Origin: Candidatus Dadabacteria bacterium
Lineage (GTDB): Bacteria; Desulfobacterota_D; UBA1144; Nemesobacterales; Nemesobacteraceae
DNA length: 64,000 nucleotides
Direction: 5' to 3'
Assembly: GCA_009840385.1 (NCBI GenBank)
Contig: VXNX01000001.1
Span: 62,001 to 126,000, forward strand
The notes beneath the pieces are model-generated. The model worked only from the letters and a program-made list of their open reading frames with translations. It searched no databases and was not told where the DNA came from. Shown here piece by piece: positions 1 through 64,000 of this stretch (positions are counted from its first letter, which is position 1; the number at the start of each line of letters is the position of its first letter). A program made the position numbers and the translations under genes.

Positions 1-1449
1 TACTGTCTTGTCAAGAGAAAAACCGGTCTCGCTCCACGAGGAAAATCCGGCAATACCCCACACGGCAAAACCCATGACAACCGCAATCGCAAGAACCCTG
101 AGCGAAAAGAAGATAATTTCCCGGGAAAGAAAACGTCCCAGCCTTCCGTTCAGCAGAACCACCAGCAGAACGAAGTTCGCCACCGAAGAAATGGAACTTG
201 CAAGCGCCAGACCGAAGTGGTCAAGCGAAAAGACAAATCCCAGGACGAACCCGCAGACGGCGTTTAGCAGAAAGCAGAAAAACGCCACCTTTACCGGCGT
301 CTTCGTATCCTGGAGAGCAAAAAAGGCGGGCACGGTGATGCGAATTCCTCCCACGGCAAAAAGTCCGAGTCCGTAGCCCAAAATGGCCTGGGAAGTGTTT
401 ATAACCGCCACGTAATCAAATTCGCCATGCTGGTAAAGGAAGTTGCAGAGCGGAACCCGCAAAGCAACTATCCCGACCATGGCGGGCACCATTATAAACA
501 GCATGCGCCTTAGCGAACGCAGATATTCGGCGCCGAATCCATCGTAATCCTCTCTTGCAGCGTGGGATGAAAGAGCCGGAAGCATAACGGTCGCCAGGGA
601 AACGGCCACCACTCCCAGGGGAAACTCTATTATTCTCTCCGCGAAGTAAAGATAGGAAACCGTTCCCTCGGACATGAAAGACGCGTACTGGGTGTTCACG
701 AGTATATTGAGGTTATAGACCGCTATTCCGAAAAGCTGGGGGAACATGAGCAACGCGAGTCTTTTGACTGCCGGGTGGTTGAGGGTTCCGGTGAACCCGA
801 ACATGAACTTCTTTTCGCGGAGATAAAACAGGTGGAGCACCAGTTGCAACACCCCTCCGCCAAGAACCCCGAAACAGAGAGAAACGATAGGTACCTCAAG
901 CTCCTGGTAAAGAAACAGGGCGCTTGCTATTATGCACAGGTTAAAAAGAACCGGAGAAAAAGCCGGAGCGAAGAAATGCCTTACGGAATTAAGAACCCCC
1001 ATCGCAAGGGCGGTAAGAGATATGAAAAGCACGTAGGGAAAAACAAGTCTGTTGAGGTAGACCGCAAGATCGAAAGTCTTCTGATCGAACCCGTAGGCGA
1101 AAAGCTTCACGAGCCAGGGGGAAAAAATCACTCCCAGCGCTACCACCAAAACGAGAACAATTAAAAGCACGGTAAACGCGGAGCGCAGGGCGTTTTTCGC
1201 CTCCCGCCTGTCGCCCGATTCAAGATACTCGGAGAATATGGGTACGAAGACCGCCGCCAGAGATCCCTCGGCGAAAAGGCGGCGCAGCAGGTTGGGGATA
1301 CGGAACGCGACGTAGAAGGCATCGGTTTGATAGCCCGCTCCGAAAAGCGCCGCCACCACAACATCCCTCAGGTATCCGATGATCCTGCTTAGAAGTGTGA
1401 GCAAGCTTACCAGCCCCCACTTGTGGCTATGATCTTCTCTTGTTTCCAT
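1..1449 (-). CDS. murJ: Lipid II flippase MurJ (partial, runs off left edge)
   Basis: Translating the minus strand from the ATG at 1447-1449 gives 483 open codons reaching base 1. The protein is a very hydrophobic multi-pass membrane protein of the MurJ/MviN (MOP) family. The N-terminus carries the family core LLSRIIGYLRD followed by DAFYVAFRIPNLLRRLFAEG, and then many membrane segments. MurJ moves lipid II across the inner membrane for peptidoglycan synthesis. Family members are about 510-530 residues, so only a short C-terminal part lies outside the window. The start overlaps the 3' end of the DUF4911 gene by 23 bases, which suggests coupled translation. AGG lies six bases before the ATG. 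Its position next to the dcw cluster, divergently read, fits its role. Confidence 0.93.
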   Translation of the reverse strand, partial: METREDHSHKWGLVSLLTLLSRIIGYLRDVVVAALFGAGYQTDAFYVAFRIPNLLRRLFAEGSLAAVFVPIFSEYLESGDRREAKNALRSAFTVLLIVLVLVVALGVIFSPWLVKLFAYGFDQKTFDLAVYLNRLVFPYVLFISLTALAMGVLNSVRHFFAPAFSPVLFNLCIIASALFLYQELEVPIVSLCFGVLGGGVLQLVLHLFYLREKKFMFGFTGTLNHPAVKRLALLMFPQLFGIAVYNLNILVNTQYASFMSEGTVSYLYFAERIIEFPLGVVAVSLATVMLPALSSHAAREDYDGFGAEYLRSLRRMLFIMVPAMVGIVALRVPLCNFLYQHGEFDYVAVINTSQAILGYGLGLFAVGGIRITVPAFFALQDTKTPVKVAFFCFLLNAVCGFVLGFVFSLDHFGLALASSISSVANFVLLVVLLNGRLGRFLSREIIFFSLRVLAIAVVMGFAVWGIAGFSSWSETGFSLDKTV

Positions 1450-1696
1450 GAAAATCCTGCTCCCCCGGCAGATCACCGCCTTCTGGAGAGCCGACAAATT
1501 CAAACTCTATCTCCCCCCTAAGCGCCTCGAGCACCTCGCGCGTTTCCGAAGCGAGTTCAGGGGTGGTGATCACCTTAACTATCATTTCCTGCGGCACCTC
1601 GGTCCTCACCCACATCAGGTGCCCGTAGGTGCCGAGTATCGCCTGCAAAAGAACGTTGGAGCTCTTATCCGCAAGTTTTATGAAAAAAACAGACAT
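1427..1696 (-). CDS. DUF4911-like small protein
   Basis: This 89-residue protein has the layout of the DUF4911 family: a short N-terminal strand (VFFIKL), a helix, a conserved segment LMWVRT, a strand pair around MIVKVITTPE and a final helix. It has no signal peptide or membrane segment, so it is probably cytoplasmic. An AGGG lies five bases before the ATG. It is the first gene of the murJ transcript and overlaps murJ by 23 bases. Its function is unknown; the family assignment rests on remembered pattern, so it is moderate. DUF4911 genes near murJ or cell-wall genes are typical of deltaproteobacterial genomes. Confidence 0.7.
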   Translation of the reverse strand: MSVFFIKLADKSSNVLLQAILGTYGHLMWVRTEVPQEMIVKVITTPELASETREVLEALRGEIEFEFVGSPEGGDLPGEQDFHGNKRRS

Positions 1697-1912
1697 TTTT
1701 CCCTAAGCGAACTCAGATGGATTTTACCCGCAAAACCGCCGTGCCTTCGGATGAGAGTATATACAAAATAAGCGAACAAGTAGAATCCCGTACCCAACGG
1801 ATAGTATTTTTTTCTTAAATCCCGTCCCGTCGTCCCACATTGTTAAAGTAACATCTAGTTTTATGTTTCCTCTGTCTGAACCCTGAAAAGATTAACTATT
1901 TCAAAATGTTAC

Positions 1913-1939
1913 TTGACTTTTTGCATGTTTTTTTATAAT
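1913..1939 (+). promoter_or_regulatory. Putative sigma70 promoter of the dcw cluster
   Basis: TTGACT at 1913-1918 and a perfect TATAAT at 1934-1939 are separated by 15 bases, slightly shorter than ideal. Transcription would begin near 1946, giving a leader of about 50 bases before the mraZ ATG at 1998. No other good promoter was seen upstream of the cluster. Confidence 0.6.
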
Positions 1940-1947
1940 TTATGAAT

Positions 1948-1993
1948 TGGCATGAGAAGAATATATTATGGCATATAATGGCAGAAGATAGCA
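1948..1993 (+). promoter_or_regulatory. MraZ-type direct repeats upstream of mraZ
   Basis: TGGCA occurs at 1948-1952, 1969-1973 and 1979-1983, and a variant TAGCA at 1989-1993. The last three are spaced exactly 10 bases (5-base box, 5-base spacer), and the first lies 21 bases before them, about two helical turns. E. coli MraZ binds TGGGN repeats with 5-base spacers just downstream of its own promoter start. The spacing and location match, so autoregulation of the cluster by MraZ is likely. The TGGCA core, rather than TGGGA, is the difference. Confidence 0.6.
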
Positions 1994-1997
1994 TAAA

Positions 1998-2444
1998 ATG
2001 TTCAGAGGACGATACGAACACACTATGACCAAGACCGGGAGGGTCAGCATCCCCTCAAAGTTCAGGGAGGTCTGCAGGAAGAAATACTCTGATGAGACCT
2101 TCGTAATCACGAACTTTGACCGCTATCTAATCGCCTACCCAATGAGGGAATGGAACGAGCTTGAAAAGAAGCTCTCCAAGGTATCCATAACCGACAGCGA
2201 GGCGATCTCTTCAATACGCTATCTCATGGGGAACGCGGTAGACTGCCCCGTGGACAACCAGGGAAGAGTACTGATTCCGCAGTCGCTGCGTTCATACGCG
2301 ACCATCGAAACTGAAGTGGTCCTGGTCGGCATGCTGAAAAAAATAGAGATCTGGTCAAAGGAAATCTGGGAGAAAGAAAACGGCAGCGGGGCATTTGAGA
2401 CCTTCATACAGAGCAGAGAGGTACTTGCCGGATATGGACTCTAA
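1998..2444 (+). CDS. mraZ: Transcriptional regulator MraZ
   Basis: This 148-residue protein has two MraZ/SpoVT-AbrB-like half domains. The first carries TGRVSIP at residues 13-19 and the second DNQGRVLIP at residues 86-94, matching the family's duplicated GRVxIP signature. MraZ is a DNA-binding regulator that represses the dcw operon it heads. The start begins MFRGRYEHTM, the usual N-terminus. No strong Shine-Dalgarno sequence precedes the ATG, only AGAAG in the repeat region, so MraZ binding sites and the ribosome site nearly coincide. The end overlaps rsmH by 11 bases. Confidence 0.95.
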   Translation: MFRGRYEHTMTKTGRVSIPSKFREVCRKKYSDETFVITNFDRYLIAYPMREWNELEKKLSKVSITDSEAISSIRYLMGNAVDCPVDNQGRVLIPQSLRSYATIETEVVLVGMLKKIEIWSKEIWEKENGSGAFETFIQSREVLAGYGL

Positions 2445-3414
2445 GAAAATAAAAGCCGCGGCCATAAGCTCTGAGCCGCAGGAACAGTTTCACTCCCCTG
2501 TTATGGCAAAAGAGGTGGTCGAGCACCTCGATCTGCCCGAGGGAGCCATAGTGATTGACGCGACCGTGGGTCTCGGCGGACACTCCGAGTGCTTTCTCAA
2601 TGCATACCCCTTAATATCAAAGCTCATAGGAATGGATGTTGATCAGGCCGCCATCTCTCTTGCGAAGGGCAGACTTTCGGCCAGCGCGGAAAAAGTGGAG
2701 ATGGTAAATAGGAATTTCATACACATAAAAAGCACGGTTAACTCCATGGGAATAGAATACGTCGACGGCATCGTCGCCGACTTGGGAATCTCCTCTTTCC
2801 AGCTTGAGCGCAGCGGCAAGGGATTCAGCTTCAGAAAAAACGAGTTTCTTGATATGAGGATGGATGCGGGCCTTCAGTTTTCCGCTTACGATCTCGTAAA
2901 CGGAATGAAAACCGAAGAACTCGAATACATACTGAGAGAATACGGCGAAGAGAAATTCGCCGGGAGAATCGCTAGCTCGATAGTAAAAAGCAGGGCCAAA
3001 AAAAGTATACAGACTTCCTTTGAGCTGGCCTCGATAATCTCAAGTTCCATTCCCAAAAAGTTTCACCCGAAAAAGACTCATCCCGCGACCAAGACTTTCC
3101 AGGCGCTTCGGATCTCGATTAACAACGAACTCGACAACCTGGCGATCTTTATCGAAGAAGCCGTGAAGATTCTCAATACCGGGGCAAGACTGGCGATAAT
3201 CTCTTTCCACTCGCTTGAAGACAGAATAGTCAAAAACATGTTCAGAAAACTTGACTCTCCCTGTGTTTGTCCTGCGGACCTTCCAATATGCGCATGCGGA
3301 AGAGTTCAGCAGGTAAGAAGGGTGACCCGCTCGGTCATAAGACCCAAGAAGAGCGAGGTGGAGGAAAATCCCAGGGCGAGGAGTTCAAAAATGAGAGTAG
3401 CAGAGGGGGTATAA
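2434..3414 (+). CDS. rsmH: 16S rRNA (cytosine1402-N4)-methyltransferase RsmH
   Basis: RsmH (MraW) methylates N4 of C1402 in 16S rRNA using SAM. The 326-residue protein has the family opening HSPVMAKEVVEHL at residues 20-32, the SAM-binding segment DATVGLGGHS at 42-51, DLGISSFQ, and the C-terminal ISFHSLEDRIVK and NPRARSSKMR motifs. An in-frame ATG exists 13 codons upstream, but the ATG at 2434 is preferred: it overlaps the mraZ stop by 11 bases, typical here, and GAGAGG lies upstream. It is the second gene of the dcw cluster. Confidence 0.96.
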   Translation: MDSKKIKAAAISSEPQEQFHSPVMAKEVVEHLDLPEGAIVIDATVGLGGHSECFLNAYPLISKLIGMDVDQAAISLAKGRLSASAEKVEMVNRNFIHIKSTVNSMGIEYVDGIVADLGISSFQLERSGKGFSFRKNEFLDMRMDAGLQFSAYDLVNGMKTEELEYILREYGEEKFAGRIASSIVKSRAKKSIQTSFELASIISSSIPKKFHPKKTHPATKTFQALRISINNELDNLAIFIEEAVKILNTGARLAIISFHSLEDRIVKNMFRKLDSPCVCPADLPICACGRVQQVRRVTRSVIRPKKSEVEENPRARSSKMRVAEGV

Positions 3415-3420
3415 CCGCAA

Positions 3421-3744
3421 ATGAGAAAAAAACTTGCCGGAAGAAAAAGGAAACAGAAGGGGTTTCCCCTTCGCACTGTGATAATTTTCGGGGTCTTGTT
3501 TGTAACGGCCCTTTGCTTCTTGCGCGTCAAGATCGAATACACAAGAACCGGTTACGAGATCACCAGAAACAAGGAAACTGAGAGGGAACTTATAAAGGAA
3601 GGCCAGATCCTTAACTACGAGCTCTCAAAGCTCAAGTCCCCCGAATTTTTGGAGCCCGTGGCTAAGAAAATGGGTTTCAGGTTCGCCACTTATAATGACG
3701 TTGTTTTCGTTGAAGAGGTAGTGCTTGCTGGAAGGGCAGAATGA
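3421..3744 (+). CDS. ftsL: Cell division protein FtsL
   Basis: This is a 107-residue bitopic protein. It has a very basic cytoplasmic N-terminus (about residues 1-15), one membrane helix (about 17-36) and a periplasmic helical region rich in heptad-like leucines. FtsL forms a complex with FtsB and FtsQ and recruits and activates FtsW/FtsI at the septum. FtsL sequences are poorly conserved. The call rests on size, topology, the typical motif LSKLKSPEFLEPVAKKMGF and its place between rsmH and ftsI, whose start it overlaps by four bases. Confidence 0.85.
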   Translation: MRKKLAGRKRKQKGFPLRTVIIFGVLFVTALCFLRVKIEYTRTGYEITRNKETERELIKEGQILNYELSKLKSPEFLEPVAKKMGFRFATYNDVVFVEEVVLAGRAE

Positions 3745-5621
3745 AAAAATCCCAAAAAGGAAAATGGAAGTTTTATCTCACCACGATTTTCCTCACCGGC
3801 CTCTTTGTGGCTCTGGGCTACAGGTCCTTTGAACTCCAGGTGCTGCAAAGCGACAGGTTCTCGGCAGGCGCGAAGAAACAGCACAGCAGGGTCTATAAGA
3901 TGCCTCCGGTACGCGGAACCCTGTATGACCGCAACAAAAAACCCCTGGCCACAAGCGTCTGGGCAACTTCGATCTATCTGAACCCCAAGGAAGTAAAGGA
4001 CCCGGGCAAGCTCGTCCGGACAATATCGAAACCGCTGGGCATGTCCCGCAAGAAGGTGCTCAGCCTTGCGCGCTCTGAGAAGCCCTTTGTATGGATCAAA
4101 AGAGGAGAAGATCCCAAGACCGCAAAGAAGATAAAGGCCTTGGGTCTTTCGGGGGTCGGTTTTGCTGAAGAACCGAAAAGAATCTATCCCAACGGTTCCC
4201 TGCTCGGGCAGACGCTTGGATTCACCAACATAGATCTTAAGGGGGTAGAGGGCCTTGAATATGCTTTTGAGAAGATGCTCGCCGGCAAACCCGCCACGGC
4301 GAGGATAAGGACTGATGGAAGGGGAAACCGCATATCCGATGCCCTGCTAAACGCAAAAGAGCAGTCAACCAAGGGAAACGATCTGATGCTTACGGTGGAT
4401 TCCAACATACAGCACATAACCGAGACCGCACTTGAAAAGGGTATAAGAGAAATGAAAGCGGATAGGGGGGCCGCCCTCCTGATGAATCCTCAGACCGGCG
4501 AAATACTCTCCATGGCCTCCTATCCGTTTTTTGACCCGAACCGCTTCGGCGAGTTCTCCCAGAAGACTAGAAAAAATCTCCCGGTATGGATGTCTTTTGA
4601 GCCCGGTTCGACGCTGAAAGTGTTTCTGGCCGCGACACTGCTAGAAGAAAAGATGGGAGATGAGAATACCGAGTATGACTGCGAGAACGGAAAGCAGAGA
4701 ATCGGTCCGAACGTGATAAAGGACGTGCACGGACACGGAATCCTGACCGTTTCCGAGACCATAACGTATTCAAGCAACATATGCGCCTGGAAAATGGGAA
4801 AAACTCTGGGGAAGAAAAAACTCCACGACTCGCTCAGAAACTTCGGTTTCGGAAAAACGGTCGGAGTGGACCTTCCCGGAGAAGCCAGCGGAAGAATACA
4901 GAACCTGAGGAAATGGGGAGATATAGAGCTGGCGACAATATCGTTCGGACAGGGAATATCGGTAACGGCGATTCAGCTGGCGACCGCACTCTCAAGCATC
5001 GCAAACGGCGGATACCTCATGAAGCCCTATATTGTGAAGAGAATCGTATCGCCGGAGGGAAAAGTTCTTATGGAGAAAAACCCGGAGGTCCTCAAAAGAG
5101 TCATTTCCTACGACACGGCTTCAAAGATCACCAGAATTCTTGAAGAAGTAGTGAAAAACGGCACAGGCAAAAACGCCGGGATCTCGGGCTACAGGGTCGC
5201 CGGGAAGACAGGAACAGCGCAGATGCCCAATCCAGAGACCGGCACTTATTACGAAGACAGATATCTTTCGTCGTTCATCGGGTTCGCTCCCGCTGACAAC
5301 CCGCGTCTGGCGCTTGTGGTAATCGTCGAGAACCCCAGAAAACACAATTACGGAGGAGTGGTCGCGGCACCCATCTTCAAGTCCATAACCGAAAAGGCCC
5401 TGTTCTACATGCGCGTACCTCCGCGCAAGGAGGTGCTCGAGGAAACAGTCATGCCGGACATGGTGAACAAAAGCGCAAGAGCCGTGATGAAGTGGGCGGA
5501 GAAAGAGGAAGTCTCAGTCCGATTCATAGGCAGCGGTTACGTGGTAGGCCAGCACCCTCCCTCGGGGGAAAAGATAAAAAGGGGAACAGACTGCACTTTT
5601 ACTCTTAAGCAGAACATATGA
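3741..5621 (+). CDS. ftsI: Septal peptidoglycan transpeptidase FtsI (PBP3) with PASTA domain
   Basis: This 626-residue class B penicillin-binding protein has an N-terminal membrane anchor (about residues 12-30), a PBP dimer domain and a transpeptidase domain. The active-site motifs are visible: SxxK as S290-TLK293, SSN at 344-346 and KTGTAQ at 489-494. It cross-links septal peptidoglycan with FtsW. After the transpeptidase domain, residues about 563-626 look like one PASTA domain (MPDMVNKSARAVMKWA onward, then VGQHPPSGEKIKRGT). That tail is more typical of Gram-positive and SpoVD-like enzymes. It overlaps ftsL and murE by four bases each. Confidence 0.95.
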   Translation: MKKSQKGKWKFYLTTIFLTGLFVALGYRSFELQVLQSDRFSAGAKKQHSRVYKMPPVRGTLYDRNKKPLATSVWATSIYLNPKEVKDPGKLVRTISKPLGMSRKKVLSLARSEKPFVWIKRGEDPKTAKKIKALGLSGVGFAEEPKRIYPNGSLLGQTLGFTNIDLKGVEGLEYAFEKMLAGKPATARIRTDGRGNRISDALLNAKEQSTKGNDLMLTVDSNIQHITETALEKGIREMKADRGAALLMNPQTGEILSMASYPFFDPNRFGEFSQKTRKNLPVWMSFEPGSTLKVFLAATLLEEKMGDENTEYDCENGKQRIGPNVIKDVHGHGILTVSETITYSSNICAWKMGKTLGKKKLHDSLRNFGFGKTVGVDLPGEASGRIQNLRKWGDIELATISFGQGISVTAIQLATALSSIANGGYLMKPYIVKRIVSPEGKVLMEKNPEVLKRVISYDTASKITRILEEVVKNGTGKNAGISGYRVAGKTGTAQMPNPETGTYYEDRYLSSFIGFAPADNPRLALVVIVENPRKHNYGGVVAAPIFKSITEKALFYMRVPPRKEVLEETVMPDMVNKSARAVMKWAEKEEVSVRFIGSGYVVGQHPPSGEKIKRGTDCTFTLKQNI

Positions 5622-7120
5622 GATTAGCGGATGTTCTGAAAAACGCGGGAATTGAAACGTTAACTGGATCACAGAATCCGGGAGATACGGAAATTACAGG
5701 GATAACTCTCAACTCGCAGAATGTGGAACCGGGTTCCCTCTTTATTGCCATCAAAGGGAACGTCACCGACGGTCACATGTACGCCGCCTCGGCGGTAGAA
5801 AAAGGAGCGGCGGCGCTTCTACTCGAGGAGGTTTCAGAGGAAATTCCAAGCCTTAGAGTACCTGTCGCGAAAACAAGCGACTCAAGAGCCGCAGCCTCCA
5901 TAGTCGCCTCCAATTTCCACGATCACCCTTCCCTCGCAATGAAGGTCGTGGGGGTGACGGGAACCAACGGGAAAACCACGGTCTCCCACATGATTGAAGC
6001 CGGCTGGACGGCCGAGGGACTAAACACTGGGCTTCTGGGAACCATAGAGAACAGATACATGGGAAAAACCGAGGCCGCCTCCCTCACGACGCCCGACCCG
6101 CTTGCTTTCATGAGCATGCTGCGCGAAATGAAAGACGCCGGAGTGACGAACGTCACGCTCGAGGTATCCTCACACGCCCTTGACCTAAAAAGGGTCGACG
6201 GATGTCATTTTGACGCGGCGGTATTCACAAACCTCACCCAGGATCATCTCGACTACCACAAGACACTCGAAGATTACTTCAGGGCCAAGGAGCGGTTCTT
6301 CTCCGAGGTCCTGGAGAGAAGTGCGAAAAAAGAGGTGTTTTCGATAATAAACGCGGACGACCCTTTCGCAAGCAGGATATCCGTCCCGAAAAAAGCTCAG
6401 AAAATAACGTTTTCCACGAAAAAAAAAGACTCAGCCGTATTTGCAGAGAACTTCACGCTTGATTCTGGAGGGATAAAGGCCACGCTGGCCACCCCGTGGG
6501 GCAAGGTGGAACTTGACTCAAAACTCATGGGGAAGCACAACCTCTATAACATGATGGCGGCAACCGGAACACTCCTCTCTCTCGGTTCGTCCCCCGGGAT
6601 AACCGGGAGAGCGCTGAGTGAACTAGGGCGCATACCTGGAAGACTCGAGAAAATCGAAAACACCTTGGGCATAGATGTTTTCGTGGACTACGCCCACACT
6701 CCCGACGCGCTTGAAAATGTGCTTGAGTGCTTAAAACCTTTCTGCGCTGAGAGGCTAATCACCGTTGTGGGTTGCGGCGGAGACAGGGACAGGCGGAAAC
6801 GTCCTCTCATGGCCGCAGTCGGGCGCAGGTATTCAGACATGCTGATAGTGACTTCCGATAACCCCAGGACAGAGGACCCTGAAAGGATAATCTCGGATAT
6901 GACCGAAGGGATAGAGTCCCAGGATCCAGGGGTCGCGGTGATAACCGACAGGGAAGAAGCCATAAAACACGCCGTGGATACGGCCGGGCGCGGAGACACA
7001 GTCCTGATAGCGGGAAAAGGGCACGAAGACTACCAGATAATCGGTACCGAAAAGATTCATTTTGACGACAGGGAAATCGCGGAAAAGTACCTTGAAGCCA
7101 GAGGCGGGAGGGGACTTTGA
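5618..7120 (+). CDS. murE: UDP-MurNAc-tripeptide synthetase MurE (meso-DAP type)
   Basis: MurE adds the third stem-peptide residue to UDP-MurNAc-L-Ala-D-Glu in the cytoplasm using ATP. The 500-residue protein shows the three Mur ligase domains. The ATP loop GTNGKTT is at about residues 115-121 and the substrate segment TTPDP follows. The DNPR motif near residues 413-417 is diagnostic of enzymes that add meso-diaminopimelate rather than lysine, so the organism's peptidoglycan is predicted to be of the DAP type. The start overlaps the ftsI stop by four bases (ATGA). Confidence 0.96.
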   Translation: MRLADVLKNAGIETLTGSQNPGDTEITGITLNSQNVEPGSLFIAIKGNVTDGHMYAASAVEKGAAALLLEEVSEEIPSLRVPVAKTSDSRAAASIVASNFHDHPSLAMKVVGVTGTNGKTTVSHMIEAGWTAEGLNTGLLGTIENRYMGKTEAASLTTPDPLAFMSMLREMKDAGVTNVTLEVSSHALDLKRVDGCHFDAAVFTNLTQDHLDYHKTLEDYFRAKERFFSEVLERSAKKEVFSIINADDPFASRISVPKKAQKITFSTKKKDSAVFAENFTLDSGGIKATLATPWGKVELDSKLMGKHNLYNMMAATGTLLSLGSSPGITGRALSELGRIPGRLEKIENTLGIDVFVDYAHTPDALENVLECLKPFCAERLITVVGCGGDRDRRKRPLMAAVGRRYSDMLIVTSDNPRTEDPERIISDMTEGIESQDPGVAVITDREEAIKHAVDTAGRGDTVLIAGKGHEDYQIIGTEKIHFDDREIAEKYLEARGGRGL

Positions 7121-8499
7121 AATTCAGCCTTGATTTTCTGCTAAATTCCACGGGAGGCAGCCTCGTCGGCGGCAAGATGCCGGTCGGAGCCACCGGAGTC
7201 TCCATCGATTCAAGAAAGATAAAAAGAAACCAGCTCTTCGTCGCCATAGAGGGCCCCAATTTTGACGGTCACGATTACGTCGCCGAGGCCTTTGAGAAAG
7301 GTTCGGTGGGAGCCGTGGTGGAGAAATTCCCCCAAATACACGGGAAGCAGAGCTGCGGGGCGATAATAAAGGTAGAATCCACCCAAAAAGCCTTGCTTGA
7401 GATGTCAAGGCATTGGAGAAACTCGTTTCCCGGTCTCCGTGTCGCCGCCATTACAGGTTCTAACGGAAAGACCACTACCAAGAATATGACTCACAGCATA
7501 CTCTCCATATCGGGCAACGTGCTGAGCACCTACGGCAACCTCAACAACCACATAGGCGTTCCGCTCAACCTGCTGAAACTGGAAGAAGAGTACGATTTCT
7601 GCGTGCTCGAGATGGGAATGAACTCTTTTGGAGAAATAAGGACCCTTGCCGAGGTGGCCTCGCCCGACGTGGGAACGATAACCACCGTGGGCAAAGCCCA
7701 CCTTGAGGAGATGAAAGACCTTGAAGGAGTTGCGAGGGCAAAAGGTGAACTGGTTGAGAACTTTGGCGAGGAAAACACTTTCTGCGTGAACATCGACGAT
7801 CCATGGGTGACGAAAATAGCCGAGAGAGCGCGCTGCCGGAAGATCACCTACGGGGTCAACTCCCCCGAGGCCTTCATAAGGGCAAGCGACATCGACAACG
7901 AGGGAATGGAGTCAATTGAATTCACGATACACATCGGCGGACAGTCCGCTAAAACGAGGATAAAGGGAATAGGCACGCACAACGTTTCAAACGCCCTCTC
8001 CGCTTCCGCTCTCGGGTATTCGCTTGGATGCGGAATGAACGAGATACTGGCCGGTCTTGAAAAATACGTTCCCTCAGCGATGCGCCTTGAAGTCATGCGC
8101 ACCCCGTTTGGCTTCAGGATCATAAACGACTCGTACAACGCAAACCCCGACTCGATGCGCGCGGCGCTTGACGAACTTGCGAGTCACCGCCGGGGCAAGG
8201 CTAAGGCTGTGGCGGTTCTGGGCGACATGCTCGAGCTCGGAGAAAGCAGCGAGAAAGAGCACGAGCTAATAGGGGAGCACGCCTCGCAACTGGGTCTGGA
8301 CATGGTGGTGGCCATGGGAGAATTCTCCCGCTCGCTCGTATCGGCGGTGCGAAGCGAAACGCCGTGTCATGTGGCACAGAGCCCGCAGGAGGCGGCGGCC
8401 CTGCTTCTCGATGTCTGCGGAGAGGACGACATAGTGCTTGTAAAGGGGTCGCGGGGAATGAAGATGGAAGCGGTAATACAGACGCTTTACAAAACATAA
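7117..8499 (+). CDS. murF: UDP-MurNAc-tripeptide--D-Ala-D-Ala ligase MurF
   Basis: MurF attaches D-Ala-D-Ala to the UDP-MurNAc tripeptide, completing the pentapeptide precursor. The 460-residue protein has an N-terminal substrate domain (GVSIDSRKIKRNQLFVAIEG), the ATP loop TGSNGKTTTKNM at about residues 112-123 and a C-terminal domain containing NDSYNANPDSM. The start is a TTG at 7117 that overlaps the murE stop by four bases, behind a strong GGGAGGGG ribosome site. No ddl gene is present in this cluster, so its D-Ala-D-Ala substrate must be made by a ligase encoded elsewhere. Confidence 0.95.
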   Translation: MKFSLDFLLNSTGGSLVGGKMPVGATGVSIDSRKIKRNQLFVAIEGPNFDGHDYVAEAFEKGSVGAVVEKFPQIHGKQSCGAIIKVESTQKALLEMSRHWRNSFPGLRVAAITGSNGKTTTKNMTHSILSISGNVLSTYGNLNNHIGVPLNLLKLEEEYDFCVLEMGMNSFGEIRTLAEVASPDVGTITTVGKAHLEEMKDLEGVARAKGELVENFGEENTFCVNIDDPWVTKIAERARCRKITYGVNSPEAFIRASDIDNEGMESIEFTIHIGGQSAKTRIKGIGTHNVSNALSASALGYSLGCGMNEILAGLEKYVPSAMRLEVMRTPFGFRIINDSYNANPDSMRAALDELASHRRGKAKAVAVLGDMLELGESSEKEHELIGEHASQLGLDMVVAMGEFSRSLVSAVRSETPCHVAQSPQEAAALLLDVCGEDDIVLVKGSRGMKMEAVIQTLYKT

Positions 8500-8503
8500 G
8501 CCC

Positions 8504-9616
8504 ATGCTCTATTTTCTGCATCTTCTAAAAGACGACTTTGTTTTCCTCAATGTCTTCAAGTACATAACTTTCCGCTCTTTCGGGGCCGGCCTGACCTCTT
8601 TTCTTCTCTGCATTCTCTTGGGAAAAAAGCTGATTGACCTGCTCAAAACCGCCCAGTTCCACGAGACCATACGCAAAGACGGACCCAGCAGCCATGGCGC
8701 GAAAGCCGGCACTCCCACGATGGGAGGGATATTCATCGTAATGGCCATAGTCATCTCATCCCTTCTCTGGACGAACTTTCTCGTAGACAAGGTGATGCTC
8801 GTGATCCTGTTTACGGTAAGTTTCGCCATCCTGGGATTCCTCGACGATTTTATGAAAGTAAAGAAAGGAAAAGGAATAAGGGCAAGGGTAAAGTTTCTCT
8901 GCCAGGCACTCATCGCTGTGACGTTTGTGGTCATTCTCTGCATGAATGAGAGCGGGAGCTTCTCGATGTCCATGAGGGCCGGTGAGAGCGCGGTGTATTC
9001 CTCGACCTCAATAGTGTTCCCTTTTATAAAGCAGGCAGTGGTGGATCTTGGATATCTCTACATACTTTTCGCCCTCCTGGTTACCGTTGGTTCTTCAAAC
9101 GCGGTGAATCTGACCGACGGTCTTGACGGCTTGGCCATAGGTTCGATCGTCATCGTAACCTCTACCTACATAATTTTCGCCTATCTCGCGGGGAACCTTC
9201 AGTTTGCAAGCTACCTGCAGATCCCGCATGTACAGGGAGCGGGAGAACTGGCCATCTTTCTCGCGGCGGTCGGAGGGGCATGTCTTGGATTTCTTTGGTA
9301 CAATTCCCACCCCGCCGAGGTTTTCATGGGAGACGTGGGTTCTCTTTCGCTGGGGGCCGCCATAGGATTCAGCGCTCTTATGATAAAGCAGGAGATACTT
9401 CTGATAGTTGCCGGAGGAATATTCTTCGTGGAAACCCTCTCGGTGATAATCCAGGTGGCGTCGTTTCGTTCCACCGGCAAAAGGGTTTTCAGGATGACCC
9501 CTCTTCATCACCATTTCGAACTTGCCGGATGGGCCGAATCAAAAGTGGTGGTGCGTTTCTGGATAATATGCGTGGTTCTTTCCATTCTCGCTCTTTCAAG
9601 CCTGAAAATAAGGTGA
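8504..9616 (+). CDS. mraY: Phospho-MurNAc-pentapeptide transferase MraY
   Basis: MraY transfers phospho-MurNAc-pentapeptide to undecaprenyl phosphate at the inner membrane, forming lipid I. The 370-residue protein is polytopic with about ten membrane helices. Family motifs are visible: the opening FNVF-like segment (LNVFKYITFRSFGAG), GTPTMGG, FLDDFMK, NLTDGLDGLAIG, and MTPLHHHFEL near the end. It follows murF by four bases and precedes murD by four bases. Confidence 0.97.
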   Translation: MLYFLHLLKDDFVFLNVFKYITFRSFGAGLTSFLLCILLGKKLIDLLKTAQFHETIRKDGPSSHGAKAGTPTMGGIFIVMAIVISSLLWTNFLVDKVMLVILFTVSFAILGFLDDFMKVKKGKGIRARVKFLCQALIAVTFVVILCMNESGSFSMSMRAGESAVYSSTSIVFPFIKQAVVDLGYLYILFALLVTVGSSNAVNLTDGLDGLAIGSIVIVTSTYIIFAYLAGNLQFASYLQIPHVQGAGELAIFLAAVGGACLGFLWYNSHPAEVFMGDVGSLSLGAAIGFSALMIKQEILLIVAGGIFFVETLSVIIQVASFRSTGKRVFRMTPLHHHFELAGWAESKVVVRFWIICVVLSILALSSLKIR

Positions 9617-9620
9617 CCAG

Positions 9621-10949
9621 ATGGAACTTGCGGAAAACAGATTCTTAGTAGTTGGTCTCGGGATAACGGGAGTGGAAACTTCAAGATTCCTCCGCGCCAA
9701 AGGAGCGCCGGTAAAGGCAACCGACTCAAGGGAAGCCGGTGAACTCGGTTCCGTGGTTGAAGAACTCACAGCGGGAGGGGTGAAGATCCGGTGCGGGACT
9801 CATGCCTCCGAGTTTTTCGAATGGGCAGACACGATCGTGCTGAGCCCCGGGGTAAGGTTCGACCTTCCAGAGATCAGGGACGCCCAAGCAGTCGGAAAGA
9901 CGGTAATAAGCGAAATCGAGCTTGCGTGGAACTTCATATCAAAGCCGGTAATAGGCGTAACGGGAACGAACGGAAAGACAACTACCACGTCTCTTCTCTC
10001 GGAAATGCTCAGACGAAACGGCTTGAAAGTCTTTACGGGAGGAAACATAGGAACACCTCTTATATCGATAGCCGAAAAAGACGACGAATACGATTTTCTG
10101 CTGCTCGAGCTAAGCAGCTTTCAGCTCCAGGGAATAAGGAACTTCACACCCCACATCGCCGTGATCCTGAACATATCGCCAGACCACTTGGACCACCACT
10201 CGAGCATGGAAGAATACGAGGCGGCGAAACTCGGCCTTTTCGCAAATCAGACCGAAGACGACTGGGCAGTGTTCAACGCAGAGGATCCGGCGGTACTCAG
10301 AGGCTCAGGCGATTTCAGAGCGAAAAAAGTATCTTTCGGCGCCCGGGACGGAAGAACAGACATCCACTGCAGGGAGGACGAAATAGTGTTCGGAGAACTC
10401 TCTTTCTCCGTTCGGGACTCTGCTCTTCTCGGGGAACACAACAAGGAAAACATAATGGCCGCGGTAGCGGTGGCGGGAATACTTGGCTGTCAGCGGGACC
10501 CGGTGCAGAAAAGCATAGACGAATTTCGCCCGCTTTCCCACAGGATGGAATTCGTGCTGACGGTAAGAGGGGTGAGCATCTACAACGATTCGAAATCCAC
10601 AACCCCCTTCTCAACGCTAAGGGCCATCGAGAGCCTGCCCTCCCCGATCATACTGGTCGCCGGGGGGAAGGACAAGGGAATCGACTACGACTGCCTGAGG
10701 GACGTCGTGGCAAGCAAGGTAAAAGCCTTGGTCTTCATAGGGGAGACGAAGGAGAAAATGCGCGCCCAGCTGGGCAACCTGGCGCAGACAACATGCGCGG
10801 ATTCGCTTAAAGAAGCGACGGAAAGTGCTTTTGAGCTCTCCGAAGAGGGAGACACACTTCTGTTTTCGCCCGGATGCTCGAGCTTTGACATGTTCAGCTC
10901 GTACGAGGAGAGAGGGAATCAGTTCAAGGAGATCGTGAGAAATGTTTGA
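9621..10949 (+). CDS. murD: UDP-MurNAc-L-Ala--D-Glu ligase MurD
   Basis: MurD adds D-glutamate to UDP-MurNAc-L-Ala in the cytoplasm. The 442-residue protein begins with a Rossmann-like UDP-binding domain (VVGLGITGVETSRFL), then the Mur ligase ATP loop GVTGTNGKTTT near residues 113-123. ELSSFQLQGI, NISPDHLDHH and NDSKSTTPFSTLRAI are characteristic of MurD. The C-terminal domain includes LVAGGKDKGIDY. The end overlaps ftsW by eight bases. Confidence 0.96.
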   Translation: MELAENRFLVVGLGITGVETSRFLRAKGAPVKATDSREAGELGSVVEELTAGGVKIRCGTHASEFFEWADTIVLSPGVRFDLPEIRDAQAVGKTVISEIELAWNFISKPVIGVTGTNGKTTTTSLLSEMLRRNGLKVFTGGNIGTPLISIAEKDDEYDFLLLELSSFQLQGIRNFTPHIAVILNISPDHLDHHSSMEEYEAAKLGLFANQTEDDWAVFNAEDPAVLRGSGDFRAKKVSFGARDGRTDIHCREDEIVFGELSFSVRDSALLGEHNKENIMAAVAVAGILGCQRDPVQKSIDEFRPLSHRMEFVLTVRGVSIYNDSKSTTPFSTLRAIESLPSPIILVAGGKDKGIDYDCLRDVVASKVKALVFIGETKEKMRAQLGNLAQTTCADSLKEATESAFELSEEGDTLLFSPGCSSFDMFSSYEERGNQFKEIVRNV

Positions 10950-12051
10950 TTTCAAAAACAGGGATTTCGACATATTGCTCCTCGGCCTAGTGCTCATAGT
11001 GGCGGGAATCGGCGTCGTGGCCGTATATAACTCAAGCTCGATATTCTCACTTGAAACCTATGACAACTCGATGCGTTTTCTTAAATTCCACGTCATATAC
11101 CTATTAATCGGAATAGCGGCCATGTTGACACTGATGCACGTGAAGCCGACTTTCCTTAGAAAGCTTGTCTATCCTGGTTATCTGCTCGGACTCGCCTTAC
11201 TCGTAATCGTGCTTCTCCCAGAGGTAGGCAAGGAGGTCGGCGGGGGACGAAGGTGGATTTCGGTCTGGGGATTTTCGTTCCAGCCGTCTGAGTTCTGCAA
11301 ATACATGCTCGTCATTTACATGGCGCATTTTCTGTTCAAAAAAGAGGGCAAGATGGACAGCTTCTGGATCGGCATTTTTTCTCCGCTGCTAGCCGGCGGC
11401 GCCTACGTGGGGCTTATTCTGGCCGGACCTGACCTCGGAACCTCCTTTCTCGTTATGGCGATCCTTTTCATAATGCTCTTCGTCGGAGGAGCCAAGGTCA
11501 GGTATCTGCTAACCATAGGGATCGGATCCGTGCTACTGCTCGCTCTAGCCATCGTCAACGAGGGATACAGGATGAAGAGAATAATGTCGTTTCTCGACCC
11601 GTGGCAAGACCCTCTCGGCTCGGGATACCAGGCCGTTCAGTCGTTCATGGCATTCGGTCTCGGTGGAATATACGGAAGCGGACTCGGAAACAGTTCCCAG
11701 AAACTGCTCTTCCTCCCCCAGGCACACACCGACTTTATATTCTCGATAATAGGCGAGGAATTCGGATTCATAGGGGTAATGACGTTAATCGTGCTTTTCC
11801 TCTTAATTCTGGCAAGATGCGTAAGGATATCCTTGAGGGCGGAAGATCCTTTCTCAAGGTACATGGTATTTGGTTTCACGGCGCTCATAACTCTTCAGGC
11901 GGCGCTTAACATGGGAGTGGCAGTCGGTCTTTTCCCAACTACGGGACTGACGCTGCCCCTTGTAAGCTACGGTGGAAGTTCCCTCGTATCAACGCTTGCG
12001 GCGTTTGGAATAATCCTGAGCGTCTCTAGGTTCAGCACCGGGAAACGATGA
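10942..12051 (+). CDS. ftsW: Septal peptidoglycan polymerase FtsW (SEDS)
   Basis: FtsW is the SEDS-family glycosyltransferase that polymerises septal peptidoglycan together with FtsI. The 369-residue protein has about ten membrane helices. It carries SEDS motifs such as GGGRRWISV, FQPSEFCKYMLV, GPDLGTSFLVM, and near the C-terminus TTGLTLPLVSYGGSSL. Its place between murD and murG is the usual location for ftsW rather than rodA. It overlaps both neighbours, by eight and four bases. Confidence 0.95.
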   Translation: MFDFKNRDFDILLLGLVLIVAGIGVVAVYNSSSIFSLETYDNSMRFLKFHVIYLLIGIAAMLTLMHVKPTFLRKLVYPGYLLGLALLVIVLLPEVGKEVGGGRRWISVWGFSFQPSEFCKYMLVIYMAHFLFKKEGKMDSFWIGIFSPLLAGGAYVGLILAGPDLGTSFLVMAILFIMLFVGGAKVRYLLTIGIGSVLLLALAIVNEGYRMKRIMSFLDPWQDPLGSGYQAVQSFMAFGLGGIYGSGLGNSSQKLLFLPQAHTDFIFSIIGEEFGFIGVMTLIVLFLLILARCVRISLRAEDPFSRYMVFGFTALITLQAALNMGVAVGLFPTTGLTLPLVSYGGSSLVSTLAAFGIILSVSRFSTGKR

Positions 12052-13115
12052 AAGTGATAATAGCCGGAGGAGGCACAGGTGGACACGTTTTCCCCGCGAT
12101 ATCGATTGCGGAGGAAATACTTGAGAGAAGCAGCGGAAACGAGGTTCTGTTCGTGGGCACCGAGCAGGGAATCGAAAAAAGGATCCTCCCGGAAAAGGGG
12201 TACAGAGTTGAATTCATAAACTCAAAAGGAATTGTCGGAAAAAGCTTTTTCCAGAAGATAATGGCGGTGATCTCGATACTCGGAGCAATGGCAAGTTCCC
12301 TTAAGATACTCAGAGATTTCAGGCCCGACGCAGTGATAGGAGTCGGAGGATACGCGTCCGGACCGACCCTGCTTTGCGCCTCAATAAGCTCCATACCGAC
12401 CGCCGTTTGCGAACAGAACTCCGTCCCAGGGCTCGCCAACAGAATCCTCTCTAGATTCGTCGCCAAGATATTCATAACCTTCGAAGAAAGCAGGGAGCAC
12501 CTTCCGGCGGAAAAAACCGTTTTCACCGGAAACCCCATAAGACGCGACCTAGCCCGCGGCATCGCCCAGAAGAAAGCTCGCCAAAGTACCCCGCGAAACA
12601 TATTCGTACTCGGAGGAAGTCAGGGAGCGCGGAAACTGAATGAAATCGTCCCCATGTCTCTGGAAAAACTGGGGACGCAGGTAAGCGTGACCCATCAGAC
12701 CGGCCAAGCGCAGGTAGAAAGCGTAAGGGAAACTTACCGGCAACTCGGCATTGGCGCTGAAGTATTCGGATTCACAGACGACATGTCCAAGATATACGAA
12801 AAAACGGATCTTGCGATCTGCAGGGCGGGTTCCGGAACTCTCTCAGAGATAACGGCGTTCGGCATACCGGCAATACTGATTCCCCTCGCCTCTTCCACGC
12901 ACGACCATCAACTGAAAAACGCCCGGATACTGGAAGCAAACGCGGCGGCAGTAGTAGTCGAGGAAAAAGAACTCTCGGTCGAGGGTCTTTGCGCAGTTGT
13001 GGAGAGAATTCTTGAGCAAAGCACCCTAGAGCGCATGGCGGAAAACTCAAAGAAACTCGCACGGCCCCACGCCGCCCGGGAGATCGTAAATGAAATCGAG
13101 AGGATAATCGGATAA
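12048..13115 (+). CDS. murG: Lipid II synthase MurG
   Basis: MurG is the membrane-associated GT28 glycosyltransferase that adds GlcNAc to lipid I to give lipid II. The 355-residue protein opens with the glycine-rich IAGGGTGGHVFPAI, has GVGGYASGPTLL and EQNSVPGLANR in the N-terminal domain and GGSQGARKLNE and CRAGSGTLSEI in the C-terminal UDP-GlcNAc-binding domain. It begins within the ftsW stop region (ATGA overlap) and ends four bases before murC. Confidence 0.97.
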   Translation: MKVIIAGGGTGGHVFPAISIAEEILERSSGNEVLFVGTEQGIEKRILPEKGYRVEFINSKGIVGKSFFQKIMAVISILGAMASSLKILRDFRPDAVIGVGGYASGPTLLCASISSIPTAVCEQNSVPGLANRILSRFVAKIFITFEESREHLPAEKTVFTGNPIRRDLARGIAQKKARQSTPRNIFVLGGSQGARKLNEIVPMSLEKLGTQVSVTHQTGQAQVESVRETYRQLGIGAEVFGFTDDMSKIYEKTDLAICRAGSGTLSEITAFGIPAILIPLASSTHDHQLKNARILEANAAAVVVEEKELSVEGLCAVVERILEQSTLERMAENSKKLARPHAAREIVNEIERIIG

Positions 13116-13119
13116 GTCA

Positions 13120-14487
13120 ATGTACGGGAAAATAAAAAAAGTCCACTTCATCGGCATAGGCGGCATAGGGATGAGCGGCATAGCCGAAGTGCTGATCAAC
13201 ATGGGTCTTGAGGTGAGCGGTTCTGACCTTGCGGAAACCCAGATAACGCGGCGGCTGACTTCCCTCGGAGCTATAGTGCACACGGGTCACGACTCAGAGA
13301 ACATAAAAGGAAGCGAAGTGGTCGTATACTCGTCAGCAATTGGCGAAGATAACCCGGAAATGATCGCCGCCACCGCGGCAAGAATTCCCCTCATACCCAG
13401 GGCGGAGATGCTGGCAGAGCTGATGAGGCTCAAGTTCGGCATCGCTGTTGCCGGGAGTCACGGAAAGACCACCACGTCCTCCATGATAGCGTCGGTGCTC
13501 TCTCACTGCGGCGCGGACCCGACCATAGTGGTCGGCGGGAAACTGCGGACCATCGACTCAAACGCCCACTTGGGAACCGGCCGGTTCATGGTAGTGGAGG
13601 CTGACGAGAGCGACGGATCATTCGAAAAGCTCTCCCCGGTCGTCACCGTGCTCACAAATATCGACAAGGAGCACCTCGATTACTACGGAGACATGGAAGC
13701 CCTTGAGGCCGCTTTTTCCAACTTCCTGGACAAAATTCCCTTCTACGGACTCGCCATAACATGCGCCGACTGTCCGAGAACCGCCGAGATAAGCAGGAAA
13801 TTCAACAAGAAAATACTTACTTACGGAATCGCCGCCCCGGCAGACCTTGTGGCGGAGGACATACGCTTTTCCCAGTTTCGGACATCGTTTGAAGTGACCT
13901 ACGGGGGTTACCTGCTTGGAGAAGTGGAACTCAGCACCCTAGGAGCCCATAACGCCCTTAATTCCCTGGCCGCCATAGCCGTGGGAATGGAGTTCGGGTT
14001 CAGCTTCGAGAAGATAAAGGAGGGCCTTGCCGCCTTTGGTGGCACGGAGAGGAGGCTGCAGTTGAAAAGCGAGAGAAAAGGTGTGAAAATAATAGATGAT
14101 TACGGGCATCACCCGAGCGAGCTGGAAGTAACTATAGAAGCTCTTAAGACGGCGTTTTCCCAAGAACCGATTCTGCTCTTCCAGCCCCATAGATTTTCTA
14201 GGACAAAGCTTCTTTACGACGATTTTGTCAGGGTTTTGGGAAAGATAAAACATCTATACGTTCTTGATATATATCCCGCCGGGGAGAAACCGGTGAAAGG
14301 GATAACTTCAGAAAAACTGGTCGAAGACATAAAAAAGGCGGGCAACGCGAACGCATGTTATGTGGATGACCCCGAGGCCTTCGCGGACCGCATGGCGAAC
14401 GAGCTTAAAAAAGGAGATGTCCTGCTTACCTCGGGCGCCGGAAATGTATGGAAGTACGGGGACAAAATCGCGGAGCAGATTGGATGA
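13120..14487 (+). CDS. murC: UDP-MurNAc--L-Ala ligase MurC
   Basis: MurC adds the first amino acid, L-alanine, to UDP-MurNAc. The 455-residue protein starts with the typical HFIGIGGIGMSGIAEVL, has the ATP loop VAGSHGKTTTSSM near residues 110-122, VVEADESDGSF, and DDYGHHPSE in the central to C-terminal part. It is a three-domain Mur ligase of normal length. The stop overlaps the murB start as ATGA. Confidence 0.97.
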   Translation: MYGKIKKVHFIGIGGIGMSGIAEVLINMGLEVSGSDLAETQITRRLTSLGAIVHTGHDSENIKGSEVVVYSSAIGEDNPEMIAATAARIPLIPRAEMLAELMRLKFGIAVAGSHGKTTTSSMIASVLSHCGADPTIVVGGKLRTIDSNAHLGTGRFMVVEADESDGSFEKLSPVVTVLTNIDKEHLDYYGDMEALEAAFSNFLDKIPFYGLAITCADCPRTAEISRKFNKKILTYGIAAPADLVAEDIRFSQFRTSFEVTYGGYLLGEVELSTLGAHNALNSLAAIAVGMEFGFSFEKIKEGLAAFGGTERRLQLKSERKGVKIIDDYGHHPSELEVTIEALKTAFSQEPILLFQPHRFSRTKLLYDDFVRVLGKIKHLYVLDIYPAGEKPVKGITSEKLVEDIKKAGNANACYVDDPEAFADRMANELKKGDVLLTSGAGNVWKYGDKIAEQIG

Positions 14488-15380
14488 GCGAAGCAACCCA
14501 GAACAAGGACCTCGACATACTGGACAACTACCCGATGAGAAAATACCTGTATATAAAAGTCGGGGGAGAGGCAAAGCGCCTGGTGTATCCGCGGAACATG
14601 AAGAGCTTTCTTGAACTGCTCAGAAGCTGTCACGAAACTGGGGAGAAAGTCACCGTGCTCGGAGCCGGCTCCAACACGATAATAACCGATAAGGGAATCG
14701 ACGGCGTGGTAATAAGCACGAGGAAACTCAAGGAAGTACACATAGACGGCACCCGAGTTGAAGCCGAATGCGGAGCGATGCTCTCATCCATAATGAACAG
14801 GTCTATCCGCCTGGGACTCACCGGGTTTGAGTTCGCCGCAGGAATACCGGGAACGGTCGGGGGAAGCATATATATGAACGCCGGCGCAAACGGGGGAGAG
14901 ATAAAGGACGCGGTGAAAAAAGTTTACATATGGCACGAAGGGGAAGAGAAGGAACTGTCCAGGGAAGAGATAAACTTCGAGTACAGAAAAAGCAACCTGC
15001 CCGCGGGCGCCGTAGTCACCAGAGCAGTATTTGAACTGCGCAGAGGAGACAGAGGGAAAAGCGAAGAAAACGTGAGGCAGTACCTCGCGTACAGAAACAG
15101 GACCCAGCCCGTGAAAATGGCCAACACGGGTTCGGTCTTTAAGAACCCGCCCACTGTAAGCGCGGGAGAGCTGCTCGAGGGATTGGGATTCAAGGGGCTT
15201 TGTATTGGCGGGGCCAAGTTCTCGGAAATCCACGCGAATTTTATTGTGAATTTCAACAGGGCAAAGGCCGACGATATCATCTCGCTCATCGAAAAGGCGA
15301 GGGAAACCGCCCTTAGGAAAAGAAACATAACGCTTGAGCCCGAAGTCGAAATAATGGGCAGGGAGGCAGAAGCGGTATGA
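14484..15380 (+). CDS. murB: UDP-N-acetylenolpyruvoylglucosamine reductase MurB
   Basis: MurB reduces enolpyruvyl-UDP-GlcNAc to UDP-MurNAc using FAD and NADPH. The predicted 298-residue protein has the FAD-binding segment VLGAGSNTIITDKGIDG, FAAGIPGTVGGSIYMNAG, and the C-terminal ANTGSVFKNP with a catalytic-type serine, plus AKFSEIHANFIVN. The ATG at 14484 is preferred over an in-frame ATG 12 codons upstream because it forms the ATGA overlap with murC. The next gene is ftsQ without an intervening ddl. It overlaps ftsQ by four bases. Confidence 0.94.
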   Translation: MSEATQNKDLDILDNYPMRKYLYIKVGGEAKRLVYPRNMKSFLELLRSCHETGEKVTVLGAGSNTIITDKGIDGVVISTRKLKEVHIDGTRVEAECGAMLSSIMNRSIRLGLTGFEFAAGIPGTVGGSIYMNAGANGGEIKDAVKKVYIWHEGEEKELSREEINFEYRKSNLPAGAVVTRAVFELRRGDRGKSEENVRQYLAYRNRTQPVKMANTGSVFKNPPTVSAGELLEGLGFKGLCIGGAKFSEIHANFIVNFNRAKADDIISLIEKARETALRKRNITLEPEVEIMGREAEAV

Positions 15381-16078
15381 GTATTCTGACAAAGGGAATA
15401 TCGGCGGTTTTTCTTCTCTCGCTCTGCGGAATTGCCGTTTTCGCGATCCAGCCGTCAGATCATCTTACCGTGAGGGAGATCGTGATCACCGGGAACAGCA
15501 AGATAAGCACGCCCGAGATTATAAAACGCTCCGGCATAAGGGCCGGGTCAACCTCCATGCTGTTTTCAACTTCCAAGGCAAAGAAGAAGATCTTCGAAAA
15601 TCCATGGGCAAGCGACGTAAAGATGAAGAAACTCCTTCACGGAAAAATAGAAATCGAAATCTCCGAGAACGAGCCTTTCTGCGTGGTGGCCCTGCAGGGA
15701 GCGGAACCCCACTACATAGACGGAAAAGGGAAAAAACTTGGTGCAGTGGAGCCGTCGCAGGGATTCGATTTCCCCGTAATCTCAAGCGAGGGGGAAATCA
15801 GTTCGGGTCTCATGTTCCAGGCAATAGAGGTTCTAAACCTCTCTAGGTCCAGTTCGGTTCTTGGCTGGTCGGAAATTTCCGAAATAGTGGTGGAAGAAGA
15901 TTTCGGGATCAAGCTTCTAACACTTGACCGCAGATTCGTAACCTTCGGGAAAAACAACATGAAAAGCAAGTGGTACAAGGTTGAGAGGATAATAGTTCAC
16001 TCCCGCAAGAAGAACTTGGTGGAAAAGGATATAGACATAAGTTCGGGCGAAGTAGGCGTAATAGGCTACGACTCCTAA
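15377..16078 (+). CDS. ftsQ: Cell division protein FtsQ/DivIB
   Basis: This 233-residue bitopic protein has a short N-terminus, one membrane helix (about residues 9-26) and a periplasmic POTRA domain (LTVREIVITGNSKISTPEI, then a helix and EIEISENEPFCVVA). FtsQ links FtsB/FtsL to the division machinery. Sequence identity in the family is low. The POTRA pattern plus its position between murB and ftsA make the call firm. It lacks the long cytoplasmic N-terminal tail of enterobacterial FtsQ. Confidence 0.9.
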   Translation: MSILTKGISAVFLLSLCGIAVFAIQPSDHLTVREIVITGNSKISTPEIIKRSGIRAGSTSMLFSTSKAKKKIFENPWASDVKMKKLLHGKIEIEISENEPFCVVALQGAEPHYIDGKGKKLGAVEPSQGFDFPVISSEGEISSGLMFQAIEVLNLSRSSSVLGWSEISEIVVEEDFGIKLLTLDRRFVTFGKNNMKSKWYKVERIIVHSRKKNLVEKDIDISSGEVGVIGYDS

Positions 16079-16087
16079 CACCTCAAG

Positions 16088-17326
16088 ATGGCGCAGAGAA
16101 GAAATCATTCACTACCGATAGTTGGTCTCGACATAGGAACGACGAAAGTCTCCGTAGTGGTCGGAGAATTCGACCTAAGCGGCGAGGTCGAGATAATCGG
16201 CGTCGGCAATCATCCCTCCCACGGACTCAAAAGAGGGGTAGTGGTCAACATAGAAAAAACCGTGGACTCCATACAGAACGCAGTCGAAAAAGCCGAACGC
16301 ATGTCCGGACATGCGATAAAGGAGGTAATAGTAGGAATAGCCGGCGGACATATAAAGGGAATGAACGGGCACGGAATGGTTACCCTGCGGGAAAAAGAGG
16401 TAACTCACAAGGATATTGAGAGAGTCATAGAATCGGCAAACGCGCTTCTGATTCCGGCGGAAAGGGAAATCATTCACGCTATCGCGCAGGACTACACGGT
16501 TGACAGGGAAAGCGGCATAAAGGATCCGGTCGGAATCCACGGCTTAAAGCTCGAGGCGGATGTCCACATAGTCACGGGGGACGTGACCGCGGCCCGGAAC
16601 ATCATAAAATGCATAGGAATGTCAGGAATGACTTCCGTTGACATGGTACTTGAGCAGATAGCTTCAAGCGAGGCGGTTCTTACGCAGGATGAGAAGGAAA
16701 TCGGGGTAGCGATGATAGATTTTGGAGGAGGCACCTGCGACATAGCGGTGTTTATGAATGGAAGCGTGAAGTATACAGAAAGCATCACCCTTGGAGGCGA
16801 CCATCTCGACAGGGATATCGCGTTCGGGCTCTCGGTACCGCTCCCGGAGGCAAGAAAGCTCAAGGAGAATCACGGCGTGGCCATGACAAAGCCAAATGAA
16901 ATGCCGAGCGATGAGAGAATAGAGGTGAAAAGCGCCTCCGGACACGTGCCCAAGCATATTCTGAAAAGAGACCTCACGACGATAATCCAGCTGAGAATGG
17001 AAGAAATCTTCACGCTGGTAAAAAAAGAATTCTCAAAGCAGGGGTTCATCGGCATGCTGCCGGCAGGAGTAGTGCTAACGGGTGGAAGCAGCAAGATACA
17101 GGAGATGACAACCCTTGTTGAGCGGGTACTGGAAATGCCGGCTCGCATCGGTATACCTCGCGACGTAAACGGTCTCACGGAGATTATCACCGACCCGATA
17201 TACTCGACTGGAGTGGGGCTGGTCAAGTACGCGAGCTTGAACGAGGAAACGGGCGTTGCGGCGGGAATCCTGAGACAGAAAAATGTTATTACGAGAATGA
17301 AAGGCTGGTTTAACGAATTTTTTTAA
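16088..17326 (+). CDS. ftsA: Cell division actin-like protein FtsA
   Basis: FtsA is the actin-like ATPase that tethers FtsZ to the membrane and recruits later division proteins. The 412-residue protein has actin-fold phosphate motifs: VGLDIGTTKVSVVVGE near the start, MIDFGGGTCDIAVF in the middle and VVLTGGSSKIQ toward the C-terminus. The last residues (VITRMKGWFNEFF) form the short amphipathic membrane-targeting helix. It lies ten bases after ftsQ and 28 before ftsZ. Confidence 0.96.
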   Translation: MAQRRNHSLPIVGLDIGTTKVSVVVGEFDLSGEVEIIGVGNHPSHGLKRGVVVNIEKTVDSIQNAVEKAERMSGHAIKEVIVGIAGGHIKGMNGHGMVTLREKEVTHKDIERVIESANALLIPAEREIIHAIAQDYTVDRESGIKDPVGIHGLKLEADVHIVTGDVTAARNIIKCIGMSGMTSVDMVLEQIASSEAVLTQDEKEIGVAMIDFGGGTCDIAVFMNGSVKYTESITLGGDHLDRDIAFGLSVPLPEARKLKENHGVAMTKPNEMPSDERIEVKSASGHVPKHILKRDLTTIIQLRMEEIFTLVKKEFSKQGFIGMLPAGVVLTGGSSKIQEMTTLVERVLEMPARIGIPRDVNGLTEIITDPIYSTGVGLVKYASLNEETGVAAGILRQKNVITRMKGWFNEFF

Positions 17327-17354
17327 AGGAGAAATCCAACTGGAGGGTAACCAT

Positions 17355-18434
17355 ATGGCAAGTTTTAGGATTGAGCATGTTGAGAACAGCTCGAGAAGAG
17401 CCAGAATCAAGGTTCTAGGAACAGGTGGAGCGGGCGGAAACGCCGTTAACACCATGATAAGCAAGGGACTTAAAGAAGTGGAGTTCGTCGCCGTGAACAC
17501 GGATTTTCAGGATCTGACCAAATCTCTGGCCCCGACGAAACTCCAGATAGGAGAGAGTATATCTAGGGGTCTGGGTTCCGGGGGAAGTCCCCAGCTCGCG
17601 AAGGAGGCCGCCATGGATGACCGTGACAAGATAAGCGATGTCATAGGGGAAGCCGACATGGTCTTCATAACCGCGGGAATGGGAGGCGGAACGGGAACAG
17701 GCGCCTCTCCCGTAATTGCCCAGGCATGCAAGGAGAAGGACATCCTCACCGTGGCGATAGTAACAAAGCCCTTCGAATTCGAAGGAGTTGCGAGAAGGGA
17801 GAACGCCGATTACGGGATCGAGGAGCTGGACAAATATGTCGACACGCTGATCGTAATTCCCAACGACAAGCTTGCGGCCATACACAAAGTCAGCATCCTT
17901 GACGCCTTCCGTCAGGCGGATGAAGTTCTCTATCAGGCGGTAAAGGGAATTTCCGACATTGTTACGGGAACCGGTTACATCAACGTCGATTTTGCCGATG
18001 TGAAGAGCATAATGGCAAACCATGGAGGCAAAGCCCTTATGAGTTCCGGATTCGCGCAGGGTCCGAACCGGGCAACTCAGGCAGCTCAGATGGCCATAAC
18101 AAGCCCTCTTCTTGAGGATGTATCCATCGCCGGAGCCAAGGGGATATTGATGAACGTAACGGCTTCCGAGGACTTCGGGATCGAGGAGTTGAACGAAGCA
18201 TGCAGCCACATAAGGGAAAGAGCAAACGGCGATATCGATCTGATTTTTGGTCTGGTCTTTGATGAAAAAGCCAAGGATTTCGTAAGGATCACGGTGGTCG
18301 CGACCGGAATAGAGAATTACATCGATAAAAAGGCGGCCGATATAATCTCGGAGCAGCCGTTCAACCCGGATATGGAGGAAAATCTGGACATACCGACTTT
18401 CGTCAGAAAAAGAGAAAGAATCGCCGCCCGTTAA
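17355..18434 (+). CDS. ftsZ: Cell division GTPase FtsZ
   Basis: FtsZ is the tubulin-like GTPase that forms the division ring. The 359-residue protein has GTGGAGGNAVN near residues 22-32, the GTP signature GMGGGTGTGASPVIA around residue 110, and the T7-loop region NVDFADVKSIM. The C-terminal linker is very short and ends in a recognisable conserved peptide, LDIPTFVRKRER, which binds FtsA. It is the last gene of the dcw cluster. A GC-rich inverted repeat spans its stop codon. Confidence 0.97.
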   Translation: MASFRIEHVENSSRRARIKVLGTGGAGGNAVNTMISKGLKEVEFVAVNTDFQDLTKSLAPTKLQIGESISRGLGSGGSPQLAKEAAMDDRDKISDVIGEADMVFITAGMGGGTGTGASPVIAQACKEKDILTVAIVTKPFEFEGVARRENADYGIEELDKYVDTLIVIPNDKLAAIHKVSILDAFRQADEVLYQAVKGISDIVTGTGYINVDFADVKSIMANHGGKALMSSGFAQGPNRATQAAQMAITSPLLEDVSIAGAKGILMNVTASEDFGIEELNEACSHIRERANGDIDLIFGLVFDEKAKDFVRITVVATGIENYIDKKAADIISEQPFNPDMEENLDIPTFVRKRERIAAR

Positions 18435-18449
18435 GAGGGTGTGCGGCGA
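18421..18449. terminator. GC-rich hairpin between convergent ftsZ and rsfS
   Basis: TCGCCGC (18421-18427) and GCGGCGA (18443-18449) form a perfect 7-bp stem with a 15-base loop that contains the ftsZ stop codon. It lies at the junction of two convergent transcripts. There is no T-run on either strand, so it is not a standard intrinsic terminator; it may protect 3' ends or be chance. Confidence 0.35.
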
Positions 18450-18453
18450 GGTG

Positions 18454-18825
18454 TCAGACAACCTCGGATCTGCCTTCCTTAAGGAAAGGCAGGTCCACCC
18501 TCGGGGTATCGATCCAGAGTCCTTCTATGTCGTAGAACTCCCGTACGGGCCGGTAAAATACGTGGAGAACAACGTCTACAAGATCAAGCAGCACCCATCT
18601 GCCTTCTGAGACGCCTTCGGTTCCGAATATCTTTACCCCGCGTTTTTTAAGCTCCCGTTCAACGCTCTCCACTATGGTTTTCACCCCTCTGTCGGAGTTA
18701 GCGCTGCACACGACGAAATAATCCGCCACGTCACTTTTTTCCCCAATATCCAATACGACGGGATCCTCCGCTTTCTTCTCCCAAGCGGCGCGGGCGACAA
18801 GCAAGGCTTTTTCCCTGGACTCTAT
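18454..18825 (-). CDS. rsfS: Ribosomal silencing factor RsfS (start codon uncertain)
   Basis: RsfS (YbeB) binds ribosomal protein uL14 and blocks subunit joining. The sequence has the DUF143 fold: VVLDIGEKSDVADYFVV, SDRGVKTIVESVE, EGRWVLLDLVDVVLHVF and REFYDIEGLW. A TTG at 18802-18804 would give 116 residues. However, family similarity (SREKALLVARAA, compared with remembered deltaproteobacterial N-termini) continues upstream to an ATA codon at 18823-18825. That ATA has GGAGG seven bases before it and forms an ATAG overlap with the nadD stop, like the ATGA overlaps elsewhere in this window. The coordinates given use the ATA (123 residues). It is the last gene of its operon. Confidence 0.88.
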   Translation of the reverse strand: MESREKALLVARAAWEKKAEDPVVLDIGEKSDVADYFVVCSANSDRGVKTIVESVERELKKRGVKIFGTEGVSEGRWVLLDLVDVVLHVFYRPVREFYDIEGLWIDTPRVDLPFLKEGRSEVV

Positions 18826-19487
18826 AGTTTTTCCTCCAGCTGGTAAAGGCCGTTTCCCGCTATGTACTCTTCCACTTCAGGCACTACCAGATATCTTAGG
18901 GAATTGCCCCGGCTCGCGAGTTCCCTGACCTCCGTGGAAGAAACCCTTATGCCGGTGATATCTACGAAAAACAACTCATTTGAGCTTGTGTGAGCAAAAA
19001 CATCCATACCCTTGTCGCTATAAGAATATCGAAAGTCATTTTTGAGAGCAAGAGGAATCAGGCTGGCGGAATCGGGAACGTCGTAACCGGGACGGCGGAG
19101 AACAACGAAACTTGAGTAGTTAAAAAGCTCCGCGAAGTCTTTCCACGTGTCTATCTCGGCGAAAAGTTCGGAGCCCATTATGAAATAATGCCTGTCTTCC
19201 AGGTTGCTTCTGTTGAGCGACCTGAGAGTATCAACCGTGTAGGACGGAGGCTCCCTGCGGAGTTCCATATCGGAAATCCTGAAATGAGGATTGGCTTTTA
19301 TCGAGAGGTTAAGCATGTTGAGTCTATGGGAGGAGTCGGTCATGGTCTCGGAGCTTTTATGAGGAGAGATGAGAGCCGGAATGAAAACCACTTCGTCAAG
19401 CTCCAGTTTTTCGCTTATCTCTTCAGCGGCCCTCAGGTGACCGGCATGCACGGGATCGAACGAGCCGCCCATAAGACCTATTTTCAT
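18822..19487 (-). CDS. nadD: Nicotinate-nucleotide adenylyltransferase NadD
   Basis: NadD joins ATP and nicotinate mononucleotide to form deamido-NAD. The 221-residue protein has the nucleotidyltransferase opening GLMGGSFDPVHAGHLRAAEE with the HxGH motif at residues 15-18, the PALISPHK segment, MGSELFAEIDTWKDF and the C-terminal ISSTEVR-type motif (GIRVSSTEVREL). Pairing of nadD with rsfS is common in bacteria. It overlaps ribD by four bases. Confidence 0.95.
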   Translation of the reverse strand: MKIGLMGGSFDPVHAGHLRAAEEISEKLELDEVVFIPALISPHKSSETMTDSSHRLNMLNLSIKANPHFRISDMELRREPPSYTVDTLRSLNRSNLEDRHYFIMGSELFAEIDTWKDFAELFNYSSFVVLRRPGYDVPDSASLIPLALKNDFRYSYSDKGMDVFAHTSSNELFFVDITGIRVSSTEVRELASRGNSLRYLVVPEVEEYIAGNGLYQLEEKL

Positions 19488-20590
19488 ATGTAACCCTCTA
19501 TCATCATTTCATCGCCGAACCTTCTGACCTTGATGTTCTTGATATTAATCGCCTCTTTAATCGATTCCTTCCCAAGATCTCCAATCATACTCACCCCGTC
19601 TCCTCCGATAATCCTAGGGGAGTAGAAGAAAACCACCTTGTCAATCAGGCCCTCTCGCAGAAAACAGGCCCCTACCCTGCTCCCTCCCTCAACCAGAACT
19701 CCACACATCCCCATGGCCCCAAGTTCGCGGAGGAGGTCCGCAGCAGACACGCGGCCCGTAGAATCGGACCCTAATCTTAGGATTTCGGCACCGAGCCTAG
19801 AAAGCCTCTTGGCCTTAATCGGGCTTGCGGACTCCGTAGTGGCTATTATGGAGCGGGGATGGGTGCTGAAGATCTTTGCTTTGGGCGAAATACGTAGCTT
19901 TGAATCCATAATCACCGGAACCGGCTGGCGCACGTTCCCGCCGACGAGGCGAACGTCAAGCCCCGGATCATCCGCACGCACCGTGTTTATCCCGACTATC
20001 ACGCCATCCACTTTCTTTCTCAGCCTATGGGCCATCTTTCTCTGCTTCACGCTCCCTATCCACTTGGAATCACCCGTCCCTGAAGCTATTTTGCCGTCAA
20101 TAGTCGAGGCGGATTTTAAGATTACGAAAGGAAGTCCCGAGACGACATGCTTGTTGAAAAACTCGTTTATTTCCACGCACTCCCTCTCAAGCACCCCGGT
20201 TCTCACGGCTATCCCACTTTTGCGAAGCTTTGCCACCCCCTTTCCGCTCACTTTCGGGTTCGGGTCAATGGTGCCCACGACAACATCGGATACGCCCGAG
20301 GCCACTATAGCGTCGGTACACGGAGGAGTAAGCTTTTCGGTGTGGCAGCAGGGCTCAAGCGTCACGTAAAGCGTTGCGCCCGCAAGAGAAATTCCTTTTC
20401 TCGCGGCATCCAAAAACGCTTCTATTTCCGCGTGAGGAGAACCGGATTTTTTATGGTAGCCACGGCCTACGATACGTCCCCCAAGCACGCAGACAGCGCC
20501 GACCATGGGGTTGGGACTGGTGCACCCTTCCCCCTTGAGGGCAAGCCTCAGAGCTTCTTTCATAAAGTCCGTGTCATTTCGAGCGGGCAT
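19484..20590 (-). CDS. ribD: Bifunctional riboflavin deaminase/reductase RibD
   Basis: RibD performs the deamination and ring-side-chain reduction steps of riboflavin synthesis. The 368-residue protein has an N-terminal cytidine-deaminase-like domain with HAEIEAF and a zinc motif (TLEPCCHTEKLTPPC), and a C-terminal NADPH-dependent reductase domain beginning near VILKSASTIDGKIASGTG with DSKWIG and VLVEGGSRV. In most RibD proteins the zinc segment reads HxGRTPPC; here GR is replaced by KL-containing sequence, but the zinc cysteines and the histidine of HAE are kept. It starts nine bases after ftsY ends. Confidence 0.93.
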   Translation of the reverse strand: MPARNDTDFMKEALRLALKGEGCTSPNPMVGAVCVLGGRIVGRGYHKKSGSPHAEIEAFLDAARKGISLAGATLYVTLEPCCHTEKLTPPCTDAIVASGVSDVVVGTIDPNPKVSGKGVAKLRKSGIAVRTGVLERECVEINEFFNKHVVSGLPFVILKSASTIDGKIASGTGDSKWIGSVKQRKMAHRLRKKVDGVIVGINTVRADDPGLDVRLVGGNVRQPVPVIMDSKLRISPKAKIFSTHPRSIIATTESASPIKAKRLSRLGAEILRLGSDSTGRVSAADLLRELGAMGMCGVLVEGGSRVGACFLREGLIDKVVFFYSPRIIGGDGVSMIGDLGKESIKEAINIKNIKVRRFGDEMMIEGYI

Positions 20591-20599
20591 GAAAAAAAC

Positions 20600-22018
20600 C
20601 TAGTGTAAAGCCTCCTTGTCCAATGTGAAAAGCGCTTTTGTGAACTGCTCGGCGTCAAATTCGCGCAGATCCCCGAGACCTTCTCCGACCCCGATATACT
20701 TGACCGGAAGACCAAGCTGGTCAGCTATCGCCACTATTATTCCTCCCTTGGCAGTTCCGTCGAGTTTCGTAAGCACTATACCGGTTACTTCTATTGCCTC
20801 GCCAAAGACCCTCGCCTGCTCTACGGCGTTCTGCCCCGTGGTCGCGTCGACGACAAGGAGAACCTCATGAGGGGCCCCTTCAAGTTCCCGCGCTATCACC
20901 CTTCTAAGCTTCTTTAGCTCTTCCATAAGTCCCGTTTTCGTGTGGACACGCCCAGCGGTGTCTATTATGAGCAGGTCGACACCTCTTGAAACCGATGCCT
21001 TTACCGCGTCGTAAGCCACGGCGGAAGGGTCCGCTCCGGTCTGGCCGCGGAGAAAATCGCTTCCGACTCTCTCGGCCCAGACGCCGAGCTGTTCAACGGC
21101 AGCCGCCCTGAAGGTGTCAGCAGCGGCAACCATTATCTTTTTTCCGTCCTGAGCGAACCTGCTGGCGATTTTCCCTATGGAGGTAGTCTTCCCCACGCCG
21201 TTAACTCCGGCAACCATGAAAACCGTCGGTTTGGCGGAAAGCTCGATCACCGGACTCTCGACCCCCCTCAAGATATTGAGAATCTCCCCTTCCAAAAGAG
21301 TTTTTATTTTCTCCATGTCCCCGCTTTCTCCCGCCCCGGCAGCCGATGAGACCTTCTCTCTCAGCTTCGCGGTGGTTGAAACTCCCATATCCGACATTAT
21401 GAGTATCTCCTCGAATTCATCCCAAGTGGCATCATCAATCCGCCCCGATGAGAAAACGTGCTCAAGATTCTGCAGAATCCCCCTGCGGGTCTTGGAAAGT
21501 CCGAGGCTCAGCCTCGAGAAAAAATCTTTCTCCGTAACCTCCTCTTCCTGCGGCGCGAGAATCTCCTGCTCCACCTCTTGTGCGACCGCATCTTCCTCAG
21601 GCTCGGGTTCCGCCGGTTCGGGCTCTTTTTCCGGTTCTTCAGTGGGAGCAGGCTCTCGGGTAACTTCAACCGGCTTAACCTCGGATATTTGATCCGGGGG
21701 CGGCGGGACAATCTCTTTTTCTTCCGCCACTACAGGTTCGGGCGCGGCGAATTGCTGTTCAGGTACGGAATCTGCAACTTCCGCGGGCGGAATTTCCGGG
21801 GTCGGGGGTTCCGTAGGCTGCTCCGTCTCCTCAGGTTCGGCCGAAATGGGTTCTGGCTCTTCCTGCTGCGTTTCCGCGACGGGTTCCGGCGGAGGTTCTT
21901 TTTTCCTGAGGAGAAAATAACCCGCCACGAATGCGGCGACGGCTACAGCGACCGGGATAATAACCGCGGGATCAAGATGGGTTCCAAGTCCCGAGAAAAG
22001 CTCAGTTGTCTCTTTCAT
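20600..22018 (-). CDS. ftsY: Signal recognition particle receptor FtsY, membrane-anchored form
   Basis: FtsY is the SRP receptor GTPase that docks Ffh-ribosome complexes on the inner membrane. The 472-residue protein has a predicted membrane helix at residues about 18-37, then a very acidic proline- and glutamate-rich region (about 41-160), then the NG domain from about residue 165. G-domain motifs include GVNGVGKTTSIGK at 271-283, DTFRAAAVEQL, DTAGRVH and TKLDGTAKGG. E. coli FtsY associates through lipid-binding helices rather than a true N-terminal membrane span, so the anchor is notable. It overlaps the HemQ-like gene by four bases. Confidence 0.95.
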   Translation of the reverse strand: MKETTELFSGLGTHLDPAVIIPVAVAVAAFVAGYFLLRKKEPPPEPVAETQQEEPEPISAEPEETEQPTEPPTPEIPPAEVADSVPEQQFAAPEPVVAEEKEIVPPPPDQISEVKPVEVTREPAPTEEPEKEPEPAEPEPEEDAVAQEVEQEILAPQEEEVTEKDFFSRLSLGLSKTRRGILQNLEHVFSSGRIDDATWDEFEEILIMSDMGVSTTAKLREKVSSAAGAGESGDMEKIKTLLEGEILNILRGVESPVIELSAKPTVFMVAGVNGVGKTTSIGKIASRFAQDGKKIMVAAADTFRAAAVEQLGVWAERVGSDFLRGQTGADPSAVAYDAVKASVSRGVDLLIIDTAGRVHTKTGLMEELKKLRRVIARELEGAPHEVLLVVDATTGQNAVEQARVFGEAIEVTGIVLTKLDGTAKGGIIVAIADQLGLPVKYIGVGEGLGDLREFDAEQFTKALFTLDKEALH

Positions 22019-22746
22019 ATGGCCTGTCCGGTTGAAAACAGTTTTTTACCGACAAAAAACGGTCCTAGGCTCTCAAGATACCTTGAAGTCTGCTTCGTCT
22101 TTCTCATTCTCTCCACCAGCGCGGAGAGCGGGTGTAGATCTTTGCCCAAAATCCCTATCACGAAATCATTGTCGTTTTTGTCAAGACCGTGGCTCGCAAG
22201 ACGTATGTCCTTTGCGTACCCGGCGTCCCCGAACTGAAACCCTATCTTGCCGTGTTCCGCCAGAACGGCTCTCTGTTCTTCAGGCGCGAGAGTCTCAAAA
22301 GCCTTCGCCCTTCTAAGCGGGTACCAGATGGCCCACGCGAGTCCCGGGTCAAGAATTTTTCGCATAGGACCCGAAATCAGGGTTTTCTCTAGATCTTTTT
22401 CATAACCGAGCGAATAGGTTCTTCCGAGCATTGTGTACTCTGGCTTAGGTTTGAGTACGGCAAAGGAGGAGTCTGAGAGAAACCGCCTGAGTTCCGTAAC
22501 GAAAAAATCGGGGTTCTCGCTTACGGTCAGAAGACCCGCGCCCCCGTAATCGTTTATATCCGAATAAAGAACAGCCGTTGCCGAAAAGTTCTCCAGATCG
22601 CGCGTCAAACGGGACTCAAGGGCGAAATCAAGACCTCCGAAACTGAGAAACTGCATGAAAAGCCTTCTGTCAAGAGACGCGGTTTCCCCGTCATCGCTCC
22701 TTCCCTTTTCGCTTAAGTCAAACGGTCTGTCTTCAGGTTTGTTCAT
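22015..22746 (-). CDS. Chlorite dismutase / HemQ-family protein
   Basis: This 243-residue protein matches the chlorite dismutase-like family, which includes HemQ (coproheme decarboxylase). Visible family features are a WYPLRRAK segment with Tyr142, EHGKIG at residues 164-169, HGLDKNDNDFVIGI at 186-199, and the C-terminal SRYLESLGPFFVGK. Because the Tyr of the YP(L/M) motif is kept and the chlorite-specific context is absent, a HemQ-like heme role is more likely than chlorite detoxification. No signal peptide is present, so it acts in the cytoplasm. It heads the operon with ftsY, ribD, nadD and rsfS, overlapping ftsY by four bases. The exact reaction cannot be decided from sequence alone. Confidence 0.8.
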   Translation of the reverse strand: MNKPEDRPFDLSEKGRSDDGETASLDRRLFMQFLSFGGLDFALESRLTRDLENFSATAVLYSDINDYGGAGLLTVSENPDFFVTELRRFLSDSSFAVLKPKPEYTMLGRTYSLGYEKDLEKTLISGPMRKILDPGLAWAIWYPLRRAKAFETLAPEEQRAVLAEHGKIGFQFGDAGYAKDIRLASHGLDKNDNDFVIGILGKDLHPLSALVERMRKTKQTSRYLESLGPFFVGKKLFSTGQAI

Positions 22747-22771
22747 ATTCCGTCACCCAACCTAAGGCTTA

Positions 22772-22800
22772 AGTATCTATGATTTAAGGGTCTAACTCAA
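22772..22800 (-). promoter_or_regulatory. Putative promoter of the HemQ-like/ftsY/ribD/nadD/rsfS operon
   Basis: Read on the minus strand, TTGAGT (22795-22800) and GATACT (22772-22777) are separated by 17 bases. This would start transcription about 20 bases before the HemQ-like ATG at 22746. Confidence 0.45.
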
Positions 22801-22988
22801 TCCTTAAACCGGCCTTACGAGAAGTCCATATAGTGACTCTCTTCTCGGTGACAAAACATCTGCAAAATATGATGCTCAGCAGTGGCTTTGAGTTTCAGTG
22901 GAACCATTATCGGGTGTTTTGCTTCAAGAGACTTCAATTAAGTCGTTGTGATATAGTATTATAAAGAAGTAATAATCAGGGAATCACA

Positions 22989-23468
22989 GTGAAAAAGCCC
23001 AGTTTTTCCGACCTAGCCTACAGAAACAAGAAGAAAGTGACCCGCAAGCAGCGATTCCTTGAAAAGATGGATGAGATGCTTCCGTGGGAACTGCTGCTTG
23101 AACCGATATTGAAGAAATATCCGAAGTCCGGCAAGGGGCGCCGACCTATCCCGGCCAAGGTTATGCTGCGCATTCACCTGATGCAGCAGTGGTACGGGTT
23201 GTCGGACCCGGCAATGGAAGAAAGTCTTTACGACATTGAGTCCATGCGCCGTTTCGCCGGCGTGTCCATGCAGAGAATTCCGGATGAGACCACTCTCTGC
23301 AAGTTTCGGCACTTTCTGGTAAAACACAAAATATCCGAAGAGCTGCTTCGTCTCACTAAGCAACATTTATCGGCACATGGCTTAATCGTCACCAGAGGCA
23401 AGATCGTCGATCCGAGAGTGCGTAGTACAAGAGGAAAACGCGCTAAGATGGGCCGTAGGCAGGGATAA
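22989..23468 (+). pseudogene. IS5-family transposase fragment (N-terminal half)
   Basis: The 159-codon frame matches the N-terminal half of IS5-type transposases: FLEKMDEMLPW, GKGRRPIPAKVMLRIHLMQQ, WYGLSDPAMEESLYDIESMR and IPDETTLCKFRHFL. It ends shortly after GLIVTRGKIVD, where full proteins of about 300 or more residues continue into the DDE catalytic core. The last 15 or so residues do not follow the usual pattern, consistent with a frameshift or junction. The catalytic domain is missing, so it cannot transpose on its own. No matching inverted ends were found. The 242 bases before it hold the promoter of the divergent operon and nothing else recognisable. Confidence 0.85.
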
Positions 23469-23514
23469 GGAACGGACAAGGACGATTCGACCGGAGATCG
23501 CTCTCCATATACAA

Positions 23515-24840
23515 CTACTGGTGCATCATGTTCAGAAATTCCGCGTTGCTCTTCGTTCCCTGAAGCTTGTCAAGCAGGAATTCCATTGACTCTGTAGTAT
23601 TCATCGGATTGAGGATTTTCCGAAGAAGCCATATGCGGTTGAGCTCTGATTCGGGGATAAGCAGTTCTTCCTTCCTGGTTCCCGATCTCTGAAGATCTAT
23701 GGCAGGGAACACCCTTCTCTCCGCAAGGCGGCGGTCAAGGTACACTTCCATGTTTCCCGTTCCCTTAAACTCCTCGAAGATGACCTCATCCATGCGGCTT
23801 CCGGTGTCTATAAGGGCGGTAGCTATTATGGTAAGGCTGCCTCCCTCCTCGGTGTTTCTCGCCGCCCCGAAAAACCTCTTGGGTCTCTGAAGAGCGTTTG
23901 CCTCTATCCCTCCCGAGAGCACCTTTCCGCTTGCAGGGGTCACGGTGTTGCTCGCCCTTGCAAGCCTTGTGAGACTGTCGAGCAGGATAACGACGTCCTT
24001 TCCGTGCTCAACATACCTTTTCGCCTTCTCGATCACCATGTCGGCAACCTGTATGTGCCTTTGTGCCGGTTCGTCAAAAGTTGAACTGACGACTTCCCCC
24101 TTGACCGATCTCTGCATGTCGGTGACTTCCTCGGGGCGTTCATCTATCAGCAGAACGAACAGCTCAACTTCGGGGTGATTGTCCGTTATCGCATTGGCTA
24201 TTCTCTGGATGATTATGGTTTTACCGGTTCGCGGAGGAGCCACTATCACGGCCCTCTGCCCCTTCCCCACGGGCACGAAAAGGTTCATGACCCTCGAGCA
24301 AAACTCGTTTTTGTCATGTTCCAGATCTATCTTCTCTTCCGGATGAAGGGGAATTAGGCTCTCAAAAGGCGTTCTCTGCCTGCATATCTCTGGGGAGTCG
24401 TAGTTTGCTTCCTCTATTTTGAGAAGGGCCAAGTTCTTTTCCCCCTCTCTTGGAAGCCTCACAAGACCTTTTATGGTGTCCCCGGTTTTGAGACTGAAGG
24501 ATCTTATCTGGGATTTTGAAACGTATATGTCGTCTGGGCTCGGAAGATAGCTGTACTTGGGAGACCTTAGAAAACCGTAACCTTCGGTCAGGATTTCAAG
24601 CACTCCCTCGGCTATTATGGAACCGTGTTTTTCGCTCTGGGCCTTAAGCAGGGAATAGATCAGATCCTGCTTCGCCATTCTGGCGGTATCTTCAATACCG
24701 GCTTGTCTGCTCAGTTTTATGAGGTCCGAGGGCTTTTTAGCCCTTAGATCGTTCAGGTAAAGCAGCTTGCCGTTTCCGTCCTTCTGCTCTTCATTCTTCT
24801 GGACGGAGTCGGCAGCTTCCGCTTTAGAGACTTTTGCCAT
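23515..24840 (-). CDS. rho: Transcription termination factor Rho
   Basis: Rho is the hexameric RNA helicase that terminates transcription. The 441-residue protein has a 25-30 residue charged extension before the SAP-like Rho N-domain ([20 protein letters not shown]), the RNA-binding cold-shock-like domain with [22 protein letters not shown], Walker A (APPRTGKT, residues 201-208), [13 protein letters not shown] and the Q-loop/R-loop region ([16 protein letters not shown]). A small GGAGA/TCTCC hairpin (23493-23506) follows the stop without a T-run. It is monocistronic with a long leader. Confidence 0.97.
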
Positions 24841-25303
24841 AAGGTGAAACTCCTTGAACTAAGGCATTATCAAATTTTTTGGTTCAAAAAAACAATCGAA
24901 ATCTTTTGAAGTGTCAGGAATGCGACAATCGTGCGCGTTTAAGAGTTCAAAATGAAAAACCGGTACAACCGATACAGTTAATACTATTGTCGCGTAACGA
25001 ACTTGTCAATATCTAAAACCGGACTTGTCAGAAGAAAAGGACTTTTGCTCCGCAGAAAATCCACGCCGTTTTTCAATGAGAATCCCACTCCCCCCTGACA
25101 AGCGCGGTTAACGCTTCGGACTCTGCGACCACAATTATCCTTAGTACATACACGAACGGGAGTAAATGTCAAGGGGTTCCGGGCCCTGAGACCTTCTCGA
25201 TCCGTCGCAACGGCTCCCAAGACGTTGTGGCAACTTGGGGAAATTTTCGGTTATACTTTAGGGAAAAATACGAATAAACCGGGAAACAAGGGGGTAAGCT
25301 GAG
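24841..25303. other. Divergent intergenic region between rho and yebC
   Basis: About 460 bases contain the rho promoter (listed) and a possible yebC -10, TATACT at 25252-25257, without a clear -35. The rho leader is about 135 bases long. Rho genes are often autoregulated by early termination in the leader, so that is possible here, but no terminator-like structure was evident. No RNA gene was recognised. Confidence 0.5.
24981..25009 (-). promoter_or_regulatory. Sigma70-type promoter of rho
   Basis: On the minus strand a perfect TTGACA (complement 25004-25009) is followed after exactly 17 bases by TAGTAT (complement 24981-24986). The expected start is near 24975, leaving a leader of about 135 bases before the rho ATG. 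Confidence 0.65.
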
Positions 25304-26050
25304 ATGGCGGGCCATTCCAAATGGGCAAACATAAAACACAGAAAAGCCGCGGTTGACGCCAAGCGGGGCAAGATATTCACCAAGGTCATCAGGGAGCTTA
25401 CGGTTGCCGCAAAGGAAGGGGGAGGCGACCCGGAAGCTAATCCCCGTCTTCGCACTGCCGTGGCAACCGCCAAGGGCGCCAACATGCCCAACGACACGAT
25501 CGAAAGGGCCATAAAACGAGGCACCGGGGACATCGAGGGAGTAGTCTACAACGAGATATTTTATGAGGGGTACGGACCCGGCGGAAGCGCCGTATACGTA
25601 AAAACCCTTACCGACAACAGAAACAGGACCGTCTCCGATATAAGAAGAATATTCACTAAACACGGCGGAGGGCTCGGGGAGAACGGCTGCGTGGCGTGGA
25701 TGTTCGATCTTAAGGGCAGAATCGCTTTCAAAGGAGACTCGGTCGATGAGGATGCGCTTTTCGATCTGGTAATAGACGCAGGAGCAGACGACGTGCGTAC
25801 AGAGGACAGCGAAATCGTGGTGATAACCCCGACGGACAGCTATGAAGACATAAAGAAAGCTGTCGCCGACGTAGGAATTCAGTACGAGTCAGCCGAGGTC
25901 ACCATGATACCGCAGACAAGCGTGAGAATCGAGGGACGCGAGGCCGAGCACATGATAAGGCTGATGGAAGCGCTTGAAGACAGCGACGACGTTCAGAACG
26001 TATACGCCAACTTCGACATAGACGAGCAGTTACTCGAGGCAATTGGATAA
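25304..26050 (+). CDS. yebC: YebC/TACO1-family protein
   Basis: YebC-family proteins assist translation of difficult (for example proline-rich) sequences or act as regulators; older annotation calls them transcriptional regulators. The 248-residue protein opens with the signature [21 protein letters not shown], then [16 protein letters not shown] and YEGYGPGG, and three alpha/beta domains follow. It is cytoplasmic. It precedes ruvC and overlaps it by eight bases if ruvC uses its TTG, a conserved arrangement in many bacteria. Confidence 0.95.
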
Positions 26051-26609
26051 AAATTCCGACACCAGGGTCATGGGAATCGACCCGGGATCAAGGTCCTGCG
26101 GCTACGGAATCGTAGACGGCGAGGGAAACCGGCTGAGCTATGTGACCAGCGGGACGATTTCCCCCGCACCCAGAAGTTCCGCTTCCGAAAGACTGAACGA
26201 CATCTACGTCGGTATCCTGAGGGTAATTGACGATTACAGCCCTTCGGTCGTATCAGTCGAGGAAATGTTTTTCGCTAAAAACGCTAGAAGCGCCATAAAA
26301 CTCGGCCAGTCGAGGGGAATAGCGATCCTAGCGGCGGCGCAAAGAGGAATCCCGGTAAGTGAATACGCACCCACCAGGGTAAAGCTTGCCCTGACCGGCA
26401 AAGGCAGGGCGGGAAAGGAAGAGATACAGAAAATGCTTTCCTACATGCTCGGAGTCAGCGAATTCCGAAGTACGGATGAGTCCGACGCGCTTGCGATCGC
26501 GATCTGCCACTTAAATCTTTCAAGATACGGACTGCCGGACAGCTCATTCAGTGGCGCGGGCAACCGGCGCAGGAAAAAGAGATTCACGGCAAATGATTTA
26601 TCTGCTTAG
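26043..26609 (+). CDS. ruvC: Holliday junction resolvase RuvC
   Basis: RuvC cuts Holliday junctions. The protein has the RNase H-like core: first aspartate in [33 protein letters not shown] with the catalytic glutamate, and the C-terminal [14 protein letters not shown] with acidic residues. The TTG at 26043 gives 188 residues and overlaps yebC by eight bases; an ATG at 26070 would begin at MGIDPG and is the alternative. Family N-termini begin just before IDPG, so neither start can be excluded. It is followed by ruvA and ruvB in the usual order. Confidence 0.93.
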
Positions 26610-27177
26610 AGGCGTAATCGCTTGTAAGGAAATTGGAACCGTCGTCGTCGACGTAAACGGAGTCGGCTACGGCGTTACCGTTCCGCTTTCGACTTACTAC
26701 GATCTTGGGGCTGTCGGAAAGGAGGTTGAACTGAAAATACACACAAGCCTCAGGGAAAACAGCATTGAACTGTTCGGTTTTCTCACCGATGCGGAAAAAA
26801 AACTCTTCGAAAAGCTTATCGGCGTTTCCGGCATAGGACCTAAAGCGGCGACGAACGTGCTGTCCAACATCTCCGTTTCCGAACTTGTAAGATCCATAGT
26901 AAACGGGAATCTGGCGCAGAGAAAAATCCGCGGAATCGGCACGAGAACCGCAACAAAGATAGTAAACGAACTCAAGGACAAGCTTGACGATCTTGCCACG
27001 GATGAAGAACCTTCGGAGTCAAACACCATGCTTAACGACACACTCTCCGCACTGCTCAACTTGGGTTATACGAGGGCCGAGGTGGAGAAAAAAACCCCCG
27101 AGATCAAAAAAATTATCGAGGTCTCGGGTTCTATCGAGGACGCGCTTCGGGATTCTCTTAAGGTAATCAGAAAATAG
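26593..27177 (+). CDS. ruvA: Holliday junction branch migration protein RuvA
   Basis: RuvA binds four-way junctions and loads RuvB. The predicted 194-residue protein starts [15 protein letters not shown], has the OB domain, the helix-hairpin-helix segments LIGVSGIGPKAATNVL and IRGIGTRTATKIVNEL, and a C-terminal RuvB-binding helical domain (LLNLGYTRAEVEK). The ATG at 26593, inside the ruvC end with a 17-base overlap, matches the family N-terminus better than an in-frame start 14 codons earlier. Its stop directly abuts the ruvB ATG. Confidence 0.95.
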   Translation: MIYLLRGVIACKEIGTVVVDVNGVGYGVTVPLSTYYDLGAVGKEVELKIHTSLRENSIELFGFLTDAEKKLFEKLIGVSGIGPKAATNVLSNISVSELVRSIVNGNLAQRKIRGIGTRTATKIVNELKDKLDDLATDEEPSESNTMLNDTLSALLNLGYTRAEVEKKTPEIKKIIEVSGSIEDALRDSLKVIRK

Positions 27178-28203
27178 ATGTCACAGGATACAGAAAGAAC
27201 CGTTTCGCCGGAATACACGGAAACAGATGAACTCACGGATATGAATCTCCGTCCCGCCTTTCTTCGGGACTTTATCGGACAGCCGAGCGTAAAGGAACAG
27301 GTCGACATATTCATCGGCGCCGCAAAGGCAAGAGGTGAGGCCCTTGACCACGTACTTCTCTCCGGTCCCCCCGGACTTGGAAAGACGACCCTCGCGCACA
27401 TATTTGCAAACGAATTGGGCGTAGGTCTTCACCTTACCTCGGGTCCGGTTCTCGAAAGAACAGGAGATCTCGCATCCATGCTCACCAATCTCGGCGAGAA
27501 AGACGTGCTTTTCGTTGACGAGATACACAGGATAAACAGGGTCGTCGAGGAATATCTCTATTCAGCAATGGAGGATTTCACAATCGACCTCATGATAGGA
27601 GAAGGTCCGACGGCAAGATCCGTGAAAATAAACCTGAACAGGTTTACGCTCATAGGAGCGACCACCAGGACGGGACTTCTCACCTCCCCGTTTCGCTCCC
27701 GCTTCGGAGTCGAACTAAGGCTCGATTACTACAGCAGCGAAGAACTTTCAAGAATAGTGAAAAGATCCTCCGGGATTCTGGGAGTCGAGATAACGGACGA
27801 AGGCGCCCGCGAGATGACCTCGAGAGCAAGAGGCACCCCCAGGATAGCCAATAGGCTTCTTAAGAGGATTAGGGATTACACCCAGATGAAATCGGACGGG
27901 CGGATAACCGAACCCGTGGTTCGGGACGCGCTTTCGATGCTTGAGATCGATTCAATGGGTCTTGACAACCTCGACAGGGCCATACTCACCGCCATAATCG
28001 AAAAATTTGGAGGCGGTCCGGTAGGAATAGACACCATCTCGGCCGCGGTAAGCGAAGATAAAGACACAATAGAAAACGTCTACGAACCCTTCCTTATAAG
28101 AGAGGGGCTCGTGGAAAAAACTCCCAGGGGAAGAAAAGCTACCCAGCTTGCCTACAGGCACCTCGGACTTACCCCGAGCCAGGGTCAGCCGAAACTTCTC
28201 TGA
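27178..28203 (+). CDS. ruvB: Holliday junction branch migration ATPase RuvB
   Basis: RuvB is the AAA+ motor of branch migration. The 341-residue protein has [12 protein letters not shown], Walker [10 protein letters not shown] at residues 63-71, Walker [11 protein letters not shown] near residue 112, the RuvB beta-hairpin region with [13 protein letters not shown], sensor [12 protein letters not shown] and a C-terminal winged helix ([20 protein letters not shown]). It begins directly after the ruvA stop and ends the yebC-ruvCAB operon. Confidence 0.97.
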
Positions 28204-28223
28204 TCCGCACGGAAATCAGAAGA

Positions 28224-28673
28224 TCATCGATTAAGCGGGATTTCCCTTATGAACTCATCCCAGTGGTTCCCGGAAATGGCGTCTATTATCTTCCTGGGAT
28301 CCTTATACCCCGACTCCCCTGGAAACAGCTTTCTGTATACCTCGTCTCTTATCTCAAGCCACCTGTCTATCGCCGCGTAGTTTTTGAATTTAACCACGGT
28401 CTTGTAGGTCCAGAGCGGCTTTACGGTATGTATTCTCTGTGAATACATCCTGTAATCGTCAACAGTAATACCCATCTTCTTCATTTCCTGCCAGAAAGGA
28501 AAAAGACGCGTTTTGTACACCCTGAGAAATTCCTCGCGGTTCTCGGGCGCCACGGTATAGAAGCTTTCTTCCACCACGATCGTGTACCTGTCTTCCTCCG
28601 CATGAACCGCCGAGGCGGTCGCAAGAAAAAGAATTAGGATGAAAACGGCCGGGAAACAATATTTTCTTGACAC
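28224..28673 (-). CDS. Secreted protein of unknown function
   Basis: I do not recognise this 149-residue protein. Starting at the GTG at 28671-28673, it has a clear signal peptide (basic SRKY, hydrophobic PAVFILILFLATASA, then VHAEED, cleavage after AVHA). The mature part is about 125 residues, mixed alpha/beta, rich in aromatic and charged residues (REEFLRVYKTRLFPFWQEMKK, WTYKTVVKFKNYAAIDRW). The alternation suggests a ferredoxin-like alpha/beta domain of the NIPSNAP/EthD type, but this is only a structural guess. GGAGG lies seven bases before the GTG, which favours it over a longer reading starting 40 codons upstream. It is a lone gene convergent with ruvB. Confidence 0.7.
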   Translation of the reverse strand: MSRKYCFPAVFILILFLATASAVHAEEDRYTIVVEESFYTVAPENREEFLRVYKTRLFPFWQEMKKMGITVDDYRMYSQRIHTVKPLWTYKTVVKFKNYAAIDRWLEIRDEVYRKLFPGESGYKDPRKIIDAISGNHWDEFIREIPLNR

Positions 28674-28776
28674 CTTGATTCCTCCATTAAGCGCAGTAGT
28701 GACGGATGTTCGCGAACTTGACTCTGTTTTCCAATTGTACCTGACAGTAAAGGGATGTTTAATTTCCCAAAATGGG

Positions 28777-28782
28777 TATAAT
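28777..28782 (+). promoter_or_regulatory. Possible -10 element of the tolQRA transcript
   Basis: A perfect TATAAT lies about 145 bases before tolQ. There is no good -35 at 16-18 bases. It is the best promoter candidate in this gap. Confidence 0.35.
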
Positions 28783-28928
28783 TTTAAGATCAAGATTTTC
28801 CGTCCGATTTTTATTGGCGGTTATCTTTTCGCTCGGCATTGGGTTATCCGACCACTTGTCGCCCGCGACATGACTTGAAAGATTTACCGACGGAACTGGA
28901 GCATTCGAATTTCGCTTAAGCCCCTCTA

Positions 28929-29645
28929 ATGAATTTGTTCGCAGAAGGAACAAACAACATATTAATGCTGCTTGTAAGCACCGGACCCGTGGTCAAGGCC
29001 GTGCTTTTGCTTTTAATCTTCATGTCCGTTTTTTCCTGGGCGATTATCTACACGAAATTTCGTCTTCTAAGAAGTTCTTCCAAGAAATCAGTTGCGTTTC
29101 TCAACCTCTATCATTCAAACGAGGACATGAGGGCGCTTCTTTCCTTCTCGGAGAAAGTCGGTGGTCCCGTTGCCGAACTGTTTAGGGCGGGCTACGCGGA
29201 AGTGGTGAAAACAGAAAAGAAGAAAAGCCGGGACGAACACGACTCACAGCAAAATGGAGACATGTCTTCTCGCGCCGAATCCGTGGACCTAGTGGAAAGA
29301 GCTCTTAACAGAGCGATGACCGCTGAGGCTTCGAAGCTCGAGAAATCCCTGGTCTTTCTTGCCACCACTGGCAGTTCCGCCCCGTTCATAGGACTGTTCG
29401 GAACCGTTTGGGGTATTATGAATTCCTTCATAGGGCTCGCGGGAAGTAAAGGGGTTCCCTCGCTCGAGGTCGTGGCTCCTGGAATCGCGGAGGCGCTTAT
29501 AGCGACCGCAATAGGTCTTGCCGCCGCTATTCCCGCCACGGTGGCCTACAATTACTTCGTCAGCCAAGTAAGAGCGATGGAAGCGGAAATGGAGAATTTC
29601 TGCGCCGGATTTCTCAACACGGCGGAGAGGTATCTAAACAGGTAG
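28929..29645 (+). CDS. tolQ: TolQ/ExbB-family proton channel protein
   Basis: This 238-residue inner-membrane protein has three predicted membrane helices (about residues 18-42, 138-158 and 172-195) with the MotA/TolQ/ExbB pattern: FLATTGSSAPFIGLFGTVWGIMNSF and IAEALIATAIGLAAAIPATVAYN. With TolR it forms the proton-driven motor of the Tol-Pal system, which supports outer-membrane constriction and integrity. TolQ is preferred to ExbB because of the following tolR- and tolA-like genes. It is 16 bases from tolR. Confidence 0.9.
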   Translation: MNLFAEGTNNILMLLVSTGPVVKAVLLLLIFMSVFSWAIIYTKFRLLRSSSKKSVAFLNLYHSNEDMRALLSFSEKVGGPVAELFRAGYAEVVKTEKKKSRDEHDSQQNGDMSSRAESVDLVERALNRAMTAEASKLEKSLVFLATTGSSAPFIGLFGTVWGIMNSFIGLAGSKGVPSLEVVAPGIAEALIATAIGLAAAIPATVAYNYFVSQVRAMEAEMENFCAGFLNTAERYLNR

Positions 29646-29661
29646 CGGGGAATTTCGCCTC

Positions 29662-30117
29662 ATGGCAGCGGGAAAATTCAATACGGGTTCGCGCAGATCG
29701 GTCCTCTCCGAGATAAACGTCACTCCCTTTGTTGACGTGATGCTGGTTCTGCTGGTCATTTTCATGGTCACCACTCCCATACTCTATCAGGGAATCAAGG
29801 TAAGCCTTCCGCAGACAGTGTCTTCTAAAATCCCCGTAAAAAACCAGAAAAGAATAACCGTAACCCTGACGGGATCCGGAAATATATTCCTCGAAGACAA
29901 AAGCTATCCACTCTCCCAGATTGGCGCCGCCCTGAGTAAACTCATGGAAGCGGAAGGAACGGCGCCCGACAGCGGGCGGGTTTTTCTAAGAGCCGATAAA
30001 TCGGTTAAATACGGATTTGTGGTAAAGGTAATAGACGAAATAAAAAAAACCGGCGTCCAAAAACTAAGCCTCGTCACGGAGTCAAAAAACATAAGGGATA
30101 AAAAAGCGGACATGTAA
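29662..30117 (+). CDS. tolR: TolR/ExbD-family protein
   Basis: This 151-residue protein has a short cytoplasmic N-terminus, one membrane helix with the proton-relay aspartate (NVTPFVDVMLVLLVIFMV, Asp25), and a periplasmic ExbD/TolR domain ending in VKVIDEIKKTGVQKLSLVTE. It pairs with the TolQ-like protein upstream. Confidence 0.92.
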   Translation: MAAGKFNTGSRRSVLSEINVTPFVDVMLVLLVIFMVTTPILYQGIKVSLPQTVSSKIPVKNQKRITVTLTGSGNIFLEDKSYPLSQIGAALSKLMEAEGTAPDSGRVFLRADKSVKYGFVVKVIDEIKKTGVQKLSLVTESKNIRDKKADM

Positions 30118-30121
30118 AAAG

Positions 30122-30997
30122 ATGAAGGGAGAAGAAAATCTATTTCGTAAAGGGCTTTTCATTTCTCTGGGTCTTCATCTACTCATAGTCTGCCTGCTTG
30201 TCTTGGGAGTGGGAGGGCATGGGGAAATCTCCCCGGAGAGTTCAATAGAAGTATCGCTTTCAACCCACACTCCACGTATTGACAAGAAAAAATCAGAGGC
30301 GAAGGCACCCAGCCGCCCAAAGAAGCCGGAAAAAAGCGTAAAGAAAAAAGCCAAAAAAGCTCCCCCGGCGCAGGTAAAAACCCCCGAGAAGAAAAAAGAA
30401 CCTCCGGCCGCACCCGTAGTGAAAAAGCAGGAGCCCCCCAAAGTTTCCCAAACGGAAACAAAAAACCCTGAGAAGAAAAAGGAGCCCGCGGTGAAGCCCA
30501 AGGAAACGGCTACCGGGAAAACCGCGGAGAAAACGGAACCCGAAACGCGGAAAGAAACTCCTACTGCCGAAGAAAGCTCCCTGGAATCGGAGAGGGAAGA
30601 GGTAATCAGGAATATAAAGAAGGAATCCGTCCTGAAAACCATCAAGAAAACAGCAGGGACATCCGGCCAGCCGGCTTCCAAAGAGGCCGGCCCGGGGCTC
30701 ATCTCGCTTGTACTTGACGTATATTACAGGACAATATCGAAACGCATACAGAAAAACCTGTTCCTGCTCCCTAACATAGACTCCAGTGTTTTCCTCGCGG
30801 CCCAGGTGAATTTTTATATGAAGGAAACCGGCGAGGTATATGATGTGGGGATAGAGAGAAGTTCCGGAAACGCGAAGTTTGATTCTTACTGCATAAAAGC
30901 CGTAAACGCCGCTTCGCCTCTTCCCGCCCCGCCAACCGAGTTGAGAGACAGGATAAAATCGGAATTCTTTATAATCTCCTGTGAGACCAAGAAGTGA
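30122..30997 (+). CDS. tolA: TolA/TonB-like energy transducer
   Basis: This 291-residue protein has one N-terminal membrane helix (about residues 12-30), a long periplasmic linker (about 45-190) dominated by Lys, Pro, Glu and Ala, and a C-terminal TonB/TolA-type domain (about 200-291) with FLAAQVNFYMKETGEVYDV and CIKAVNAASPLPAPP. The linker would span the periplasm. Order tolQ-tolR-this gene points to TolA rather than TonB, but TolA and TonB cannot be separated firmly. tolB and pal do not follow in the window. Confidence 0.82.
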   Translation: MKGEENLFRKGLFISLGLHLLIVCLLVLGVGGHGEISPESSIEVSLSTHTPRIDKKKSEAKAPSRPKKPEKSVKKKAKKAPPAQVKTPEKKKEPPAAPVVKKQEPPKVSQTETKNPEKKKEPAVKPKETATGKTAEKTEPETRKETPTAEESSLESEREEVIRNIKKESVLKTIKKTAGTSGQPASKEAGPGLISLVLDVYYRTISKRIQKNLFLLPNIDSSVFLAAQVNFYMKETGEVYDVGIERSSGNAKFDSYCIKAVNAASPLPAPPTELRDRIKSEFFIISCETKK

Positions 30998-31003
30998 ACT
31001 ATT

Positions 31004-31618
31004 ATGCGCCTGACACTGGTAAGACACGGAAAAACGGACTGGAATGAAACCGGAAGATGCCAGGGGATAAGTGACGTTCCGCTTAACTCATCCGGAATTG
31101 AGCAGGCCGAGAAACTGGCTTTCTCCCTTAAAGACGAGAGGATCGACCGCATATACTCAAGCAACCTCGTAAGGGCGAAGGTGACCGCCGAGAAAATCGC
31201 CGGGTATCACTCTATTGACGTTGATTTCAGGGATGATCTTCGGGAAATGGACCAGGGAATTCTCGAAGGACTTTATTTCTCTCACATACAGGAGAAATAT
31301 TCTCACGTGCTTGAGCACTGGCGCAACGATCCCGAAACCCTTCAGTTGCCGGGCGGAGAATCCCTAATCGGCGTTCAGCAAAGGGCCCTTGACGCCATAG
31401 CTGATATCAGAAGCCGCTTCGGGTCGCAGAACATAGTGATCGTAAGCCACAATATGGTTATAGGTACGCTGCTCTGCAGTTTTACCGGAAGCTCACTTAA
31501 GAAATTACGCGATTACATAGTGGATGAAGCCTCAAAAAGCGTCATTGAAATATACGACGACAGGTTCGTTATAATATCCCTTAACGATATTGATCACCTG
31601 CGCTCTTCCGATGAGTAA
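31004..31618 (+). CDS. Histidine phosphatase family protein (GpmB/CobC-like)
   Basis: This 204-residue protein is a branch-1 histidine phosphatase. It has the RHGKTDWN motif at residues 7-14 with the phosphate-accepting histidine, IYSSNLVRAKVTAEKIA, LREMDQGILEG with the acidic proton donor, and IVIVSHNMVIGTLL. Relatives include phosphoglycerate mutase-like GpmB and alpha-ribazole phosphatase CobC. No cobalamin genes are nearby, so the substrate is undecided. It lies six bases after the tolA-like gene and 18 before argS. Confidence 0.85.
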   Translation: MRLTLVRHGKTDWNETGRCQGISDVPLNSSGIEQAEKLAFSLKDERIDRIYSSNLVRAKVTAEKIAGYHSIDVDFRDDLREMDQGILEGLYFSHIQEKYSHVLEHWRNDPETLQLPGGESLIGVQQRALDAIADIRSRFGSQNIVIVSHNMVIGTLLCSFTGSSLKKLRDYIVDEASKSVIEIYDDRFVIISLNDIDHLRSSDE

Positions 31619-31636
31619 GTCGGGACGAGGAAGTTA

Positions 31637-33310
31637 ATGAAAGACGAAATACTGAAAGTCATAAAAGAGTCCGTGGATTTGCTTGAGTTCCCCGGAATCC
31701 CGCCGGGTGATAAGGCGGAGTTTGAGGTGTCGGTTCCGAAAAAAAAGGAATTCGGTGATTTCTCCACAAACGCGGCGCTCATCATAGGAAGTATGACGGG
31801 CGAAAATCCGCGCAAAGTCGCGCAACAGATAGTCGAGGCCATAGAGCGGAGCCAGTGCGGTTTCATAGAAAAGCTCGATATAGCAGGGCCGGGATTTATC
31901 AACTTCTTCGTTAATGAAACCCTGTTTGAATCCGCTCTTCTTGAGATCCTTCGTCTCGGTGAGCGCTACGGAGCCTCGAGAGAGGGTTCCGGCCAAAAGG
32001 TAATAGTCGAGTTCGTAAGCGCCAATCCCACGGGCTACCTTCATTTCGGTCACGCGCGAAATGCTGTTGTCGGAGATTCTGTGTGCAGGATACTTTCCTT
32101 TTGCGGATACGAGGTAACAAGAGAGTTTTACGTAAACGACGCAGGGAGGCAGATGGATATGCTCGGCGAGTCGGTGTACTCGGCTCTCGCGCGATTATTC
32201 GGACTCGCAAGGGAAATTCCTGAAGACGGTTATCGCGGTGAGTACGTATCCCAGCTTGCCGAAGAGATAAAGGTATCGGACAAATGTCCGCAGGTACCTG
32301 GGGATGAGTCGGTGGCCATCGAGTTCTGTAAAGAATTTGCCTACTCAAAACTGCTTGAGGAAATAAAAACGGACCTTCTTGACCTGAGAGTGGATTTTGA
32401 CAACTGGTACAGCGAGAGGGCCAAAATACACGGTCACGGTTCGGAAGAGGGAAAAATCGACAAGATTCTTGTCAGGCTCCGGGAACTTGACGTAGTTGAG
32501 GAAAAAGAGGATGCGCTCTGGTTCAAGGCATCCCTCTACGGGGACGGTAAGGACTGGGTAATAATAAAAAAAGACGGTGCTCCGACCTACTTTCTCTCCG
32601 ATATAGCCTATCACGCGGATAAATATTCAAGGGGATTTTCCAAGCTTATAAACGTCTGGGGAGCCGACCACCACAGTCACGTCTCGCGCCTTAAGTCATC
32701 CATGAAGGCCCTCGGTCTGGACGAATCCTCTCTGCACGTGCTTCTCATGCAGTTTGTCAGACTCGTGAGGGACGGAGTGGAAGTCCCGATGTCGAAAAGA
32801 GCCGGAGATTTCGTCACGCTTCGCGAAGTGCTGCGAGAAGTCGGGTGTGACGCCACTAGATTCTTTTTGCTGATGAGAAGTTCGGACAGCCACCTTGATT
32901 TTGATCTTTCCTTGGCGAAAAAGGAATCGAGCGAAAATCCCGTTTACTACGTTCAGTACGCAAACGCTAGAATCTCAAGCCTGATGAGAAACTCGGCAGA
33001 AGCTCAAGTGAGCGCTTCTGAGGAACATCTTGACCTTCTTTCAGACGATGAGGAACGAAACATCGTGAAGATACTTCTCAGGTTTCCCGAGGTAGTAAGC
33101 TCGGCAGCTGATTCTCTTTCTCCTCACAAAGTAGTCTATTATCTCCAGGAATTGGCAGCTGAGTTTCATTTTTATTACAATAAAACGAGGATACTGGATT
33201 CAGAGAATGCCGATACGGCTTCCGCGAGGCTTTATCTGGCTCGCTGCGTACAGGTAGTTATAGAAAACGGTCTCGGGCTTTTAGGAATAAGCGCCCCCCG
33301 AAGCATGTAA
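31637..33310 (+). CDS. argS: Arginyl-tRNA synthetase
   Basis: ArgS charges tRNA-Arg. The 557-residue class I enzyme has an N-terminal Add-1 domain, ANPTGYLHFGHARNAVVGD with the HIGH-type motif near residue 136, the degenerate KMSKS-type MSKRAGDFVTL near residue 385, and the C-terminal DALR anticodon-binding domain (VYYVQYANARISSLMRN, AEFHFYYNKTRIL). It is four bases from the SPOR-domain gene. Confidence 0.96.
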   Translation: MKDEILKVIKESVDLLEFPGIPPGDKAEFEVSVPKKKEFGDFSTNAALIIGSMTGENPRKVAQQIVEAIERSQCGFIEKLDIAGPGFINFFVNETLFESALLEILRLGERYGASREGSGQKVIVEFVSANPTGYLHFGHARNAVVGDSVCRILSFCGYEVTREFYVNDAGRQMDMLGESVYSALARLFGLAREIPEDGYRGEYVSQLAEEIKVSDKCPQVPGDESVAIEFCKEFAYSKLLEEIKTDLLDLRVDFDNWYSERAKIHGHGSEEGKIDKILVRLRELDVVEEKEDALWFKASLYGDGKDWVIIKKDGAPTYFLSDIAYHADKYSRGFSKLINVWGADHHSHVSRLKSSMKALGLDESSLHVLLMQFVRLVRDGVEVPMSKRAGDFVTLREVLREVGCDATRFFLLMRSSDSHLDFDLSLAKKESSENPVYYVQYANARISSLMRNSAEAQVSASEEHLDLLSDDEERNIVKILLRFPEVVSSAADSLSPHKVVYYLQELAAEFHFYYNKTRILDSENADTASARLYLARCVQVVIENGLGLLGISAPRSM

Positions 33311-33313
33311 GAA

Positions 33314-33835
33314 ATGGCTGAAGAAAAAAAAGAAAAAGATCCCCGGGTACTGCGCCTGTCTCTGGTTTTTCTCGTTGTCTTTACAATGGTGTTTTCTCTG
33401 GGAGTCGTAGTAGGGAAGAAGTTCATACCCCCAGACGGGCCGGTTTCGGCGGAGAAATCTCCCGGCCTGCTGGAAAAGCTGTTTTCGTTCGGGTCGCGAA
33501 TGAAACTTCCAAGCGGCGGAACGGGGAAACCGGACGATTCCTCGAAAAAAACACCCACCCGCGATGAGTACCTATCGGCGATGATCAATCCCGACCATAA
33601 ATACACCATTCAGGTCAGTTCCTTCCTGAGCAAGAAAGTTGCCAATCGATCCGTGAGGTTCTACAAGGACAAAGGGTATCCGGCCTTTGTAAGAGAATAT
33701 TCGCCTTCTGAAATCACCACCTTCTACAGAGTAAGGATAGGAAGCTTTCAATCCAAGGAGGAGGCACAGGAATTCGGCAACGAGATAAAGGAGAAGGAAA
33801 GAGACTTCAAGTTCTACGTAACCATTAACGACTGA
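33314..33835 (+). CDS. SPOR-domain protein
   Basis: This 173-residue protein has a charged cytoplasmic tail, one membrane helix (about residues 14-34), a linker, and a C-terminal SPOR domain (about 93-171) with YTIQVSSFLSKKVANRSV and YRVRIGSFQSKEEAQEF. SPOR domains bind denuded septal glycan, so it probably localises to the division site. A SPOR gene after argS is frequent in deltaproteobacteria-like genomes. Confidence 0.85.
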   Translation: MAEEKKEKDPRVLRLSLVFLVVFTMVFSLGVVVGKKFIPPDGPVSAEKSPGLLEKLFSFGSRMKLPSGGTGKPDDSSKKTPTRDEYLSAMINPDHKYTIQVSSFLSKKVANRSVRFYKDKGYPAFVREYSPSEITTFYRVRIGSFQSKEEAQEFGNEIKEKERDFKFYVTIND

Positions 33836-33909
33836 ACTGCGTAGCACAGCCGTATACCGCCTGCCCACAGATAGACTACAGGGGAAATTACAGGGTATTA
33901 TTTGTCTCC

Positions 33910-34650
33910 ATGGAAAACGAATGGACATCGTCTAACTCCGAGGAAACTGACGAGAGATCGAAAACAGGAAGAAAACCGGAGTCTTCCAAGCTTCTCACGG
34001 GCGGGGTCAAGTCCTGGTGGGTCCTTCTAATGAGCCCCATAGAGGACTTTCTTATAGAAAGAGAATTCCGCCCCAACGTACTCACTATCACCACGCTGGT
34101 AGTTTCCGCCCTTGCTGGTTACTTTTTCCATCTGGGTATGATTTTCGTAGCCGGGGTGCTGCTGCTGGCCGGCTCGACTTTTGACATTTTCGACGGCAGA
34201 GTAGCGCGGGCGCAAGGTCTCAATTCACCCAAGGGAGCTTTCTTTGACTCCTGCGTGGACAGGTACTCAGAAGTTCTCATCTACTTGGGCCTTCTAAGCT
34301 TTTTCAGAGACACTTTCTTTGTTTACATCGTTTTCCTGATAGCCTGCTGTTCCATGATGGTCAGTTACACAAAAGCCAGGGCAGAAGGGCTCGGAATTGA
34401 ATGCGAGGTAGGAATAATGCAGAGAACTGAGAGGATAGTCTATCTAGGGGTTCTCGCGGCGTTTAACTTCCTTGGCAACATAGTTACTTTCTTTCTAGGG
34501 TTAGGAAACAGGAATTACCTGCTGAAACTCTCTATCATCATCCTCTGCATCTTTTCCTTTTACACTTCGATACAGAGAATGACTCATGTAATGAAGAAGA
34601 TGGAGGAAGCCGGGAACGGCGGGACGGACGGAACCGGAGCAGTAGGTTAA
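33910..34650 (+). CDS. CDP-alcohol phosphatidyltransferase
   Basis: This 246-residue integral membrane enzyme carries the complete family signature D-x2-DG-x2-AR-x8-G-x3-D-x3-D, seen as DIFDGRVAR then GAFFDSCVD at about residues 91-116. It transfers a phosphatidyl group from CDP-diacylglycerol to an alcohol acceptor. The motif [17 protein letters not shown] with MQRTERI resembles the inositol-phosphate or glycerol-phosphate branches rather than serine transferases, but the acceptor cannot be set. An N-terminal soluble stretch of about 40 residues precedes the membrane part. Its last four bases overlap the convergent rplS. Confidence 0.88.
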
Positions 34651-34991
34651 GAGCTTCTCTCCCTTATTCTGCTAGCTTTCTTTGAAAGGCCTCTTAGGTA
34701 GTAAAGCTTGGCTCTTCTCACTCGGCCTTTTCTTTTTACCTCTATTTTCCCTATAAGAGGGGAATGCAAGGGGAAGATCCTTTCAACGCCGATACCGTAG
34801 GAAACCTTTCTTACCGTGAAAGTCTCTCTGAAGCCCGAGCCTTTTTTGGCTATCACGGTACCTTCAAAAACCTGGATCCTTCTCCTCTCGCCTTCCTTAA
34901 TGTTGTAGTGGACCGATACAGTGTCTCCGGCACGAAACTCCGGCAGGTCGGTTCTGAGATGCTTTTTTTCAACTTCTGCTATGATTCCCAT
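34647..34991 (-). CDS. rplS: Ribosomal protein bL19
   Basis: bL19 sits at the subunit interface of the ribosome. The 114-residue protein has the family pattern [44 protein letters not shown] and [11 protein letters not shown]. An AAGGAAG ribosome site precedes the ATG. It is the last gene of the ffh-rpsP-khpA-rimM-trmD-rplS set but has its own promoter. The 3' end overlaps the convergent phosphatidyltransferase gene by four bases. Confidence 0.97.
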
Positions 34992-35020
34992 TTCTTAATC
35001 TTCCTTTTCGCGGGATGTTG

Positions 35021-35049
35021 AATATACAGAACCTCTCGGATGTTGTCAA
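35021..35049 (-). promoter_or_regulatory. Strong sigma70 promoter of rplS
   Basis: On the minus strand a perfect TTGACA (complement 35044-35049) and TATATT (complement 35021-35026) are exactly 17 bases apart. Transcription would start near 35014, giving a leader of about 23 bases. It lies in the 132-base gap between trmD and rplS. Confidence 0.7.
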
Positions 35050-35123
35050 AATATTAAAGGGGCTTTTTCCTCGGCTAACCAAAAAGGTTTTCTGAAACGT
35101 CTATCCCACCCGGTCTGAGTAGA

Positions 35124-36422
35124 TTAGGCTCCGCAGGAAAGCAGCCTGTCAAGCACTATGGCGGCCGCGCTTCTTACCGAAAGATGGTTAAATTCGCTGT
35201 AACCGCTTATGGGCCTAAGGACGTAGTCGGCCGCTTTTATCGTCTCAAGGGTGAGTCCCGATCCCGTACCGAAAAGAATCAGAAACGGTTCTTCATTTTC
35301 GAATATTTTCTCCCGAAGAGTCCGGTAGCCCGTCATGTCGTCTGAAAAGCGGGCGTCTGTGGCTACGATCTTTGGTTTTTTCCCCTCTATTTCCTCTATT
35401 TGCCCTACGGCCTCCTCGATCGTGCTTATTACGCTTATAATGCCGAAGGCCTTGCTTTTAGTCTCGTTAAAATTCTTTCCCTCTCCCTCAATCCAGTGAT
35501 CAACGAGCCTCCCAGCGAGGCGGCGCTGCTCCTCCACGGGGTTTATCAGATAGAACTTTCTCACCCCGTAGGTGGTGGCGTCCCTAGATATGTCGTGCGC
35601 GTCTATGCTTTTAAAAGCAGTTGAGACGACTTCGAGGCGGCTGTTGTACACCGGATGATGGACAAGCGCTATATAAACCTTAAAACCGGCGGCACTCTCG
35701 GCCTTAAGCTCCTTCAAAAAGGCATCTTCATCTTTGGAGAGTTGCGCGGCGTCAAGAGAAGCGGGATTTTGGATAAATGTGCTTTTTATGCTTTCCCGCC
35801 TTCTCCATTTCCTTATTTTTTCGTGGTCTCCAGAAATAAGCACCTCGGGAACCTTCTCCCCCCTGTACGTTCGCGGCTTCGTGTACTGAGGGTACTCAAG
35901 AAGCCCGTTTTTAAGAGATTCGGAGGCAAGAGACTCCGTGTTTCCGAGAACTCCAGGAAGATATCTCGATACGGCATCCACTATCAGGGAACAGGCGTAC
36001 TCTCCACCGGAATTTATATATTTCCCAGTGGATATCTTCATGTCGACATAAAGCTTGTTTATCCTGTCGTCTACCCCTTCATACCGACCGCAGAGTATTA
36101 TCAGTTGCTCAAAGCCGCAGAGTTCCTGCGCCTTGCGGTCGTTAAATTCCTCTCCTTTGGGGGTCGTGAGAATCACCGCGGAACGCAGACCTTTTTCCCT
36201 TATACTGTTGATCGCGCTTCCTATCGGCCCCGGGGTCATAAGCATTCCGCTTCCCCCTCCGTAGGGGGTGTCATCCGTTTTTCCGTGCTTGGCAGGAGAG
36301 TAAGCTCTCAGGTCGTGAACATTTATCTCAACCGTCTTGTTCTCAACCGCCCTGCTTATCACCCCGAAGGAAAAAACGGACTCGAAGAAATCCGGGAAAA
36401 TTGTCACTATGTCAAACTTCAT
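35124..36422 (-). CDS. trmD: tRNA (guanine37-N1)-methyltransferase TrmD fused to a second SPOUT methyltransferase domain
   Basis: Residues 1 to about 225 are a full TrmD: MKFDIVTIFPDFFESVFSFG at the start, DDTPYGGGSGMLM, ILCGRYEGVDDRI and the knot region with SSGGEYA-like sequence (INSGGEYACSLIVDAVSR). TrmD makes m1G37 in tRNA. Residues from about 238 to 432 form another domain (VYIALVHHPVYN, VVSTAFKSIDAHDISRDATT, IVATDARF, ILFGTGSGLT, and LRPISGYSEFNHLSVRSAAA) matching the SAM-dependent RNA methyltransferase family PF09936. In relatives I know, that protein is a separate gene next to trmD. The frame is open throughout with no internal stop. The second domain's substrate is unknown to me. Confidence 0.92.
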   Translation of the reverse strand: MKFDIVTIFPDFFESVFSFGVISRAVENKTVEINVHDLRAYSPAKHGKTDDTPYGGGSGMLMTPGPIGSAINSIREKGLRSAVILTTPKGEEFNDRKAQELCGFEQLIILCGRYEGVDDRINKLYVDMKISTGKYINSGGEYACSLIVDAVSRYLPGVLGNTESLASESLKNGLLEYPQYTKPRTYRGEKVPEVLISGDHEKIRKWRRRESIKSTFIQNPASLDAAQLSKDEDAFLKELKAESAAGFKVYIALVHHPVYNSRLEVVSTAFKSIDAHDISRDATTYGVRKFYLINPVEEQRRLAGRLVDHWIEGEGKNFNETKSKAFGIISVISTIEEAVGQIEEIEGKKPKIVATDARFSDDMTGYRTLREKIFENEEPFLILFGTGSGLTLETIKAADYVLRPISGYSEFNHLSVRSAAAIVLDRLLSCGA

Positions 36423-36437
36423 GGCAAAGTCATGGGG

Positions 36438-36971
36438 CTACTCGAGGAGCCCCTCTACCGGCTCCACGGTAATCACAGAACCGTCAAGATCTACCGCAGT
36501 CACGAATCTTTTAACAAACGGAACCAGAAATTCCCGCCCCCGCCCTGAACTTTTTATCACTAAAATATCGTGTCCGCCCGAGTCTATGAGGTCTCTTACT
36601 TCACCGACAGTCTCTCCGCGGGAAGTACAAACCTGAAGCCCGATGAGATCAGACCAGTAATATTCATCCTCCCCGGGGGGCTGCAGATCATCTCTTTCCA
36701 CAAGCACATTGAGATTCCTCAGACCGTCGGCGGCTTCGGGCGTATCGACGCCCTTTAATTTCAAAATTGCGGTGTTTTTCTGGGTTCTTACCCGAGACAG
36801 GATGAATTTCCCGGGTTCTGTCCGGTCGGGAACTTCTATATAGACTTTTTTCACCCTGGAGAGGGTTTCAGGATGTCCGCCGAAGGCGAACATTTTTACT
36901 TCACCGGAAAGGCCATGTCTTTTCGTTATCTTCCCGTAGAGAACAAGACTTTGTTTCGCACTTTCCGGCAA
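36438..36971 (-). CDS. rimM: Ribosome maturation factor RimM
   Basis: RimM assists 30S head maturation and binds uS19. The 177-residue protein has the N-terminal RimM barrel (YGKITKRHGLSGEVKMFAFGG) and a C-terminal PRC-barrel-like domain (YYWSDLIGLQVCTSRGETVG, LVPFVKRFVTAVDLDG). It is placed between khpA and trmD as usual, 15 bases before trmD. Confidence 0.95.
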   Translation of the reverse strand: MPESAKQSLVLYGKITKRHGLSGEVKMFAFGGHPETLSRVKKVYIEVPDRTEPGKFILSRVRTQKNTAILKLKGVDTPEAADGLRNLNVLVERDDLQPPGEDEYYWSDLIGLQVCTSRGETVGEVRDLIDSGGHDILVIKSSGRGREFLVPFVKRFVTAVDLDGSVITVEPVEGLLE

Positions 36972-36973
36972 TG

Positions 36974-37213
36974 CTATTCAAGAATCTCCAAGACGGCGCG
37001 TTTTTTCATTTTCGCGGCCGCGGCGCTCAGTATGCTGCGAATCGCCTTTGCTGTTCTTCCCTGCTTTCCGATTACCTTTCCCAGATCTTCTGAGGCAACC
37101 CTAAGCTCAATAACCGTAGTCTTCTCACCAGCTACTTCCGTAACCTGAACCTCTTCAGGGCTGTCGACAATGGACTTGGCCATGAATTCGACGAACTCTC
37201 TGAGTTGACTCAT
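36974..37213 (-). CDS. khpA: KH-domain RNA-binding protein KhpA
   Basis: This 79-residue single KH-domain protein has the signature [19 protein letters not shown] with the GxxG loop. KhpA (YlqC family) binds RNA and, with KhpB, affects cell size and division in several bacteria. It sits two bases before rimM and 62 after rpsP, the standard place. Confidence 0.94.
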
Positions 37214-37275
37214 AAGGAGCTTTCCTCCTGAAACTAAAATCTATCTGCCTGAACTTTCGCGTGGAAGAAAAAGTG

Positions 37276-37509
37276 CTACGTAACCTGAGATATGAGCTTG
37301 CTCACCCTATTGGTTGCCTTGGCGCCGTTATCCATCCATGCCTGTACTCTCTCTATGTCTATCTTCAATTCGTGGGGTTTTTTTCTCGGATCGTAATGTC
37401 CCAGTATTTCAAGAAACTTCCCGTCGCGCGGGGAACGCACATCCGCGGCGACTATCCTGTAGAACGGTTTCTTCTTGGATCCTATCCTGCTCAATCTTAT
37501 CTTGACCAA
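37276..37509 (-). CDS. rpsP: Ribosomal protein bS16
   Basis: bS16 is a small-subunit protein. The predicted 77-residue protein starts at TTG (37507-37509) to read [20 protein letters not shown], the conserved N-terminus, and continues with [22 protein letters not shown] lies about ten bases before the TTG. An upstream in-frame ATG would add ten residues not found in the family, so it is rejected. Confidence 0.95.
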
Positions 37510-37553
37510 ACTGCTGCTACCTCCTAGATCCGGGGCCAAAAGGTATGCTCCCG

Positions 37554-38888
37554 TTATCTGAATTTCATCATTCTTTTTGCTAGTTTACCCATTTTCCCCA
37601 TATTTTTCATCATGTTTCGCATTTGTATGTAGTTTTTTATCATTCGGTTCACGTCAGGAACGGTGGTTCCGCTTCCTCTCGCAATTCTTTTTCTGCGGCT
37701 GCCGTTCAGGATCGTGTGATCTCTTCTTTCGGGCGCGGTCATGGAGTTGATTATGGCAAGGCTTTTCTTTATCTCCTCCTCGGCCTTCACCATCGCTTCG
37801 GGGTTGTCGGTGATCTTTTTCATTCCCGGCACCATGTGCGCTATGTTTTCTATGGAGCCGAGCTTGCCCATGGCCACTATCGACTCGCGGTAATCTTCGA
37901 GGGAGAACTGTTTCTTGGATATCCTTTCGGCAAGTTTTTGCGTTTTTTCCTCTTCAAAGGCGTCTTCTGCCTTTTCTATAAGGCTGAGGACGTCTCCCAT
38001 GCCCAAGATTCTCGAGGCTATTCTATCGGGGTGAAAGACCTCAAGCGCGTCGGCTTTCTCTCCCGTTCCGAAAAACTTGATCGGTTTGCCCGTTGTAGCC
38101 TTTATCGAAAGGGCCGCCCCTCCCCTGGCGTCCGCATCCATTTTGGTAAGGACCACGCCGTCAAGATCAACGGCTTCATCAAAACTCTGCGAAACATTAA
38201 CGGCATCCTGTCCCGTCATTGAGTCAGCGACCAGGAGAATTTCATGGGGATTCACCCTCTTCTTTATGCTCCCCAGTTCATCCATAAGCTCGCGGTCAAG
38301 ATGAAGGCGTCCCGCCGTGTCTATGATCACCGCGTCCGCACCCACTCTAGCGGAGGCCGAAACCGCGTCCGCGCACACGTCTACGGGGTCCGTGCCGGCG
38401 ACGGTATCGTAGACACTTACGTCTATTTTTTCTCCGAGCACCTTTAACTGCTCTATGGCAGCGGGACGGTAGATGTCCGCGGGAACAAGCAGAGGGGTTT
38501 TTCCGTGGCGCTCCTTCAGGAACTTGGCAAGCTTCGAGGCCGTGGTGGTTTTTCCCGAACCCTGAAGCCCTACCAGCATTATTATCGCGGGAGGCGCAAC
38601 GTTAAGATTCAGGGGCTCGTTTTCCCGTCCCAGAATCTCTGTAAGCTCCTCCTTGACTATCTTTATGAACTGCTGTCCCGGGTTAAGGCTTGCCTCGACC
38701 TCCCGGCCCAGCGCTCTTTCCTTGACAAGTCCGGTGAACTGGCGGACTACCCTGAAATTGACGTCGGCTTCAAGCAGGCTCAGGCGCACTTCGCGAAGCG
38801 CATCTTCTATGTTCTTTTCGCTTAGCTTTCCGTACCCCCCTATCCTTTTGAGGGTGGTACCGAGCTTCTGTGAGATTCCTTCAAACAT
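37554..38888 (-). CDS. ffh: Signal recognition particle protein Ffh
   Basis: Ffh is the SRP54 homologue that binds signal sequences and 4.5S RNA and docks on FtsY. The 444-residue protein has the N domain, G-domain loop [19 protein letters not shown] near residue 107, [22 protein letters not shown], and the methionine-rich M domain at the C-terminus ([20 protein letters not shown]). It leads the rpsP-khpA-rimM-trmD group. Confidence 0.97.
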
Positions 38889-38937
38889 TGCGTCGTTGCC
38901 CTGCGGTTCCAGGATCCTAAGGACCGGGGCTGCAGTT

Positions 38938-38965
38938 TATATAATACCGAAATTAAGAAATACAA
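38938..38965 (-). promoter_or_regulatory. Possible promoter of the ffh operon
   Basis: On the minus strand TTGTAT (complement 38960-38965) and TATATA (38938-38943) are 16 bases apart, about 50 bases before the ffh ATG. The remaining bases up to 39175 hold no recognisable gene; a short inverted similarity (TCCCCGA/TCGGGGA) flanks the middle of the gap. Confidence 0.4.
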
Positions 38966-39175
38966 TCCTTCCCCGACTGGGGCGCTACGGAATTTGAAAA
39001 CCCGCACCGAAACATAGACAAAATTTTACTTGACTTATCGGGGAGGGGTAGGATCAAATCGAACCTGATATAACCGACTGTATCTAAAAATGTGAAGTCA
39101 ACTACAAGTAACAGACAGCACGTATTGCTTCAATGGTAGGTTAGCCTTAGTTGCAAAAAGATGAGGTATTGATTC

Positions 39176-39601
39176 ATGAGAAAACGCCTGATTTATGGAT
39201 TTTTTCTTTTAGCCGTTGCGGTGGTATTAGGGTTGCTCTATTACGGTATGAGGAATGATGCCGGACAACCGGGTTCACATACCGCCCCACCTGACTTGGG
39301 CTCTGTTCCCTCTTCTCCCGACAACGTGTCGGAGGCGGTGCAGAGCGAGGAGGCCCAGGTGCTGGAGGATGAACCTCTTAAAACACCCCCGGGAGATCGA
39401 CAGGCTGAGCAGGAACTTCAGCCTCAGTCTGACACGACTGCGGAAGATCCCCAAGACCCGACACCGCTTAAAGGAAAGACGGTTACTCTTGAAGACGGGA
39501 AAGAAATCATAATCATTGAAAACGTTCCTGATTCATGGAAGACAGAGACCGAAGTACGATTTGACGAGGAGGGTAAACCACATATTACACATCGTAAGTA
39601 G
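39176..39601 (+). CDS. Membrane-anchored acidic protein of unknown function
   Basis: I do not recognise this 141-residue protein. It has a short basic start (MRKRL), one hydrophobic helix (about residues 5-24) and then a disordered-looking region rich in Pro, Glu, Asp, Gln and Ser (about 28-98). It ends in a small possible domain with [20 protein letters not shown] and a second strand pair. There is no lipobox cysteine, so it is either anchored by the helix or secreted. GAGGT precedes the ATG at good distance. It is the first gene of a probable two-gene unit with the protease-like gene, whose reading frame overlaps its end. Base composition is more AT-rich than in neighbouring genes. Confidence 0.65.
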
Positions 39602-40967
39602 AAAGTTCTTTACAGTAATTCCCATTCTTTTTCTTTTGGCAACCTTTTCCCCGGTTACAGAGAGCAAGGCAACTGAATTTACACCAGTGTACATGGATGC
39701 CCCGGGAACAGGCTTTTATGACGAAACCCCTCTAACTGACCAAGTGGCCCGTGGCGACATCAGTGGCAGCACTCTTGGAGAGGTGAGAAGAAGGGCTTTT
39801 CAGAGTGCTCTTGATATCTTGGAAGGTTTGATTAGGACCAGGAACGATAATGGAATCAGGATACAAGCGTCGTTTGATGATTTGGGAGAGGCAGATGAAA
39901 GAGGTGCGATAATCCTTGCGCGGGCCGGGGCAGCAGACTTTCGAATTATCCCTGAATCGCCGCTTCTGCCCGGGGGAGAATTTCTAGCATTACCTATTGC
40001 ACTTTCTGAGCACATCCTGGAACGTGAATTAAACGAAAACGAGGCGGATGTTGAAATAAATTTCAACGAAAGAGTTCCATTCTATTATGGAACAGGATTT
40101 GAAACACCCTTGAATTACGTCAATTTCACGATAATAACAGCGCATGAACTACTGCATGGTCTGGGATTTTTAGATCTTGTTGAAAAGGACGGTTCCTTTT
40201 CAGAAGTAGAACTTGTGGATGGAAGAACTGGCCTTGCGATTGGTCTTTACGACTTAAACCTGTATTCAGAAAGCGAAGAAGAACTGCTTGTAAACCTTTC
40301 TCAGTCTGAAAGACAGGAGGCTATTACCTCGGTAGATGGTCTTCTCTGGGATGGGACGACAGGAGGTGCTCTCTCTACCAGTTGTTCGCGGCTTGTGGGC
40401 GAAGCCTTAATGGACGACTACCCGTCTGCAGTAGACAGCAAGGGAAGACCCCGACTTTATGCCCCAGACCCCTGGGAACAAGGAAGTTCTGTTTCGCACC
40501 TTGCCGAGGCTTCTCGTGACCTCATGAAGCCTTTCTACGAAGGATCTGAGCACCTTGAGTTCACGCGTGGAATGCTTCTGGAGATGTTTTGGACAGTAGG
40601 GATAGCAAACCCTTCTTCCCTAGAGATTCTTGAAAGTTGTCTCGCCGACTCGGGGGAAGAGCCAGAACCAGAACCAATGCCAGAACCAACGCCAGAACCA
40701 ATGCCAGAACCAATGCCGGAACCAATGCCGGAACCAACGCCAGAGCCAATGCCAGAGCCAATGCCAGAGCCAACGCCAGAACCAATGCCAGAGCCAACAC
40801 AAGGAAGCAAAGGGGGAGGTGGCGGATGTACAATTACGGGAGATGAAGGCACTCCACAGAACACCGTATTTAACCTGTTTTTGATTCTGTACGCCCTGTT
40901 TCCAGTGCTTTTCTACACCAATTCCATGATCAAGCTCTCAAGTGTTCGAGATTGTAGTAAAAGATAG
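39582..40967 (+). CDS. Secreted zinc-protease-like protein with PEPM/T repeat and sorting-type C-terminus
   Basis: The mature protein has [11 protein letters not shown] (residues 188-198 in this numbering), an HExxH zinc motif continued as GxxD rather than GxxH. Later segments [20 protein letters not shown] and DLMKPF recall a family of secreted bacterial HExxH proteins I know only by pattern. An 11-copy PEPM/PEPT linker follows, then [11 protein letters not shown], a hydrophobic helix and a basic end, resembling the GG-C tripartite (JDVT/GlyGly-CTERM-like) sorting tails. Start: a TTG at 39516 would overlap the upstream gene by 86 bases and put 30 odd residues before the signal peptide. An ATA at 39582-39584 has AGGAGG nine bases upstream and gives a standard signal peptide ([17 protein letters not shown]). 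The coordinates given use the ATA (461 residues). Confidence 0.7.
40668..40799 (+). repeat. Eleven tandem 12-base repeats (CCAGAACCAATG type)
   Basis: Eleven in-frame 12-base units encode PEPM or PEPT, differing mainly by ATG/ACG and GAA/GAG. They form the proline-rich linker of the secreted protease-like protein. Such arrays can change copy number by slippage without frameshift. Confidence 0.9.
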
Positions 40968-41322
40968 AAATATTTCAGCAGAATAAACTAGATCCTATCT
41001 TATTCATGAGTAGCAGAATCTCGTCTCCTAGTGAATAAGGTGGGTTCTATGTCGGCACTCACGCGTTCCGGGTTCTGGAAAAAGAAATCTTAGCTCTCGA
41101 CGGATTAATTCGGTGACCGCTATCTGAAAGATATCCAGAGGACAATCTCTTGTTTTTGCCCTTTGTTCCAAAATCTCCTGTAGGCACGGACATCCACATT
41201 AAGACTGACCCCTTCTTCGAGGGTCTCCGTTATAGTTCCCAAAGACTGCTCCTCATAAGATAAAAACACTTGTTCCTCACCCAGAGTCTTTGTCAAAATC
41301 AACGTATGCAGAGAACAAGTCA
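40968..41322. other. Intergenic region after the protease-like gene
   Basis: About 355 bases without a confident gene. CTTATTCA (40999-41006) and TGAATAAG (41032-41039) form a perfect 8-bp inverted repeat with a 25-base spacer; no T-run follows. On the minus strand an open frame from about 41300 to 41120 ends in a plausible-looking peptide (VSLNVDVRAYRRFW) and might be a gene remnant, but it lacks a ribosome site and any family resemblance. No promoter for the next gene stands out. Confidence 0.45.
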
Positions 41323-41964
41323 ATGGACAAAACATTCCAAACTACTATAATTAATTTGATTTGCGTTTTATCGGAGGCGCCGTTGAAACTTGGAATATAC
41401 GGGTACATAAAGCAGTTTCTCAGGGATCCCAAAAGCACCGGTTCCATAACTCCTTCAAATGAAGAACTGTCGGAACTTGTCACCGAGACCGCGCGGCTCG
41501 ATGAAATGGGGACCGTTGTGGAACTGGGTCCGGGAACCGGGGTTTTTACCGAGAAGATTCTTGAGAAAAAAAACCCCGACGCGCTGTTTTTCGCAATAGA
41601 AATCAACCCCGAGTTCTACGAAGCGACCAAGTCCCGATGTCCTTCCGCTACAGTCTACAAGGATTCCGCGGAAAACATGAAAAAATACCTTGAGCAGCAC
41701 GGAAAAGATTCCTGCGACTGCATTATTTCAAGTCTTCCGTGGGCGGTGTTCGATCACGGAACCCAGGACAGGCTCCTTGACGTTATATGGGACGTGCTGA
41801 GGCCTGGAGGCAAGATGATTACCTTCAGTTACTCAATCAGCATGATGGTTCCAAACGCCAGGAGATTCCGCTCGATTCTGCGAAGCAAGTTTTCAAACGT
41901 GGCCAAGTCGAAAACGGTCTGGTCAAATTTCCCTCCCGCATTCGTGTACAGCGCGAAAAAGTAA
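41323..41964 (+). CDS. Phospholipid N-methyltransferase-like SAM methyltransferase
   Basis: This 213-residue class I methyltransferase resembles the PmtA-type phosphatidylethanolamine methyltransferases: FLRDPKSTGSITPSNEEL, the SAM loop VVELGPGTGVFT (about residues 65-76), FAIEINPEF, SAENMKKYL and IISSLPWAVF. Such enzymes methylate membrane lipid head groups or are quinone/rRNA-type relatives, so the substrate is inferred. The ATG at 41323 is chosen; a TTG 11 codons upstream is possible. Neither has a strong ribosome site. It lies about 100 bases before polA. Confidence 0.75.
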   Translation: MDKTFQTTIINLICVLSEAPLKLGIYGYIKQFLRDPKSTGSITPSNEELSELVTETARLDEMGTVVELGPGTGVFTEKILEKKNPDALFFAIEINPEFYEATKSRCPSATVYKDSAENMKKYLEQHGKDSCDCIISSLPWAVFDHGTQDRLLDVIWDVLRPGGKMITFSYSISMMVPNARRFRSILRSKFSNVAKSKTVWSNFPPAFVYSAKK

Positions 41965-42035
41965 CGTCTTTTCTCCGCTTGGTAAAGGTTGGGACCGTAA
42001 CGGCAGCCAAATTCCCCTCCGCAAGGGCGGTTGGG

Positions 42036-42041
42036 TATACT
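42036..42041 (+). promoter_or_regulatory. Possible -10 of polA
   Basis: TATACT lies 29 bases before the polA ATG. No clear -35 accompanies it, so polA may also be read from upstream. Confidence 0.3.
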
Positions 42042-42070
42042 TAACAAACAACGCGTAAGCGGTTTCTTTC

Positions 42071-44767
42071 ATGTCCCAGCATCTGCTCTATCTTATTGAC
42101 GGCAGTTCATATATATTCAGGGCGTATTATGGCGTAAGGGCCGATCTTTCCACCTCCGACGGGTTTCCAACCAAAGCCGTCTACGGATTCGCCACCATGC
42201 TTCTTAAGTTCCTCAGGGAATACGAACCGAGGTACCTAGGGATGGTGTTCGATTCCAAGGGGAAAGTGTTCAGAAACGAAATATACCCAGAGTACAAGGC
42301 CAACAGGGATGAGGCGCCCGAGAATCTAAAGCTTCAGTTTCCAAAGATTTTCGAGCTGGTCCGAGCGTTTTCGATCCCGATGCTCGCAATGGAAGGATAC
42401 GAGGCCGACGACATAATGGGGACTATAGCCAGGGCACAGGGAACATCAAAGGTCGTCCTGGTTACCGGAGACAAGGACTTCTGCCAGCTGGTGTCTGAGA
42501 AAGTGACTCTGGTTGACACAATGAAGGAGCGGGTAACCGGAGTGCAGGAAGTGCGCCAGAAGTACGGGATCGAACCCGGACAGATGATTGATTTCTTCGC
42601 TCTTGTAGGAGATGCGGTTGACAACATTCCAGGAGTGGCGCGCGTAGGGGAGAAAACCGCCTCGGCCCTTATATCCAAGTACGGGGATCTTGACGGCGTA
42701 TACGGCAACCTAGAAGAAATTGAAGAAATTCGCCCCAGTATCGCACGGAGTCTAAGAGAGCATAAAGACGACGCGTACCTTAGCCGTGAACTCGTTACCA
42801 TAAAAACCGATGTCGAGGTAGGAACCGGTATCGAAGACTTTAGATACGATGGATACGCGACCGAAGATCTTCAGGAAATATTCTCAGAGCTTGAATTCGA
42901 AAAGCTCCTAGACGAAATCGGCGCATCCCGCACGCGAGACGAAAGCGAAGCGGTAAGATACGATTCCTACGAAACCGTTTTCGAGGAAAAAGCCCTCGGC
43001 CGGGTCGTAAGCATGGTAGAGGAAGCGGGAGAACTCTCAATAGATCTTGAGACGGATTCAAAGCTGCCGATGAACGCAGGGATAGTGGGCTTTTCACTCT
43101 GCCCCGCTCCGGGGCGGGCTTTTTACGTTCCTGTGGGACATGTCGGAACTATAGAGGCTGAAAAACAGATGGGACTTCAAGCTGTGCTCTCGATGCTGAA
43201 ACCCATTTTGGAATCTGAAGATATAAACAAAACAGGACAGAACATAAAATACGAGATGCTGGTGCTCAGAAACCACGGAGTCACACTCAGAGGAATTTAC
43301 TTCGACACTATGCTGGCGGCGCATCTGCTTGACGCCTCTCGGGGAAGCTACAAGCTTGACGAACTCTCAAGAACAGAACTTGGTCACAGGATGATTTCCT
43401 ACGATGATGTTACGGGAAAAGGAAAATCCAAGAAGAATTTCTCCGAAGTCGATATAGAGACTGCGACAAGATATTCCTGCGAAGATTCTGACGTGACGCT
43501 CATTCTCTCGAGGAAGTTCCTCGAAACTCTCAAGCAAGAGGGACTCTGGGATCTTTACAGGGAAAACGTCCTGGGACTTCTTCCGGTTCTCTGCGATATG
43601 GAGTTCACGGGAGTAAGCGTTGACATCGCAATTCTTGAGGAAATGTCCAAGGAATTTGAAAAGGATCTCAGCTCCATCGAGGCCGAAATATACGAAAAAA
43701 CCGGAGGGAAGTTCAACATAAACTCAACAAAGCAGCTTTCCGAAGTGCTTTTCGAGAAACTTCGCCTTCCCGCCAGAAAGAAGACCGCTAAAGGCGCTTT
43801 TTCCACCGATTCCGAAGTGCTGAGGGATCTCTCAACAATCCACGAGGTACCACGTCTCATACTCAGACACAGGTTTCTTTCCAAGCTCAAATCCACCTAC
43901 ATTGATCAGCTTCCAAGGCTAATTAATCCTGCCACGGGAAGGATACACACCTCCTTTAATCCCGCCGGCACTTCGACCGGAAGGTTGAGCTCAAGGGATC
44001 CTAATCTTCAGAACATCCCGATAAAAACCGAAGACGGAAAAAAGATAAGAAAGTCTTTCGTGGCGAAAGACGGCTGCCTCATACTGTCGGCAGATTATTC
44101 CCAGATAGAGCTTCGCCTGCTCGCCCATTTCTCCGGGGACCCTACCCTGCTCGAGGCGCTTCGAGGCAACAAGGACGTACACATCGCCACGGCCTGCGAA
44201 ATCTTTAACGCAACCGAAGACCAAGTCACCTCGGAGATGCGCAATCTCGCCAAGACCATAAACTTCGGGATAATATACGGCATAAGTGCCTTCGGGCTCT
44301 CAAAACAGCTCGGTACCACGGTCTCGGTCTCAAGAAATTACATAAACAGGTATTTCGACAGATACTCGGAAGTGAAAGCCTATATGCAGTCATCGGTTGA
44401 AGAAGCGAGGAGCAGGGGGTACACCGAAACGCTTGTCGGCAGAAGAAGGCCGATACCGGAGCTTGTGTCGAGGAACAGGGTGGAGAGGAACAGAGGGGAA
44501 CGCGAGGCCATAAATACTCCGATACAGGGATCTGCGGCGGATATAATAAATCTGGCCATGATCCGCATATTCACAAGACTTGAAGAAGAAGGTTTTCGCT
44601 CGAAGATGATTCTTCAGGTTCACGACGAGCTTCTTTTCGAAGTGCATGAAACGGAACTTGAAGAACTGCAGACTCATATAAAAAACGACATGGAAAACGC
44701 TTGGGAACTCAGTGTGCCGCTCAGAGTGGAAATGCGCGCCGCGGAGAACTGGGCCGAAGCCCACTGA
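42071..44767 (+). CDS. polA: DNA polymerase I
   Basis: Pol I fills gaps and removes RNA primers. The 898-residue protein has the 5'-3' exonuclease domain (YLIDGSSYIFRAYYGVR, VTGDKDFCQLV, DAVDNIPGV), a 3'-5' exonuclease domain that keeps its metal ligands (SIDLETD, NIKYEMLVL, YSCEDSD), and the family A polymerase domain (STGRLSSRDPNLQNIP, LSADYSQIELRLLAHFSGD, RNLAKTINFGIIYGIS, QVHDELLFEV). Proofreading therefore appears intact. The end is 17 bases from the carboxypeptidase start. Confidence 0.97.
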   Translation: MSQHLLYLIDGSSYIFRAYYGVRADLSTSDGFPTKAVYGFATMLLKFLREYEPRYLGMVFDSKGKVFRNEIYPEYKANRDEAPENLKLQFPKIFELVRAFSIPMLAMEGYEADDIMGTIARAQGTSKVVLVTGDKDFCQLVSEKVTLVDTMKERVTGVQEVRQKYGIEPGQMIDFFALVGDAVDNIPGVARVGEKTASALISKYGDLDGVYGNLEEIEEIRPSIARSLREHKDDAYLSRELVTIKTDVEVGTGIEDFRYDGYATEDLQEIFSELEFEKLLDEIGASRTRDESEAVRYDSYETVFEEKALGRVVSMVEEAGELSIDLETDSKLPMNAGIVGFSLCPAPGRAFYVPVGHVGTIEAEKQMGLQAVLSMLKPILESEDINKTGQNIKYEMLVLRNHGVTLRGIYFDTMLAAHLLDASRGSYKLDELSRTELGHRMISYDDVTGKGKSKKNFSEVDIETATRYSCEDSDVTLILSRKFLETLKQEGLWDLYRENVLGLLPVLCDMEFTGVSVDIAILEEMSKEFEKDLSSIEAEIYEKTGGKFNINSTKQLSEVLFEKLRLPARKKTAKGAFSTDSEVLRDLSTIHEVPRLILRHRFLSKLKSTYIDQLPRLINPATGRIHTSFNPAGTSTGRLSSRDPNLQNIPIKTEDGKKIRKSFVAKDGCLILSADYSQIELRLLAHFSGDPTLLEALRGNKDVHIATACEIFNATEDQVTSEMRNLAKTINFGIIYGISAFGLSKQLGTTVSVSRNYINRYFDRYSEVKAYMQSSVEEARSRGYTETLVGRRRPIPELVSRNRVERNRGEREAINTPIQGSAADIINLAMIRIFTRLEEEGFRSKMILQVHDELLFEVHETELEELQTHIKNDMENAWELSVPLRVEMRAAENWAEAH

Positions 44768-44784
44768 CCTCAAAAAATGCAGCA

Positions 44785-46188
44785 ATGATAAATTTCAGAA
44801 GAAAAACCTTTATTCTGCGCGCACTGGTTTTACTTTTCGCCTTTCTGCCGGCGGCATCTTCTCATGCTGACGTAAATCACAAAAAAATCCTCTCATTTCT
44901 CTCCAAAACCCCTCCGTCGCAAAGGAAAATCGGAATCATGGTCCGCTCAGCCGACACCGGCAAAACGGTTTTCCGGTACAACAGTAAAAAAACATTCATT
45001 CCCGCCTCCAACAACAAAATACTTTCTTCAGTCGCGGCACTCTCCCTTCTCGGAAAGAATTTCCGGTTCAAAACGGAGTTTTATCTGGGCGGAGGAATAC
45101 ACTCAGGGGTCGGCCACGGCGGCCTCTACGTGAAAGGGTTCGGAGACCCCACAATAGATATCGATAAACTCAGGGAAATTGCCGGACGGTTTAAAGCGCT
45201 CGGGATAACCAGAATCGACGGCGGGATACATCTTGACGGTTCATATTTTGACGAGATCCACTACGGAAAGGGCTGGGACCCTGAATGGTTCGACAAGGGA
45301 TTCTGTCCTCCCGTAACCGCAATCTCGTTTAATTACAATTCAGTCAAGATAAAAATCTCCGCGTCCAGAGTGCAGGGGGGACCCGTAATAGTGAGAACAC
45401 AACCCGCCGAGTTTCCCTTCCCGATTAGAAACAGGGTTTCCACGTCTCTTAGAAAATCCGGCGTGACGGCAAAATATAACGAACAAAACGAGCTCAGGAT
45501 TTCCGGATACGTTTCTTCCCGAAAAAAAGCCGAAACCCTCGAACTGTCCGTGCCCGACCCGTTTTTTTATTTCGGCGCCGTACTTAAAAAAATCCTCGAG
45601 GAGGATGGCATCGAGGTAAGCGGAAACATAGACCGCGCGAGAGTGCCTAGGTGGGCCGGGAAGGTATTCACTCATTACTCAGAACCTCTGGGCACAGTTA
45701 TCCATGAGTACAACAAAGAAAGCGTAAACATAATCGGGGAAAGCATAGTCAAGGTGATTGGCGCTAAGCTCCTCGGCGGCCCAGGCTCTTGGAAATCCGG
45801 CACGCGCGTGATTGAAAACCACCTGAGACAAATCGGTCTTAACGGAAACTTCTCCGTGGCTGACGGTTCCGGTCTTTCAAGGCTTAACAGGGTTTCTCCG
45901 GAAGATATGACGCAGGCACTCGCCAAGGCCTATGGAGACCCGGATATTTCCGAGGAGTTTATCGCATCCCTGCCGATCGCCGGAGTTGATGGAACTCTTG
46001 AGAAAAGATTTCGCAATCTCAAAGGCAAAGTCTACGCAAAAACCGGATATCTTGAAGGAGCCAGGTCTCTGTCCGGTTACGTCTTCGGAAAAAACGGGCG
46101 GGTTTACGTTTTTTCCATAATATCAAACGGCATGGGAACGAGGGTGAAGAAACTTCAGAATTTGCTTCTGCGAGAGCTTGTCTACTGA
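44785..46188 (+). CDS. dacB: D-alanyl-D-alanine carboxypeptidase/endopeptidase (PBP4, DacB type)
   Basis: This S13-family penicillin-binding protein trims and cleaves peptidoglycan cross-links in the periplasm. From the ATG at 44785 it has 467 residues with a signal peptide (RRKTFILRALVLLFAFLPA). Active-site motifs are SxxK as S75-NNK78, SxN as S313-VN, and KTG near residue 418 (VYAKTGYLEGARSLSGY). A longer in-frame reading starting inside polA is rejected because it would put 28 residues before the signal peptide. The end overlaps the convergent ksgA by seven bases. Confidence 0.92.
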   Translation: MINFRRKTFILRALVLLFAFLPAASSHADVNHKKILSFLSKTPPSQRKIGIMVRSADTGKTVFRYNSKKTFIPASNNKILSSVAALSLLGKNFRFKTEFYLGGGIHSGVGHGGLYVKGFGDPTIDIDKLREIAGRFKALGITRIDGGIHLDGSYFDEIHYGKGWDPEWFDKGFCPPVTAISFNYNSVKIKISASRVQGGPVIVRTQPAEFPFPIRNRVSTSLRKSGVTAKYNEQNELRISGYVSSRKKAETLELSVPDPFFYFGAVLKKILEEDGIEVSGNIDRARVPRWAGKVFTHYSEPLGTVIHEYNKESVNIIGESIVKVIGAKLLGGPGSWKSGTRVIENHLRQIGLNGNFSVADGSGLSRLNRVSPEDMTQALAKAYGDPDISEEFIASLPIAGVDGTLEKRFRNLKGKVYAKTGYLEGARSLSGYVFGKNGRVYVFSIISNGMGTRVKKLQNLLLRELVY

Positions 46189-47000
46189 TTTATTTCGCGG
46201 AAACTGCCCGCTAACCTAGCGAATTCCTCAACTGAAAGCGATTCCGCCCTTCTTCCCTGATCGATGCCCGAGTCCGAAAGCGCCCGTTCAACCATCTCCC
46301 TCTCAAAAAAGTTGCCCAGTGAATTCCTTATGGTCTTTCTCCGCGAGGAAAACGCGTGTCTCGTGACAGTTCTGAAGGTTTTTTCGCTTGATACCGAAAA
46401 CACGGGATCTTTCAGCGGATCAAGAACTACCACCGCCGAATCCACCTCGGGAACCGGATAAAACGCATGTCGAGAAACCTTGAAGGCAAGTTTTACGCTG
46501 AAACAGCTCTGCAGAAGCACCGAGAGGGAACCGTAGCTTTTCCGTCCCTTTGGAGAGGATATTCTCTGCGCCACTTCCTTTTGCAGCATTACGACTATTT
46601 TTGAGAAAAGCTCTCTTTCATCAAGCAGCTTGAGGAGAATCTGGGTGGATATGTTGTAAGGAAGATTGGATACGAGCTTCTTTTTCCCCACGGCGGAAAA
46701 ACGGCTGAGGCTGACCCCAAGGACATCTTCATAAACGAATCTGACGTTTGGAGACTCTGCGAATTTCTCGTCAAGGAAAGTTCTGAGCCTCGTGTCTTTT
46801 TCAATCGCCGTGACCGCTCCGGCACCGAGCGCAAGATGCTCCGTGAGGCTGCCTTTGCCGGGGCCGATTTCAATCACGTGATCCTCTTTCTGAAGCTCCG
46901 CCGCAGCGCAGATCTTACGGAGTATATTGGGGTCGTTCAGAAAATTCTGTCCAAGTCTCCTAGTCTGACGGAATATCTTTTCCTGCTCCATATAGTCCAT
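46182..47000 (-). CDS. rsmA: 16S rRNA (A1518/A1519-N6,N6)-dimethyltransferase
   Basis: RsmA (KsgA) dimethylates two adjacent adenines near the 3' end of 16S rRNA. The 272-residue protein has RLGQNFLNDPNILRKI, the SAM motif VIEIGPGKGSLTEHLA near residues 42-57, AIEKDTRL, and the catalytic SNLPYNISTQIL. The C-terminal helical domain has ARHAFSSRRKTIRNSL-type sequence. It is convergent with dacB. Bases 47001-47168 upstream show no gene. Confidence 0.96.
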   Translation of the reverse strand: MDYMEQEKIFRQTRRLGQNFLNDPNILRKICAAAELQKEDHVIEIGPGKGSLTEHLALGAGAVTAIEKDTRLRTFLDEKFAESPNVRFVYEDVLGVSLSRFSAVGKKKLVSNLPYNISTQILLKLLDERELFSKIVVMLQKEVAQRISSPKGRKSYGSLSVLLQSCFSVKLAFKVSRHAFYPVPEVDSAVVVLDPLKDPVFSVSSEKTFRTVTRHAFSSRRKTIRNSLGNFFEREMVERALSDSGIDQGRRAESLSVEEFARLAGSFREINQ

Positions 47001-47168
47001 CCGTTTAAACCGGCATCAATTCCTACACTGTAGAAAAGACGCAACATTAAAACTATAACCCTGATTCTGTATTTTTGGAGATTCTTTGGTATCACCAGCC
47101 GGCGAAACCAGCGGATACTGACTTAGAACACCTTTTAAGCATGGAAGGGAAGAGTGCGGATAGCAAAG

Positions 47169-47444
47169 CTACTCTTCTTTGAACCTGAATATCTTTTCTT
47201 TATCCTTTATCATCCCAAGTTCTTCCCTCAGTATTTTCTCAATGTATCTTTCGTCTTGCTTAAGGGCTTTTATCTCGTTTCTGTAAGCCTTATTTTGAGC
47301 TTCCAAATTCTCTATTCTCTTCTCTATTCTCTTGTTTTCGTTTTTGAGAAAATAGACCTTTGAAATTTCGTTGAAAAACACCAAGGCCACCACCACGGCG
47401 ATTACCGAATACACAGCCAGCCTGATGAATTTCCCCGGTTTCAT
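47169..47444 (-). CDS. ftsB: FtsB/DivIC-family division protein
   Basis: This 91-residue protein has one membrane helix (about residues 9-26) followed by a coiled coil (about 30-65) and a short tail with REELGMIKDKEKIFRFKE, the usual septum-initiator pattern. FtsB forms the FtsQLB complex with the FtsQ and FtsL encoded in the dcw cluster. It lies seven bases after the MBL-fold gene. Confidence 0.85.
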   Translation of the reverse strand: MKPGKFIRLAVYSVIAVVVALVFFNEISKVYFLKNENKRIEKRIENLEAQNKAYRNEIKALKQDERYIEKILREELGMIKDKEKIFRFKEE

Positions 47445-47451
47445 ATATCTT

Positions 47452-48093
47452 CTACAGTGCTAAGGTTCCAACAAGAAAAGGATTGGTAGCTTTTTCCATT
47501 CCCACGGTCGTTTGTGGGCCGTGGCCCGGGTGGATTTCGTAATGGTCGGGATATTTAAGAATCTCGGAGCGGATCGACCCTACAAGCTCCGTCATGTTCG
47601 TTCCCCCGGTAAGATCCACCCTGCCTACGCTTCCAGCGAAAACAGTGTCTCCAGCTATTATCGATTCCCCAAAAACAAAACATATATGTCCCCAGGTGTG
47701 TCCCGGAACAAGGAGTATTTCTCCCCTGAGATTTCCCACAGAAAGGGTTTCTCCTTCTCTTACATAACCATCTACTTCGGGGACTTCGACAAAATCAAAC
47801 CCGGGGAATCTCATCTTCGCCTCGGGAAGCAAATCAAGCACGGGCTGTTCTTTTTCGTGTATGTAAAAGGGTATGCCAAGCATTTTTTTGAAAATCTCAA
47901 CGCCGGCCACATGATCCAGGTGCGTGTGGGTGTTAACTATTTTTTTTACCTCGAGCCCCGATTTTTCGATTTCCTCGGATATCTCCGCTACCTGCTCTCC
48001 GGGATCAACGAGCATAGCCTCGTTTGTATCTTCATCCCCTATGATGTAACAGTTTTCAATGAATATCCCGCCCGGGATGCATTTTATTATCAA
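47452..48093 (-). CDS. MBL-fold hydrolase (glyoxalase II/YcbL-like)
   Basis: From a TTG at 48091-48093 the 213-residue protein has the metallo-beta-lactamase metal motif THTHLDH (H56, H58, D60, H61), LLVPGHTWGHICF and AGDTVFAGSVGRVD, and HPGHGPQTTVG. It resembles small glyoxalase II-like thioester hydrolases. AGGAG lies six bases before the TTG, which also overlaps the acylphosphatase stop by four bases (TTGA). The true substrate is undecided. Confidence 0.85.
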   Translation of the reverse strand: MIIKCIPGGIFIENCYIIGDEDTNEAMLVDPGEQVAEISEEIEKSGLEVKKIVNTHTHLDHVAGVEIFKKMLGIPFYIHEKEQPVLDLLPEAKMRFPGFDFVEVPEVDGYVREGETLSVGNLRGEILLVPGHTWGHICFVFGESIIAGDTVFAGSVGRVDLTGGTNMTELVGSIRSEILKYPDHYEIHPGHGPQTTVGMEKATNPFLVGTLAL

Positions 48094-48383
48094 TCTGATC
48101 TCCTTTGAGTCCTGTTTATCCGAAAATCGACAAATCTGCCCTCCGGCGGCAGCCACTTGAGTTCAACCGATTCCACCTTTGCACGGGACGGGCCCTCTCC
48201 GCACCACTCGATCAGCTTCTCGAGGTTCTCCGTTGCTCCTTCGGCGACTACCCTTACGCTTCCATCCGCAAGATTTTCGACATGTCCCCTGATGCCAAGC
48301 TCCGTCGCTTTCTGAGCCGCCGAGACTCTGAAATAAACTCCTTGTACCCTTCCCTTCACCAGGATAAGCACTCTTTGTTCCAT
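48090..48383 (-). CDS. acyP: Acylphosphatase
   Basis: Acylphosphatases hydrolyse carboxyl-phosphate bonds. The 97-residue protein has the signature GRVQGVYFR with the catalytic arginine (R19) and GHVENLADGSVRVVAEG with the catalytic asparagine (N37). It is translationally coupled to the MBL-fold gene. Confidence 0.94.
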   Translation of the reverse strand: MEQRVLILVKGRVQGVYFRVSAAQKATELGIRGHVENLADGSVRVVAEGATENLEKLIEWCGEGPSRAKVESVELKWLPPEGRFVDFRINRTQRRSD

Positions 48384-48508
48384 CCGACTCTCCCCAGATT
48401 ACCGAAAGCCTCTGTTGGTGTCAATGAACACGGGTATTTAGAGTCCCGGAAGTGATTCTCGGGACAAACAAGGAGAGTTTTCACGGCGTTGACAGGAAAA
48501 AAGGCAAA

Positions 48509-49864
48509 ATGTACCTTGTTAATCTGATGAGTGAGTACCGAGCCCATTTCAGATGCATAGACGAAAGTTGCTCTGAAACCTATCCCATCGATGAAATCAT
48601 CTACAGATGCAGGAAGTGCAAAAATCTTCTCGATGTCCAGCACGACATGGAAATCCTCGGTCGAAAAACTCCCGAGGAGTGGAAAGAGCTTTTTGACAGC
48701 AGATACAGAAAGCAGGCCTGGCCTTTCGGAAGTGGCGTCTGGGGAAAAAGGGAGTGGGTGCTGCCCTCAATCGAAGATGAAAACATAGTTTCTATGTACG
48801 AAGGATGCACGAACCTTTTCTGGGCTGAGAGGTTAGGAAAGCAGGTAGGCGTTGAGGATCTCTGGATAAAGATGTGCGGCAACAGCCACACCGGATCCTT
48901 CAAAGATCTGGGAATGACCGTGCTCGTATCGGCGGTAAACCAGATGATAAGCGATAATATCAGCATCCCCGCAGTAGCCTGCGCCTCAACAGGGGACACC
49001 TCTGCCGCTCTGGCCGCCTACTGCGCGTCGGCAGGCATTCCTTCAATAGTTTTTCTTCCAAAAGACAAGGTATCCATCGCCCAGCTGATCCAGCCCATAT
49101 CGAACGGATCCCTGGTTCTTTCCCTAGACACGGATTTTGACGGCTGCATGGAGATGGTTCAGAGGATCACAAGCGAGCACAACATTTATCTCGCCAACTC
49201 CATCAACTCCCTGCGCATAGAGGGACAGAAAACAATAAGCGTAGAACTTTGCCAGCAGTTTGACTGGGAGGTCCCGGACTGGGTAATAATTCCCGGCGGC
49301 AACCTCGGCAACGTGTCTGCCCTCGGAAAAGGGTTTTTGATGATGTACGATCTCGGTCTTATAAAAAAGCTTCCGAGAATAGTCTGCGCGCAGGCGCAAA
49401 ACGCAAACCCTCTTTACCTAAGCTACCTTAAGGGATTCGAAGAGTTTACCCCCGTAACAGCGAAGAAAACCCTTGCAAACGCCATACAGATCGGAAACCC
49501 CGTAAGTATTAACAAGGCGATCTCGATCCTAAGGCGATTCGACGGGGTCGTGGAACAGGCATCGGAAGACGAACTTTCCCATGCCTCGGCCATGGCAGAC
49601 AGAACGGGCACCTTTAACTGCCCCCATACCGGAGTGGCGCTCGCTGTATTTTTGAAACTGCTTGAGAGAAAGGTCCTTTCCCCGAAGGAAAAAATAGTGG
49701 TCGTATCCACCGCCCACGGACTGAAATTCGTGGAGTTCAAAGCCGGCTACCACAGGTCTGCTCTCGAGGGAATATCATCTGAACTGAGCAACGTCCCGGT
49801 GGAACTTCCAAACGACTACAAGGCCGTAAGAGACGCGATACAAAGCAGAATTCCGGTTCAGTAA
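48509..49864 (+). CDS. thrC: Threonine synthase
   Basis: ThrC converts O-phosphohomoserine to threonine with PLP. From the ATG at 48509 the protein has 451 residues. The N-terminus has a four-cysteine ribbon-like segment (FRCIDESC then YRCRKC). The PLP lysine is K132 in SHTGSFKDLGM, followed by ACASTGDTSAALAAY and PGGNLGNVSALGKG. AAGG lies just before the ATG; an ATG six codons later and a GTG 19 codons earlier are alternatives. A short hairpin (GTCCCG/CGGGAC, 48443-48465) lies upstream and has no assigned role. Confidence 0.93.
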   Translation: MYLVNLMSEYRAHFRCIDESCSETYPIDEIIYRCRKCKNLLDVQHDMEILGRKTPEEWKELFDSRYRKQAWPFGSGVWGKREWVLPSIEDENIVSMYEGCTNLFWAERLGKQVGVEDLWIKMCGNSHTGSFKDLGMTVLVSAVNQMISDNISIPAVACASTGDTSAALAAYCASAGIPSIVFLPKDKVSIAQLIQPISNGSLVLSLDTDFDGCMEMVQRITSEHNIYLANSINSLRIEGQKTISVELCQQFDWEVPDWVIIPGGNLGNVSALGKGFLMMYDLGLIKKLPRIVCAQAQNANPLYLSYLKGFEEFTPVTAKKTLANAIQIGNPVSINKAISILRRFDGVVEQASEDELSHASAMADRTGTFNCPHTGVALAVFLKLLERKVLSPKEKIVVVSTAHGLKFVEFKAGYHRSALEGISSELSNVPVELPNDYKAVRDAIQSRIPVQ

Positions 49865-49915
49865 AAATCAGCGCATCTTCCCACTCCCGGCAATTTGAAG
49901 AAGCTTCATTTCCCC

Positions 49916-51334
49916 TCAACCGCCGCCGGCGACACCCGCGCGGACAGCCGAGGTTCTTCTCGAAGCCCGAAACCTCCACCATTCCCAGGCAAGCAGTGCC
50001 CATACGGGCCCGAACTCCATCCACACCACCGCGTTCCTGAACATTCCCATTTCCTCGGGATGAGAAGGGAAGTAGTACTGCAGATAATAAAGCGGAAGCA
50101 GCGCGGTTAGTGCCAGAAAACCCGGGCTCAAAGCTACGCAGAGAAACGGAAGAAGCCAAGTGTAGTACCAGGGAAACTGCGCCGGGCTCAGCAGAAACGC
50201 GCCTCCAATTACCAGAAGGGCTTTTCTGTGAATGCCCAGAGATCCGCTCGCAAACGCCACGTAAAACTTCCAAGCAAGAAGAACCGCTATGACGCCGACC
50301 CTGGAGTGCGTCTGCGCATGTCCGGGGTGAATATCCATCGCTTCCAGAACAAACTCCCACCCCGAAAGAACCGCTGCAAAAAACGGGCTGTTGTTCTGCC
50401 AGCTCTTTCCATACATCACGATTCCGGAAGCCGGGTCCAGCTGAAACATCACCGTGGGAAGAAATATGATCAAGATCGCGACAGCAAAAACAATAGTCTG
50501 CAAAAGCGTTTCCCTCTTCTCCCGAAGAGGCTTTAGAAACAGCCCGAAAAAAAGCGCCGGCCAGAGCTTGACTCCCACCGCGAGCGAGAGCGCAAGCGTC
50601 CACAGTTTTTTTCTTCCGTAAAGAAAAAGCAGGATTGCTCCCAGTACGAACGGAAACGCCAGAACGTCCATGTGCACGGAGTTAAATATCTGCTGCACCA
50701 GAAGCGGGTTCCACCAGTAGATAAGCAGGCTTTGGAGAGGAATATCAAGTCTTCTCAGGCTCACAAATAAAAGCGCGAGCGTAATCAGATCAAACACTAA
50801 GAGCATGATTCTCCATGCCGTGAGGCTCATGGGAGATATCTTGTAGGACAAGGCGAAGAAAAATTCCGCAACCGGCGGATAGATGGTTTTTACGTGCGGG
50901 TGATTTACTTTCTCAAGCGTATTGCCGTAGAGCTGCCTGAGTTCCTTAAGTTTTTCGTTTCCCCCGCCTTCTGCCACTTCTTCAGGCGAGTGCTCATAGG
51001 GATTCAAACCGCTTGCCAGAACCGCGCCATCCCAGAAGTAGCGGTGAAAATCGTCTTCGAGTATCGGAGTTGAAAACAGAAACAAAACCCTAAACCCGAG
51101 ACCGAAAAGAACTATAAGGAGAAGCGAGCACGCGCGGTTTTTCCTGAAGCTCCCTACAGCCACGAAATAAACGGCCGAAGCTGCAACCAGAAGGAATATG
51201 AAAACCGGTATGAGATCCTTTTCAAAAGCCCCTGAGGAGAGCTGCGGGGAGATTTTCGCTATGGCTCCGAGCAGCAGGAAAACGGCAATTCCACATAGGA
51301 GGAGGAACCAGTTCGGTTTATTGATTTTCTGCAT
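49916..51334 (-). CDS. GT87/DUF2029-like membrane mannosyltransferase
   Basis: This 472-residue protein has about 10-12 membrane helices. The first periplasmic loop has EDDFHRYFWDGAVLASGLNP with acidic residues, then VNHPHVKTIYPPVAEFFF, the typical pattern of GT-C glycosyltransferases that use polyprenyl-phosphate mannose. It probably adds mannose or a related sugar to an envelope glycolipid. The ATG at 51334 is chosen over a TTG four codons earlier. It is divergent from pyrE; the 50-base gap between them must hold both promoters. Its 3' end is 51 bases from thrC. Confidence 0.8.
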   Translation of the reverse strand: MQKINKPNWFLLLCGIAVFLLLGAIAKISPQLSSGAFEKDLIPVFIFLLVAASAVYFVAVGSFRKNRACSLLLIVLFGLGFRVLFLFSTPILEDDFHRYFWDGAVLASGLNPYEHSPEEVAEGGGNEKLKELRQLYGNTLEKVNHPHVKTIYPPVAEFFFALSYKISPMSLTAWRIMLLVFDLITLALLFVSLRRLDIPLQSLLIYWWNPLLVQQIFNSVHMDVLAFPFVLGAILLFLYGRKKLWTLALSLAVGVKLWPALFFGLFLKPLREKRETLLQTIVFAVAILIIFLPTVMFQLDPASGIVMYGKSWQNNSPFFAAVLSGWEFVLEAMDIHPGHAQTHSRVGVIAVLLAWKFYVAFASGSLGIHRKALLVIGGAFLLSPAQFPWYYTWLLPFLCVALSPGFLALTALLPLYYLQYYFPSHPEEMGMFRNAVVWMEFGPVWALLAWEWWRFRASRRTSAVRAGVAGGG

Positions 51335-51386
51335 CAATGGGTACAATTACAAGAACAAAGTCTCATTCGGCTTGGAATTCCGGAAG

Positions 51387-51929
51387 ATGAACAAGAGCAG
51401 GGAAAAATTAAAACTAATTCTCAGAAGCAAATCAATCCTGCTCGGAAATTTCACTTTGGCATCAGGAAAACAGAGTTCCTATTACATCGATGCTAGACTC
51501 ACAACCCTGGACCCCGAAGGCGCAAGCTTGATATCGGAAATATTCCTGGGCGAAATCGCGGCGGAGGATGGCATAACAGCCGTGGGAGGACCGTCTACCG
51601 GGGCAGATCCAATGGTGGGCGCTATTATTTCCAGAAGTTATCAGGAAGGTATGCCCCTTCGCGGATTCATAGTAAGGAAGAAGGAGAAGGAACACGGTAC
51701 CGGGAACATGATAGAAGGCGGACTCACCGAGGGAGACAGGGTAGTCATCGTCGAGGATGTGATTACGACCGGCGGTTCCGTGCTAAGGGCCATTGATCTC
51801 GTTGAATCCGCAGGAGCCGAGGTCTGTAGGGTTCTCTGCGTCGCTGACAGGGGAGAGGAAACCGAAAAAACCTTCCTTGAGCGGGGCTGTAGCTTTTTTT
51901 CCATATTTAGGGTCTCGGAACTTCTCTAG
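51387..51929 (+). CDS. pyrE: Orotate phosphoribosyltransferase
   Basis: PyrE makes orotidine 5'-phosphate from orotate and PRPP. The 180-residue protein has LLGNFTLASGKQSSYYIDAR, GGPSTGADPMVGAI, FIVRKKEKEHGTGNMIEGG and the PRPP motif VVIVEDVITTGGSVLRAI. The ATG at 51387 gives the normal family length; a longer in-frame reading would run back into the divergent gene and is rejected. Confidence 0.95.
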   Translation: MNKSREKLKLILRSKSILLGNFTLASGKQSSYYIDARLTTLDPEGASLISEIFLGEIAAEDGITAVGGPSTGADPMVGAIISRSYQEGMPLRGFIVRKKEKEHGTGNMIEGGLTEGDRVVIVEDVITTGGSVLRAIDLVESAGAEVCRVLCVADRGEETEKTFLERGCSFFSIFRVSELL

Positions 51930-52029
51930 AAAATACCTCGCAGAACCCTTTTGTTTTTCGCACAAACCGGAATGATATTTGGTTTTTACGTAATTACTGC
52001 CGTCAATATTAAGGCGGGGAGACAACTTA

Positions 52030-53037
52030 TTGAGCGTATTAGTAATTGTAACACTTGTACTTTCGGGATTTCTGGCCCTTAACATAGGAGCCAACAATTC
52101 CGCGGCGTCCATGGCGACTTCATACGGCGCCGGGGTAAGGTCAAAGAGGCAGGCCGTATGGCTCATAGCTATCTTTGCCCTCTTGGGAGCGCTTACGGCC
52201 GGAGCTCCCGTCGTCGAAACCGTAGGCAAGGGAATAGTGCCCGCCGAAACCCTTTCCTCCGACATAGGTTTCATATTTATAATCCTGCTTCTGGGAATAG
52301 GGTTCATCGCATGGGCTAACGTGGCACGCACACCCATAGCCACTACACACGCCATAGTGTGCGCCATAGTGGGAATCGGTCTTTATACTCAGACGCTCAA
52401 TTCCGACAGCTTCATCCGGGTGCTCAAATGGTGGATCGTGGCGCCCATAGTCGCCTGGGTAATAAATTTCACTCTGGCAAAGTTCTTTTACTTCAAGATA
52501 GTCCATTATCTGGCAACCAATTTCTCGGAAAAAAGAGTTAACGCTATTCTGACCGTTCTGATTACCATATCCGGAACATTTATCGCGTTCTCGGGAGGGG
52601 CCAACAATTCCGCAAACGCTATAGGTCCGATAGTGAGTCTGGGGCTCATAGATTCCTATCCAGGCGCAATTCTGGCCGGCGTTGCGATGGGAGTGGGAGC
52701 GATTCTGCTGGGAGGCAGGGTTCTTGAAACGCTTGGAAAAAAAATAACAGAAATATGCATTATAAGAGCCATCTCGGTCGAGTTTACGGCCGCCGTGATA
52801 ATACTACTTGCCTCGCTTTACGGAATTCCCGTTTCGATCGCCGAGATAGTCATGGCCGGAGTGGTTGGCTTTTCATGCGCACAGCATGGATTCGCCCAGA
52901 CTTCAAAGAACAGCCATGTTGTCAAAATCGGTTTTTTCTGGTTTGTTGTTCCCGTGCTGACCGTCGGGGTAAGCTATTACGTATCCCTTATATACATAAA
53001 GTACGGTCTATCGTCGTATCTGAGTTTTCTGGGTTAG
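52030..53037 (+). CDS. PiT-family permease, possibly sulfate (CysP-like)
   Basis: This 335-residue membrane protein of the PiT/Pho4 family has duplicated signatures GANNSAASMATS near the start and GANNSANAIGP in the middle, with about ten helices. The start is TTG at 52030 behind GGGGAG. Most family members take up inorganic phosphate. However, cysH begins directly at its stop, and Bacillus subtilis CysP, a PiT-family protein in a cysH operon, transports sulfate. Sulfate uptake is therefore the better inference here, though the substrate cannot be read from the sequence. Confidence 0.85.
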   Translation: MSVLVIVTLVLSGFLALNIGANNSAASMATSYGAGVRSKRQAVWLIAIFALLGALTAGAPVVETVGKGIVPAETLSSDIGFIFIILLLGIGFIAWANVARTPIATTHAIVCAIVGIGLYTQTLNSDSFIRVLKWWIVAPIVAWVINFTLAKFFYFKIVHYLATNFSEKRVNAILTVLITISGTFIAFSGGANNSANAIGPIVSLGLIDSYPGAILAGVAMGVGAILLGGRVLETLGKKITEICIIRAISVEFTAAVIILLASLYGIPVSIAEIVMAGVVGFSCAQHGFAQTSKNSHVVKIGFFWFVVPVLTVGVSYYVSLIYIKYGLSSYLSFLG

Positions 53038-53766
53038 ATGAAATTTTCTGAAGAAGACATAAAAAGCCTCAATCGCGAATTTGAGACAAGCCCTCCCCAG
53101 GACATCCTCGCCTGGGCTTCGCAGAACCTCGGTTCGTCGGTGGCGCTTGCGACCAGTTTTCAGGTCCAGGGAATGGTGCTCGTGGATATGTTCGCAAGGA
53201 CTGATCCCGAGGCGAGGATATTCACCCTTGATACCGGAAGGCTTCATTCGCATACGTACGATGCGATGGAGAGAACAAGAGAGAAGTACGACATCAATAT
53301 CGAGGTGCTTTTCCCCGACAAGACTGAAGTGGAGGAAATGGTGGCAAGTCACGGGGTAAATCTTTTTTACAAAAGCGTTGAGAACAGAAGGCTCTGCTGC
53401 CAGATAAGGAAAACCAACCCGCTAAACGGATTTCTGAAAACCCTTGACGCCTGGATTACTTCCATAAGGGCTGACCAGACGGAGCAGCGGGCCGACTCAA
53501 TGAAATTTGAGATCGACTATCTGCACGGAAAAATGCTCAAAATAAATCCGATTCTTGACTGGACCACCGACCAGGTATGGGATTACATAAGAAAAAACGA
53601 CGTTCCCTACAACAAGCTTCACGACATGGGATATCCGAGCATAGGATGCGCTCCCTGCACGAGAGCCGTTGAGGAAGGGGAAGATCCAAGGGCGGGCAGA
53701 TGGTGGTGGGAGCAGGGTTCTGACAAGGAATGCGGAATTCACTTCAGTCACGAACCTCAGTCCTAA
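53038..53766 (+). CDS. cysH: Adenylyl-sulfate reductase (thioredoxin-dependent, CysH)
   Basis: CysH reduces activated sulfate to sulfite. The 242-residue protein has FTLDTGRLHSHTYDAM, SIRADQTEQRADS and the C-terminal ECGIH motif. It also has the two cysteine pairs RRLCCQIRK and GCAPCTRAV, which bind a [4Fe-4S] cluster in APS-using enzymes. APS is therefore the likely substrate rather than PAPS. It abuts the PiT permease gene without a gap. Other sulfur assimilation genes are not in the window. Confidence 0.94.
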   Translation: MKFSEEDIKSLNREFETSPPQDILAWASQNLGSSVALATSFQVQGMVLVDMFARTDPEARIFTLDTGRLHSHTYDAMERTREKYDINIEVLFPDKTEVEEMVASHGVNLFYKSVENRRLCCQIRKTNPLNGFLKTLDAWITSIRADQTEQRADSMKFEIDYLHGKMLKINPILDWTTDQVWDYIRKNDVPYNKLHDMGYPSIGCAPCTRAVEEGEDPRAGRWWWEQGSDKECGIHFSHEPQS

Positions 53767-53792
53767 AAAACCGTGGGGCGGATTCAGGTTCC

Positions 53793-54881
53793 TCAGCGCA
53801 GATTCTTTTTCACAAGCGGAATAACTTCTTCCTTGAGCAGGCTCATTGATTTTTGCCACTTCTCCTTCGGGTTCCACTCATGCCCCATGGCCAGAAGTAC
53901 CCCGAATCCCCCGACGAATTCATGAAGCTCTATTATCTTTCTGGCAACATCCTCGGGGCTCCCTACAAGCCACAGGTTTTCGATCATGTAATCCATCGTC
54001 ACTTCCTGGTCTGACATTGACTTGTCAACCTTAAAAAGATTCAGATTGTCTCTTATCATGGGAACCAGCGTGAAAAAATAATCCCGGAAATCTCTTGCGA
54101 GCGTGCCCTCTATCACCTCTTTTCTCGCTTCCTCTGTGGTCTCCGCAACGTAGACATCCCTCGCGATCCTCCATTTTCCCCTCTCCGCCGTTCTGCCGGC
54201 AGCATCCGCCCCCTGCTCGTATCCCGCCCAGTGAGACTTCAGCACATCGCGGGTAACGAAGTTTATACTCATCGGTATCCAGTCCCGCTCCCCGGCGGTC
54301 CTGAGACTTGCGGAATTCTCCGAGATTCCCGCAACCGCTATGGGAGGATGGGGTTTCTGATATGGTTCCGTGTGCACTCCAAGACCAACTTTTTCCACGG
54401 GATCGGGAACCTTGAAACTCCACCGGGAGTTGCCGTAGGTGCCCGGTCTCGGATCGTTCCACAGATTCAGTATCATCTCGAGGGATTCGTTCATAAGCTG
54501 TCTCTGCTCTCCAGTTCTCGGGTTTATGCCGAATGCCTCAAAATCTCCGATGAAGCTCCCGGCTCCCACCCCCCAATAGAATCTTCCCTTAAGCAGGTGA
54601 TCGAGAACCGCGATTCTGTGCGCAAGCATGAAAGGATCATGCTGGGGCAGGCATGAAACACCCGTACCGAAGATTATCCGCTTCGTAAGGGCCGCAGCCT
54701 TGGCTATGAAGAGATCAGGGGCCGGTATGTTCTCCCAACCTGCGGTGAAATGCTCTCCTATCCAAGCTTCCCTGAAGCCTATTTCGTCGAGAAAGACCAT
54801 CTGCTCCATGTCCTCTTCGAGCGTTTCAGAAAGGGGGGAGCCGAACGGATGAAGGGGCATCGTGAAGTATCCAAGTTCCAT
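53793..54881 (-). CDS. LLM-class flavin-dependent monooxygenase
   Basis: This 362-residue protein belongs to the luciferase-like monooxygenase family: LGYFTMPLHPFGS start, EAWIGEHFTAGWENIPAPDLF, FGTGVSCLPQHDP, RFYWGVGAGSFIGDFEAFGI, and GISENSASLRTAGERDWIPM. It resembles limonene-monooxygenase-type and related flavin (FMNH2) oxidases. The substrate is unknown. It is a lone gene divergent from the thiolase-like gene, with a TATAAT only nine bases before its ATG and no ribosome site, so its message may be leaderless. Confidence 0.9.
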   Translation of the reverse strand: MELGYFTMPLHPFGSPLSETLEEDMEQMVFLDEIGFREAWIGEHFTAGWENIPAPDLFIAKAAALTKRIIFGTGVSCLPQHDPFMLAHRIAVLDHLLKGRFYWGVGAGSFIGDFEAFGINPRTGEQRQLMNESLEMILNLWNDPRPGTYGNSRWSFKVPDPVEKVGLGVHTEPYQKPHPPIAVAGISENSASLRTAGERDWIPMSINFVTRDVLKSHWAGYEQGADAAGRTAERGKWRIARDVYVAETTEEARKEVIEGTLARDFRDYFFTLVPMIRDNLNLFKVDKSMSDQEVTMDYMIENLWLVGSPEDVARKIIELHEFVGGFGVLLAMGHEWNPKEKWQKSMSLLKEEVIPLVKKNLR

Positions 54882-54890
54882 TTCCGAAAC

Positions 54891-54896
54891 ATTATA
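54891..54896 (-). promoter_or_regulatory. -10 element immediately before the LLM oxidoreductase gene
   Basis: On the minus strand TATAAT ends nine bases before the ATG of the monooxygenase gene. A start 6-8 bases downstream would lie within about three bases of the ATG. No convincing -35 was found. Confidence 0.45.
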
Positions 54897-55025
54897 CTTT
54901 CTTTGAGCATAAAAAGAGAATAATTCGCGGAGAGTACTAAGACCGTATAGTCTGGCAATTCTGGGATGTATATAGTAATATGATACGGAATTTTTGAATG
55001 TTTTAAGTAAGGAGGAAGCACTACA

Positions 55026-56237
55026 ATGTCAGAGAATCTTCCGGGCATACAAGAGACCCGAGAACTTCTTAAGAAGAAAAAAGTGGTTATAGCCGGTGTG
55101 GGTGAAACGGAACAGGGAAAAATCCCGGACAAAAGCTCCTTTCACTTCCTGAGCGAAGCTTCAAAACTGGCCATCGAGGACGCGGGGATAGAAAAAGAGG
55201 ACGTTGACGGCCTCGTAACGGCATTCTCACTAGTGGAACACACCTTTATGCACTGCACCACGTTTGCAGACTACTTCGGCATGAACCCGAGGTTTTTCTC
55301 CTCCGTGGCAGTGGGGGGAGCGACAGCGGTGTGGATGGTAGCGGAAGCCGCGATGGCGATAGCGTCCGGACAGTCAGAAGTTGTGCTCTGCGTAAGGGGG
55401 GACAACACGCTGTCCGGGATATCGTCTTCGGGGATGCTTGCCCTTATAAGGGAGATGTGCCACGCTGAGTTTGAATTCCCCTATGGACTGACCACCCCTG
55501 GAGGATACGCCCTCGCGGCGCAGAGATACCTGCATGACTGGGGAGCCAGAAGAGAGCATCTGGCGGCTGTGGCAGTGACAATGAGAAAGCACGCCGCTGA
55601 CAAGGAGAACGCAATGAACAAGGATCCTCTCTCGATAGAGGACGTTCTTGGGTCAAGAGTCATAGCTGAACCCCTTACAAAGTATGACTGCTCCATTATC
55701 TCAGACGGAGGAGCCGCCTTCATAGTGACTACGGAGGACAAGGCTAAGGAGCTTGGAATAGAGAACGATCTCGCGTACCTGTGGGGAATGGGACAGGGAT
55801 ACTCACATCAGTACCTCACAACCCTCGAGAACCTTGATCAGATATACAACGCAGTTGAGAGATCGGGACAGAAGGCTTTCGGAACGGCGGGGATAGAGCC
55901 AAGTGACGTTGACATAGCGTTTCTTTATGATTGTTTCACCATAACAGTGCTCCTTGAGCTAGAGGGACTGGGTTTTGTTCCCAAGGGGGACGGAGGAGCG
56001 TTCGCGCTTGAGGGAAGAATGGAGATAGGAAAGGATCTTCCTGTTAACACCCACGGGGGACTCTTGAGTCAGGCACACCTCGGAGCAATGCACCATGTGG
56101 TTGAGGCTACGTTGCAGCTAAGGGGAGACGCGGGGAAGAGACAGGTGGAGGACCCTGAGGTTGCCGTGGTGCACGGAAACGGTGGGATAGTGTCTGCTCA
56201 CAGCACGGTGGTACTGGGCAACCAGCCGCTTAACTAA
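55026..56237 (+). CDS. Thiolase-like protein lacking the catalytic cysteines
   Basis: This 403-residue protein has the thiolase fold as in the lipid-transfer (SCP-x/Ltp) branch: SSVAVGGATAVWMVAEAAMA where true thiolases have a nucleophilic cysteine, LYDCFTITVLLELEGLGF, the VNTHGGLLSQAHLGAMH segment, and HGNGGIVSAHS where thiolases have a second catalytic cysteine. With both cysteines absent it should not act as a thiolase. Related Ltp proteins with DUF35 partners, such as Ltp2, are aldolases that cleave acyl-CoA side chains. A strong AAGGAGG precedes the ATG. The DUF35 gene follows by 21 bases. Confidence 0.85.
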   Translation: MSENLPGIQETRELLKKKKVVIAGVGETEQGKIPDKSSFHFLSEASKLAIEDAGIEKEDVDGLVTAFSLVEHTFMHCTTFADYFGMNPRFFSSVAVGGATAVWMVAEAAMAIASGQSEVVLCVRGDNTLSGISSSGMLALIREMCHAEFEFPYGLTTPGGYALAAQRYLHDWGARREHLAAVAVTMRKHAADKENAMNKDPLSIEDVLGSRVIAEPLTKYDCSIISDGGAAFIVTTEDKAKELGIENDLAYLWGMGQGYSHQYLTTLENLDQIYNAVERSGQKAFGTAGIEPSDVDIAFLYDCFTITVLLELEGLGFVPKGDGGAFALEGRMEIGKDLPVNTHGGLLSQAHLGAMHHVVEATLQLRGDAGKRQVEDPEVAVVHGNGGIVSAHSTVVLGNQPLN

Positions 56238-56258
56238 AACAAACCAAGGAGAACAGAG

Positions 56259-56684
56259 ATGTCTGAAGAGAAAAAAGAATACAACAAGCCGCTGCCTGAG
56301 TTCCGGCCGGAGACAAAGCCGTTTTGGGAAGCGGCGAAGGAGCACAGGCTGGTTATCCCGAGGTCCAGGGAGACAGGGGAGTTTTTCTTTTACCCCAGGG
56401 CTCTTTCCCCGGGAGGGGACATGAGCGAGGACATAGAGTGGGTGGAGAGCGAGGGACGGGGGAAAGTGTGGACTTTTTCCATACACCACATGGGACCGTC
56501 TAAAGCTTACAAGGGAGAGCCTCCCTACGTTGTGGCCCTTATCGAGATGGATGAGGGAGTGAAGATGATGTCCAACGTTGTGGATGTAGATCCCGCTGAC
56601 GTGTCCATCGGCATGGAAGTGCAGGTGGTGTTCGATGACGTTACCGATGAAGTCACCCTGCCTAAATTCAAACCAGCGGGGTAA
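56259..56684 (+). CDS. DUF35/OB-fold partner protein without zinc cysteines
   Basis: This 141-residue protein matches the DUF35 architecture of partners of thiolase-like proteins: an N-terminal helix (KPFWEAAKEHRLVI), a rubredoxin-like region (PRSRETGEFFFYPRALSPGG) and a C-terminal OB domain (WVESEGRGKVWTFSIHHM, YVVALIEMDEGVKMMSN). The zinc ribbon normally has four cysteines; here the protein has none, so metal binding is lost. AAGGAG precedes the ATG. With the upstream gene it probably forms a two-subunit enzyme. Confidence 0.88.
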   Translation: MSEEKKEYNKPLPEFRPETKPFWEAAKEHRLVIPRSRETGEFFFYPRALSPGGDMSEDIEWVESEGRGKVWTFSIHHMGPSKAYKGEPPYVVALIEMDEGVKMMSNVVDVDPADVSIGMEVQVVFDDVTDEVTLPKFKPAG

Positions 56685-56698
56685 AAAGGCGGGGGTCG

Positions 56699-57013
56699 TC
56701 AGTCATCGAGTTTTACAAGTATGTCGTCCCCGTCAATTTTTACCGGGTAAATCTCCAGAGGCTCAACCGCCGGAAGGCAGAGTACCTCGCCTGTTCTGAC
56801 GTTGAACTCGGCGCCGTGGTAGCAGCAGGTGATGCGCTCCCCGTCAAGGTCGCCGTCTGAAAGAGTAAAGCACTGGTGGGTACATTCATCCTTAAAAGCG
56901 TAAAAATTCCCCTCGACCCTGCATATAGCAATCGCTTCCCCGCCGACGAAAAAAGATTCCATTTCTCCTTCAGGTATGTCTGAGACTTCCGCTACTTTCT
57001 CGTAATCGGACAT
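56699..57013 (-). CDS. Rieske-type 2Fe-2S ferredoxin
   Basis: This 104-residue protein has both Rieske ligand pairs: C44-TH46 and C63-CYH66 (ITCCYHGAEFNVRTG). It resembles small soluble Rieske ferredoxins of the NirD/oxygenase-ferredoxin type and is probably cytoplasmic. An upstream in-frame start that overlaps sufD is rejected because the ATG at 57013 matches family N-termini (YEKVAEVSDIPEG). It is the last gene of the suf operon, four bases after sufD, and may be a client or an electron carrier of that system. Confidence 0.9.
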   Translation of the reverse strand: MSDYEKVAEVSDIPEGEMESFFVGGEAIAICRVEGNFYAFKDECTHQCFTLSDGDLDGERITCCYHGAEFNVRTGEVLCLPAVEPLEIYPVKIDGDDILVKLDD

Positions 57014-57017
57014 AATC

Positions 57018-58364
57018 CTATCCCCCGCCGCCGTTCTCCAGCCTTCGCTCAAACCAGTCCATCACCACATTCTCAAGAGTTTCTCTCACGGAGTCAATCG
57101 ACATATGTTCAAGAGTCTCGTTGGTAAAGGCGCGAAGCATTATGATCTTTGCCTTTCTCATGGGGATACCCCTTGAGCAGAGGTAGAAAAGGGCTTCCTC
57201 GTCCATCTGCCCGATCGTGGCGCCATGGGTACACTTGACATCATCGTTGTATATCTCAAGCTGAGGCTTGGTGTCTATCTGGGCCGTGTCGGAGAGAAGA
57301 AGATTCCTGTTGGTCTGCTTCGCGTCCGTTTTCTCGGCACCTTCGTGAACAAGTATTCTTCCGTGAAAAACTCCCTTTGAGCGGCCGTCAAGCACGCCGT
57401 TATAGAACTGGCGGCTGTCGCAATGAGGGCTCGCGTGCTCAACTCGCATGAAGTTGTCCATGTGCTGGCGCCCCTCGGATATAAAGAGGCCGTAAATATC
57501 CGAGTTGCATCCCTCTCCCGCCAAAACGGGGTGAACATTGTTTCTCACTATTGCTCCTCCGTAGAGAATGGAGTGGGAAGCGATGTTACTGTTTTTCTGC
57601 TGGTTTACCCTCAGGGTGGAAAAATTAAACGCCTTCTGGCTTTCGAACTCAAGCCTGTAATGCTCAAGATTCGCGTCTTCCCCGCAGACAACTTCTGTGA
57701 CCACGTTTGAGAAGTAAACGCTCTGGGATAGCGATACGTAATGCTCGATGACCTTGGCCTCCGAACTTTGCCCGACTATTATGAGGTTTCTCGGGTTTAT
57801 AAATAAGGGATGTCCTTCATCTGTTGATAGGTGAAGAACGTGCACCGGTTTTTCAAATACTGTCCGGTCGGGAACGTAAATAAACACCCCGTCTTCAAAG
57901 TACGACGTGTTAAGGGAGATGAATGCATCTTTTTCATAATCGGCGTATTTTGCAAAGTGCTCCCTTACAAGATCGCCGTGCTCGCGGATCGCCTCTGATA
58001 GACTTTTGACCACAATCCCTTCCCCGACATCTCCCCCGTCTGAAAGGGATGAGGCGAAACGGCCGTTTACAAAGACAAGCCGCAGACAATCAAGCCCCGG
58101 GAACCCGTAAGAATTCACAGTCTTTTTAGAAACATCAGAGATTCCATTCTCAGCAATTGAAAAGGAGCCCCTGCGAAGCGCTTCTAGATTGGTAAATCTC
58201 CACTCTTCATCAGAAAGCGTCGGAAACCCGAGCTTGCCGAATCCCGAAATCGCCTCCCGGCGGAGATCGGCCACCCACTCGGGGGCATTTTCCCGCCCGC
58301 TATCGAGAAATTCAGAGAGTCTCTCGACATAACTTTCGCGCGTGCCGTCAAAAACAATAGCCAT
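57018..58364 (-). CDS. sufD: Fe-S cluster assembly protein SufD
   Basis: SufD forms the SufBC2D scaffold that assembles Fe-S clusters. The 448-residue protein has the variable N-terminal part (PEWVADLRREAISGFGKLGFP) and the conserved beta-helix core with NSNIASHSILYGGAIVRN, HASPHCDSRQFYNGVLDG, VFHGRILVHEGAEKTDAKQT and KCTHGATIGQMDEEALFYL. It lacks the SufB cysteine context and matches SufD in length and position, between sufC and the Rieske gene. Confidence 0.95.
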   Translation of the reverse strand: MAIVFDGTRESYVERLSEFLDSGRENAPEWVADLRREAISGFGKLGFPTLSDEEWRFTNLEALRRGSFSIAENGISDVSKKTVNSYGFPGLDCLRLVFVNGRFASSLSDGGDVGEGIVVKSLSEAIREHGDLVREHFAKYADYEKDAFISLNTSYFEDGVFIYVPDRTVFEKPVHVLHLSTDEGHPLFINPRNLIIVGQSSEAKVIEHYVSLSQSVYFSNVVTEVVCGEDANLEHYRLEFESQKAFNFSTLRVNQQKNSNIASHSILYGGAIVRNNVHPVLAGEGCNSDIYGLFISEGRQHMDNFMRVEHASPHCDSRQFYNGVLDGRSKGVFHGRILVHEGAEKTDAKQTNRNLLLSDTAQIDTKPQLEIYNDDVKCTHGATIGQMDEEALFYLCSRGIPMRKAKIIMLRAFTNETLEHMSIDSVRETLENVVMDWFERRLENGGGG

Positions 58365-58396
58365 CGTATTATGCTCCTTGCCGGTTACCCGGTGCC

Positions 58397-59131
58397 TTAA
58401 AAATCCGAGTAGCCTTTTTCCTCAAGCTCCTGGGCAAGCTCCTTTCCTCCCGATTTTACGATTTTTCCATCGACCATAACGTGGACGAAATCGGGAACTA
58501 TGTAGTTAAGAAGTCTTTGGTAATGGGTTATCACTATAAAGGAGCGGTCGGAGCCTCTCATCGAATTCACCCCGTTTGCCACTATCTTGAGCGCATCTAT
58601 GTCAAGACCCGAATCCGTCTCGTCAAGCACCGCCAGTGTGGGTTCAAGTATCTGCATCTGGAATATTTCGTTTCTTTTCTTCTCTCCGCCCGAAAAGCCG
58701 GTGTTCACAGACCTCTTAAGAAGATCCTCGTCAATACCGAGTGTCTTCATTTTCTCCCTAGCAAGCTTCCCGAACTCAACATGCTTAAGCGGTTTTTCGT
58801 TTCTGTATTCCCTTTTCGCATTAAGGGCTTCGCGAAGAAGATAGGTATTCGCAACCCCCGGGATCTCAACCGGGTACTGAAAAGCTAGGAATATCCCCTC
58901 GCACGCCCTCTCCTCGGGTTCAAGATCGAGAAGGTCCTTTCCCTGGAAAGTTATCTCCCCTTCCGTAACCTCGTATGTTTCCCTGCCCGCAAGAACCTGG
59001 GCAAGAGTGCTTTTCCCCGAACCGTTTGGACCCATTATCGAGTGGACTTCCCCGGGAGCTACGGTAATATCCATTCCTTTCAGTATTTCCTTGTCATCTA
59101 CCTGCACATGCAGGTTTTTCACCTCGAGCAT
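58397..59131 (-). CDS. sufC: Fe-S assembly ATPase SufC
   Basis: SufC is the ABC-type ATPase of the SufBCD complex. The 244-residue protein has Walker A MGPNGSGKST at residues 33-42, the signature FSGGEKKRNEI, Walker B with LDETDSGLDIDALK, and ITHYQRLLNYIVPDFVH, all typical of SufC. It has no membrane partner. It lies between sufB and sufD. Confidence 0.97.
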   Translation of the reverse strand: MLEVKNLHVQVDDKEILKGMDITVAPGEVHSIMGPNGSGKSTLAQVLAGRETYEVTEGEITFQGKDLLDLEPEERACEGIFLAFQYPVEIPGVANTYLLREALNAKREYRNEKPLKHVEFGKLAREKMKTLGIDEDLLKRSVNTGFSGGEKKRNEIFQMQILEPTLAVLDETDSGLDIDALKIVANGVNSMRGSDRSFIVITHYQRLLNYIVPDFVHVMVDGKIVKSGGKELAQELEEKGYSDF

Positions 59132-59181
59132 GTTTTGCTCCTCCTAAAAATCTTTTTTTCAGAATTCCGGCGGAACCCTTA

Positions 59182-60618
59182 TTAACCCACGCTTCCCTCA
59201 AGACTCACGCTCAGCAGTTTCTCGGCTTCGACCGCGAACTCAAACGGCAGTTCTTTGAAAACTTCCTTGCAGAAACCGTTAACTATGAGCGAGACCGCGT
59301 CTTCGGCGGAAAGCCCTCTCTGGCGACAGTAAAACATCTGGTCCTCGCCTATTTTAGAGGTAGAAGCCTCGTGCTCCATGTGAGCCGTGGAATTTCTGAC
59401 CTCTATGTATGGAAAAGTATGTGCTCCGCAGCGGTCCCCTATAAGCATCGAGTCGCACTGCGTGTAATTTCTCGCCTTCTCGGCGCTTTTGCCAATCTCA
59501 ACAAGCCCCCTGTATATGTTCTGCCCCTCGCCCGCGGAAATGCCCTTGGAAATAATCGTGCTGCTTGTGTTTTTTCCCACGTGAACCATCTTGGTTCCGG
59601 TGTCGGCCTGCTGAAGCCTGTTGGTAAGGGCGACGGAGTAGAACTCCCCGACAGAATTATCCCCTTCAAGAACGCAGCTAGGATACTTCCACGTGATCGC
59701 CGAACCGGTCTCAACCTGCGTCCAGGAAATCCTGGATGCCCTGCCGACGCATCTCCCCCGTTTTGTGACGAAATTGTATATCCCCCCCCTGCCCTGTTTG
59801 TCTCCCGGGTACCAGTTCTGTATTGTGGAATACTTTATGGTGGCGTCATCATGGGCTATGAGTTCAACCACCGCGGCGTGGAGCTGGCTGTCGTCCCTCT
59901 TGGGGGCCGTGCAGCCCTCAAGATAGCTCACGTAACTGCCCTCTTCAGCGATTATAAGCGTTCTTTCGAACTGTCCGGTGTTTTCCGCGTTTATGCGGAA
60001 ATAGGTTGAAAGCTCCATGGGACATCTGACTCCCTTGGGAACATAGACGAAAGAACCGTCCGTAAAAACTGCGGAATTCAAAGCCGCGTAGAAATTATCC
60101 CCCCGGGGCACGACCGAGCCCATATACTTGCGCACAAGATCGGGATGTTCTTCCACAGCCTCGGATATGGAACAGAAAATAACCCCTTCCTCGGCAAGCT
60201 TCTCCTTAAAAGTGGTAAAGACGGAAACGCTGTCAAAAACAGCGTCAACAGCAACGCCCGCAAGCATCTTCTGCTCCTCAAGAGGAATACCGAGCTTGTC
60301 GTAGGTCTCCTTTATCTCGGGGTCAATCTCGTCAAGGCTTTTCGGTCTCGGGTTGCTTTTCGGCGCGGCGTAATAGCTTATGTCGTTAAAATCTATGTCC
60401 GGATATCTCAGAAAAGCCCACCGGGGTTCCTTCATCTTCTTCCAGCGCTCATACGCCCCGAGGCGCCATTCGAGAAGCCACTCGGGTTCGTTCTTCTTCG
60501 AGGAAATCATCCTGATGACGTCTTCGTTTAAACCCTTGGGGGCAATCTCCTGCTCTACGTCGGTTACGAATCCGTACTTGTATTCCTCCTGCGCGAGTTT
60601 TTCAAGGTCAACGCTCAT
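59182..60618 (-). CDS. sufB: Fe-S cluster assembly protein SufB
   Basis: SufB is the main scaffold subunit. The 478-residue protein has [81 protein letters not shown], and [15 protein letters not shown], and the C-terminal [19 protein letters not shown], all SufB hallmarks. GGAGG lies just upstream. It follows the Rrf2 regulator by 18 bases. The cysteine desulfurase gene is not in the window. Confidence 0.97.
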
Positions 60619-60636
60619 TAAGAAAATATCCTCCTG

Positions 60637-61056
60637 CTAGTGTCTCTTGCCGCCCCGAGTTTCATTCACCATGTCCCCGATAGTAGTATCTTCAAGAATC
60701 CTTATCATGGACACTTTGAGCTTATCCCAAAGAGGAAGCTGCCCGCAGTTTTCATAGAGGGCGCAGGGACCGTCGTCGTCCATGCAGTCTACTATCCTTA
60801 TTTCCCCTTCTATGGCTTCGTATACCTCTCTCAGGCTGAGTTCGTGCGGGGGCTTGCGAAGCATGTATCCGCCCTCGGGCCCCACCTTCGACCTGAGTAT
60901 TCCGCGATTAACAAGCCTTCTCATTACCTTGGCCAAGTAGTTCTGCGGAATGTGCTGGGTTTCGGATATCTGCTTCATGCTGAACTTAAATCCCGGATTG
61001 CCTCCCATATGGATAAGGCATCTGACGGCGTAATCAAGAGTTCTGCTTACCTGCAT
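60637..61056 (-). CDS. Rrf2-family Fe-S regulator (IscR/SufR-like)
   Basis: This 139-residue regulator has the Rrf2 winged-helix DNA-binding domain (SRTLDYAVRCLIHMG, SMKQISETQHIPQNYLAKVM, LRSKVGPEGGYMLRKPP) and three cysteines at C91, C98 and C104, spaced C-x6-C-x5-C as in cluster-binding IscR-type regulators. It is the first gene of the suf operon and probably senses Fe-S status to control it. Confidence 0.9.
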   Translation of the reverse strand: MQVSRTLDYAVRCLIHMGGNPGFKFSMKQISETQHIPQNYLAKVMRRLVNRGILRSKVGPEGGYMLRKPPHELSLREVYEAIEGEIRIVDCMDDDGPCALYENCGQLPLWDKLKVSMIRILEDTTIGDMVNETRGGKRH

Positions 61057-61100
61057 AACGTTATTCTAAACTTTGTATATCCATAAAATAGCTATCTAAG

Positions 61101-61115
61101 TGGTAATCATTACCA
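61101..61115. promoter_or_regulatory. Fur-family 7-1-7 operator in the suf promoter
   Basis: TGGTAATCATTACCA is a perfect 7-1-7 inverted repeat. It matches the general form TGxTAATnATTAxCA of Fur/Zur/PerR-type boxes, between the Fur (TGATAAT) and Zur (TCGTAAT) half-sites. It lies next to the -35 of the suf operon and overlaps its probable -10, so a bound repressor would block transcription. Confidence 0.6.
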
Positions 61116-61133
61116 TTATTCAAGCAAAGTCAA
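61107..61133 (-). promoter_or_regulatory. Probable suf operon promoter
   Basis: On the minus strand TTGACT (complement 61128-61133) is followed by TAATGA (complement 61107-61112, 15-base spacing) inside the operator; ATGATT at 17 bases is the alternative. The leader to the Rrf2-type gene would be about 45 bases. Confidence 0.45.
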
Positions 61134-61196
61134 CTTGAAGAGAAAAAGAAAGTCTTTCTAAATAACTTCAATAGTCCGCTTCCAGAACTGTAGCTA

Positions 61197-61727
61197 TTAA
61201 TGATGCGTATCCGAGTACTTATCCCTGAGCTTTTTATATTCCACTTCGGATAAATTTCTGGACTTATCAAGAAATATGGCGACCGCCCAGATCGTCTCGT
61301 CTTCGTGCGTGGGTCCGTAAGCGGGCATTCCGGTCATCTGAACCCCGTTTTTCGTGACCCAGAAGATGTCTTTTAGAGAATACTCATACAGTTTTTCTTC
61401 AGGGAATTTGGGCGGAGGCGGGAAAAGGCCCTTACCAGTCGGTGAAGGCTCGACGCCGGGCGCTCCGTGGCACTGAACGCACATGTGCTCATATTCCTTA
61501 AAGCCCTTCACATACATATCCTTATCATTAACGTCGTAGGGAATCGTGAGACCCGCGGAGTTTCTTTTTATAGATCTCTCGGCAATGCCGTGAAAAATCG
61601 TGTTTACAATCGCCGGGTGTGGTTTTGTAGCCGAGACATCGTAACGTTCGAGAACAAAATAAAGTGCGGCGGCTATAATCAAAACCGCTATCAGTAATTT
61701 TTTTCTTCTAAACACTTTTTCAATCAT
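61197..61727 (-). CDS. Membrane-anchored c-type cytochrome
   Basis: This 176-residue protein has an N-terminal membrane helix (about residues 11-26) with no evident cleavage site, and a periplasmic class I cytochrome c domain with the heme motif CVQCH at residues 83-87 and a GMPAYG segment whose methionine is the likely distal ligand. It would carry electrons in the periplasm. It is read in the same direction as nuoL upstream but has its own probable promoter. Its electron donor and acceptor are not identifiable here. Confidence 0.9.
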   Translation of the reverse strand: MIEKVFRRKKLLIAVLIIAAALYFVLERYDVSATKPHPAIVNTIFHGIAERSIKRNSAGLTIPYDVNDKDMYVKGFKEYEHMCVQCHGAPGVEPSPTGKGLFPPPPKFPEEKLYEYSLKDIFWVTKNGVQMTGMPAYGPTHEDETIWAVAIFLDKSRNLSEVEYKKLRDKYSDTHH

Positions 61728-62012
61728 CTTAATACCTCTATCGGTAAATCCACCTGAACGTAGGATTCACCTAATCTGGTTCGTAACTTCCCGCATGAAC
61801 AATCAAACTTTATAAAAGCAAAACCATCCACAAACGAGTAAGGCAGGCAGCTTGTTAAAGGGCAGAATCTACCGAGATATTCTGGACCATCAATATCTAT
61901 ATTAAGAACTATTTGTCAAGCGGACTAGAGAGAATATTTTACCGTAAACGACATCGTTATTTCGAGAAAACCACTTCCTGAACTGAAATCCGAGCGGAAA
62001 AGACGTCGTCTG
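61728..62012. other. Intergenic region between nuoL and cytochrome c genes
   Basis: About 285 bases without a gene. It holds the promoter candidate listed next; no terminator or RNA structure was recognised. Confidence 0.5.
61890..61919 (-). promoter_or_regulatory. Putative promoter of the cytochrome c gene
   Basis: On the minus strand a perfect TTGACA (complement 61914-61919) and TATTGA (complement 61890-61895) are 18 bases apart, leaving a leader of about 155 bases. Confidence 0.45.
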
Positions 62013-63998
62013 TCAGGAAGCGGTGGAAGCGTAGATGAAAAGAAGCACGATTATCACGACGACTCCTCCGACCATTGCCGCCGCGTAATACCTGAGCAGA
62101 CCGGACTGAAGAGCACTAAGGCGTCTCGAAGTATCTCTTACAAAATCGCTCAGCCCGTCAAGCGAGCGGTCTATTACGGAGAGATCAAAATCCGAAGACA
62201 GCTCCGAAATATAGTTAAAAGGACGCACAAAAACCGCATCGTATATCTCATCCACGTACCACTTGTTAAAGGATCCTCTGCGAACCGCGTCAGCCGCTTG
62301 GCCAGAGACTATGGCAGTTCTGCCCTGCCCACGGTAATAAACCAGAATACCAGCCACTATCCCCACAAACGCTGCCAGCACCGAGAACCCTACAAGAGTC
62401 CAGTGGCCAAAATAATGGGAGTAGGCGTGTTCCGCACCATAGTGTACTACCACTGAAGAAGAGAGGAACTTCTTAATAAGATCGGTGTAATGAAAACCCG
62501 CAACCTCGCCCATGAATCCTGGCACGCCAAGAAGGCCTCCAAAAATGGAGAGAACCGCGAGAATCACAAGAGGTACGGTCATCACTGCCGGGGATTCGTG
62601 CACGCGGCTTTTCGTCTTGTAATCCATTCTAGCCTCTCCCTCAAAGGTGAGCACATACAGCCTCGTCATGTAAAAAGCGGTCAGCACGGCCGTAAGGAGC
62701 CCCACTGCCCAGAAAAACGTATGGCCGCCGTCATAAAGCGAAGCCAGGATCTCATCCTTGCTGAAAAACCCCGATAGAAGAGGAAAACCGGAAATCGCAA
62801 GCGTCGCCACAAGGAACGTAACGGCCGTTACGGGAATCATTCCGCGAAGTCCTCCCATTTTTCTTATATCCTGCTCTCCGGCCATGGCGTGTATAACGCT
62901 TCCCGCCCCGAGGAATAGAAGGGCCTTGAAAAAAGCGTGGGTGACAAGATGAAATATCGAGAACACGTATGCTCCCGCTCCCGCAGCCATCAGCATGTAC
63001 CCAAGCTGGCTTACTGTCGAGTACGCGAGCACCTTTTTTATGTCGTTCTGGGTGATCGCTATAGTAGCAGCGAAAAACGCGGTGAACGTTGCCACGACCA
63101 AAACGACGCTCAAAGCCACAGGACTCAGGTCAAAAAGCGGCGAACAGCGGCTCAACATGTAAACCCCGGCGGTAACCATTGTTGCGGCGTGGATAAGGGC
63201 GCTAACGGCGGTCGGACCCGCCATCGCGTCCGGGAGCCACACGTGAAGCGGGAACTGCGCTGATTTCCCGACGGCGCCGACAAACAGAAGAAGTGCCATG
63301 GCGGTTATAAGCGACTGCGAAACGCCTGAAACAAAAGCCGGATCCCCGAGCTGGGAAAAAACATCCTGATAGTTAAGCGAGCCGAACACGGTAAAAATAA
63401 GGAAGATTCCGAGAATAAACCCGAAGTCTCCTATCCTGTTGACTACAAAAGCCTTTCTTCCCGCATAAACTCTGAACGAGTCCTCGTACCAGAAGCCTAT
63501 AAGCAGGTAGGAGGCAAGACCCACTCCCTCCCATCCGACAAACATCATGGGAAAGTTGTTGCCCAGAACCAGAACGAGCATGAAGAAAACGAAAATGTTC
63601 AAATAAGCAAAATACCTCGCGTAGCAGCGGTCGTGGTGCATGTACCCTATCGAGTAGACATGGATTAAAAATCCCACCCATGTCACAACAAGGGCCATTA
63701 CGGCAGACAGCGAGTCAAAAAGAAACTCGAAACCGATGGTAAGAGTGCCCGAGAGCATCCAGGTGAAAAGCTCGGTCGTGATGGGTTCCGCTCCCGCGGG
63801 GCTCTGCGAGAGAAGATCTAGGAAAAGCCGCGTGGATAAAAGGGCGGAGACCAATATGGTCGCACACGCCACCGTCCCCACAATCCTGTCTCTTGAGTGT
63901 CTTGTGATCCCGGTAAGCTTTTCGCAAAGACCGGTGGCGAAGAAAAGCCCGTTAAAAAGGGCTCCCGCAAGCGGCGCAAGAACTATTAGAGCAAGCAC
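62013..63998 (-). CDS. nuoL: NADH-quinone oxidoreductase subunit L
   Basis: NuoL is the distal proton-pumping antiporter-like subunit of complex I. The 661-residue protein has about 16 membrane helices, with FVGWEGVGLASYLLIGFWY, KSAQFPLHVWLPDAMAGPTAVSALIHAATMV (given in parts here: the segment near residues 240-270), ITQNDIKKVLAYSTVSQLGYM and a C-terminal long lateral helix region. The GTG at 63996-63998 matches the family N-terminus (LALIVLAPLAGAL). Since it is two bases from the window edge, an upstream start cannot be excluded. nuoM and nuoN do not follow it. Confidence 0.93.
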   Translation of the reverse strand: MLALIVLAPLAGALFNGLFFATGLCEKLTGITRHSRDRIVGTVACATILVSALLSTRLFLDLLSQSPAGAEPITTELFTWMLSGTLTIGFEFLFDSLSAVMALVVTWVGFLIHVYSIGYMHHDRCYARYFAYLNIFVFFMLVLVLGNNFPMMFVGWEGVGLASYLLIGFWYEDSFRVYAGRKAFVVNRIGDFGFILGIFLIFTVFGSLNYQDVFSQLGDPAFVSGVSQSLITAMALLLFVGAVGKSAQFPLHVWLPDAMAGPTAVSALIHAATMVTAGVYMLSRCSPLFDLSPVALSVVLVVATFTAFFAATIAITQNDIKKVLAYSTVSQLGYMLMAAGAGAYVFSIFHLVTHAFFKALLFLGAGSVIHAMAGEQDIRKMGGLRGMIPVTAVTFLVATLAISGFPLLSGFFSKDEILASLYDGGHTFFWAVGLLTAVLTAFYMTRLYVLTFEGEARMDYKTKSRVHESPAVMTVPLVILAVLSIFGGLLGVPGFMGEVAGFHYTDLIKKFLSSSVVVHYGAEHAYSHYFGHWTLVGFSVLAAFVGIVAGILVYYRGQGRTAIVSGQAADAVRRGSFNKWYVDEIYDAVFVRPFNYISELSSDFDLSVIDRSLDGLSDFVRDTSRRLSALQSGLLRYYAAAMVGGVVVIIVLLFIYASTAS

Positions 63999-64000
63999 TC

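Follow-up and report, generated by a model that had tools for sequence, protein, structure and literature searches.

A most likely retro-aldolase of the thiolase fold with a zinc-site-free DUF35 partner, present as a displaced second copy in Dadabacteria

The gene pair and its proposed function

Two adjacent genes in the window (the whole stretch of 64,000 nucleotides analyzed here, from Candidatus Dadabacteria assembly GCA_009840385.1, contig VXNX01000001.1, positions 62,001 to 126,000) encode a thiolase-like protein and a DUF35 partner (Table 1) which, judged from sequence, are most likely a retro-aldolase of the Sal/Ltp2 type and not a thiolase. The full reading, to which we give a probability of about 0.72, is that of a Sal/Ltp2/SLP-group retro-aldolase with a zinc-site-free DUF35 subunit, acting in a pathway of dehydrogenation, hydration and cleavage and present in a second, gene-converted copy; within it, the retro-aldol chemistry, its direction, complex formation and the role of dosage are what we infer. 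An acyl-CoA would be dehydrogenated by an acyl-CoA dehydrogenase, a MaoC hydratase would convert the product to a 3-hydroxyacyl-CoA, and the pair would cut this into a shortened acyl-CoA and an aldehyde or ketone. Following the mechanism proposed for CtSal, Tyr301 would be the base that deprotonates the 3-hydroxyl group and Cys303 would deliver a proton to the enolate, with His351 replacing Gln352, and the DUF35 subunit would keep its fold with the zinc site lost.

The pair shows high codon adaptation: among the 55 ORFs of the window with at least 140 aa (shadow ORFs included), the DUF35 gene ranks first and the putative aldolase gene sixth. Conservation within the order reaches 80–88% for the pair and 77–88% for SufB, and because this equals SufB across Dadabacteria, the pair probably does something central in this uncultured marine phylum.

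Table 1. Features of the gene pair and its flanks, in window coordinates
Feature	Coordinates	Strand	Basis
Thiolase-fold protein, proposed retro-aldolase, 403 aa	55026..56237	+	ORF, Pfam, fold matches
DUF35 partner, 141 aa, without cysteine	56259..56684	+	ORF, Pfam, model, best PDB match 9myr_B
Gly98 codon, thiolase nucleophilic Cys position	55317..55319	+	alignment; Gly likewise in CtSal (PMC12329534, excerpts)
Tyr301-Asp302-Cys303-Phe304 codons, proposed catalytic motif	55926..55937	+	alignment with 9myr_A
His351 codon, position of TcLtp2 Tyr344 and CtSal Gln352	56076..56078	+	alignments; near-invariant
Gly384 codon (HGNGG), C-terminal thiolase Cys position	56175..56177	+	alignment
Degenerate zinc-ribbon stretch, DUF35 residues 36-53	56364..56417	+	alignment with L058/L060
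99.94%-identity repeat with contig C10, same genome; proposed gene-conversion tract	54969..56687	+	sequence comparison
Luciferase-like flavin monooxygenase, flanking, outside the unit	53793..54881	-	Pfam; adjoins Rieske without the pair in G004
Rieske-type protein of suf cluster, other flank, outside the unit	56699..57013	-	Pfam

Catalytic residues and fold

Alignment with a cysteine thiolase places Gly98 (VGGATA) in the column of the nucleophile and Gly384 (HGNGG) in that of the C-terminal cysteine, in accordance with the original prediction, which had read GGA and HGNGG at the two catalytic positions. Neither of the cysteines that mark an SCP2-thiolase is present in any of the 30 distinct Dadabacteria-type sequences, and all 30 have glycine at position 98. 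All of them also carry Tyr-Asp-Cys, and the Tyr301-Asp302-Cys303-Phe304 of the window protein falls on the YDCY of CtSal (9myr_A), the dyad characteristic of Sal. The earlier description of the hallmark cysteines as lost is thus correct for the classical positions but incomplete as an account, since the aldolase-type Cys303 is kept (one of five cysteines in the protein). According to the excerpts of PMC12329534, on which everything cited here from that source rests, CtSal uses Tyr302 as catalytic base and Cys304 as acid with a glycine at the nucleophile position, Gln347 and Gln352 are said to activate Cys304, Gln161 is part of the proposed oxyanion hole, activity is abolished by Cys304Ser, and TbSLP carries the Sal-type motif as YDCF. 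Gln347, Gln352, Gln161 and Gly391 of CtSal align to Leu346, His351, Thr157 and Gly387, so that Leu346 and His351 stand where Sal has the two glutamines beside its cysteine; as far as alignment goes, the window protein keeps the Sal dyad without the residues said to tune it. Six more distant homologs were also aligned, four with YDC and two with YDS (a seventh row being a true cysteine thiolase). The closest relative outside the phylum, the Miltoncostaea aldolase, has YDSF, and given that the Cys304Ser variant of CtSal is dead, the Tyr-Cys dyad may not extend to the whole of this branch. The presence of Gly98 and Tyr-Asp-Cys in 30 of 30 sequences, together with a zinc motif missing from 36 of 38 DUF35 partners, is neither chance nor assembly error. 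That the protein is a carrier or scaffold without catalytic activity, which the old name "lipid-transfer protein" would suggest, is highly improbable: several subfamilies of that name are among the NCBIfam matches, none above its cut-off, whereas Tyr-Asp-Cys is invariant across the phylum and conservation equals that of SufB.

The predicted structure of the thiolase-like protein matches best Sal (9myr_A) and TbSLP (5ab6), with a Z of 33.6 each in VIA-align. Its mean pLDDT is 67.0 and falls below 50 in the active-site loop 343–351, for which reason no geometry was taken from it. The cysteine thiolases 7yvy and 6et9 trail these two by no more than about 1 Z, so fold alone leaves the function unsettled. 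The closest PDB entry in sequence is the Sphaerobacter thermophilus "thiolase" 4U4E (E 5.5e-78). The DUF35 model is better (pLDDT 84.7), and its top matches, the DUF35 of Sal-Shy (9myr_B, TMq 0.84) and 6ok1_B, are the two aldolase DUF35s. The likeness to Ltp-DUF35 aldolase complexes that had been suggested for the pair is borne out, in that for each of the two proteins the highest-ranking PDB entries are aldolase complexes or YDC(F/Y) proteins.

A thiolase using another cysteine, or a biosynthetic enzyme condensing in the aldol direction, is quite unlikely. Both Pfam (Thiolase_C_1, 175.1 bits against a cut-off of 28; Thiolase_N, 39.1 against 26.4) and NCBIfam name the product a thiolase, ordinary thiolases are close in fold as seen above, and sequence cannot tell the direction of the reaction; on the other hand, both classical positions lack the cysteine in all 30 sequences and we know of no thiolase that works without its nucleophile, and the dehydrogenase and two decarboxylase-like proteins of the module fit breakdown rather than synthesis.

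The zinc ribbon of DUF35

The DUF35 partner passes OB_ChsH2_C of Pfam (PF01796, 86.9 bits against a cut-off of 27.1) and, with 24.6 against 23.2, zf-ChsH2 (PF12172), the latter over profile positions 1–26 of 37 only. It contains no cysteine among its 141 residues, exactly as first noted, and hence none of the four zinc-binding cysteines of a DUF35 zinc ribbon; the stretch that reads CKKC...CPVC in the homologs L058 and L060 is SRET...SPGGD here (alignment A2). All DUF35 homologs compared in the excerpts of PMC12329534 bind zinc by four cysteines, the Cys3His1 site of Shy being the outlier; the zinc ribbon is given as part of the DUF35 family in the excerpts of PMC2954200, and neither set of excerpts was found to mention a zinc-free member. 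CxxC...CxxC is missing from 36 of the 38 distinct Dadabacteria-type DUF35 proteins (one of the 36 is truncated before the first knuckle), the two that have it (L021 and L040) both belonging to genus g14. Complete absence of cysteine is confined to 9 of the 38, the general feature being the missing zinc motif, and the proteins of the open-ocean family f8 retain one of the four cysteines. Going by these alignments, loss of the zinc ribbon is phylum-wide in Dadabacteria except in one genus. Among the 30 best-scoring Chloroflexota loci sampled, 25 have the motif and five do not, which makes the loss recurrent in the wider DUF35 family; the metal-free DUF35, proposed as a further step away from known complexes, is upheld as to the missing motif and is less singular than had been supposed. 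As to what the subunit does, the background section of PMC11321319 (excerpts) holds DUF35 to be not important for activity, in contrast with PMC12502768 (excerpts), where it is indispensable.

Two simple accounts of the zinc-less state were considered and rejected. A ribbon that was ancestral and lost once does not agree with the thiolase tree, which nests L021 and L040 among zinc-less proteins and so requires either a single regain or 6 independent losses. In the ribbon stretch L021 shares 43% identity with its neighbor L020, while the parts to its two sides share 79% and 87%, which fits replacement of the stretch or relaxed change; the L020 contig may be a contaminant (coverage 6.4, against 38.4 for L040 in the same bin). 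Genome-wide zinc sparing is not supported, as S14, L36 and S4 keep their cysteines in the window genome. Nor does ribosomal protein L33, which matched in 49 genomes and was read in 30 of these, follow the same distribution: in the genomes covered, L33 is cysteine-less in families f1, f2 and f7 and has the four-cysteine form in f3, f4, f5 and the single genome from f8, although f3 and f8 also have zinc-less DUF35 proteins.

A second DUF35 paralog (L025:6547-6954 on contig C13 of the same genome; L115-L134) was surveyed in a set of genomes from families f1, f3 and f8 and in G029. In these it is zinc-less in f1, in f3 except G036, and in f8, and has CxxC...CPxC in G029 and G036; of those cysteines the copy of the window genome retains one. 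Two DUF35 paralogs have thus lost the zinc motif in parallel.

The home operon

The usual surroundings of the pair were read from 31 loci outside the suf junction (hereafter home loci), the suf-type loci L026, L028, L029, L044, L046 and L071 and duplicate fetches having been left out beforehand. In all 31 the pair is followed, in the same orientation, by a MaoC hydratase gene. It matches PaaZ hydratase structures, keeps D-x-N-x-x-H, which we take to be the hydratase motif, and is in every locus a gene separate from DUF35, where Sal has a Cys3His1 DUF35 fused to MaoC. An acyl-CoA dehydrogenase gene lies upstream in 18 of the 31; none was found adjoining in the other 13, family f3 included, and in several of these 13 the stretch begins too near the pair to show one. 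No NCBIfam equivalog scored above its cut-off for this dehydrogenase, which therefore gives no hint of the substrate. An AmiS/UreI protein is encoded in 25 of the 31 loci (on the opposite strand in three of the 25), and 20 of the 31 stretches contain one or more ADC-like genes, a number of the others stopping before the possible position of such a gene; both assignments are above the Pfam cut-offs. Pro-Lys-Lys, presumably the lysine pair of the decarboxylase, is kept in both ADC-like proteins. A search for the ADC-like protein in Chloroflexota, run with no positive control, gave 0 of 151. The original prediction had looked to relatives for neighboring acyl-CoA enzymes, and the dehydrogenase and MaoC hydratase are indeed there. 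The suggestion that the neighboring flavin monooxygenase could act in the same catabolic route is not supported: the Rieske and monooxygenase genes of the same-genus genome G004 adjoin with no pair between them, and the usual home of the pair, in 31 loci, is another operon.

The neighborhood also bears on whether the pair is a decarboxylase or acyltransferase of the TbSLP/PhlC kind, its thiolase fold binding malonyl-CoA or an acyl donor and making or breaking a C–C bond without aldol chemistry, which we consider unlikely. PhlC-type complexes likewise contain DUF35 and match the model at Z 31, but PhlC is the partner of a second ketoacyl-synthase protein, and no such protein is encoded directly beside the pair. 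TbSLP has YDCF in common with the window protein, ties as best fold match and decarboxylates malonyl-CoA, although very slowly, yet it is itself argued to be an aldolase (PMC12329534, excerpts). The constant MaoC neighbor, moreover, would supply the 3-hydroxyacyl-CoA that an aldolase requires.

In family f3 the upstream neighbors are instead a ParA-like protein (by eye) and an HTH_36/DnaD_N protein (L034:3820-6050), a combination reminiscent of plasmid genes for partition and replication. One contig recorded as Ruegeria sp. (NZ_JALCBM010000108, L053) carries the module at 87% identity in the f3 gene order and is probably a mis-binned Dadabacteria contig.

The module on a plasmid outside the phylum

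Among 72,556 plasmid records, the best match to the pair is on NZ_CP064358.1 of Miltoncostaea oceani (Actinomycetota), which also holds the sole plasmid match to the ADC-like protein. Compared with 12 Dadabacteria stretches, its best identities are 63% for the acyl-CoA dehydrogenase, 54–56% for the aldolase, 53% for DUF35 (here too without cysteine), 54% for MaoC, and 52% and 54% for the ADC proteins. Of 24 other proteins of the plasmid, 20 have no match in the 12 stretches and four have weak ones (a canonical thiolase at 37%, Sir2 at 34%, an aldehyde dehydrogenase and an AMP-binding protein at 30% each). Six genes at 52–63% indicate that the set travels or persists together. The plasmid (L168) additionally has cofC, cofD, cofE, cofG and cofH of F420 synthesis and a TRAP transporter. 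Homologs at 42–46% on other plasmids, in Salipiger, Celeribacter, Achromobacter, Natrinema and Azospirillum adjoin MaoC genes, with an acyl-CoA dehydrogenase on the stretch in four of the five. Recurrence through the phylum and on one plasmid of an unrelated bacterium points to a breakdown pathway.

A more far-reaching proposal, possible but with the odds against it, is that the dehydrogenase, MaoC, Sal-like aldolase with metal-free DUF35, ADC-like pair and AmiS/UreI-type channel make up an undescribed catabolic route carried on plasmids between phyla. If so, the duplicated, near-identical aldolase pair, ADC pair and channel would mark a dosage-critical step; duplication of all of these near one locus is seen in full in one closed genome. 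One version, a guess, has the aldolase take the place of HMG-CoA lyase and split a 3-methyl-branched 3-hydroxyacyl-CoA, either 3-hydroxyisovaleryl-CoA or HMG-CoA, to acetone or acetoacetate, while the ADC pair and the channel would handle the small neutral product; this would tie aldolase, ADC and small-solute channel together. It fits the result that HMG-CoA lyase (NF004283) scored above cut-off in none of 57 Dadabacteria genomes, but with only 3 of 14 control genomes above it, such absence is common and proves nothing about the substrate.

A second copy and probable gene conversion

The window copy of the pair is a second, displaced copy and not the typical locus. The repeat listed in Table 1 differs by one mismatch in 1719 bases from its counterpart on contig C10, which sits between acyl-CoA dehydrogenase and MaoC genes. 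Both copies could be compared in four genomes, with identities of 99.9% (G000), 99.2% (G006), 94.5% (G010) and 98.9% (the CATOTB record) within a genome and 85.6–94.9% between genomes, and in all four the copies pair as sisters in the tree (support 0.98–1.0), each being closer to its paralog than to the syntenic orthologs. The flanking monooxygenase and SufD differ by 4–15% between species and identify the suf locus as the same in all four genomes. One duplication followed by repeated homogenization explains the sister copies, the alternative being four separate insertions at one junction. Long-lasting concerted evolution of prokaryotic duplicates has been linked to genes of one complex or pathway (PMC6053082, excerpts), and gene conversion probably keeps the second copy almost the same as that in the operon, for the sake of expression level.

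In the same-genus set of 13 genomes, the window's own included, G004 and G009 have one full copy each; in G001, G002, G003, G005, G008 and G012 the pair or pieces of it are confined to the ends of contigs, which is what a repeat would be expected to give, and the pair was not found in G007 and G011. The suf junction is without the pair in G004 and holds other genes in G009 (L201:5628-7085), a protein with HPFVDGNGR that we take to be Fic-like and two small ORFs that we take to be HicB/HicA-like. In G006, a closed genome, second copies of the ADC pair (2263 bp, 99.6%) and of the AmiS gene (629 bp, 96.2%) likewise lie close to the suf locus. The contig of the window ends at window coordinate 66481, aligned with the point where this second ADC pair of G006 stops; the assembly of the window genome yielded no ADC gene, and we infer for this genome a second ADC pair as in G006. 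The operon acyl-CoA dehydrogenase of G000 and G006 (L024:2328-3554 and L027) is 94.6% identical in DNA, against about 87.6–87.8% for the suf flanks, and the operon may have moved between species.

Comparison with known systems

Within the literature cited here (in excerpts), Sal and Ltp2 are the sole characterized retro-aldolases of the thiolase fold, both acting on steroids. Searches of the open-license literature found no paper on Dadabacteria together with thiolase, on any two of Dadabacteria, UBA1144 and acyl-CoA dehydrogenase, or on any four of ADC, AmiS, lipid-transfer protein, acyl-CoA dehydrogenase and MaoC; a paper on marine Dadabacteria (PMC8115339) has no passage on the six subjects sought in it, and the main text of PMC6053082 has no occurrence of thiolase or acyl-CoA.

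The system most alike is CtSal-CtShy (9MYR; PMC12329534, excerpts), a bile-acid aldolase that cleaves C5 steroid side chains, with the thiolase fold, glycine for the nucleophilic cysteine, Tyr-Asp-Cys, a DUF35 subunit and a neighboring hydratase. It differs in that DUF35 in the window is encoded on its own and lacks the Cys3His1 zinc, that Gln347/Gln352 are replaced by Leu/His, and that the window-type genes are linked to two ADC-like proteins and AmiS; of the two, CtSal is the one with a steroid context shown. TcLtp2-ChsH2 (6OK1) shares the overall fold, the first tyrosine of the YD motif, a DUF35 partner and the order of dehydrogenase, hydratase and aldolase steps, but the window protein has YDCF for YDHF and His351 for the second catalytic residue Tyr344, and its partner has lost the zinc motif. 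TbSLP, the SCP2-thiolase-like protein of Trypanosoma brucei (5AB4-5AB7), is similar in YDCF and fold and, unlike the window protein, is without a DUF35 partner (PMC12329534, excerpts). 4U4E likewise lacks the nucleophilic cysteine and differs in having YDSF.

The group described here keeps the catalytic Tyr-Cys yet drops the zinc that shapes the cleft of Sal, which makes it testable whether DUF35 zinc is a structural decoration or a setter of substrate range, and also whether thiolase-fold aldolases have non-steroid substrates. As with tuf and amoCAB (PMC6053082, excerpts), copies within a genome are closer than syntenic copies between species and several genes of a pathway are affected, and with the homogenized duplicates the few known examples of long-lived concerted evolution in prokaryotes gain a metabolic one.
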